A stretch of 35,289 nt of DNA from Clostridia bacterium (GCA_017533425.1 JAFXIE010000037.1:1-35289), one strand, 5' to 3'; shown: positions 1 through 35,289, counted from the stretch's first letter. Program-made: numbers and translations. The notes: generated by a model from the sequence alone, not told the origin.

Positions 1-113
1 AAACAGAAAATGACGCTCATTATAAGGACAAAATCATTAAAATGCTGGATGCGCTTTTTGACGGTAATGAAAGCGATTTCATTGCCGGGATACGCAAAAA
101 AGCATCCAAGTAA
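1..113 (+). CDS. C-terminal end of an unidentified protein (partial)
   Basis: An open frame entering from the left edge gives 36 residues ending in GIRKKASK and a TAA stop, directly followed by a rho-independent terminator, so it is very likely the real end of a plus-strand gene. The visible part is charged and probably helical (KIIKMLDALFDGNESDFIAGIRKK). The pattern MLDALFDGN followed by a short hydrophobic stretch loosely recalls the C-terminal dimerisation helix of BlaI/MecI-type winged-helix repressors, but this is only a resemblance and no function is assigned. Confidence 0.6.
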   Translation, partial: TENDAHYKDKIIKMLDALFDGNESDFIAGIRKKASK

Positions 114-119
114 TTACTC

Positions 120-152
120 GCCCCGCCTCACGCGGGGCTTTATCTTTGTTTT
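120..152 (+). terminator. Rho-independent terminator of the leftmost gene
   Basis: A 7-bp GC-rich stem (GCCCCGC at 120-126, GCGGGGC at 132-138) with a 5-base loop is followed by the T-rich tract TTTATCTTTGTTTT. It lies 6 bases after the TAA of the partial plus-strand gene. Confidence 0.8.
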
Positions 153-160
153 CTGCGTAT

Positions 161-187
161 GAAAAAACCACCACAAAATCGTGGTGG
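161..187 (-). terminator. Terminator of the gpr-spoIIP operon
   Basis: Read on the minus strand, a 7-bp stem (CCACCAC / GTGGTGG, 181-187 pairing with 168-174) with a 6-base loop is followed by seven Ts with one C (161-167). It lies about 50 bases downstream of the spoIIP stop. Confidence 0.85.
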
Positions 188-238
188 CTGATTTCATTTT
201 ACCGCTAATTATGCAGACACTCCTGTCTCTCCGTTTTT

Positions 239-1315
239 TTATCGATAGCTTTTCAGAAATTCCGCTAGCACCTCACCGAAATAGCCGATGGCGCGGCGTG
301 CTTCCTCCAGGGTGTTTCCGTCGGTTCCCACCTCCAGAATGCAGGAGGCCGGGGTCGTATGCTCGTTGTAGCGATGCTTGGTGATGGTGATGGGGCGCAT
401 GAGGGTGGGGTATTTCTCCAGCACGGCGGACTGTACCTGGGCGGCAAAGGTGAGATTTTTCCGCCAGTTTGGAAAGGAAAGTCCGCTCAGCCCCGTTCCC
501 ATCACAAACATCAGCTGGGCACAGCTCTCGCCATCGATCTCGGAGACGATTTTATACTTGGTGTTCTCATTTGACATGGCATCTCTGTGAATATCAATGA
601 CCATGCGGATGGAGGGGTACTTTTTCAGGTAGGCCTGAACCCCCTTGAGGGCAGAGGAGTAGGAGGTGCTGTAGGTCGGCTGGTCGTACATGGTGGTGGA
701 GTGCAGCACCCGGTATCCGGCCTCGTGGAGAATGCGGGCAAGATCTGCCCCCACCTGCACAACATTTTGGGTGATGTCAAGGCTGCGGGAGCTGTCATCG
801 GCCAGCCAGTAGGCACCGCCGTGGGGGTTGTAGCTTTCGCTGCCGTGGGTGTGAATGATGAGAATATCCGGCCCGTCTTTGGTGAATTTCCATGTTATGG
901 GGGTCTTTAGGAGGGTGGCGGCATCAATTTTTGCGCTTGTCGGGTTCTTAATATACAAATTGCCGCTATTCAGTTGTCCCGATGCACCCTTCACCGTCAG
1001 GGCAGAGAGGGGGCGTGCGCCGGCCGGCGGGGTGATGGGTACAGCGGGGGTGATCTGCGGCAGAAGATAATCTCCGTAATCCTCCCCGTCGAGGATCTCC
1101 GGCTCGCCTGCGGTAAGCTCATTGAGAATGACCGAGCCGGAGGCAAAAATATCTCCCGGCCGGCTGTCAGCCTCGGCAGAATAGAGTCCCGGCAGGGAAA
1201 AGAGGGTCAGCGTCCGCAGGGGAAGGGCGTGGCCGCTTCCCTTCACGGCGCTGGAGAGTGCCGCACCGCCGAGAAGGATGACGAGGGCGGCATAGATGAG
1301 ATTTTTTCGTGTCAT
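239..1315 (-). CDS. spoIIP: Stage II sporulation protein P (SpoIIP)
   Basis: 358 aa. SpoIIP is the N-acetylmuramoyl-L-alanine amidase/endopeptidase that works with SpoIID and SpoIIM to thin septal peptidoglycan and drive engulfment of the forespore. The N-terminus has one membrane anchor (about residues 5-24) and then a low-complexity linker. The catalytic domain begins near residue 149 with the zinc-ligand motif HTHGSE (H155, E160) and contains DIHRDA (H243), both typical of SpoIIP. The C-terminal block (LEVGTDGNTLEEARRAIGYF) is also characteristic. The ATG lies behind AAGGGGGA. The gene follows gpr by 47 bases, the same gpr-spoIIP order seen in Bacillus, and a terminator closes the pair. 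Length is normal and key residues are present. Confidence 0.96.
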   Translation of the reverse strand: MTRKNLIYAALVILLGGAALSSAVKGSGHALPLRTLTLFSLPGLYSAEADSRPGDIFASGSVILNELTAGEPEILDGEDYGDYLLPQITPAVPITPPAGARPLSALTVKGASGQLNSGNLYIKNPTSAKIDAATLLKTPITWKFTKDGPDILIIHTHGSESYNPHGGAYWLADDSSRSLDITQNVVQVGADLARILHEAGYRVLHSTTMYDQPTYSTSYSSALKGVQAYLKKYPSIRMVIDIHRDAMSNENTKYKIVSEIDGESCAQLMFVMGTGLSGLSFPNWRKNLTFAAQVQSAVLEKYPTLMRPITITKHRYNEHTTPASCILEVGTDGNTLEEARRAIGYFGEVLAEFLKSYR

Positions 1316-1362
1316 AGAGCGTTCCCCCTTACCTTCCCATGTGTATGGGGGACAGGCTCGGT

Positions 1363-2247
1363 TTATGCGAGAAATGCCGTAATTTCCTCGCAGTCACATC
1401 CCGGCTGCAGGGCGAGATTGATGCCGTAGCCCACAATTTTTGCCACACAGGCCACCTCCGCGTCGATATCCCGGGGGGTCACCAGCATGCGTCCGTATTC
1501 CCCCTCGGGATTGATGCCGGCAGGGGGCGGCATTCCCGCATCCTCCAGCACATCGGCGGTCAAAGTAGCCGCATCGACTACGGTGGGAACCCCGATGGCG
1601 ATGCAGGGGATGCCGAGGGTCTGCTCGGACAGGGGGAATCGGGTCTGTCCCAGGCCGGAGGCGGGCATGATCCCGCTGTCGGTAAACTGCACGGTGCGCA
1701 GCACCCGTCCCACCCGCCGCGCCGCAAGGGCATCCACCGCGATGACGGCGGAGGGACCGCTCTTCTCGCAGACACCCTTGACGATTTCACCGGTTTCAAC
1801 CCCCGTCAGCCCCAAAACCCCCGGCTGCAGGGCGGAAACCGGCCGGTATGCGCCAAAGAGATCGGGAAGTTCGTGGATGAGATGGCGGGTGACCATGATG
1901 TGATCCACGCAGGCAGGCCCCAGGGCATCGGGGGTGATGTGCCGGTTGCCGAGGCCGACAATGAGCACGCTCTCCAGCCCCTTGGGAAGCAGGCGGGACA
2001 GGCAGTCGGCCACGGCATTGGCGCATTCCGCAAAGCAGCTCTCCCGCCGATCCCAGATGCGGGAGAGCTCCAGGGTGATATATCGGCCGCGACCCTTGCC
2101 GATGGCCTCGCCGGCGGCGTCGGATTCCACCGTCAGCATCCGGGCAGGCAGCGGATCGCCCACAACCTCATCAATGCGTATTCCGGGAAGTTTTCCGCCG
2201 GCAATTTCCAATAACTCGTCGGCAAGATCGGTTCGGGGTGTAAACAT
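1363..2247 (-). CDS. gpr: GPR endopeptidase (germination spore protease)
   Basis: 294 aa. GPR is the atypical aspartic protease that is made as a zymogen in the forespore and degrades small acid-soluble spore proteins at germination. The start was set at 2247 because AAGGAG lies 10 bases upstream, and the protein then begins MFTPRTDLADE, matching the RTDLA segment near the N-terminus of other GPRs. VGLGN (97-101) followed by TPDALGP and the later VIAVDALAAR place D107 and D172 about where the two essential aspartates of Bacillus GPR (D127 and D193) lie, with nearly identical spacing. It is the first gene of a two-gene operon with spoIIP. A sequence resembling a sigma-F/sigma-G promoter lies about 30 bases upstream of the ribosome binding site. 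The assignment is firm. Confidence 0.95.
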   Translation of the reverse strand: MFTPRTDLADELLEIAGGKLPGIRIDEVVGDPLPARMLTVESDAAGEAIGKGRGRYITLELSRIWDRRESCFAECANAVADCLSRLLPKGLESVLIVGLGNRHITPDALGPACVDHIMVTRHLIHELPDLFGAYRPVSALQPGVLGLTGVETGEIVKGVCEKSGPSAVIAVDALAARRVGRVLRTVQFTDSGIMPASGLGQTRFPLSEQTLGIPCIAIGVPTVVDAATLTADVLEDAGMPPPAGINPEGEYGRMLVTPRDIDAEVACVAKIVGYGINLALQPGCDCEEITAFLA

Positions 2248-2285
2248 AGCGCGGCATCTCCTTGTGTTCTCATGTGTCTTTGCAA

Positions 2286-2316
2286 ATATTTTGCCGCGAC
2301 AGCGCAAATTTCATGC
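2286..2316 (-). promoter_or_regulatory. Possible sigma-F/sigma-G promoter for gpr-spoIIP
   Basis: On the minus strand GCATG (2312-2316) is followed after 16 bases by GGCAAAATAT (2286-2295). This fits the forespore consensus (GYATR, about 16 bases, then GGnnAnAnT) except for one -10 position. It would start transcription near 2279, just upstream of the gpr Shine-Dalgarno, and B. subtilis gpr is known to be under sigma-F and sigma-G. No good sigma-A promoter was seen here on this strand. Confidence 0.55.
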
Positions 2317-2326
2317 GTAAAATCCC

Positions 2327-2355
2327 TTGTCATCCGGCCAACTTTATGCGATAAT
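2327..2355 (+). promoter_or_regulatory. Sigma-A promoter for the Gfo/Idh/MocA gene
   Basis: TTGTCA (2327-2332), a 17-base spacer and GATAAT (2350-2355). Each hexamer has one mismatch to consensus. It lies 38 bases upstream of the oxidoreductase ATG and is divergent from the gpr promoter. Confidence 0.75.
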
Positions 2356-2392
2356 AGAGCCACAGGAAAAATTTATCCGGAGGTATTTGATT

Positions 2393-3451
2393 ATGTCCAA
2401 GATCAGAGCGGCCATCGTCGGCCTTGGCGGCATGGGCTTCCGCGTTCATGCAAAGCATTATTCCGAGGATGCGCGTGTGGAGCTTGTTGCCTTCTGCGAC
2501 ATCCGCATTGAGCGCGCCGAGAAGGCCCGCGACACCTATGCACCCAACGCGAAGGTTTATGAGGATTATCTTGAGCTCGTCAAGGATCCCGATATCGATG
2601 TTGTCAACATCGCAACCCCCAACTACATGCACGCCCCCATCGCCATTGCAGCCCTGAAGGCCGGTAAGCATGTCTTCTGCGAAAAGCCCGATTCCATCAC
2701 CGTGGAGAATGTGCTCGCCATGAAGGCCGCCGCAGAAGAGAGCGGCAAGGTGCTCATGGTCATGCGCAACAACCGCTTTGTGGAGGCTTCCTCCTTTGCC
2801 AAGCAGTTTATCGAGGATGGCCGCATGGGCGAGATCTACGCCGGTCGCTGCGGCTGGCAGCGCCGCCGCGGTATTCCCGGCAAGGGCGGCTGGTTCACCA
2901 CCAAGGAGGAGTCCGGCGGAGGTCCCCTCATCGACCTTGGCGTGCACATGATCGACCTCGCCATCTGGCTGATGGGCAACCCCACCCCTGTGGCCGTCAG
3001 CGGCAACACCTTCCGCTATTTTGCCGACTCCAACACCTCCGATTCCGAGCATTCCAAGTTTGGCGATGCCAAGAATGCCGGCACCTTTGACGTTGAGGAT
3101 CTCGCCATGGGCATGATCCGCTTTGATAACGGCGCCATGCTGCAGATCGAGTTCTCCTGGGCCTCCAACATCAAGCAGGAAAACCGCTTTGTGGAGCTGC
3201 GCGGCTCCAAGGCCGGCCTCACCTGGAAGGATGAGGAGCTGGAGATCTACGGCGAGGATATGGGCAAGCTCGTGGATATCGCCCCCCGCTTCAAGTCGGT
3301 CAGCGGCCACGGCATGAACCTCAAGCACTTCATCGATGTGCTTGAAAAGGGCGTTGATCCCTGCTTCAAGCCTCAGCAGGGTGTGGATATGGTCAAGATC
3401 CTGACCGCCATCTATGAATCCGCCGAAACCGGCCGTGAGGTCATTCTTTAA
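2393..3451 (+). CDS. Gfo/Idh/MocA family NAD(P)-dependent oxidoreductase
   Basis: 352 aa. Family members oxidise or reduce sugars, inositols and related polyols with NAD(P). The start at 2393 is fixed by GGAGG 9 bases upstream. The N-terminus has the Rossmann dinucleotide motif (AAIVGLGGMG, residues 5-14), then the ATPNYMHAPIAIAAL strand/helix and the family signature GKHVFCEKPDS, in which the EKP lysine is a conserved catalytic-site residue. Further on, GGGPLIDLGVHMIDLAIWLMG is the typical GGG-x(5)-GxHxxD region of the second domain. No signal peptide, so cytoplasmic. It is a single-gene transcript with its own promoter and terminator, convergent with a GH29 fucosidase, which suggests a role in sugar catabolism. 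The substrate cannot be told from sequence. Confidence 0.92.
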   Translation: MSKIRAAIVGLGGMGFRVHAKHYSEDARVELVAFCDIRIERAEKARDTYAPNAKVYEDYLELVKDPDIDVVNIATPNYMHAPIAIAALKAGKHVFCEKPDSITVENVLAMKAAAEESGKVLMVMRNNRFVEASSFAKQFIEDGRMGEIYAGRCGWQRRRGIPGKGGWFTTKEESGGGPLIDLGVHMIDLAIWLMGNPTPVAVSGNTFRYFADSNTSDSEHSKFGDAKNAGTFDVEDLAMGMIRFDNGAMLQIEFSWASNIKQENRFVELRGSKAGLTWKDEELEIYGEDMGKLVDIAPRFKSVSGHGMNLKHFIDVLEKGVDPCFKPQQGVDMVKILTAIYESAETGREVIL

Positions 3452-3464
3452 TCGGACAAATCAT

Positions 3465-3507
3465 AAAAAAATCACCGTCTTTCATGTAAAGACGGTGATT
3501 TTTTTTG
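3465..3507. terminator. Bidirectional terminator between the oxidoreductase and GH29 genes
   Basis: A perfect 12-bp inverted repeat (3471-3482 with 3488-3499, loop CATGT) is flanked by an A-run on the left and eight Ts on the right, so it can terminate both convergent genes. Confidence 0.92.
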
Positions 3508-3516
3508 TAGCTTTCT

Positions 3517-4764
3517 TTAGCCCTGGATCTGGCGCTCGCCGAGGGTGGAGCCGACATAGAGGGGGGTGATGCTGCGGACGACCTCCTTGCCGTCGCCGTC
3601 CTCAATGCAGACGCGCACAGCGGTGCAGCGGATGGCGGGGAAGGAGCAGATGCGCTTGTTGCCGACGGTCTTTCCCATAAAGACCTCAACAACCTCGGTG
3701 CCGTCGGGATTGGGAAGCACCTCCACGGAGAAGGCCTTGATGTGCTCGCCGTCGGTGAGATCTTCCTCGATGATGACATGGTCGATGAGCTTCATGCCGT
3801 TCATGACCGTCTTGTAGGCGGGCATGCTGCGGATCTCGCCCTTTTCGGGGGCGGAGGAGATGAGGGCGCAGCCCTTGGTGCGGCGGCTGATTTCGGCATG
3901 GAAGGCGGTGAGCAGGCGGACATCCTCCTCCTCAATGAGACCGCGGCGGTCGGGGGCAACATTGAGCAGCATATTGGCGCCGCGGCCGACGGTGGTATAA
4001 TAATGGCCGACAAGCTCATCCAGGGTGCGGCGGCAGTTGTTGTGGGTCTCGTTATAGAACCAGAAGTTCTCCATCCTGTAGCGGGTCATGCAGAAATCGC
4101 ACTCACCGGGCATGAAGCCTGCGGGGGTGATGTTTGTGTTGTTGATGTGGGCATGGCCCCACTCGTTGCCGATCCAGCGGACGGTGGAGCGGCCGAAGCC
4201 GCCGAAGATCATCAGCTCGGGATCGATATCGTCGATGGCCTTTGCGATGCGGGCGCGGTCAAATTCGTGGTTCTGAGAGCCGCAGGCATCAAACCAGAGA
4301 TAATCGATGTGGCCGTAATTGAGCAGCAGCTCCCGCACCTGACCGATGACGAAATCGTCATACTTTTCGGCCATATCGGTGGTGTCGAACTGGGCGCAGG
4401 AATAGTAAAGACCGACCTTGATGCCGTGGCGGCGGCAGGCATCCACATATTCGCGCACAACGTCACCTTTACCGTCCTTCCAGGGGGAGGCCTTGACGGA
4501 ATGGTTGGTGTAGGCCGAGGGCCAGAGGGCAAAGCCGTCGTGGTGCTTGGTGGTCAGGACGGTGTATTTTGCGCCGGCGGCCTTGGCTGTACGGATCCAC
4601 TGGTCGCAGTCAAGCTCGGTGGGGTTGAAGGAATCGGGGGTCATGGCGAGCATATCCCAGTCGCGGTTTTCCTCATTGAAGGTGCGGATGCCGAAATGGA
4701 AGAACATTCCGATCTCATCCTGCAGAAACTGGAGCTGACGGGCGGTGGGCTTTAAGTCAGACAT
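3517..4764 (-). CDS. GH29-type alpha-L-fucosidase, cytoplasmic
   Basis: 415 aa. GH29 enzymes hydrolyse alpha-L-fucosides by a retaining mechanism. The start at 4764 is chosen for AAGGAG 10 bases upstream. Near the N-terminus GMFFHFGI (19-26) is the usual family opening. KHHDGFALWPS (HHDGF 74-78) is the active-site His-His motif, and HIDYLWFDACG holds the expected nucleophile D159 of the WFD motif. NMLLNVAPDRRG near the end of the barrel is also typical. There is no signal peptide, so the enzyme would act on imported oligosaccharides. It is the last gene of the long minus-strand block, 60 bases after the 5-formyl-THF cyclo-ligase gene. GH29 includes proteins active on other substrates, so fucose specificity is inferred. 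Confidence 0.93.
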   Translation of the reverse strand: MSDLKPTARQLQFLQDEIGMFFHFGIRTFNEENRDWDMLAMTPDSFNPTELDCDQWIRTAKAAGAKYTVLTTKHHDGFALWPSAYTNHSVKASPWKDGKGDVVREYVDACRRHGIKVGLYYSCAQFDTTDMAEKYDDFVIGQVRELLLNYGHIDYLWFDACGSQNHEFDRARIAKAIDDIDPELMIFGGFGRSTVRWIGNEWGHAHINNTNITPAGFMPGECDFCMTRYRMENFWFYNETHNNCRRTLDELVGHYYTTVGRGANMLLNVAPDRRGLIEEEDVRLLTAFHAEISRRTKGCALISSAPEKGEIRSMPAYKTVMNGMKLIDHVIIEEDLTDGEHIKAFSVEVLPNPDGTEVVEVFMGKTVGNKRICSFPAIRCTAVRVCIEDGDGKEVVRSITPLYVGSTLGERQIQG

Positions 4765-4824
4765 GGCGGTTAATCTCCTTTGGATCATCGAATTTTTGTT
4801 TTTGCTGGTTATACCAGATGCTAA

Positions 4825-5400
4825 CTAAATTTTCTTATCTGTAATCAGTTCGGTACAGCTTAAGTCGTGGGCATCGCTGGGAATGTGGGGAAAGACCAAG
4901 GCCTCGCGGCATAAAAGAAGGCTTGTGCCGGTAAATTCTGCGAGAAAGCGGTCATAATAGCCGCCTCCGTGGCCGAGCCGCAGGGCGGCACGGTTGGCGG
5001 CAACGCAGGGAATGACGGCAAGATCGATATCCCCGGCGGAAAGCTCGGGGCAATGCTCCCCCGGCTCCGGGATGCCGAAATGCGTCTCTGTCAGATCGGA
5101 CAGAGCGCCGATCTGCCGCAGCTGCATCATGCCCCCTGCCATACAGCGGGGAAGACAGATGCGCTTTCCATCCTGCTGCGCCGTGCGGATGATGCCGAGG
5201 GTGTCGGGCTCCCGGCCGACGCTGTGATAGATGAAGACCGTCTTTGCCGCAAGATATGCCGGATGGGAGAGAACCCGCGCCGCGATGCGGGCATTTCCGC
5301 GCCGGATTTCATCCTCCGGAATGGCGGCAAGCCTCCGCGCTGCTTCGGCTCGGAACAGCCCTTTTTGCGGGGCGGAGAGATCTTGTCCGCAGGTAAACAT
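4825..5400 (-). CDS. 5-formyltetrahydrofolate cyclo-ligase
   Basis: 191 aa, the usual family length. It converts 5-formyl-THF plus ATP to 5,10-methenyl-THF, returning the storage folate to one-carbon metabolism. The diagnostic signature LGHGGGYYDRF is at residues 142-152, an early basic region matches the ATP site, and FGIPEP (108-113) is conserved in the family. A GAGGTG ribosome binding site lies 7 bases from the ATG. It sits between an MBL-fold hydrolase (75 bases upstream) and the fucosidase. There is no clear functional link to these neighbours. Confidence 0.94.
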   Translation of the reverse strand: MFTCGQDLSAPQKGLFRAEAARRLAAIPEDEIRRGNARIAARVLSHPAYLAAKTVFIYHSVGREPDTLGIIRTAQQDGKRICLPRCMAGGMMQLRQIGALSDLTETHFGIPEPGEHCPELSAGDIDLAVIPCVAANRAALRLGHGGGYYDRFLAEFTGTSLLLCREALVFPHIPSDAHDLSCTELITDKKI

Positions 5401-5475
5401 CTTCCTTCACCTCACAATGGTAACGCATCTCACGGCAAAAAGCAAGCCTTGCGGTGAAATGTGTAAAATAAAATA

Positions 5476-6252
5476 TTACAACAAAATTTCAAGACCGTCC
5501 TGCGTCGGAGAAATGCCAAGGGGACGGAGAATTTCTGCCGTTTCGGCATGGCTTTTATGCAGGCTGGGGGCAAGGTGGGTCGCGTAAACCCGGGTGTTGT
5601 CATCGGTGATGCCGGCGGCTCGCAGGGCGGGCATCATCACCCGCAGCATGGGAATGCTGTTGTGCTCTCCAAGGCGCCATTCGGCCTCGTTTTCCCCTGT
5701 GGTGCAGTCGATGACGAGGGTGTGGAGGGGCGCTTTTGCCCGGCGGAGGTAATTTGCCGTGCTGTTTTGGATCCACGCCCCGTCGGTGGCATAGAGGAGG
5801 CGGCGACCGCCGATACAGAAGAGCAGGTGCTGGGGATGGACATTCGCATCGTGATTTGCATCAAGACCGGTGACCGTGATACCCTCTGCAAGGGAGTAGG
5901 TCACCGCCTTTTCCATGGGGTGCAGCTCGCAGGAAAGCTCCGGCATAGCTGCCCCGGCGGAATGCCAGATGCGCAGGGGTACGGAACGCCCGGCAGCAAG
6001 GCATCTGATATTTTCGGCATTGAAATGATCTCCGTGAAGGTGAGTGAGAACAAGATCGGTGATCTTCCCGTGGGGAATGCCGGCAATGCGGAGGGAATCG
6101 AGGGTATGATCGCCGCAATCGATGAGAATATGTCCGCAGAGCAGGGCGCAGGAGGAACGGCGTGCATCGGGATCAAAGCGGTCGCGGCAGTCGGTCTGAA
6201 GGCGCTTTGAATAATCATGGGCGCAGGTGCCGAGAAACTGAAGTGCGGGCAC
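5476..6252 (-). CDS. MBL-fold metallo-hydrolase (PhnP-like)
   Basis: 258 aa. A metallo-beta-lactamase-fold hydrolase with the dinuclear metal site motif THLHGDHFN (H71, H73, D75, H76), preceded by ILIDCGDHT. The opening FLGTCAHD resembles the FLGTG start of PhnP and RNase Z-like phosphodiesterases, and later LVIDCT and YATHLAPSLHKSH supply the further His/Asp ligands. The start is a GTG at 6252, well supported by GGAGG 9 bases upstream. The upstream metallophosphoesterase ends 2 bases before it, so the two are probably translationally coupled. A phosphodiesterase acting on a small cyclic or nucleotide phosphate is the best guess. The substrate is unknown. Confidence 0.85.
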   Translation of the reverse strand: MPALQFLGTCAHDYSKRLQTDCRDRFDPDARRSSCALLCGHILIDCGDHTLDSLRIAGIPHGKITDLVLTHLHGDHFNAENIRCLAAGRSVPLRIWHSAGAAMPELSCELHPMEKAVTYSLAEGITVTGLDANHDANVHPQHLLFCIGGRRLLYATDGAWIQNSTANYLRRAKAPLHTLVIDCTTGENEAEWRLGEHNSIPMLRVMMPALRAAGITDDNTRVYATHLAPSLHKSHAETAEILRPLGISPTQDGLEILL

Positions 6253-6254
6253 GA

Positions 6255-7166
6255 TTATTTGCCTCCGAGGGTGAATTTCGCCGACTGGATGGCGGAATTG
6301 AGCTCCCGTCCGGCGGGATCGGTGGGGGGATTCCCGGTCATGGCGCGGGTGATGCCGAGAAAAACATCCGATTCCATGCCCTCGATGGTGACGGTGCTTC
6401 CCTCCACGGTGACGATGGCGTGCAGCGGCTCGTTATAGATAATCGTGTAGCCGAGCAGGCGCATCTGCCGGTGCATTTTTTCCGGATAGAGGCGGTGGGG
6501 AGTGTTCAGCCAGTCGTAGGCGGCGGAATTGACATCAAAATAGCAGATGCCGTCCAGAATGCGGATGTAATCGGAATGGTAGTGGCCGTTGATGCACATG
6601 AGAACCTTGCCGGGGCATTTTTCGTTTGCCTCCCGGAGGATGCGCTGCACTTCCTCTCGGTCGGCGGCGCCGTCAGGCCGCTCAAAGCTCTGGTGAGAGA
6701 TGAGAATGCAGCTGCCGGGGGCAGAATCAATGGTTTCCCGAAGCCAGGCGATCTGCTCGGGATTCATGCGGTCGGTGTCATCGGCCTTCTGGTTGTTCTT
6801 CAGGTTGTAATGGATGTACTGCCCGTTTTCGCGGATATAGTTTGGGTTGAGTACGATCATGCGGTAGCCCTTGCAGTCGAAGTAATAATAGTCATTCTCC
6901 AGACCGTAGGCCTCCATCATTTCCGCATAGGTGGATACATCTGCATCGTGGTTTCCGATGCAGTGGTAGGAGGGAATATGGAAGTTGTTATACGCCTCCA
7001 CGATCTCGGGGAAGCGGGCCGGGCCGTGGCAGAAGTCGCCGGCGTGGATGATAAAATCGCAGCCCTCGGCCTCTGCATGGGCCTGCAGTGCTTCAAGATC
7101 GGGCTTTGAGCAGCCGAGAAAGACCTCGGGATAGTAATGAAAATCGGCAAACAGTAAGAATTTCAT
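6255..7166 (-). CDS. Calcineurin-like metallophosphoesterase (copy 1)
   Basis: 303 aa. A binuclear-metal phosphoesterase: FADFHYYP (D8, H10), HAGDF (D43), GNHDAD (71-76), LISHQSFE and INGHYHSDYIR give the five blocks of the fold in order. No signal peptide, so cytoplasmic. It is a clear paralogue of the gene directly upstream, with the same opening (MKFLLFADFH), shared internal phrases (AEAEGCDF, NNFHIPSYH, ANEKCPGKV) and the same length, so the pair arose by tandem duplication. GAGGTG lies 8 bases from the ATG. The gene is sandwiched in an apparent operon between its duplicate and an MBL hydrolase. Likely substrates are small phosphodiesters or sugar phosphates, but this cannot be decided from sequence. 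Confidence 0.88.
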   Translation of the reverse strand: MKFLLFADFHYYPEVFLGCSKPDLEALQAHAEAEGCDFIIHAGDFCHGPARFPEIVEAYNNFHIPSYHCIGNHDADVSTYAEMMEAYGLENDYYYFDCKGYRMIVLNPNYIRENGQYIHYNLKNNQKADDTDRMNPEQIAWLRETIDSAPGSCILISHQSFERPDGAADREEVQRILREANEKCPGKVLMCINGHYHSDYIRILDGICYFDVNSAAYDWLNTPHRLYPEKMHRQMRLLGYTIIYNEPLHAIVTVEGSTVTIEGMESDVFLGITRAMTGNPPTDPAGRELNSAIQSAKFTLGGK

Positions 7167-7180
7167 GGGGTTACACCTCG

Positions 7181-8089
7181 CTATAAAAGCTCAATATGGG
7201 CAGACTGGCAGGTGGCGTCGATCTTTCGTCCGCAGCCGTCGTAGGGCTCGTTTCCGGTATCTTTTGCGGTAAGCCCCATATAGGTCTTCGATTTTGTGCC
7301 TTCGATGGTGATGCTGCCGCCCTCCACCGTGACGATGGCATAGAGGGGATCTGTGTAGGCAAGGGTCTGGTTGACGCCGCGCTTTTGCGCCGCAAGCTCC
7401 GGGGGATAGCATTCGTGGGGCTTGCGCAGATAGTGGTAGCAGGTGGAATTCATATCGAAGTAGCAGATGTTATCGAGAATGCGGATGTAATCGGTGTGGT
7501 GATGACCGTTGATGCAGAGAATGACCTTGCCGGGGCATTTTTCATTTGCCTTCCGCAGGATCTCCTGCACGGCGGCGCGGTTTTTGACGCCGTTTGCCCG
7601 CTCAAAGCTTGCGTGGCTGATGAGAATGCAGCGTCCCGGCGCCTCGTCAATGGTCTTTGCAAGCCAGGCAAGCTGCTCCGGCGGCATCCATTCCCGCTCG
7701 GCGGCATGGGCAAAATAATTCTTCATCTCGTAGTGAACAAAGCTCTCGCCGTCGCGGTAGTAGTTTGTGTCGCAGATGATGATGCGATAGTCCCGGCAGT
7801 CAAAATAGGAATGTCCCGCCGGCATATTGTAGAGGGCAAGGGTTTCGGAAAGGGGGGTGCGGTCGGTATCGTGGTTTCCGAGAATGTGGTAGGAGGGAAT
7901 GTGGAAATTGTTATATTCCGCTACGATTTCGGGAAATTCCGAGGGGACGTGGGTGAAGTCGCCGGCATGGATCAAAAAATCACAGCCTTCGGCCTCGGCG
8001 CGCTGCTGCATCTCGTGCAGATGCTCCCGGGTTCCGCAGATAAAAACATGGGGATAGTGATGAAAATCGGCAAACAGCAGGAATTTCAT
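7181..8089 (-). CDS. Calcineurin-like metallophosphoesterase (copy 2)
   Basis: 302 aa. Second member of the tandem pair. Metal-binding blocks: FADFHHYP (D8, H10), HAGDF (D43), GNHDTD (71-76), LISHASFE and INGHHHTDYIR. All ligands appear intact, so both copies are probably active. It differs from copy 1 mainly in the helical insert after GNHD and in the C-terminal third, which is where divergence in substrate would be expected. GGGAG lies 9 bases before the ATG. The SGNH esterase ends 14 bases upstream and copy 1 begins 14 bases downstream, so they are likely co-transcribed. Confidence 0.88.
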   Translation of the reverse strand: MKFLLFADFHHYPHVFICGTREHLHEMQQRAEAEGCDFLIHAGDFTHVPSEFPEIVAEYNNFHIPSYHILGNHDTDRTPLSETLALYNMPAGHSYFDCRDYRIIICDTNYYRDGESFVHYEMKNYFAHAAEREWMPPEQLAWLAKTIDEAPGRCILISHASFERANGVKNRAAVQEILRKANEKCPGKVILCINGHHHTDYIRILDNICYFDMNSTCYHYLRKPHECYPPELAAQKRGVNQTLAYTDPLYAIVTVEGGSITIEGTKSKTYMGLTAKDTGNEPYDGCGRKIDATCQSAHIELL

Positions 8090-8103
8090 GGTAAATTTCT
8101 CCC

Positions 8104-9117
8104 TTACAGCCCGAGCATTCTGCGCAGGACGGGTTCAATGGTTGTGGCCATCTTATAGAAGCCGAGGTCGTTTGGATGCACATTGTCCACAAAGCAAAGC
8201 TCGCTGTCGGGGCCGAAATAGGTGCTGCCGTCGATAAATTCCACCAGCATATCGCCGGCTGCGCGGGCTTTGCGGAGGGTATCGAGAATCACATCCCGGT
8301 TGTCAAGCTTATAAACGCTCCGGCTTGCGGGGCGGGAGAGCATCAGAATGGGCACATCCGGCCGAAGCTTGCGGAAGCGCTCGTAGAGGGGATAGTGGGT
8401 CTCGCGCAGATGGGCGCAGTTGGGGGCGTTGTGGTCATAGTCGTAGACAAAGAGGCTCATATCCAGCCCCGCGATGTATTCCGCAAGGGCAAGCTCCCCC
8501 TTGGCGCCGCCGGAGAAGCCGAGGTTGACAAAGTCACAGTCCAGCCGGCGGGAGAGGATGGCGTTGTAAGCATTGTGGTGGTTTGCGCAGCAGCCGCCCT
8601 CGGTGATGGAGGAGCCGTAGAAAACGACAGGCGGTTCCATACGGTAGGGGGTGGGCGCGAATACCTCCGAGCCCTCCTCCAGGGTGACGGAAATCTCCCG
8701 GACAATTTCATTTCTCGGGAAAAAGATGAGAATATCCTCCGTTTCGGGGGACTTTTTGAAGCTCTTCTCAAAGGTCAGCTCATCGTACCCGGCGGGGCCG
8801 ACAAGACCCGCAAAGCGGGAATCGGTGTGCGGACCGATAAAGACGGAGGCCGACTGGGCGGCATAGATGGACATGCCCTTGTCGATATCAAGGGTCTCAA
8901 AGGAGATGCGAACGGTGAAGGACTCGGAATTCGTGCGGAAGGCAAGCCTTCCGCCGGGGCAGCGGCGGCCGAGCTTTTCGGAAATATTGGTGGCTGCCTG
9001 AATGACGGCATCGGGGAGGCGGCGCAGCTCGCCGGTGCGGGCAAATTCCGGCACACCGTAGACGCGCAGAGGGGCATCACGATGGGTAAATGTTGTTTTT
9101 TCGGCAGAAACTATCAT
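8104..9117 (-). CDS. SGNH/GDSL-type esterase with N-terminal beta domain
   Basis: 337 aa. The first ~160 residues look like a beta-sandwich accessory domain (SGNH_N type). The hydrolase domain starts with VVFYGSSITEG (S170 as likely nucleophile), has NLGFSGGAKGE (block II Gly) and ends with CFVDNVHPNDLG giving the catalytic Asp/His pair (D311, H314). These are the standard SGNH blocks. There is no signal peptide. Proteins of this layout often remove acyl groups from carbohydrates, which would suit its position directly after a GH78-like gene (21-base gap) and in a block ending with a fucosidase. The substrate is inferred only from neighbours. Confidence 0.85.
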   Translation of the reverse strand: MIVSAEKTTFTHRDAPLRVYGVPEFARTGELRRLPDAVIQAATNISEKLGRRCPGGRLAFRTNSESFTVRISFETLDIDKGMSIYAAQSASVFIGPHTDSRFAGLVGPAGYDELTFEKSFKKSPETEDILIFFPRNEIVREISVTLEEGSEVFAPTPYRMEPPVVFYGSSITEGGCCANHHNAYNAILSRRLDCDFVNLGFSGGAKGELALAEYIAGLDMSLFVYDYDHNAPNCAHLRETHYPLYERFRKLRPDVPILMLSRPASRSVYKLDNRDVILDTLRKARAAGDMLVEFIDGSTYFGPDSELCFVDNVHPNDLGFYKMATTIEPVLRRMLGL

Positions 9118-9138
9118 GCTTATCGAGTCCTTTCAGAG

Positions 9139-10596
9139 TCAGTTATTCTTTCCAAAGCCGTACTTGCGGATGAAATAGGAGGGGGTGCAGCTCCAGGCGT
9201 GGCACATGCTGTTCATCATGCGGTCATTGTAGGGCGAGAAATCGGGATCCTCCGGCACATAGGCCTCAAAGAAGGTGTCGGCACCCCGGTCGAGCATTCC
9301 GCCCCAGATCTTCAGCATATAATCCTCTGCCTCACGGCGAAGACCGCAGGAAAGCATGGCATCCACCGCGTAGTGGTGCATATAGGGGGTAAAGGGCTTG
9401 ACGGAATCGGCATCGGCCATGACGCGGCGGAGCACAATCCGCGCTTCCTCGCCGGATAGAACGCCGCCGAGCACCATCCATGCGGCGGAATGGACGCTGT
9501 ACTGCTGCTTGTCGTAGTCATTTTGAAAGGTACCGAGCTCCTCGTTATAGAGGTGCTTCCGTGCGGCAGCCCGCCCGGCGGAGAGCTGCAGTTCGTATTC
9601 CGTCGCATCAAGTCCGGCCTTTTTCAGGGCGGAAATGAAGAGACTCAGGGTGTAGAGATGGATGCCGTTGAAGGCGGTGCGCTTCTCAAGGCCGGGGCAC
9701 CAGTCGATAAAGGTTTCCCGCTGCTCGGAAAGAAGGCCGTTCTCATCCAGAAGCTTTGCGGTGGCAGCAAGCATATCCCTTGCCACCGGCAGAAGCTCGG
9801 TAAAGGTTTCGATATCATCGGTATTCGCATAATAGTCGCACAGGGTGCAGACATACATCAGGGAATAATCCCGCAAAAACCAGTAGCCGGAGACAAACAT
9901 CCTGTCCTCAAAAACATAGCCCGGCAGGAAGCCGGCGGCATTGCGGTCGGCGGCGGCAAAGAGATAGAGGCAGCGGCGCACCAGGGCGAGGTTGCGGAAG
10001 GTGTAATAATCGGTCAGCGCCTCCAGGCGAAGATCGCCGATCCAAAGGCGGCGGTCACGCTTGGGGCCGTCCTCATAGACGCGCTGCATGCAGTTTTTGA
10101 GGGTGTTGACGGCCACGCGGTCGATCTCGCGGAAACGCTCGTCGGCAATATCGCAGGGGAGAAGGCGCTCGGGGTCTGCGCTGGTCTCCGCCGTGAAGCA
10201 GAAGTCGGAGAGAACGGCATTGCGCGGGGTCTCATCCACCGTCAGCTCCACAAAGCGGGCGGCATACCGGCGGGAAAGGCGCACCTCTCCGGGGCCGAGA
10301 ACATTCACCGTTTCATCCTGCAGCCAGGAGCGGCAGAGGGTGCCGTTGTAGGCGGAAAAATCGTCGGAAAGCTCCCGTTCCGTCTCTAAGAAGCGGAAGG
10401 TGATGCGCACCGGGGCATCAAGATAAACATCATCCCACCACAGCTTGAAGGAAAAATAGCCGACATAATGGTTCCCAAGATCGATGACAAGGCGATCTCC
10501 CCGCTTCATGACCTGACGGCCGATTTCGGGGCGGATCTCCGTGCGGCGGAGTGGGGGCAGATTGTGATCTGCCTTCAGAAGAAATTTTTCTTTCAC
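9139..10596 (-). CDS. GH78-like (alpha-L-rhamnosidase family) six-hairpin protein, catalytic acid replaced
   Basis: 485 aa, much shorter than usual GH78 enzymes because most N-terminal beta domains are missing. The (alpha/alpha)6 barrel covers roughly residues 150-480. The family block normally written DCPQRDERLGWTGD appears here as EDGPKRDRRLWIGD (175-188), so the general-acid Glu position is Arg (R182). The late block DTFFEAY keeps a Glu (E443) where the general base is expected, followed by the conserved CHAWS. The start is a GTG at 10596 with GAGG 9 bases upstream, and this ribosome binding site overlaps the stop of the GNAT gene, implying translational coupling. It may be a divergent glycosidase, a lyase-like enzyme using another acid, or a binding protein. 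Rhamnosidase activity should not be assumed. Confidence 0.8.
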   Translation of the reverse strand: MKEKFLLKADHNLPPLRRTEIRPEIGRQVMKRGDRLVIDLGNHYVGYFSFKLWWDDVYLDAPVRITFRFLETERELSDDFSAYNGTLCRSWLQDETVNVLGPGEVRLSRRYAARFVELTVDETPRNAVLSDFCFTAETSADPERLLPCDIADERFREIDRVAVNTLKNCMQRVYEDGPKRDRRLWIGDLRLEALTDYYTFRNLALVRRCLYLFAAADRNAAGFLPGYVFEDRMFVSGYWFLRDYSLMYVCTLCDYYANTDDIETFTELLPVARDMLAATAKLLDENGLLSEQRETFIDWCPGLEKRTAFNGIHLYTLSLFISALKKAGLDATEYELQLSAGRAAARKHLYNEELGTFQNDYDKQQYSVHSAAWMVLGGVLSGEEARIVLRRVMADADSVKPFTPYMHHYAVDAMLSCGLRREAEDYMLKIWGGMLDRGADTFFEAYVPEDPDFSPYNDRMMNSMCHAWSCTPSYFIRKYGFGKNN

Positions 10597-10602
10597 GGTC
10601 GG

Positions 10603-11523
10603 TTACCTCGATTCTTTGGTAGGATCAAATATTGCTTTTTCCATCAGAAAATACCGGTTCTCGTACATGTCCGCCTCGCATACCGTGGAAAAGCCTGCCT
10701 TTCGGTAGGCCTTGCAGGCGGGAATGTTTTTGCAGGCAACGGAGAGATGAATGGCCGCAATGCCCCGGCTTTTGAGGATCTCCTCAATGTGCGCCACCAT
10801 GGTCAGCGAAAGCCCTTGCCCCCGGTGGGCGGGATCCACGGCAACCCGGGCGATCTCCGCGGCTTCCCGGTGGGTCCATACGGCGCGGTCGTCCATTTCG
10901 TTTTCGGGCACGATGGATATTGCCCCGACAATGCCGCAGCCGGATTCCAGCACAAAGAGATTCCCGCTCTGCACATCCCTGCGGATCTCATCCATGCCGG
11001 GATAATATGCATTCCATACGCAGAAGGGCTCGCCTTTTACGCGCGTATAGAGGGAAAGCACCGCCTCCGCATCCGCCGGCGTTGCCGCCCGGAAGGTGGG
11101 GGATAAATCCTTTCGGACAAAATATGCAACCGTCTCATCTGTGTTTTGTTTCGGTCGGCAAAGTTCAATACCAACAACTTCGTATTTATTCTGTTCTTCA
11201 ACAGAATAATACTGTTCCATATCGGCAGGGGTCGCTTTATCGACATTTTCGGTAGTATAACCACACTTTAACAAAGGTAAAGATTTATACAAGTCATTGA
11301 AAGTATTAAACCTATGCAATTTAGTAACTGTGGTATTAAGTGTTTCGCCGGTTGTATTATCGGTGAAAACAATCTTGTCACCAACTTTTACTTTCTGACG
11401 CTTTTCATCATACAGACGAAGTTCAATGGTTTTCTCTCCACTCTTTATCATTTCAAAAGGTGTAGAATTTAACTTCATTTTGTGCACATCGATTTTCCGA
11501 CTTAACAATGCAACCGCCTCCAC
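10603..11523 (-). CDS. Chimeric protein: ASCH domain fused to GNAT acetyltransferase
   Basis: 306 aa in one open frame. Residues about 16-122 are an ASCH domain (MKLNSTPFEMIKSGEKT, ELRLYDEKR, VGDKIVF), a PUA-like fold linked to RNA or nucleotide binding and usually a free-standing small protein. Residues about 144-300 are a GNAT N-acetyltransferase (TPADAEAV, then VAVDPAHRGQGLS for acetyl-CoA binding, and ACKAYRKAGF). Base composition changes sharply at about 11,100: the ASCH half is AT-rich and the GNAT half is G+C-rich like the chromosome. The first residues (EAVALLSRKID) look like the tail of an RlmD-type methyltransferase. The start is uncertain: GTG at 11523 behind AAAGGG, or ATG at 11478. 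The GNAT stop overlaps the ribosome binding site of the next gene. A true fusion or an accident of insertion are both possible. Confidence 0.8.
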   Translation of the reverse strand: MEAVALLSRKIDVHKMKLNSTPFEMIKSGEKTIELRLYDEKRQKVKVGDKIVFTDNTTGETLNTTVTKLHRFNTFNDLYKSLPLLKCGYTTENVDKATPADMEQYYSVEEQNKYEVVGIELCRPKQNTDETVAYFVRKDLSPTFRAATPADAEAVLSLYTRVKGEPFCVWNAYYPGMDEIRRDVQSGNLFVLESGCGIVGAISIVPENEMDDRAVWTHREAAEIARVAVDPAHRGQGLSLTMVAHIEEILKSRGIAAIHLSVACKNIPACKAYRKAGFSTVCEADMYENRYFLMEKAIFDPTKESR

Positions 11524-11553
11524 AGTTGTCCCTTTAGGTAGGGAGTCTACCGA
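11497..11553 (-). pseudogene. Remnant of an RlmD/RumA-type methyltransferase 3' end
   Basis: In frame with the ASCH-GNAT gene and running into it from upstream, the minus strand reads SVDSLPKGTTVEAVALLSR. This resembles the terminal motif of TrmA/RlmD methyltransferases (VDLFP-x-T-x-HVE-x-VVLLSR), with the catalytic His of HVE replaced by Thr. It lies in the same orientation as the intact rlmD end (GTDHIESIVLLSR), about 1.25 kb away, and shares the bases TTAAGT-n-GG. Such 3' ends are known integration targets of Gram-positive ICEs. Confidence 0.45.
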
Positions 11554-11609
11554 GGAAATTTGACAAATTGAATTTAGCTACTCAAATCATATCGCGTTTG
11601 TGTGAGCTT

Positions 11610-12644
11610 TTAATCAGTACTCATGTATGCCGCAAAATCAATCTCCTTCGTCTGTAGTTTCTCTGTTCTATCTAAGCAGTCTTGAATGGCATTTTCATCA
11701 GTTCCTGCCTTTTTGAGTGTTTGTGTCTCCGTATACCAAAGAGGCTTAAGACAACGATACAACAAGGGTGCGGCCTGTTTCTCCAAATCCGAGAAACAAT
11801 ACACCCGGCTAACATTTTTTAATGTTTTAAGCAAATATTCTTCGTTGTACTGCCAGTGGATTTCCCGGAATAAATAGTTCAAAAATACATCTCGTCCACA
11901 CAGATTGAAATCAAGAACACCGACAAACTCACCATTATCATCCAATAAAAGATTTGTGGAATTTAAATCAGCTTGAAACACAGAGGTTGGCAATTTGCAA
12001 TAAATCTGCTCTAACGCATTACGATTGCTCATCCATCTCTGCCAGATTCTCTGTATCTGCGTCTGAAATTTTTCGGGTAGGTTGTCTGCATATTTCTTCC
12101 ATTCCAATGCATTTTCCAAAACTTCATCTGTTTCATCGCTTGCACAGAATGTTTCAAAAAGACAGTACGCTGATGGGTAATTACAAAAATCAAACTGTTT
12201 AGCTGCTACCTTTGCTGTCATTATCAAGGCTGCATCCATCCAGCTGGTGTCCAATGGTATTCTTTTTTTAGAATCTCCTCCGAGTCGTTCCTCGACAGCG
12301 GTATATTTACAAAACTCTTCCGTATAGACCACACAGTCATGCCCTTTATATGTAATCCTCGGAAAATTTCCCTGTTTCGAAGAAAGAATCACAGGACAAT
12401 AATATCCTAATTTCTGATACTCGTTCGCACAGCGCTGCCATATCTTAATTTTCTCAGGAAATGTAAAATCATTATCCGAAAGCTTTATAACATACTTCTC
12501 TCCCAAACTCCATTCTGCAATAACAACTTCTCTGAAATCTGCATCGCCACGACTTGTGTTTATAATTTCATACTGATATGGCAATTCATCAAAAAACAGC
12601 TGAAATATACTGATTAGTTCTTTGTTTACTAAATCTATGTTCAT
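11610..12644 (-). CDS. APH-like phosphotransferase (aminoglycoside phosphotransferase/choline kinase fold)
   Basis: 344 aa. A kinase of the APH fold, which phosphorylates small molecules such as aminoglycosides, homoserine or choline. The N-lobe has GEKYVIKLSDND with the ATP lysine (about K54). The catalytic loop reads VFQADLNSTNLLLD: D226 and N231 match the Brenner motif HxDxxxxN but the His is Gln (Q224). The following DFN (245-247) carries the metal-binding Asp. The protein is AT-rich in codon use, unlike its neighbours, and lies wholly in the AT-rich island, so it was probably acquired. GAGG lies 8 bases before the ATG, and it follows rlmD by 32 bases on the same strand. The substrate is unknown and resistance should not be assumed. 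Confidence 0.8.
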   Translation of the reverse strand: MNIDLVNKELISIFQLFFDELPYQYEIINTSRGDADFREVVIAEWSLGEKYVIKLSDNDFTFPEKIKIWQRCANEYQKLGYYCPVILSSKQGNFPRITYKGHDCVVYTEEFCKYTAVEERLGGDSKKRIPLDTSWMDAALIMTAKVAAKQFDFCNYPSAYCLFETFCASDETDEVLENALEWKKYADNLPEKFQTQIQRIWQRWMSNRNALEQIYCKLPTSVFQADLNSTNLLLDDNGEFVGVLDFNLCGRDVFLNYLFREIHWQYNEEYLLKTLKNVSRVYCFSDLEKQAAPLLYRCLKPLWYTETQTLKKAGTDENAIQDCLDRTEKLQTKEIDFAAYMSTD

Positions 12645-12676
12645 TAATAGCGCCTCATCAAGTTTAAGCTTATTTG

Positions 12677-14044
12677 TCAGTTTGTTCTCATATGTAAATC
12701 CTTCGTATTAACGGATATACGGACATAATCGTCGGCCTTTTCCCTACTTAAAAGAACAATAGATTCAATATGATCCGTGCCGGGAAAGAGATCGGCTACG
12801 GCGTATTTCTGCGGGGTATAGGCTGCGGAAAGGCGGGCGATATCCCGGGCGAGGGTGGCGGGATCGCAGGAAATGTAGACAAGGTGGGGCGGTGCCATTT
12901 CGCAGAGCAGGCGGCACAGCTCCTCGGACAGACCCTTGCGGGGCGGATCGAGGATGACAAGCTCCGGTCTCTCTCCGCGTGCCGCGAGCTTTTCGGCGGC
13001 GGCAAAGGCATCCGCGGCGATGAATTCCGCGTCTCTGCCCAAATCAGCGGCAATTTTCTTTGCGCAGTCCACGGCATCGGGAACGATCTCCACGCCGATG
13101 AGGCGGGTTTCCGGCGGGGTGGTGCAGAGACCGATGCTGCCGATGCCGCAGTAGAGATCCAGCACCGAGGCAGGGGCGGCCTCGCGGATGTATTCCGCCG
13201 CCTTGGTATAAAGCCTTTCAGCCATCAGGGTGTTGACCTGAAAAAAGGCAGCCGGGGCAATGGAAAACGCAATATCCATCAGCCGTTCGCGAATATTGGC
13301 GCTGCCGTAGAGCACCCCGGGGCATCTTCCAATGCCGACACCGCCCTTCAGCGGCGCGGGACAGCGCACAATGCCGGTGATTTCCGGACAGGCAGACAAA
13401 AGGGCGTCGATCAAAGCCTCTTTTTCCGGCACTGGGGTATCGGAAAGAATGGCAAGCAGCAGCTCACCATATCGGAGAGAGCGGCGGATGAGCAGTCCAT
13501 AGGGGGAAAAACGGGTGGTGCGGCAGTGGGCGGCGATCAATTCAACGGCGCGGTCGGTTTCTTCGGGGGAGAGCAGGGCGCGGCAGCAGCCGGGCACGGG
13601 GGTGTGGCTGCCGGCCTCGCAGAAGCCGAAGCTGCCTGATGCCGGATCAAAGCGCAGCAGTGCCTTGTTGCGGTAGCCATCCCGCGATGGGGCGGGGAGG
13701 ATATCCTCGGGGTCTGCATTCCAGCCGCCGATGCGGGAGAGGCAGCTGCGCACATGCTCCGCCTTGGCGGAAAGCTCCTCCCGGTAGGTCATATGCCGGG
13801 CGGGACAGCCGCCGCAGCTATCGGAGAGGGGGCAATCGGAGGCGATGCGCTCCGGCGAGGGGCGTAAAAGCGCAACCATATGGCCAAAAGCAGCGCGGCG
13901 GGTCACACGGTCGATCTCGCAGAGGCAAAGATCGCCGCGCACCGCGCCGCGTATAAATACAACAACACCATCGGCATGGGCGACGCCGTCGCCCGTGCCG
14001 GTGGTGGATTCAATATTCAGCTGTCGTCTCTCGCCGAGCTCCAT
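12677..14044 (-). CDS. rlmD: 23S rRNA (uracil-5-)-methyltransferase, RlmD/RumA (TrmA) family
   Basis: 455 aa. It methylates C5 of a uridine in 23S rRNA using SAM. The 4Fe-4S cluster cysteines are C71, C77, C80 and C153, the same C-x5-C-x2-C plus distal Cys spacing as E. coli RumA. SAM binding is at VLDLYCGIGSIG (294-305), LDPPRKG is at 365-371, and the catalytic nucleophile C393 is in YISCDPATLARD. The base E426 is in the final HIE motif. The start at 14044 follows the DUF3298 gene by 5 bases. The last ~30 codons, from about HIESIVLL onward, are AT-rich and unlike the rest of the gene, which marks this 3' end as an insertion junction. Clostridia often carry several family members, so the exact target uridine (U1939 or U747) is uncertain. 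Confidence 0.92.
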   Translation of the reverse strand: MELGERRQLNIESTTGTGDGVAHADGVVVFIRGAVRGDLCLCEIDRVTRRAAFGHMVALLRPSPERIASDCPLSDSCGGCPARHMTYREELSAKAEHVRSCLSRIGGWNADPEDILPAPSRDGYRNKALLRFDPASGSFGFCEAGSHTPVPGCCRALLSPEETDRAVELIAAHCRTTRFSPYGLLIRRSLRYGELLLAILSDTPVPEKEALIDALLSACPEITGIVRCPAPLKGGVGIGRCPGVLYGSANIRERLMDIAFSIAPAAFFQVNTLMAERLYTKAAEYIREAAPASVLDLYCGIGSIGLCTTPPETRLIGVEIVPDAVDCAKKIAADLGRDAEFIAADAFAAAEKLAARGERPELVILDPPRKGLSEELCRLLCEMAPPHLVYISCDPATLARDIARLSAAYTPQKYAVADLFPGTDHIESIVLLSREKADDYVRISVNTKDLHMRTN

Positions 14045-14049
14045 GGGAC

Positions 14050-14871
14050 TTATCCTACCTGTGTACCTTCCAGGATATCCGCCAGGGCGGAATAGGGGAT
14101 GGAAAATGTAATTACACCGGCGGTGTAGGGGGCAATTTCGTAGGGCTGATAGATGAGATACAGGGTCTCGTCGCCAAGATACCATTTATCCGCAAAGGTG
14201 TTTGCGTACAGCGCCTCCGCGTAATTCTCGTAGTATAGAAAATCCAGGGGATCAAAGGTCAGCTTCTCATTGTCGATGATCCGCTTGACCTCGGCGTGCA
14301 GGCGGGGAAGATACACGGTGGAATCGACATCAAAAACATCGTCCAGCGTAAGCTGCTTGCCCGTCTGTGCATCAAAGGAGAGGGCGGTGTTGGTATCGAT
14401 CGCGTGCATGCCGCCGGTAAAAACGGTGGACTGGACGAGATAGGAAACGCTCTTCTCGCAGGCGTGGGCCAGCAGGATATCCTGCGTCTCATAATAGGCC
14501 GCGAGGGAGGCGTCCGCCGCATGGTCGGCAATGGCCTCGTTGCCGCGCAGGTTTGCCAGGTTGCGCAGGTTTTGTGCATAGGTGGAGATGGCAATGTTGA
14601 TGTTTGCGCGGGAAATCTCCGGCAGGGACGGATCCTGCAGCCGCTCATAGCTGATGGCGGAGGTCATGACCACCTTGCCTGCGCCTGAGCGATATTCCTT
14701 ATAATCCTCCACGCTGGCCGATTCACCGGCGGCGGAGGAGACGGAATCCTGCGCATCCGCGGAGGGGGAGAGGCTGATGGCAATATCACCCCCGGTGTCG
14801 GGGGCTTCGCCGCAGCCGCACAGGCAGGCGGCAAGGGCAAAGGCCAGCAGAAGGGAGAGAAGCTTTTTCAT
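14050..14871 (-). CDS. DUF3298/RsiV-like lipoprotein
   Basis: 273 aa. A lipoprotein signal (MKKLLSLLLAFALAACLCGC, lipid-attached C20) is followed by an acidic Ser/Ala-rich linker (about 25-55) and a folded domain. YLVQSTVFTGGMHA, LSFDAQTGKQLTLDDVF and WYLGDETLYLIYQPYEIAPYTAG are the usual landmarks of the DUF3298 (heparanase/RsiV-like) family, with the DUF4163-type strand region before them. Related domains form the extracellular part of anti-sigma factors such as RsiV, which binds lysozyme, but no sigma factor or transmembrane anti-sigma part is present here. GGAGG lies upstream of the ATG. It sits between the DUF3810 gene (20 bases) and rlmD (5 bases). Surface location is firm. The role is unknown. 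Confidence 0.87.
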   Translation of the reverse strand: MKKLLSLLLAFALAACLCGCGEAPDTGGDIAISLSPSADAQDSVSSAAGESASVEDYKEYRSGAGKVVMTSAISYERLQDPSLPEISRANINIAISTYAQNLRNLANLRGNEAIADHAADASLAAYYETQDILLAHACEKSVSYLVQSTVFTGGMHAIDTNTALSFDAQTGKQLTLDDVFDVDSTVYLPRLHAEVKRIIDNEKLTFDPLDFLYYENYAEALYANTFADKWYLGDETLYLIYQPYEIAPYTAGVITFSIPYSALADILEGTQVG

Positions 14872-14891
14872 ACATTCCTCCGTTTTGAATG

Positions 14892-15980
14892 TTAAATGCG
14901 GGAGAGATAGAAGGCGATGAGCAGATCGACCATGCGGCCGTAGCTGCGGATGCCGTCAGGCTCGCCCTGGAGGGTGAGATAGGCATTGTTTGCAGAGCTT
15001 GCGACCTCCTCCACCACCGTACCTGCATAGGCATCCCACAGCTCGCTGTAGGCACGAAGATCCGCCCGGACGCCCGGGTGCAGCTGTGCATAAAGGGTGC
15101 GGTAATCGGCGGAGGATAGCTTGTTTCCGATATACATCCAGCCGGTAAAGAGGGCGGAATAGCGCGCCTCGGCATCCCCCTTTTCATAGAGGGCATGAAA
15201 GGCGGCAAAATTTGTCTCGTCCTCCGGCGCCACGGCCTCCCGGTGCATGAGCTCATGCGCCGCAGTGAAGCAAAGGGAGGCGGTGCGGTTGCGGGTGTTG
15301 ACGTTTGCCTCCGCCGTATGGGGGATGAAGATACCGGTGATGCCCGCATAGGACATGGCCGTGCTCATGCCCACAGGCTTTGGCCGGGCAACGGAATGGC
15401 CGGTGTAGGCGGAAACCGCCGAAACTGCGTGGGCTGCCGTCGCCGGAAAGCTTTCCAGGCGCAGGGTGCCGTCATCATTTCGCGATACCTGGTCTGCGGC
15501 GAGGTTAAGATCCGCAAGCATGAGCTCTGCCGTGCGGAAAAGCTCCTCCTCCGACCATTTTCGCACCTCCAGCCCCAGCTGCTCTGCCAGGGGCGGGGCG
15601 CCGTAGGACATGCCCCAGAACAGATAGAAGAGAAAGGCCAGCACGCAGGCCGCGGCAAGGAGAATGAGGAGAAATCGGCAAAGTTTTTGCCTGGGTCTTT
15701 CCCCAAGAGAGAAAACCGCGCGGAAAATGAGAACGAGAAGCAAAATGGGAAGTGCCGTAACGGCGCAGAGAATGATTCCTTCCGCAAGAGAAAAGGGCAG
15801 AATCCCCGTGATGTGGGAAATCACCCGGAGAAGTGCGCGGCAAAAGGGGGTATACGCCGCGTAGAAGGCATCGCCGAAGATGGCCCGCAAAAGAAAGAGC
15901 AGACCGAGGCCGAGCAGAGCAAAGCCCGCGGTCATGAGGGGCAGACGGTACCCGCGGGATCGCGGCAGGATGCGCATCAT
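14892..15980 (-). CDS. DUF3810 membrane protein, putative zinc metalloprotease
   Basis: 362 aa. Three membrane segments at about 14-33, 63-90 and 101-122 are followed by a large domain that starts with FWGMSYGAPPLAEQLGL. The DUF3810 family is recognised from this layout and from the region SYAGITGIFIPHTAEANVN. Residues 242-246 read HELMH, a textbook HExxH zincin motif, with E255 as a possible third ligand. A membrane metallopeptidase acting outside the cell is therefore likely, but no substrate is known. The start ATGA overlaps the TGA of the cyclophilin gene by 4 bases, so the two are translationally coupled. The DUF3298 lipoprotein follows 20 bases later. Confidence 0.85.
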   Translation of the reverse strand: MMRILPRSRGYRLPLMTAGFALLGLGLLFLLRAIFGDAFYAAYTPFCRALLRVISHITGILPFSLAEGIILCAVTALPILLLVLIFRAVFSLGERPRQKLCRFLLILLAAACVLAFLFYLFWGMSYGAPPLAEQLGLEVRKWSEEELFRTAELMLADLNLAADQVSRNDDGTLRLESFPATAAHAVSAVSAYTGHSVARPKPVGMSTAMSYAGITGIFIPHTAEANVNTRNRTASLCFTAAHELMHREAVAPEDETNFAAFHALYEKGDAEARYSALFTGWMYIGNKLSSADYRTLYAQLHPGVRADLRAYSELWDAYAGTVVEEVASSANNAYLTLQGEPDGIRSYGRMVDLLIAFYLSRI

Positions 15981-16606
15981 GTTCTCTTATTGGGCTCGGG
16001 ATAATCGTAGCCGAAGGTTTCCACGCGGATGGTGTCATACTTCGGCGGATTGACGGGGGTTTCGCCCTGCACGGGAAGCTTCGCGATGGACAGGCAGACG
16101 TCCATGCCCTCAATGACAGCGCCGAAGGCGGCATACTGGCCGTTGAGGGAGTCGGTGTTATCGATGCAGATGAAGAACTGGGAGCCAGCCGAGTTGTTAT
16201 CGTAGGAGCTTCGGGCCATGGAGATGACGCCGGGCTTGTGGGCGGTGTCATTCTGCGCAAAGCCGTTGTAGGCAAATTCGCCGAAGATGGAATATCCGGG
16301 GCCGCCGAGGGAATTTCCGTCCGGATCGCCGCCCTGAATGACAAAATTCGGGGAGATGCGATGGAAGGTCAGCCCATCATAGAAGCCGGAATTGGCAAGG
16401 TGGATGAAATTGCACACCGTCTGCGGTGCCTTCTTGGGGTAAAGCTCCAGCTTGATGGTGCTGCCGTCCGACATGGTGATGGTGGCCACGGGATTTTTCT
16501 CAACGTCCGCAAAGTCCTCGTCCCAGCCGATGTCCTGATAGCGGGCGCAGCCGCAGAGGGACAGAACCAGAAGAAGGACCAGCGTGAGGGATAGAATTCG
16601 CTTCAT
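15977..16606 (-). CDS. Peptidyl-prolyl isomerase, cyclophilin type, lipoprotein
   Basis: 209 aa. It catalyses cis-trans isomerisation of prolyl bonds, here on the outer face of the membrane, where it would help fold secreted proteins. The signal MKRILSLTLVLLLVLSLCGC places the lipidated Cys at residue 20. The cyclophilin core is clear: FHRISPNFVIQGGDP, MARSSYDNNSAGSQFFI and YAAFGAVIEGMDV, including the catalytic Arg of FHR. The start at 16606 gives a normal n-region. An ATG at 16621 in the same frame, overlapping the upstream stop, is the alternative, and neither has a strong ribosome binding site. It follows the sugar isomerase directly and overlaps DUF3810 downstream. Confidence 0.94.
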   Translation of the reverse strand: MKRILSLTLVLLLVLSLCGCARYQDIGWDEDFADVEKNPVATITMSDGSTIKLELYPKKAPQTVCNFIHLANSGFYDGLTFHRISPNFVIQGGDPDGNSLGGPGYSIFGEFAYNGFAQNDTAHKPGVISMARSSYDNNSAGSQFFICIDNTDSLNGQYAAFGAVIEGMDVCLSIAKLPVQGETPVNPPKYDTIRVETFGYDYPEPNKRT

Positions 16607-16613
16607 GGCAGGC

Positions 16614-17441
16614 TTACACATTGGCGATGAGGTCTTCGAGGATGGCCTTGGCCTTCAGAATGTCGGCATTCTGCTGCTCGCCGGAGATCTCGCGCTCGAT
16701 GGTAATGGCGCCGTCGTAGCCGACTTCCTTGAGAACCTTGATGATGTGGGGGAAGTTTGCCTTGCCGTCGCCGAGAGCCACCTCGGTGCCGAGGTTGATG
16801 CCATCGGTGGGGTAGAGGCCGTCCTTAGCGTGAAGATCGCCGACATACTTGCCGAGGATCTCGATGGCATCGGCGGGGTTTGCCTTGCCGTAGAGAATGA
16901 GGTTGCCGGCGTCGAAGTTGACGCCGAAGTACTCGGGGCCGCACTCCTCGATGACGCGCACGAGGGTGGTGGGGGTTTCCTGGCCGGTCTCGAAGAGGAA
17001 GCGGACTTCGTACATCTTCAGCCACTTGATGAGGGCCTTCAGGGCGGCAACGGTGCCGGTGTAGTTGGGATCGTTCATATCCTCGGGGATGAAGCCGGCG
17101 TGGGTGACAATGTTCTTGACGCCGAGATAGTGGGCAAACTCAATGCCGCGCTGCAGATGCAGGCAGCGCTGGAAACGGTATGCGGGAGGAACAATACCGA
17201 GGGTCTGGGGACCTTCGCGGAAGTTCCAGAAGGCCGGGCCGGGCCAGCCGCACCACAGGGAGGAAATGGTGACGCCGTATTCCGCGCACTTCTCGCGGAC
17301 ATAGGCGGCCTCCGCCTCCAGATCATCGACCAGTCTCCAGCAGCAGAGCTGACAGGAGTAGATACCCTTCTCAACAATGTCGGCAAACTTCTTGTCCAGA
17401 TCGCGCTCGCCGCGATAGCCAACCATAACACCTACATGCAT
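16614..17441 (-). CDS. Sugar phosphate isomerase/epimerase (xylose isomerase-like TIM barrel)
   Basis: 275 aa. A member of the AP-endonuclease-2/IolE-like family, in which a metal held by Glu, Asp, His and Glu catalyses isomerisation or epimerisation of sugars or dehydration of ketoinositols. Likely ligands sit in FLFETGQET (Glu), NFDAGN (Asp), DLHAKDG (His) and AITIEREI (Glu), in the expected order along the barrel. Length is typical and it is cytoplasmic. GGAGG lies 10 bases before the ATG. This is the first gene of the minus-strand block and sits under a strong sigma-A promoter with a leader hairpin. The Gfo/Idh/MocA oxidoreductase gene at the other end of the block is a common partner of this family. 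The substrate is not determinable. Confidence 0.88.
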   Translation of the reverse strand: MHVGVMVGYRGERDLDKKFADIVEKGIYSCQLCCWRLVDDLEAEAAYVREKCAEYGVTISSLWCGWPGPAFWNFREGPQTLGIVPPAYRFQRCLHLQRGIEFAHYLGVKNIVTHAGFIPEDMNDPNYTGTVAALKALIKWLKMYEVRFLFETGQETPTTLVRVIEECGPEYFGVNFDAGNLILYGKANPADAIEILGKYVGDLHAKDGLYPTDGINLGTEVALGDGKANFPHIIKVLKEVGYDGAITIEREISGEQQNADILKAKAILEDLIANV

Positions 17442-17477
17442 AATAGAAATCCTCCGGTAAAATCAGTCTTTTTTTTG

Positions 17478-17494
17478 CTCCCCGCAAAGGGGAG
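17478..17494 (-). promoter_or_regulatory. Hairpin in the 5' leader of the isomerase operon
   Basis: A 6-bp all-G/C-rich stem CTCCCC / GGGGAG (17489-17494 with 17478-17483) with a 5-base loop lies about 10 bases after the predicted transcription start. On the transcript it is followed by a run of A, not U, so it is not a terminator. A 5' stabilising hairpin is one possible role. Confidence 0.4.
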
Positions 17495-17509
17495 GTCATG
17501 GATACTTAT

Positions 17510-17538
17510 ATTATACACCATGCATTCCGTGCGGTCAA
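17510..17538 (-). promoter_or_regulatory. Sigma-A promoter for the isomerase operon
   Basis: On the minus strand TTGACC (17533-17538), a 17-base spacer and a perfect TATAAT (17510-17515). Transcription would start near 17503, about 60 bases before the isomerase ATG. Confidence 0.85.
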
Positions 17539-17552
17539 TTCTTTTATTTCTG

Positions 17553-17581
17553 TAGACAAACGGGAAAAAAGGTTATAAAAT
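17553..17581 (+). promoter_or_regulatory. Candidate sigma-A promoter for the AEC transporter operon
   Basis: TAGACA (17553-17558), a 17-base spacer and TAAAAT (17576-17581), each with one mismatch to consensus. It lies 37 bases upstream of the transporter ATG and is divergent from the isomerase promoter. Confidence 0.55.
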
Positions 17582-17618
17582 ATAGTGGCCGAAAACTGCA
17601 AATCAGGAGGTTTGCTCC

Positions 17619-18566
17619 ATGGAAAATATACTCTTTGCCGCCGGGGCGGTCTTTCCTCTCTTCGTGATGGTGATGATCGGCCAGGGATTGGGAAAATCCG
17701 GCTGGTTTGACCCGGAATATGTCAAAAAAACCAACCGCTTTGTCTTTAAGATCTGCCTGCCGGTCATGCTCTTCCGCAGCATCCAGCAAAATGAGATATC
17801 CCTTACGGAAAATCTGCGGCTCATCCTCTTTGCGGAGGCGGCATTGCTTGTGCTGGTGGTGCTTTCGGTCGCCCTTGTGCCGCTCTTTGTGCGGCAGAAT
17901 GCCCGCCGCAGCGTTCTTATGCAGATGATCTGGCGCACAAACTGCCTGATTTTCGGTCTGCCGGTGGCCATCAATATTTTCGGCGAGGCCGGCGCAGCTC
18001 CCATGGCGCTCATCATGGCTGCTGTCATTCCCATGTTCAATATCTATTCTGTGATCATCCTTGCGGTATTTGATGTAAAAAACGAGGGGCATATTGAGAT
18101 CGGGAAAACGCTGCTTTCCATTGTGAAAAATCCCCTCATCATCGCATCCCTTCTCGGCCTTGCGGCCTCCCTTGCGGACATCCGCTTCCCGGCAATGATC
18201 GACACGGCGCTCACCTACCTTGCAAATATTGCCTCGCCCCTGGCGCTCATCTGCCTCGGGGCAAATCTCACCGTCCGGGAGGGAAGACCGCCGAAGGGAA
18301 TTCTCATATGCGGCCTGCTCCTCCGCCTTGTGCTCGTTCCGGTGGCCGCCATGACGGCGGCGGTGCTCTTTGGCTTCCGGGGGGCAGAGCTTGGGGCGCT
18401 GCTGCTTCTTTTTGCCTCTCCCATGGCGGTTACGGGCTATGTGATGTCGGCGGAGGCGGGGGCGGATGCTGCCCTGGCGGCGCGATATGTATTCTACAGT
18501 ACGCTGCTCGTCTGTCTTTCCATGTTCTTCTTCATTCTGATTTTCCGGAATTTCGGCCTGATCTGA
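17619..18566 (+). CDS. AEC (auxin efflux carrier) family transporter
   Basis: 315 aa. A secondary transporter with about ten hydrophobic segments and the two-half architecture of the AEC family, whose bacterial members move dicarboxylates such as malate. The opening MENILFAAGAVFPLFVMVMIGQGLGKSGW and the N-terminal LNRFVFKICLPVMLF-like stretch (NRFVFKICLPVMLFRSI), followed by the mid-protein VKNPLIIASLLGL and the later SPLALICLGANL, are characteristic. AGGAGG lies 7 bases before the ATG. It is followed 12 bases later by the thiamine pyrophosphokinase gene, suggesting one transcript. The substrate is unknown. Confidence 0.9.
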   Translation: MENILFAAGAVFPLFVMVMIGQGLGKSGWFDPEYVKKTNRFVFKICLPVMLFRSIQQNEISLTENLRLILFAEAALLVLVVLSVALVPLFVRQNARRSVLMQMIWRTNCLIFGLPVAINIFGEAGAAPMALIMAAVIPMFNIYSVIILAVFDVKNEGHIEIGKTLLSIVKNPLIIASLLGLAASLADIRFPAMIDTALTYLANIASPLALICLGANLTVREGRPPKGILICGLLLRLVLVPVAAMTAAVLFGFRGAELGALLLLFASPMAVTGYVMSAEAGADAALAARYVFYSTLLVCLSMFFFILIFRNFGLI

Positions 18567-18578
18567 GAGGTTCTTTCC

Positions 18579-19244
18579 ATGCATGATCAAAAAACCTGCT
18601 ATATCCTCGGGGCTTCCCCGGATATTGCCCCTTTACCCAATCCGAGTACGGGGGATTGTGTCATCGCGGCCGACGGCGGCCGTGCGGCGGCATCCCGCCT
18701 CGGCATTGTGCCGGAGCTCTCTGTGGGGGATTTTGATTCCCTCGGATGTGTCCCTGAGGGGGATGGCGTTGTCCGCCTCCCCGTCATGAAGGACGAAACC
18801 GACTCCGCCTGCGCCCTGCGGATGGCCCTTGCAAGGGGATGCGAGCGCATTCTGCTCTTTGGCTGCACCGGCGGACGGCCCGACCACACCTTTGCAAATT
18901 ATCTGCTGCTTGCGCAGGCATGCCTTCAGGCGGAGGTCTGGATGTTTGGCGATGGATATGCCGTAACCTGCCTTGCGCCGGGAAAGCTTTGCCTTTCCGC
19001 CGCCCTGTCCGGCACGGTTTCGGTTTTTGCCCTGGGGGAGCCTGCCTGCGGCGTTGCGGAGCGCGGGCTTCTCTACACGCTGGAGGGGGCGAATTTATCT
19101 CCCCTGGATCCTCTGGGTGTGAGCAATTCCCTCACGGGGCAGGAGGCGGAAATTTCCCTTTCCCGGGGACGGCTGCTGGTCTTTATAGAGCTCTGTGGAA
19201 GATCTGCAGAGGAGCTTTTATCCCATGTCCGCAGAGAAAGGTAA
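18579..19244 (+). CDS. thiN: Thiamine pyrophosphokinase
   Basis: 221 aa. It transfers pyrophosphate from ATP to thiamine to give thiamine diphosphate. Motifs in order: AADGG (30-34 region), VGDFDS, KDETDSACAL, LFGCTGGRPDHTFANY and, near the end, GVSNSLTG. Together they are diagnostic for the family. Length is typical. The gene begins 12 bases after the AEC transporter gene and is followed 4 bases after its TAA by a HAD phosphatase, so all three are probably one operon ending at the hairpin at 19912. No TPP riboswitch was seen upstream. Confidence 0.95.
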   Translation: MHDQKTCYILGASPDIAPLPNPSTGDCVIAADGGRAAASRLGIVPELSVGDFDSLGCVPEGDGVVRLPVMKDETDSACALRMALARGCERILLFGCTGGRPDHTFANYLLLAQACLQAEVWMFGDGYAVTCLAPGKLCLSAALSGTVSVFALGEPACGVAERGLLYTLEGANLSPLDPLGVSNSLTGQEAEISLSRGRLLVFIELCGRSAEELLSHVRRER

Positions 19245-19248
19245 GAAC

Positions 19249-19908
19249 ATGAAAATATCAGCCGCAATTTTTGATATGGACGGAACCATCCTCGATTCCA
19301 TGCACATCTGGGAGGAGGTCAGCGTCAGCTGCCTGCGTCGTCTGGGCGCGGAGCCAAAGCCCTCCTTTAAGGAGGATGTCCGTATGATGACCCTGGCGGA
19401 ATCGGCGGAGTATTGCCGCAGCGAATACGGCATTGAGGCCTCAAATGAAGCGATTATCGACTATATTTACAGCTCTGTGCGGGAGTTTTACGACCGTGAG
19501 GCGGCGCTGAAGCCCGGGGCGGAGGCCTTCCTTCGGCGGCTGCATGCGGCCAATATCCCCATGGTGTTGGCCACCGCCACCGACCGTCCCTTTGCGGAGG
19601 CTGCTCTCCGGCGCCTCGGCATCCGGGAGCTCTTTTTGGAGGTGCTGACCTGCTCGGAGATCGGTGCGGGCAAAAACCGGCCGGATATTTTCCTCCTCGC
19701 CGCCGAGCGGATGAATGCGGCACCGGCGGAGACCCTGGTTTTTGAGGATTCCTATCCGGCGCTCATCACGGCGCGGGATGCGGGCTTTCTGCTCTGCGGA
19801 GTGTATGACCGCATGTCCCCCGACCGGCAAAGCGAGCTTGCGGAGATCTCCCATATCTACATCCGGGATTTCTTTAGCGCACAGAAAAGCTTTGATAAGT
19901 ACATATAA
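19249..19908 (+). CDS. HAD-superfamily phosphatase (beta-phosphoglucomutase-like subgroup)
   Basis: 219 aa. Motif I is FDMDGT (D9 nucleophile, D11 acid/base), motif II is LATATDRP, the motif III lysine is in GAGKNRPD, and motif IV is VFEDSYPAL. A helical cap lies between motifs I and II (about residues 18-85), typical of phosphoglycolate phosphatase and beta-phosphoglucomutase relatives. The start at 19249 gives a tight 4-base gap after thiN, with AAAGG upstream. An in-frame ATG at 19225 would overlap thiN. A cytoplasmic sugar-phosphate or nucleotide phosphatase is likely. The substrate is unknown. Confidence 0.9.
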   Translation: MKISAAIFDMDGTILDSMHIWEEVSVSCLRRLGAEPKPSFKEDVRMMTLAESAEYCRSEYGIEASNEAIIDYIYSSVREFYDREAALKPGAEAFLRRLHAANIPMVLATATDRPFAEAALRRLGIRELFLEVLTCSEIGAGKNRPDIFLLAAERMNAAPAETLVFEDSYPALITARDAGFLLCGVYDRMSPDRQSELAEISHIYIRDFFSAQKSFDKYI

Positions 19909-19950
19909 AAAGAAGCCGACAGAGGTTTGAATCTGTCGGCTTCATTTTTT
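19906..19950. terminator. Bidirectional terminator between the HAD and ecfT genes
   Basis: A perfect 11-bp inverted repeat (19912-19922 with 19933-19943, 10-base loop) is flanked by an A-run on the left and ATTTTTT on the right. It serves the convergent HAD and ecfT genes, and the right arm ends just past the ecfT stop. Confidence 0.9.
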
Positions 19951-20758
19951 AATAACCGAAGCGGCCGGCCACGGAGACGGCCACAAAGAGAAGAAGAACG
20001 GAGAAGAAAATGGCATGGTCGCGGGGGCTTGCCTTCAGGGTGTGCAGGCGGGTGCGCCCTTCGCCGCCGTTATAGCAGCGGCATTCCATGGCCAGTGCCA
20101 GTTCATCCGCCCGGCGGAAGGCGCTGACAAAGAGGGGAATGAGCAGCGGGATCATGGCCTTGACGCGCCGCAGCAGATTTCCGCTCTCAAAGTCGGCGCC
20201 GCGGGCCTTTTGGGCGCTCATGATCTTGTCGGCCTCCTCAATGAGGGTGGGAATGAATCGCAGCGCGATGGACATCATCATGGAGATCTCATGCACCGGC
20301 ACATGCAGCACCCGCAGGGGAGAGAGAAGGCTCTCGATGGCATCGGTCAGCAGGATGGGGGAGGTGGTATAGGTCAGAATGGAGGAGCCGGCCACCAGCA
20401 TGGCGATGCGGGCGATCATCCGCAGGGCGGAATATACGCCCTCGAGGGTGATGCGGAACACCCAGAAGGAGAGAAGCTCTGTCTCGCCGGGGGTGTAGAA
20501 GATGTTTAGCACCGCGGTGATGAGAATGAGAATGCCGATGGGGGCAATGCTCTTTAAGACCATGCGCAGGCTGATGCGGGAGATGAGGATCACGCCAATG
20601 AGAAATGCGGCGCAGACCAGGTAGGTGATCAGACCGCCGGCAAGAAAGAGCGTGACGATAAACAAGAGGGTCAAAAGGATCTTGTAGCGGGGATCAAGCT
20701 TGTGCACGGGGGAATTTCCGGGGAAATACTGCCCGAGGGTGATGTTTGAGAGATTCAT
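19949..20758 (-). CDS. ecfT: ECF transporter transmembrane subunit EcfT
   Basis: 269 aa. EcfT is the shared scaffold of group II energy-coupling factor transporters: it links the two ATPases to exchangeable vitamin- or metal-binding S components. It has about five to six membrane helices. The opening GNSPVHKLDPRYKI is typical of the N-terminal segment. The coupling helices carry the family's Ala-Arg-Gly motifs: AQKARGADF and the later AMECRCYNGG, where Cys-Arg-Cys takes the place of the second Ala-Arg-Gly. The gene ends the guaB-to-ecfT block and overlaps the end of ecfA2 by 4 bases. No S component is encoded in the window, as usual for the shared module. Confidence 0.95.
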   Translation of the reverse strand: MNLSNITLGQYFPGNSPVHKLDPRYKILLTLLFIVTLFLAGGLITYLVCAAFLIGVILISRISLRMVLKSIAPIGILILITAVLNIFYTPGETELLSFWVFRITLEGVYSALRMIARIAMLVAGSSILTYTTSPILLTDAIESLLSPLRVLHVPVHEISMMMSIALRFIPTLIEEADKIMSAQKARGADFESGNLLRRVKAMIPLLIPLFVSAFRRADELALAMECRCYNGGEGRTRLHTLKASPRDHAIFFSVLLLFVAVSVAGRFGY

Positions 20759-21620
20759 CTTCCAGCCCCCTTTCCCCGCAGGGCGGTCAGGGCGCGCACC
20801 GCGTCCTCCCGGCGGAAAATGGAGGTGTCCACAGGAATGCCGCGGGCGGCAAGCAGACGCATGATCTTTGTGGTTTCGGGCACGGTGAGGCCGATTTCCT
20901 CAATATGCTCTGCCTCGGCAAAGACCTTGTCGGGGGTGTCGAACATATCCAGCCGCCCTCCGTTCATCACAAGGATGCGGTCGGCCACATTTGCCACCTC
21001 GTCCATGCTGTGGCTGACCAGCAGCACCGTGCAGCCGGTTTTGCGGCGGAATTCGCAGATCTCACCCAGCAGCTCATCGCAGCCGCGGGGGTCGAGCCCT
21101 GCCGTCAGCTCATCCAGAATGAGCACCTCCGGGCGCATGGCGATGACGCCGGCGATGGCCACCCGGCGCTTCTGTCCGCCGGAAAGCTCAAAGGGGGAGC
21201 GCTCGGCATATTCCGGGCCGAGACCGACAAATTCCATGGCCTCCCGCACGCGGGTATCGATTTCTTCCTCGGAAAGACCCTGATTTGTGGGGCCGAAGGC
21301 GATATCGCGCCGTACGGTTTCCTCAAAGAGCTGATGCTCCGGATACTGGAAAACAAGACCGACACGGAAGCGTACATCGCGGATTTTTTTTGGATCTGCC
21401 CAAATATCCTCGCCGTCCAGAAGAATTCGGCCGGCTGCGGGACGAATGAGGCCGTTTAAGTGGGAGATAAGGGTGGATTTTCCCGAACCGGTGTGGCCGA
21501 TGATGCCGATCAGCTCTCCGGCTTCAACGGAAAAGACACGTCATCCAGCGCTGTCAGGCGGAAGGGCATGTTTTCACCGTAAATATGGGAAAGATGTTCA
21601 ACAGTCAGTTTTGCGGGCAT
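20755..21620 (-). pseudogene. ecfA2: ECF transporter ATPase EcfA2, frameshifted
   Basis: Translation from the ATG at 21620 gives MPAKLTVEHLSHIYGE and on to VSF (residue 30), then hits a TGA at 21510-21512 after 36 residues. One extra base in the T4 run (A4 at 21531-21534 on the plus strand) restores SVEAGELIGIIGHTGSGKS and a full ATPase of 288 aa. The restored frame has Walker A GHTGSGKS, Q-loop VFQYPEHQLF, signature LSGGQKRRVAIAG and Walker B LILDELTAGLD, where Leu replaces the usual Pro of DEPT. Everything after the shift is intact. It lies 3 bases after ecfA1 and overlaps ecfT. A homopolymer sequencing error is as likely as a real mutation, because loss of EcfA2 would silence all ECF transport. 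Confidence 0.85.
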
Positions 21621-21623
21621 AGT

Positions 21624-22460
21624 TTACTCCTGCAGTGCCGAGGCGATGGCATCCGCGCAGGCCTCGGGGGACATGGCATCCAGCTGCAAATCAAAGCCTT
21701 GCCGGTTGAGTTCGGCAAGCAGCAGCACCGACTCCGGTGCGGTCAGGCTGAGGGCGGTGAGCTCCTCGTGGCGGCAGAAAACCTCCGCCGGGGTGGCATC
21801 CATGCGGACGCATCCGTCGCTGATGACGACCACACGGTCTGCCTGCAGCGCCTCGTCCATATGGTGGGTGATGAGAACGACGGTGATGCCGAGCTCTTCT
21901 TTGAGGCGGTGGAGGGTTTTCATAACATCTCTACGGCCTGCGGGATCAAGCATGGCGGTGGGCTCATCCAGCACAATGCATTCCGGCTGCATGGCGATGA
22001 CGCCGGCAATGGCGATGCGCTGCTTCTGACCGCCGGAGAGCAGATGGGGGGCGTGACGAACATAATCGGACATGCCTACGGTGGCGAGGGCATCATCCAC
22101 CCGGCGGCGGATCTCCTCGGGAGGAACGCCGAGGTTCTCGGCGGCAAAGGCCACATCCTCCTCCACCACGGAGGAGACAATCTGGTTGTCCGGATTCTGA
22201 AAAACCATGCCCACCCGGCGGCGGATGTCAAAGAGGCGATCCTCCTCGCCTGTGTCAATGCCGTCGACATAAACCTTGCCCTCGCTGGGGAGGAGAATGG
22301 CATTGAAAAGCTTTGCAAGGGTGGACTTTCCGGAACCGTTATGGCCTAAAATAGCAGTAAAAGAGCCTCTTTCGATGGAAAGCGAAACTCCGTGCAGAAC
22401 TTCGCCGTGTCCCTCCGGATAGGAGAAGGCGGCGTTTTCACAGCGCAGAATGGCATCCAT
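21624..22460 (-). CDS. ecfA1: ECF transporter ATPase EcfA1
   Basis: 278 aa. One of the two ATPases that power group II ECF vitamin transporters. Walker A is GHNGSGKS (39-46), the Q-loop is VFQNPDNQIV, the signature is LSGGQKQRIAIAG, Walker B is CIVLDEPTAMLD, and the switch His is in LITHHMDEA. The start at 22460 is fixed by AAAGGAG 9 bases upstream. The same frame stays open upstream into the methyltransferase gene, but that extension is not coding. ecfA2 begins 3 bases after the stop. The operon order guaB, methyltransferase, ecfA1, ecfA2, ecfT suggests constitutive housekeeping expression. Confidence 0.95.
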   Translation of the reverse strand: MDAILRCENAAFSYPEGHGEVLHGVSLSIERGSFTAILGHNGSGKSTLAKLFNAILLPSEGKVYVDGIDTGEEDRLFDIRRRVGMVFQNPDNQIVSSVVEEDVAFAAENLGVPPEEIRRRVDDALATVGMSDYVRHAPHLLSGGQKQRIAIAGVIAMQPECIVLDEPTAMLDPAGRRDVMKTLHRLKEELGITVVLITHHMDEALQADRVVVISDGCVRMDATPAEVFCRHEELTALSLTAPESVLLLAELNRQGFDLQLDAMSPEACADAIASALQE

Positions 22461-22494
22461 CGAAAAAGGCTCCTTTCGTTTGAAAAAACTGGGG

Positions 22495-23376
22495 TTAATC
22501 AGCCGTCCAGCGGGCGCAGGAACCGCAGGGCAGTGCCCTTCCGGTATCACCCACGGGGAGACCCAGCTCACCGCAGACGGTTTTGCCTCCAAACTTATCC
22601 TCGATCTCCGCGCTGAGAATGTAGGCAGCCACGGAGGGAGAGAAGAAGGAGGTGTAGGAATTGCAAAGCACGAAGAGCGGCCGGTCGGACAGCACCTGGG
22701 CGCAAAGCCGGATGAGGGGATAAAGCTGCTCCTCAAGCTTCCAGATCTCGCCGCCCGGGCCGCGGCCGTAGGAGGGCGGATCCATGATGATGGCATCGTA
22801 GGTTTTTCCGCGGCGGATCTCCCGCTGCAGGAATTTGACGCAGTCGTCGACAATCCAGCGGATGGGACGGTCGGCAAGCCCGGAGAGGGCGGCGTTCTCA
22901 CGTCCCCAGCTGACCATGCCGCGGGCGGCATCCACATGGCAGACGGAGGCGCCGGCTGCCGCGGCGGCAAGGGTTGCGCCGCCGGTATAGGCAAAGAGAT
23001 TGAGAACCTCCACGGGGCGGGTCTTGACGGCCTCGGCAATGCGGGCGGAGAACCAGCTCCAGTTGGCGGCCTGCTCGGGGAAAATGCCGGTGTGCTTGAA
23101 GTTCATGGGCTTGATGTTGAAATGCAGGGGGCGCACCTCCAGGGGATAGGTGATGCGCCAGCTCTCGGGCAGACCTGCCTTGTCCCATGCGCCGCCGCCG
23201 GAACGGGAACGGGTGTATTTGCCCGCCGCCTCCCGCCAGCCGGGATGGGTTTTCGGGGTCTGCCAGATGACCTGCGGATCCGGCCGGATGAGAATATGAT
23301 CTCCCCAGCGCTCCAGCCGCTCACCGCCGGAGCAGTCCAGCAGCCGGTAATCCTCCCATTTGTCAGCAAGCCACAT
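22495..23376 (-). CDS. SAM-dependent rRNA methyltransferase, RlmI/RlmK-like
   Basis: 293 aa. A class I methyltransferase of the group that modifies 23S rRNA (RlmI, m5C, or the RlmK part of RlmL, m7G). SAM binding is at VLNLFAYTGGATLAAA, the acidic strand end at VCHVDAARGMV, and motif IV is MDPPSYGRG (the asparagine/aspartate-PPxY-like catalytic loop). The N-terminal PUA domain of RlmI is absent or much reduced: the first ~90 residues instead form the short beta region ending in PLHFNIKPMNFKHTGIFPEQ, common in Clostridia. AGGAG lies 11 bases before the ATG, and guaB ends 24 bases upstream. RNA target and methylated position are uncertain. Confidence 0.87.
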   Translation of the reverse strand: MWLADKWEDYRLLDCSGGERLERWGDHILIRPDPQVIWQTPKTHPGWREAAGKYTRSRSGGGAWDKAGLPESWRITYPLEVRPLHFNIKPMNFKHTGIFPEQAANWSWFSARIAEAVKTRPVEVLNLFAYTGGATLAAAAAGASVCHVDAARGMVSWGRENAALSGLADRPIRWIVDDCVKFLQREIRRGKTYDAIIMDPPSYGRGPGGEIWKLEEQLYPLIRLCAQVLSDRPLFVLCNSYTSFFSPSVAAYILSAEIEDKFGGKTVCGELGLPVGDTGRALPCGSCARWTAD

Positions 23377-23400
23377 AAGCGTATAACTCCTGAAATTTGA

Positions 23401-25107
<1,707 letters not shown>

Positions 25108-25131
25108 CTACAGTTTCGGAGGATGCGTGCC

Positions 25132-25830
25132 ATGCGTGAAAATATCTATACAATTCCCATCAATGAGGCTTTTGAGAATCCCTGCGGCTGTCCCCTCTGC
25201 CGCCTGGAGTCCAAGCTTTCCCGCGATGCGCTGGAATATGTCATGGGCGCGGCCATGATGGAGCCCGATGTCCGCCTGGAGACCAACCGCCTGGGCTTCT
25301 GCCGGGCGCATCTGGACGAAATGCTCGGCATGAAGAACCGGCTGGGGCTTTCCCTGATCCTGCAGACCCATCTGGAAGAGGTGCGCAAAAAAGGTCTCCC
25401 GAAGGGCGGCCTTCTCGGTAAGCCCGACTGTGCCTCCGCCGCAAAGCAGCTGCGGAAGACGGAGGAGTCCTGCTTTGTCTGCCGCCGGGTCAACGAGTTT
25501 ATGGAGCATTACTATTCCAACCTCCTCCATATGTGGGAGGAGAGTGATGAATTCCGCAGAAAGTTTGACGGGGCGGAATATATCTGCCTGCATCACCTGA
25601 CGGAGCTTTTGGAGCGCGGGGCATCCGCCCTCGGCAAAAAGCGCCAGGCGGAGTTTACCGAGCATGCGGTGGCGCTGGCAGCTGCCCACTTTGACCGCCT
25701 GCAGGCCGATGTGGATACCTTCTGCAAGAGCTTTGAATATCAGAATGCCGGCAAGCCCATGACCGAGGGCGAAAAAAGAGCCGCGGAGCGCATTGCCGAC
25801 GCCCTGACCGGGGCTGTCATCGAGGCATGA
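25132..25830 (+). CDS. DUF6062 family cysteine-rich protein
   Basis: 232 aa. The start is at 25132, with GGAGG 9 bases upstream. The protein opens with YTIPINEAFENPCGCPLC, and three more Cys/His clusters follow: GFCRAHL, CFVCRRVNEF and CLHHL. This regular series of CxxC and CxxH pairs looks like a structural metal site, possibly zinc or Fe-S, in an otherwise helical cytoplasmic protein. I recognise it as the DUF6062 family of Clostridia, for which I know no function. Its stop overlaps the pgeF start (ATGA), so the two are translationally coupled. Metal binding is inferred from the cysteine pattern only. Confidence 0.85.
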   Translation: MRENIYTIPINEAFENPCGCPLCRLESKLSRDALEYVMGAAMMEPDVRLETNRLGFCRAHLDEMLGMKNRLGLSLILQTHLEEVRKKGLPKGGLLGKPDCASAAKQLRKTEESCFVCRRVNEFMEHYYSNLLHMWEESDEFRRKFDGAEYICLHHLTELLERGASALGKKRQAEFTEHAVALAAAHFDRLQADVDTFCKSFEYQNAGKPMTEGEKRAAERIADALTGAVIEA

Positions 25831-26639
25831 TGGAGGGCTTTGTGCTGAAATCCGTCTCCGGCGTCAGCTGGCTTGTGCCGGAGACCATGGTGCGCACGGG
25901 GCTTGTCCGCGCCGGGTTTACGACCCGCCTTGGCGGCGTAAGCCCCGCCCCGCGGGATTCTCTGGATCTCGGTCTGCGCCGGGGGGATGATATCACCCTT
26001 GCCCGGGAGAATTTTCACCGGCTGACAGCGGCGGCGGAGATCTCCGGCGAGCTGGCCATCCTCTCTCAGGTGCATTCCGGCCGGGTGGTTTCCGTTACGG
26101 CGGAGTTTCCGCCGGGCGGTATCTCCCTTTCCCGGCCGGTGGAGGCCGACGGCATGATCGCCGACGCCCCCGGACGGGTGCTTATGACCCACCATGCCGA
26201 CTGCACGCCGGTATTTTTGCTGGATGTGCGCCGCCGCGTCATCGCCCTGGTGCATGCGGGCTGGCGCGGCTGTGCCGCAGGTATTGCAGGCCACGCGGTG
26301 GAGAAGATGCGGGCGGATTACGACTGCAGGCCGGAGGATATGCTGGCCGCCGTGGGTCCCTGCATTTGTCAGGACTGCTTTGCCTGTGACAGTGATGTGC
26401 CGGAGGCCATGCGAGCGCATATGGGCGCTGCGGCAGATGCGGCGATCCTTCGCCGCGGCAGCAAATGGTATGTGGATCTTGCCATGCTCTCCGCCCATCA
26501 GCTGCGCATGGCGGGGCTTTCAGAGAAAAATATCGCCCGCACGGAGTATTGCACCTGCTGCCGGGAGGATCTGTTCTTCTCACACCGCCGCATGGGCCCC
26601 GATCGCGGCACCATGCTTGCCTTTTTAGAGCTTATTTGA
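25827..26639 (+). CDS. pgeF: Peptidoglycan editing factor PgeF / laccase-domain protein (YfiH/YlmD)
   Basis: 270 aa. A member of the multi-copper polyphenol oxidase-like family. E. coli YfiH/PgeF corrects peptidoglycan precursors in which L-Ser replaces L-Ala, while other members have purine nucleoside phosphorylase/deaminase activity. Family blocks are in order: AGFTTRLGGVS, LSQVHSGRV (His ligand), MTHHADCTPV (His, Cys), LVHAGWRGCAAGI (His), VGPCICQDCF and CREDLFFSHRR. All key His/Cys residues are present. ATG at 25827 overlaps the DUF6062 stop, and a second ATG at 25830 is equally usable. Cytoplasmic. Confidence 0.93.
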   Translation: MMEGFVLKSVSGVSWLVPETMVRTGLVRAGFTTRLGGVSPAPRDSLDLGLRRGDDITLARENFHRLTAAAEISGELAILSQVHSGRVVSVTAEFPPGGISLSRPVEADGMIADAPGRVLMTHHADCTPVFLLDVRRRVIALVHAGWRGCAAGIAGHAVEKMRADYDCRPEDMLAAVGPCICQDCFACDSDVPEAMRAHMGAAADAAILRRGSKWYVDLAMLSAHQLRMAGLSEKNIARTEYCTCCREDLFFSHRRMGPDRGTMLAFLELI

Positions 26640-26657
26640 GTTTAAGGAGAAAGCGAT

Positions 26658-28151
26658 ATGCGCGCAATTTCCCTGCTTTTATGCCTGGGGCTTCTCACCG
26701 TTCTGCTTTGCGGCTGCGGCGAGCAGCCTCCCGCTGCCTCCGATCCGCCGGAGGTCAGCACCTCCCATACGGAAACGGGGGACGGCTACGGCCTTCCGTA
26801 TGCCGACGAGGGGGTTTTTGACCCGCTTACCACAGAAAATGCCCTGAATATTTACCTGACCCCCCTGGTTTACCGCAGCCTTTTTGTGCGGGAGGCCGAT
26901 ATGGCACTTTCTCCCTCTCTGGCATCCGATTATTCTCTTGAGGGATCAAACGTGCGTGTGACGCTGCGTGGGGATACCGTCTTTCATAACGGCGTTGCGC
27001 TGACGGCGGAGGATGTTGTTTACTCCTGTAGCCGGATCCTGAAGGGGGATAATCCGCGCTTTGCCGATCTGCGGGAGAAGATCACCGCCGTCAGGGCAGA
27101 GGGGCAGAATACCCTTCTCTTTACCCTTGCCGAAGGGGTTTCCTCCTGGATGGATGTTTTGACCTTTCCCATCGTCCGTAAAGGCACTGGCGTGACGGAG
27201 GATGCCGTCGGATGCGGCGACTATGCCCTGCGAACTTCGGAGGGCAAACGCTATTTGTCCGCCGTCGGCGGGGAATCCTCCCTGCAGGATCTGCCCTTTT
27301 CCCGCATCGAGCTTGTGCCGGTAAAGAGCATTTCCGGCCTGGTGGATGCCTTTGAGGCCGGACGTGTGGACTGCATGGCCGCCGATGTGCTCTCCTGGGA
27401 GAGCTTTATGCCGGTTTGCACCTATTCCGTGCAGTCCGCACCGACGGGGCTTGCAAATATCCTGCTTTTCAATACGGAGAATGCACTTCTTTCCGATGCT
27501 TCCCTGCGCGGCGCTCTCTCGGCGCTTTTGCCGCGGGAGGAGCTCTGCGCCGGACCTCTCCTGGGGGCAGCAACCGCCTCGCAGGACTGGATGTATGGCG
27601 GCGTTCCCTGTGTGGATGCGCCTGCGGAGTCGGAAGCAAAGGAAATCCTGGCATCCGCCGGCTTTGGCGGGGAAAACCCTGTGCGCTTTACCCTTCTGTA
27701 CTGCAATGACCGCTGGCAGCGCGGGGAAGAGGCCCGCCGGCTGGCTGACTGGCTTTCCGGGTTGGGCGCGGAGTGCGAGCTGCGTGGGCTGGAGAGCGGG
27801 AAATATGAAAAAGCCCTCGAAAAGGGCGATTTTGACCTTGCGATTGTGCGCAGACCCCTGCGGGATGCCGAGGAGCTTGCTGCCCTCTGTACGCGGGAGG
27901 GTGCATATAACTTTACCGGCTACAGAAATGACGAAATGGAGGCCGAGCTGCGGGTTCTTCGCCTGTCGGAGAGGGACACCGCAGCCGAGGCTGAGGCGGA
28001 GGTTTCCCGTATGCTCTCGGAGGATACTCCCTTTGCCGTGATCGGTTATGAAAACATCCGCGTTTATTTCCGTGATGGCGGCGTCAGCGCCTTTTCGCCG
28101 CTGCCCGACTGCCCCTACGGAAACCCTGCCCGCTGGCGGATTGATGAATAG
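26658..28151 (+). CDS. ABC transporter substrate-binding lipoprotein, family 5 (peptide/nickel type)
   Basis: 497 aa. The signal peptide ends in LLCGC (lipid-attached C20). The mature protein has the SBP family 5 hallmarks: YRSLFVREADMALSPSLASDY, VRVTLRGDTVFHNGVALTAEDVVYS and the C-terminal EAEAEVSRMLSEDTPFAVIGYENIRVY. It would bind peptides or another oligomeric ligand outside the membrane. No permease or ATPase genes are adjacent, so it is an orphan that must share a transporter encoded elsewhere or act in sensing. AAGGAGAAAG lies upstream of the ATG, and it starts 18 bases after pgeF. The next gene has its own promoter. Confidence 0.9.
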   Translation: MRAISLLLCLGLLTVLLCGCGEQPPAASDPPEVSTSHTETGDGYGLPYADEGVFDPLTTENALNIYLTPLVYRSLFVREADMALSPSLASDYSLEGSNVRVTLRGDTVFHNGVALTAEDVVYSCSRILKGDNPRFADLREKITAVRAEGQNTLLFTLAEGVSSWMDVLTFPIVRKGTGVTEDAVGCGDYALRTSEGKRYLSAVGGESSLQDLPFSRIELVPVKSISGLVDAFEAGRVDCMAADVLSWESFMPVCTYSVQSAPTGLANILLFNTENALLSDASLRGALSALLPREELCAGPLLGAATASQDWMYGGVPCVDAPAESEAKEILASAGFGGENPVRFTLLYCNDRWQRGEEARRLADWLSGLGAECELRGLESGKYEKALEKGDFDLAIVRRPLRDAEELAALCTREGAYNFTGYRNDEMEAELRVLRLSERDTAAEAEAEVSRMLSEDTPFAVIGYENIRVYFRDGGVSAFSPLPDCPYGNPARWRIDE

Positions 28152-28154
28152 GCC

Positions 28155-28183
28155 TTGATTATTGCGGATAAATATAGTAAAAT
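28155..28183 (+). promoter_or_regulatory. Sigma-A promoter of the Asp23-FakA-RecG operon
   Basis: TTGATT (28155-28160), a 17-base spacer and TAAAAT (28178-28183) in an AT-rich pocket between the lipoprotein and Asp23 genes, 55 bases before the Asp23 ATG. Confidence 0.65.
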
Positions 28184-28237
28184 ATATGTGTATGAATATG
28201 TCTCGTGCGAACACTTTGGAAATGGAGATGCAGTTCT

Positions 28238-28585
28238 ATGAGATTTAAAACCAAGAACGGACTTGTGGACATCTCTTCGGATGTCTTTGCAAAGATTGCC
28301 GCCTATGCTGCGGCCAACTGCTTCGGTGTGCGTGAGCTCTGTCATGCAAGCTTTGCCGACGGACTTACCGCCATGGCCAAGAAAACCCCCATGCGCAAGG
28401 GTGTTCAGGTCTTTTTTGAGGATGGCGCTGTGCGGATCGTTCTGCGCATCAGCATGGTCAACGGCGTGAATATGCAGGCCGTTTGCCGTTCCATCCGCAG
28501 CGAAGTTCGCTATCTTGTTGAAAAATATACCGGTGTAAAAGTGGCCGGTGTACGGATCTATATTGAAGCCGTAACGGCCAAATAA
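28238..28585 (+). CDS. Asp23/Gls24 family protein
   Basis: 115 aa. Small Asp23/DUF322 family protein (YloU-like). Members are abundant membrane-associated or cytosolic proteins linked to envelope stress in Gram-positive bacteria. GLVDISSDVFAKIAAYAA, FGVRELCHAS, the strand-rich centre (VQVFFEDGAVRIVLRISM) and EKYTGVKVAGVRIYIEAV follow the family pattern. GGAG lies 10 bases before the ATG at 28238. Together with the FakA-like and recG genes it forms a gene order (yloU-yloV-recG) that is widely conserved in Bacillota. The exact function is unknown. Confidence 0.92.
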   Translation: MRFKTKNGLVDISSDVFAKIAAYAAANCFGVRELCHASFADGLTAMAKKTPMRKGVQVFFEDGAVRIVLRISMVNGVNMQAVCRSIRSEVRYLVEKYTGVKVAGVRIYIEAVTAK

Positions 28586-28603
28586 GCACGGAGGATGCAA
28601 GTT

Positions 28604-30238
28604 TTGAAGACCTTTATTGACGGTGCGGATTTCCGCCAGATGCTCGGAAATGCCGCAGCAAATGTTGAGAATCATAAAATCCCCTTAAATGAGCTCAATG
28701 TCTTCCCGGTTCCCGACGGAGATACCGGCACCAACATGACCATGACCATCACCGCAGCCTCCCGCGAGGTCTGCCAGATGAGCGACGCCCGCGTGGGCAA
28801 GGTGGCGGAGAAGACCGCATCCATGCTGCTACGCAGCGCCCGCGGAAACTCCGGCGTCATTCTGTCCCTTCTTTTCCGCGGCTTTGCCCGCGGTCTGAAG
28901 GATTGCGATAAGGCGGATGCCGTCCGCTTTGCCGCTGCCCTGAAGGATGGCGTGCAGGCTGCCTACGGCGCCGTCATGCGCCCGGCGGAGGGCACCATTC
29001 TGACCGTTTCCCGCATGGCCGCCGAGGAGGCTGCCCGCGCCGCCGCCGAGACGGAGGACGTGGAGACCGTTCTTGACCGCACCCTTACTGCCGGCCGTGA
29101 GGCGCTGGCGCAGACCAAGTTCCAGAATCCCGTTCTCACCAAGGCAGACGTTGTGGATGCCGGCGGACAGGGCTGGATCCTCGTGCTGGAGGGCTTCCTT
29201 GCCGCCCTGCGCGGCCAGACCATCGAGTCCCGGGGCGAAGGGGAGGAGAAGTCGGCCAACGCCTTTGAGAACTTTGAGACCGAGGATATCAATTTCACCT
29301 ACTGCACCGAGTTTATCGTCATGCGCGCCCAGAACAGCGGCGATCCCCTGCGCCTGCGCGCCTATCTGGAAAGCATCGGCGACTGCGTCGTCGTCGTGGA
29401 TGACGATGAGATCATCAAGGTTCACGTCCATACAAACAACCCCGGCCTTGCCATCGAGGAAGGTCTGAAATTCGGCCCGCTGACCTCCATGAAGATTGAA
29501 AATATGAAGGAGCAGCACACCGAAAAGCTTTCCATGAGCGAGATGGAGCCGGTGACGGAGGAGAAAATTGCCGCCCCGGAGAAGCGCTACGGCTTTGCCG
29601 TGGTCGCCGCCGGTGAGGGCGTGGCGCAGCTCTTCCGCGATCTCGGCGCGGATTTCGTTGTTGAAGGCGGACAGACCATGAATCCCTCCACGGAGGACAT
29701 TCTGAAGGCCGTCAACGCAACCCCTGCGGAGATCGTCATCGTTCTGCCCAACAACAAGAACATCATCATGGCCGCCCAGCAGGTTCAGGCGCTGACCGAA
29801 AAGCAGGTCGTCGTTCTGGAGACCAAGACCATTCCCCAGGGCGTTTCTGCCATGCTTTCCTTTGACCTTGAGGCCTCTCCCGAGGACAATGCCGCCAACA
29901 TGACCGACGCCTTCAAGAGCGTTCGCACCGCCCAGATCACCTATGCCGCCCGCGATTCCAACTTCGACGGTCTGGATATTCACGAGGGTGACTATCTTGC
30001 CCTGGCGGAGGGCAAAATGTGCTACACCGGCGCGGATCTTTCCGAGGCCATGCGCAGCGTCATTGCCTATCTCTCTGCGGAGAATGCGGAATTCTACACC
30101 GTTTACCGCGGCGAGGATGCCACCGAGGATCGCAACGCCATCGTTGAGGAGATGCTTGCCGCCGCCCTTCCCGAGGCAGAAGTCAATGTCCTGGATGGCG
30201 GTCAGCCTGTTTACTATTACATGATCAGCGCCGAATAA
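28604..30238 (+). CDS. fakA: Fatty acid kinase catalytic subunit FakA-like (DAK2 domain, YloV)
   Basis: 544 aa. With a FakB (DegV) partner this family phosphorylates exogenous fatty acids to acyl-phosphate. The N-terminal Dha-kinase-like L domain carries PVPDGDTGTNM, whose aspartates bind Mg-ATP, then RSARGNSGVILS and VDAGGQGW. A central domain with EFIVMR and KVHVHTNNPG and a C-terminal DegV-like domain with NPSTEDIL and LPNNKNIIMAAQQ complete the usual YloV layout. The start is judged to be TTG at 28604: the GGAGG at 28590-28594 runs straight into an in-frame ATG at 28595 with no spacing but lies 9 bases from the TTG, which gives the typical KTFIDGADF opening. No FakB gene is in the window. 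Confidence 0.92.
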   Translation: MKTFIDGADFRQMLGNAAANVENHKIPLNELNVFPVPDGDTGTNMTMTITAASREVCQMSDARVGKVAEKTASMLLRSARGNSGVILSLLFRGFARGLKDCDKADAVRFAAALKDGVQAAYGAVMRPAEGTILTVSRMAAEEAARAAAETEDVETVLDRTLTAGREALAQTKFQNPVLTKADVVDAGGQGWILVLEGFLAALRGQTIESRGEGEEKSANAFENFETEDINFTYCTEFIVMRAQNSGDPLRLRAYLESIGDCVVVVDDDEIIKVHVHTNNPGLAIEEGLKFGPLTSMKIENMKEQHTEKLSMSEMEPVTEEKIAAPEKRYGFAVVAAGEGVAQLFRDLGADFVVEGGQTMNPSTEDILKAVNATPAEIVIVLPNNKNIIMAAQQVQALTEKQVVVLETKTIPQGVSAMLSFDLEASPEDNAANMTDAFKSVRTAQITYAARDSNFDGLDIHEGDYLALAEGKMCYTGADLSEAMRSVIAYLSAENAEFYTVYRGEDATEDRNAIVEEMLAAALPEAEVNVLDGGQPVYYYMISAE

Positions 30239-30260
30239 TTCCGGCGCCGGAGGGATATCC

Positions 30261-32345
30261 GTGGATCAGATTGCCTACATTGAAACCCCTGTCAGCAAGC
30301 TTCGCGGCGTTGGCGAAAAAAAGCGCGAGCGCCTTGCCCGGCTGGGAATCCATACCGTGCGCGATCTCATCCGCTTCTATCCCCGCGATTATCAGGACCG
30401 CTTTGTGCGCAGAACCACCGCCCTTTTGCCCGATGGCGAGAAGGTGGCTCTTGTGGTCTGCGTCACGGCGGAGCCCATGCTCTATCGCAAGGGTCGCAAT
30501 GCGTCTGTCACAAGGATCAGAGCTGCCGATGACTCCGGCAGCCTGGTTCTTGTTTTTTTTAATCAGGAATACCGCGCGCGAGCCTACCATCGTGGCGACT
30601 GGCTCTTTGTTTACGGTACGCTGCGCCGCTCTGTGCGCGGGGTGGAGCTCATCCCGGAGGATGTGGAGCGCGTCGATCCCGATGCGCCGCCGACCGGAGG
30701 TTTATACCCCGTTTACCGCAGCACCGAGGGGCTGTCCGGCCGGGAGATCCAGAAGCTCATCGCCACCGTCTTTCCTGCGGCAATCGGTGAGATTTCGGAG
30801 GTAATTCCCCGGTCGGTCCGCTCTGAAAAGGGGCTGATGCCCCTGCAGGAAGCTCTGCGGAATGTGCATTTTCCCTCCTCGGCAGAGGCTCTGCGGGATG
30901 CACGCAGAACCCTCGTTTTTGAAGAGTTCTTCACCCTGTCTGCCGGACTGACCCTCCTGCGCCGCCGGGGTGTCAGCTCGGCGGGCATTGCCATGGATGC
31001 GGTGGATCTTTCCCCCTTCTTTGCGAGCCTGCCCTATGCGCCGACGGCAGCGCAGCTGCGCTCTGTCAATGAGGCGCTGGCGGATATGACCTCCGGCGCT
31101 GCGCCGATGTCCCGGCTGCTGCAGGGGGATGTCGGCTCCGGCAAGACCACGGTGGCCGCCGCCTGCGCCTATGCGGCGGCAAAATGCGGCTATCAGACGG
31201 CGGTGCTTGCCCCCACGGAAATCCTTGCCGTTCAGCACGAAAAAAGCTTTTCCCGGCTTCTGTCCCCCTTTGGAATAACCTGTGCGTTGCTGCTGGGCTC
31301 CACCGCTGCAAAGGAAAAAAAACGCATCATCGAGGCCTGCGAGGCAGGGGAGATTGACATTCTCATTGGCACCCATGCCATTCTGGAGGAGCGCGTGCGC
31401 TTTTCCCGGCTGGGGCTTGCCGTATGCGATGAACAGCACCGCTTCGGCGTGCGCCAGCGCGGTGTTCTCGCCGGAAAAGGAGCCGATTCCATTCCGCCCC
31501 ACACCCTGGTTATGTCGGCCACGCCCATCCCTCGTACCCTGGCTCTGGTGATGTACGGCGATATGGATATCTCCGTCATCGATCAGCTGCCGCCCGGCAG
31601 AAAAAGTGTCAAAACCTATGCGGTGGGCGAGGATATGCGCCTGCGCATTGAGAATTTTATCCGCAAAACGGTGGCCGCCGGTCAGCAGGCCTATGTGGTT
31701 TGTCCCCTGGTGGAGGAATCGGAGACCATGGAGGGTCTCCGCCCGGTTACGGAGCATTTTGAACACCTCTCCCGCGAGGTCTTTCCCGATTTGTCCGTCG
31801 GCATCATGCACGGCAGGCTGAAGGCGGCAGAAAAGGCGGAAACCATGGAAAAATTCCGCCGCGGGGAAATTCAGGTGCTGGTGACGACGACGGTCATCGA
31901 GGTCGGGGTGGATGTTCCCAATGCCACCCTTATGGTCATCGAAAATGCCGAGCGCTTCGGCCTTTCCCAGCTGCATCAGCTGCGCGGCCGCGTCGGCCGC
32001 GGGGGAGAGCAGAGCTACTGCGTGCTGATGAGCCGCGGTGGTGAGTCGGCGGATGCCCGGCTGAAGGTCATGTGCGATACAAACGATGGCTTTAAGGTGG
32101 CCGAGGCTGATCTTGCCCAGCGAGGTCCCGGCGATTTCTTCGGCGCTCGACAGCACGGCCTGCCCTCCCTGTCCATCGCCTCCTTCAGCGGCGATATGCG
32201 CCTGCTGCACGATGCTGCCGCCGCGGCGGAAGGGTATATTGAAGCTGACCCTGCCCTTGTCACGGAGGAAAGCCGGGGGCTTTTGCAGGCGGTGCGCCGC
32301 CTCTTTTCGGATGTGTCCTCCCAAGATCTCTTTGTTACCCTGTAA
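30261..32345 (+). CDS. recG: ATP-dependent DNA helicase RecG
   Basis: 694 aa, full length. RecG remodels stalled forks and branched DNA. The N-terminal wedge/OB domain begins LRGVGEKKRERLARLGI and includes LIRFYPRDYQDR. Walker A is GDVGSGKT (289-296), motif II is DEQH (390-393, the variant typical of RecG), motif III is VMSATPIPRT, and the C-terminal helicase half has TTTVIEVGVDVPNA, ERFGLSQLHQLRGRVGRG and GPGDFFGARQHGLP. The start is GTG at 30261 with GGAGG 8 bases upstream. It follows the FakA-like gene by 22 bases in the conserved order, and the Eis-like acetyltransferase follows 27 bases later. Confidence 0.97.
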   Translation: MDQIAYIETPVSKLRGVGEKKRERLARLGIHTVRDLIRFYPRDYQDRFVRRTTALLPDGEKVALVVCVTAEPMLYRKGRNASVTRIRAADDSGSLVLVFFNQEYRARAYHRGDWLFVYGTLRRSVRGVELIPEDVERVDPDAPPTGGLYPVYRSTEGLSGREIQKLIATVFPAAIGEISEVIPRSVRSEKGLMPLQEALRNVHFPSSAEALRDARRTLVFEEFFTLSAGLTLLRRRGVSSAGIAMDAVDLSPFFASLPYAPTAAQLRSVNEALADMTSGAAPMSRLLQGDVGSGKTTVAAACAYAAAKCGYQTAVLAPTEILAVQHEKSFSRLLSPFGITCALLLGSTAAKEKKRIIEACEAGEIDILIGTHAILEERVRFSRLGLAVCDEQHRFGVRQRGVLAGKGADSIPPHTLVMSATPIPRTLALVMYGDMDISVIDQLPPGRKSVKTYAVGEDMRLRIENFIRKTVAAGQQAYVVCPLVEESETMEGLRPVTEHFEHLSREVFPDLSVGIMHGRLKAAEKAETMEKFRRGEIQVLVTTTVIEVGVDVPNATLMVIENAERFGLSQLHQLRGRVGRGGEQSYCVLMSRGGESADARLKVMCDTNDGFKVAEADLAQRGPGDFFGARQHGLPSLSIASFSGDMRLLHDAAAAAEGYIEADPALVTEESRGLLQAVRRLFSDVSSQDLFVTL

Positions 32346-32372
32346 ACCGGGTGGAAAGGTTAGGAATAGCAA

Positions 32373-33599
32373 ATGATTCATGTTCATCATATCGAAAAAG
32401 AAGAACTTCCGGTCATTGCCCGCATCAAGGCGGTGGCCTTCAACGGCTCCTTCCAGGAAAATACAACGGCGGAGAGCCTTGCCGCGCCGGAGGCAGCCTC
32501 CCGCAAGCTGCCATGCGGCTGCGGGATCCTTGCGGCCACCAATGACAGTGGCGTTACCGTATCCACCATGGAGTGCATTCCCTATAGCCTTCGTATCATG
32601 GGAAAGAGCGCTCCGGCCTGCGGCATCGGCGGCGTTGCAACCCTGCCGGAATACCGAAATCTCGGTGCCGTGCGGGAAATGTTCCGCTTTGCCCTGGCGG
32701 AAATGAAGGAAAAGGGAGAAATCTTCTCCCTTCTCAATCCCTTCAGCCGTGCCTATTACCGCAAATTCGGCTATGAGGATGTATCCCAGATCCGCCGCTG
32801 GCGCATTCCCCTGGCGAGCCTGCCGAAGTATGAGCTTGGCGGATGCGTGCGTGAGCTTATCGGGCAGGACAATGTTGCCCCCCTGGTGGAGATCGACCGC
32901 AGGATGCTTACGCATTACGACCTCTCGGTAGACCGCTGTGCAGAAGATTATATCTCTTCCCGGCGGGCAAATCCCTGCGCCTCCAATTTCCACACCTATG
33001 TCTGGTCGGATGATGAAGGCCGCGATCGCGCCTACATCACCTTTAATGGCCGGGAGGATTCGGGCGAGAGAGTGCTTTGGGCCTGCGGCGCCATGGCTAA
33101 TAACGGCGTCGGCTTTACAGATCCGGATGGGCTTCGCGCCATTCTCTCCTTCCTGCGGGTTTTCGCCTCCCAGTTTAAGTCGGTCATCATGCCGCTGCCG
33201 GAGAATGTGACCCTTCTCGGCGTCCTTCCGGAGATGTCGGAGGTGCGGCAGACGGCGCGCTTTGCAACCTCCCTGCGCATTGTCGATCTGCCCGCCGCCA
33301 TGGCCTATCTCCGTCCCCGCGCGGCAGGGGAGCTGAAGCTTTCGGTCAGCGATGCCTTGTGTCCCTGGAACGAGGGGTGCTGGCACATTGTCTTTGATGA
33401 TGAGAGGGTGCTTTCCTGCTGTCGCTGCGAGGAGGAACCTGATGTAACGATGCCCATTTCTGCGCTGATACCCCTCTATGCGGGATCCCGCGGGGGAGAT
33501 GAGCTTTGCTGGCTCGACGGTGTTCGCGTTATAAATCCGGATGCGCCCTTTGACAGCCTCTTTTACCGCAAGCCGATCTATCTTGTGGAGAATTTCTGA
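32373..33599 (+). CDS. GNAT acetyltransferase, Eis-like with SCP2-type C-terminal domain
   Basis: 408 aa. Layout of the Eis family: an N-terminal GNAT domain (GIGGVATLPEYRNLGAVREMF for acetyl-CoA, then PFSRAYYRKFGYE), a second GNAT-like domain (about 150-300) and a C-terminal sterol-carrier-like domain (about 300-400) ending ...YRKPIYLVENF. As in Eis, the free C-terminal carboxylate may act in catalysis. Family members acetylate amines, including aminoglycosides and protein lysines, but most Clostridial ones are uncharacterised. Cytoplasmic. Last gene of the Asp23-FakA-RecG transcript, with a strong terminator 15 bases downstream. Confidence 0.88.
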   Translation: MIHVHHIEKEELPVIARIKAVAFNGSFQENTTAESLAAPEAASRKLPCGCGILAATNDSGVTVSTMECIPYSLRIMGKSAPACGIGGVATLPEYRNLGAVREMFRFALAEMKEKGEIFSLLNPFSRAYYRKFGYEDVSQIRRWRIPLASLPKYELGGCVRELIGQDNVAPLVEIDRRMLTHYDLSVDRCAEDYISSRRANPCASNFHTYVWSDDEGRDRAYITFNGREDSGERVLWACGAMANNGVGFTDPDGLRAILSFLRVFASQFKSVIMPLPENVTLLGVLPEMSEVRQTARFATSLRIVDLPAAMAYLRPRAAGELKLSVSDALCPWNEGCWHIVFDDERVLSCCRCEEEPDVTMPISALIPLYAGSRGGDELCWLDGVRVINPDAPFDSLFYRKPIYLVENF

Positions 33600-33606
33600 T
33601 ATAGTA

Positions 33607-33646
33607 CAAAAAAATCACCTGTCCCGGAGGACAGGTGATTTTTTTA
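33607..33646. terminator. Bidirectional terminator between the Eis-like and dnaJ genes
   Basis: A perfect 11-bp inverted repeat (33614-33624 with 33629-33639) with a CGGA tetraloop is flanked by A7 on the left and T-rich sequence on the right. It serves convergent genes, and its right flank runs into the dnaJ stop. Confidence 0.93.
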
Positions 33647-34789
33647 TGACTTAAATATGTTGCGCATTTTGTCAAAGAAATTGCGGTTGCGTGTGTAATT
33701 CTGATCACCGGTGGATTCCCCGAAGCTCTCCAGGATCTTTTTCTGGGAATCGGTGAGGTTTGTGGGCGTTTCGATGACGACATGCAGGATCTCATCGCCC
33801 TTGCCGCGACCGTTGATGTAGGAGATTCCCTTGCCGCGCAGACGGAAGGCGGTGCCGTACTGGGTGCCGGCGGGAATGGTGTATTTCTCCTTGCCCTCCA
33901 GGGTGGGAATCTCGATTTCCGCGCCGAGGGCGGCCTGCACGAAGGTGACGGGAACATCGCAGTGCACATCAAAGCCGTCGCGCTCAAAGATGGGATGCGG
34001 GCGCAGCCGCACGGTGACATGGAGATCGCCGGCGGGGCCGCCGTTCATGCCGTGGCTGCCTTCGCCCCGCAGGGAAACGGTCTGTCCGTCGTCAATACCC
34101 GCAGGAATGCTGACGGTGATGTGGCGGGAACGGCGAATGTAGCCGGAGCCCTTACAGCCGCTGCAGGGGGTCTTGATGACGGTACCGCGGCCGCGGCAGG
34201 CGTCGCAGGGGGCGGTGGACTGGAACATGCCGAGGGGGGTGCGCTGGGCGCGCTTGACCTGGCCGCTGCCGTGGCAGACGGAGCAGGTCTCGGGCTTGGT
34301 TCCCTTGGCGGCGCCGGAGCCGGCGCAGTCGGGGCAGCGCTCCACACGGCTGACATTGATCTCCTTTTTACAGCCGAAGGCGGCCTCCTCAAAGGAGAGG
34401 TTTACCATGACCTCCAGCGTTTCGCCCCGGCGGGGGGCATTGCGTGCGGCAGCACCCCCGCCACCGCCGCCGAAGAAGGAGCCGAAAATATCGCCAAGAT
34501 CGAAGCCGTCAAAGCCGCCGAATCCGTCAAAGCCGCCGCCGGCGCCCGCGCCGAAGTTGGGATCGACGCCGGCATGACCGAATTGGTCATATTTTGCCTT
34601 TTTATCGGGGTTTGAGAGAATTTCGTAGGCCTCGTTGACCTCTTTGAAGCTGGCTTCAGCCGCAGCATCACCCGGATGCAGATCCGGGTGATACTTTTTG
34701 GCCATTTTTCGGTATGCTTTTTTAATTTCATCCTCTGAGGCGCTCTTGTCTATGCCGAGCACCTCATAAAAATCCCGTTTGTCGGGCAT
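33644..34789 (-). CDS. dnaJ: Chaperone protein DnaJ
   Basis: 381 aa, class I DnaJ. It stimulates DnaK ATPase and delivers unfolded substrates. The J domain has HPD at 34-36. A Gly/Phe-rich region spans about 76-112. Four CxxCxGxG zinc repeats lie at 152-159, 169-176, 195-202 and 209-216, and the C-terminal substrate-binding domains follow to a conserved [27 protein letters not shown] upstream of the ATG supplies the ribosome binding site. It follows dnaK by 24 bases as in the usual grpE-dnaK-dnaJ operon. No CIRCE element is visible because the operon start lies outside the window. Confidence 0.97.
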
Positions 34790-34813
34790 GGTTTCAATTC
34801 CTCCGGGAAGAGA

Positions 34814-35289
34814 TTACTTCTTGTCCTCGTCAACGCTGTAGTCAGCATCGTAATAGGTCTGGCCGTCGCCGCCGGTCTGGCCGGCATCGGCACCGGGTGT
34901 GCCCTGGGCGCCGCCGTTCTGGGCATAGAGCTTCTCAGAGAGGGCATAGAAGGCCTTGGAAAGGGCTTCGGTATCGGCCTTGATGGCTTCGGTGCTGTCG
35001 CCCTTCAGGGTTTCCTTGAGCTTTGCAATGGCGTCGTTGACGGGCTGCTTGTCGGTCTCGGAGACCTTGTCGCCGATCTCGCCGAGGGTCTTTTCGCTCT
35101 GATAAACCAGCTGCTCGGCCTGGTTGCGGGTGTCAATGGCCTCGCGGCGCTTGGAGTCCTCGGCAGCGAAGGCCTCAGCCTCACGGACGGCCTTGTCGAT
35201 GTCATCCTTGGACATGTTGGTGGAGGAGGTGATGGTGATGTGCTGCTCCTTGCCGGTGCCCTTATCGGTGGCGGAGACGTTGACGATGC
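34814..35289 (-). CDS. dnaK: Chaperone protein DnaK, C-terminal part (partial)
   Basis: 158 residues of the C-terminal end; the gene enters from the right edge. IVNVSATDKGTGKEQHITITSS is the last strand of the peptide-binding domain, followed by the helical lid starting MSKDDIDKAVREAEAFAAEDSKRREAIDTRNQAEQ and a Gly/Ala-rich tail ending in an acidic DEDKK. The lid is standard. The tail between QNGG and YYDADY is the usual variable linker. Position directly upstream of dnaJ supports the call. Confidence 0.97.
   Translation of the reverse strand, partial: IVNVSATDKGTGKEQHITITSSTNMSKDDIDKAVREAEAFAAEDSKRREAIDTRNQAEQLVYQSEKTLGEIGDKVSETDKQPVNDAIAKLKETLKGDSTEAIKADTEALSKAFYALSEKLYAQNGGAQGTPGADAGQTGGDGQTYYDADYSVDEDKK

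Follow-up and report, generated by a model that had tools for sequence, protein, structure and literature searches.

A probable tandem array of integrase-less gene cassettes forms an AT-rich island at the 3' end of rlmD in a Clostridia genome

The window, the whole stretch of 35,289 nucleotides of a Clostridia bacterium analysed here (GCA_017533425.1 JAFXIE010000037.1:1-35289), harbours an AT-rich island behind rlmD, and both edges of this island lie within open reading frames. Its G+C content is 0.375 over positions 11125-12764, compared to a mean of 0.588 (sd 0.018, minimum 0.541) for the other 1640-bp stretches of the window. Measured over 300 bp at a time, G+C falls from ~0.61-0.63 to 0.34-0.41 between ~11100 and ~12750, and a two-change-point likelihood fit placed the edges at 11103 and 12772. 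Third-position G+C is 0.37 in the gene for an APH-like kinase and 0.45 in ASCH, compared to 0.60-0.73 in the neighbouring genes. The edges fall within the rlmD ORF (12677-14185) and an ASCH-GNAT ORF (10603-11523), and the only frames of the island are APH and ASCH, without an integrase or conjugation gene. These data bear out a preliminary description of this DNA as an AT-rich block with abrupt edges inside two open frames and without integrase, and its suggestion of acquisition by recombination proved right when the sites were compared. Its other suggestion, the decayed end of an integrated element, fits less well than two integrase-less cassettes, because matches to the APH cassette's two ends, and to the right-hand end of the ASCH cassette, recur elsewhere. 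Random composition was ruled out as the cause of the island, because the G+C edges coincide with att-like cores. The island is composed of an APH-like kinase cassette (~1.24 kb) and an ASCH cassette (~0.39 kb) in tandem, with both edges formed by site-specific junctions in a recurring core of the rlmD 3' end. That it represents two mobile gene cassettes without integrase, arrayed in tandem at an rlmD attachment site, is considered likely.

The gene rlmD, coding for 23S rRNA uracil-1939 C5-methyltransferase, has its complete host domain at 12765..14185 on the minus strand (TIGR00479, ORF). Its frame extends to 12677 through a cassette-encoded tail and terminates with ..FPGTDHIESIVLLSREKADDYVRISVNTKDLHMRTN and a stop codon. 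The TIGR00479 rumA profile matched the RlmD of the window with 242.5 bits and reached its last position (432/432) at residue 474. RlmD is therefore complete and its last 28 residues are an added tail, so that the earlier idea of a replaced 3' end of the resident gene was mostly wrong; only the tail has been exchanged, at the attachment site. This site comprises the last rlmD codons, H-V-E-x-V-x-L-L, directly after which RlmD tails diverge family-wide, and the recurring core at the rlmD 3' end reads GARnnnRTNGTT (codons E-x-V/I-V). Alignment of nine junctions showed host-specific sequence upstream of the core and cassette-conserved sequence downstream of it. Core 1 of the window, the attL-like junction of rlmD and the APH cassette (GAATCTATTGTT, codons E-S-I-V; 12755..12766, minus strand), was located with these nine junctions. 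It falls in the codons H-I-E-S-I-V with a new tail beyond, as in a 3'-end insertion with exchange of the C-terminal tail. Cassette insertions explain the variable C-terminal tails of RlmD in these bacteria. A second kind of RlmD tail, SKLNAKQHIEINLDMDELDL..KATYQEIKDYVLEHSGLKVSSLYIAQVKQKCGI.., was observed in L013 (G002:C117, 5379-7113) and in L047 (G004). In L013 it is followed by another APH-like gene and by a second rlmD 3' fragment ending in HVEAVCLLSRKDK and a stop codon. This second tail kind belongs to a different element family using the same rlmD site.

The APH cassette starts, in the direction of rlmD transcription, with a left end of ~95 bp (12659..12757, minus strand) that encodes the RlmD tail SREKADDYVRISVNTKDLHMRTN up to its stop codon; the new tail begins with SREKADDYVRISV.., and over 94 bp this end agrees with the consensus at 82% identity. 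The cargo gene (11610..12644, minus strand and thus the rlmD strand) has its own start codon and encodes an APH-like phosphotransferase of 344 aa, matching Pfam APH with 30.9 bits (cut-off 23.2). Relatives of this protein at 35-37% identity were found within the order, and a sequence search for a solved structural relative returned none. The cassette closes with a right end of ~58 bp, GGTAGACTCCCTACCTAAAGGGACAAC, of type 1 (..GGTAGACTCCCTACCTAAAGGGACAACTGTGGAG; 11518..11575, minus strand, by consensus match), which is 88% identical to the consensus; the right end of G001, a genome of the same genus, is 98% identical. Core 2, the junction of the APH and ASCH cassettes (GAGGCGGTT, codons E-A-V), lies at 11512..11520 on the minus strand, as indicated by core comparison and by a DNA match to locus L059 that ends at 11524.

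The ASCH cassette (~0.39 kb; 11128..11514, minus strand; Pfam ASCH 36 bits) carries an ASCH domain that is in frame through core 2 and is preceded by ..VDSLPKGTTVEAVALLSRKIDVHK, which again reads V-E-x-V-x-L-L-S-R. Its right end is of type 2 (CCGACCGAAACAAAACACAGATGAG, RPKQNTDE; 11136..11159, minus strand). A similar motif of this second type, CC.ACCTAAAC.AAT.AC.GACGA, was also seen at insert ends in L090, L130, L133 and L059. Core 3, the junction of the ASCH cassette with GNAT (GAGACGGTT, codons E-T-V; 11128..11136, minus strand), is a direct repeat of core 2, with which it has GAGRCGGTTGCAT in common. It lies near the position where the L059 match stops (11125) and near the change point in G+C (11103), and the border reads ..RPKQNTDETVAYFVRKD. 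L059 (SVQA01000003.1, an Oscillospiraceae MAG) harbours an in-frame rlmD-ASCH fusion of 581 aa followed by a GNAT gene. Its ASCH DNA is 84% identical to that of the window over 11125-11524, a match that stops at both cores, and the RlmD and GNAT proteins of the two loci share 36% and 29% identity, respectively. L059 is the sole clear support for the left border of the ASCH cassette. L062 also has an rlmD-ASCH fusion, and ASCH adjoins rlmD in L014 and L060. As the fusion in L059 represents the state expected before entry of the APH cassette, the ASCH cassette was probably fused to rlmD first, with the APH cassette inserted later at the same core. A PD-(D/E)XK gene was seen between rlmD and ASCH in L060 (JAFSIW010000055.1, 6751-9530), where a second rlmD-like gene follows ASCH.

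No separate start codon is present for the GNAT acetyltransferase part (10603..11127, minus strand; Acetyltransf_1, 59.9 bits with Pfam), which may be resident or may stem from an older insertion. A free-standing GNAT homologue, 42% identical, is present in G009. In 394 genomes of the order, ASCH and GNAT homologues are always apart and no other match spanning both domains was found. A natural ASCH-GNAT protein family was rejected, there being no second such fusion in these 394 genomes; the predicted ASCH-GNAT protein is a chimera. Cassettes explain both the RlmD-ASCH and the ASCH-GNAT fusions, which annotation would take for real domain architectures. The last GNAT codons, FDPTKESR-stop (window 10603-10660), resemble FHPTHHESR-stop after the right end in G001 (L011, 1-130), and the sequence before the next gene is also alike in these two stretches. 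The GNAT end at 10603-10660 is possibly a fourth junction.

Comparison with other genomes revealed the same ends around other cargo. An earlier order-wide pattern for the right end was too strict, matching G000 and G001 alone, and a junction query of 165 bases, consisting of the right end joined to the left end, was used instead. Strong matches to this query at rlmD, as well as recurrence of the left end at rlmD, were found in G001, G139, G199, G262, G276, G289, G337 and G355, with query matches in families f1, f10, f16 and f19; most of the compared genomes are MAGs, and frequencies are drawn from samples of the order. Left ends are 82-96% and right ends 76-98% identical to the consensus around unrelated cargo. 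The median pairwise identity is 0.79 for left ends and 0.74 for right ends, compared to 0.44 for the interiors, which equals the alignment background; a mutual blastn match between interiors was obtained for G262 and G337 alone, which share a gene. The ends enclose 1235 bp in the window, 515 bp in G276, 568 bp in G262, 572 bp in both G337 and G139, 605 bp in G355, and 588 and 524 bp in the two cassettes of G289, with a cassette G+C content of 0.36-0.40 in all hosts. Outside the genus, host RlmD proteins share ~30-37% identity with that of the window (G139, G199, G262, G276, G289, G355 and most of G337), and therefore common host sequence does not by itself account for the shared ends. Cassettes sit at long as well as short RlmD paralogues, and in the 12 genomes tested strong left-end matches occurred at rlmD exclusively. 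Among the cargo are a cytidine deaminase, DUF4279 and SF0329, along with several proteins that belong to no Pfam family. Screening of cargo with PADLOC gave no defence match except the PD-(D/E)XK gene at rlmD in L060 (candidate PDC-S26). The additional matches from a class-wide search with a 39-residue junction peptide were all weak. In L090 (G355:C6, 8841-10622) a frame of 593 aa runs from RlmD through an entire SF0329-like cassette and on into the following left end; automatic annotation would call this fusion one protein.

Cargo turnover was observed within genera g1, g29 and g137. Neither of the same-genus genomes G001 and G002 showed the gene order of the window with uniform composition. 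G001 has the same rlmD tail (match from 12673), with other cargo behind it until the contig breaks off. Another G001 contig opens with the same right end, after which come a short tail and the next resident gene, without ASCH or GNAT in between. G002 has a different rlmD tail and a different APH-like gene. Elsewhere in the window (6265-8089) two tandem paralogous metallophosphoesterase-like genes are found, which are in tandem in G001 as well (L011, 2634-4475). Tandem growth and an empty site were found within one genus. Behind an rlmD paralogue, G289 carries two tandem cassettes that meet in a natural right-end/left-end junction, and in G301 the same rlmD runs directly into the same downstream gene. 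The two outer borders of the G289 array each contain a 37-bp stretch that is found at this empty site. As judged from these DNA comparisons, the cassettes are shown to have variable cargo between a left and a right end that are both conserved, with a fixed site, in-frame joining, tandem growth and no integrase.

The left end is almost invariant beside the core; farther out the variable columns number 7, 3 and 14 at the three codon positions. Since this variation is mostly at third positions, part of the conservation may be coding constraint. The pattern fits selection acting on the RlmD tail, or descent from a coding end, for example the C-terminus of an integrase. In G331:C10, G013:C194 and G373:C58 conservation of the left end is limited to its initial 20-35 bases, which suggests a minimal left site of ~30 bp.

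In the mechanism proposed here, insertion fuses rlmD in frame to the left end of the cassette, and the right end rejoins the downstream sequence. RlmD thereby retains its whole catalytic domain and gains a short tail. The cassettes may move as circles via site-specific recombination, carried out by a putative trans-acting large serine integrase that targets rumA/rlmD and would reside on an ICE or other element outside this assembly. The cargo may be expressed from the rlmD transcript, because every cargo gene identified has the same orientation as rlmD, with in-frame read-through in some cases. The mode of action of the cassettes most likely resembles that of CIMEs or of integron-style cassettes, with mobilisation in trans, because the 3' end of rlmD/rumA is a known attB of serine-integrase ICEs. 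A large serine recombinase (PF07508) was not found in the assembly of the window, a MAG of 85.8% completeness. Inspection of 23 loci with large serine recombinases, from 12 genomes, revealed neither of the cassette ends and no parent element with them, and a large serine recombinase bearing the ends in the same genomes was rejected as a candidate on that count (0/23). No match to the ends or the cargo was obtained in the searches made of plasmids, phages and viral contigs, which for the ends included IMG/VR. A strong attP palindrome was likewise rejected: the symmetry is weak, with 14 of 22 arm positions matching, and 46 of 2000 shuffles were equally good.

Other explanations of the island were considered. 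The window makes up one of the 151 contigs of its MAG, and the island might stem from an assembly chimera of the metagenome bin, but the independent genome G001 shares the rlmD left end as well as the right end before the next resident gene, and the arrangement is also found in other families, making a chimera extremely improbable. A stronger rival, though still judged unlikely, holds that the cassettes are immobile CIME remnants of an rlmD-targeting ICE family, formed by internal deletion, and that the array is a graveyard. CIMEs are defined by att sites without integrase, measure 1.2-13 kb and occur in tandem at gene 3' ends (PMC7563491), and the left end reads as a C-terminal protein tail, comparable to the exchange of integrase and rumA C-termini (PMC4701971). 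Independent deletions, however, would rarely leave a single cargo gene flanked each time by these ends of ~95 and ~58 bp in several families, at 0.5-1.2 kb and with cargo that differs from genus to genus, and full and empty sites exist within one genus.

It could also be speculated that the cassettes spread without an integrase, by ordinary homologous recombination between the conserved ends and rlmD flanks. The shared ends of 58-95 bp could serve as homology arms, and the border repeat of G289/G301 is, with 37 bp, longer than a serine-integrase core. However, flanks in RlmD hosts of 30-37% identity give little homology for first entry and the junctions lie in the same codons every time, so that this route is regarded as distinctly improbable, more so than decay from an ICE. 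If the mobile cassettes preferred here are active, they represent another way, besides integrons, to stack single genes behind a fixed gene. Their ends provide a simple search key for cassette cargo in metagenomes (kinases, deaminases, ASCH, DUF4279, SF0329 and unknown families).

The gene rumA/rlmD is a target of the single serine integrases of Tn1549-/Tn5252-type ICEs, with exchange of rumA and integrase C-termini (PMC4701971). A direct repeat CAGACGCATCACGTGGAG has been reported for the ICE site in rumA/rlmD (PMC13214566), CTn5 moves into rumA (PMC4320837), and rumA/rlmD is a hotspot in Dehalobacter (PMC11578063). The cassettes resemble these ICEs (Tn1549/Tn5252, CTn5) in their target, the 3' part of rumA/rlmD, where the ICE direct repeat reads as the H-V-E codons of the site (PMC13214566), and in the exchange of the C-terminal tail (PMC4701971). 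In contrast to these ICEs, which measure tens of kb and carry integrase and conjugation genes, the cassettes measure 0.4-1.2 kb and carry one cargo gene. The large serine integrase with attR in its 3' end, a trait of the ICEs, is absent from the island, and PF07508 was not found in the 85.8%-complete MAG.

SCC elements at rlmH likewise insert at the 3' end of a gene for a 23S rRNA methyltransferase and form composite tandem insertions, but they are far larger and encode Ccr serine recombinases; apart from the far smaller size of the cassettes, the target gene differs (rlmD versus rlmH). Integron cassettes are single genes in one orientation, in tandem behind one fixed site, with the integrase outside the cassette. 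The rlmD cassettes share the single same-strand genes, tandem order, fixed site and lack of an integrase within the cassette. Unlike integrons, no intI was seen, the ends, read by eye, lack the attC motifs GTTRRRY/RYYYAAC, and the rlmD site lies inside a coding gene, of which the protein tail is exchanged. The closest described kind is the CIME (PMC7563491). The cassettes share with CIMEs att-like ends on both sides with the core at both junctions, enzymatic recombination of these cores being presumed, as well as cargo genes without integrase or conjugation gene, in tandem at a gene 3' end (PMC7563491). No description of single-gene cassettes at rlmD was found in titles and chosen passages of open-licence papers. 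CIMEs as described are decay products of 1.2-13 kb beside a related ICE/IME, from which they derive by deletion and with which they are mobilised once accretion has taken place, whereas the present units are uniform and single-gene across several families; both this uniform format and its occurrence in several families exceed what is described for CIMEs (PMC7563491). It is tentatively proposed, as a possibility held to be somewhat less than even, that these cassettes represent an undescribed Clostridia-like system: standardised, AT-rich, integrase-less single-gene cassettes that would circulate between families and stack behind rlmD, which would provide transcription while each new first cassette rewrites its protein tail, an integron analogue on a serine-recombinase-type site.
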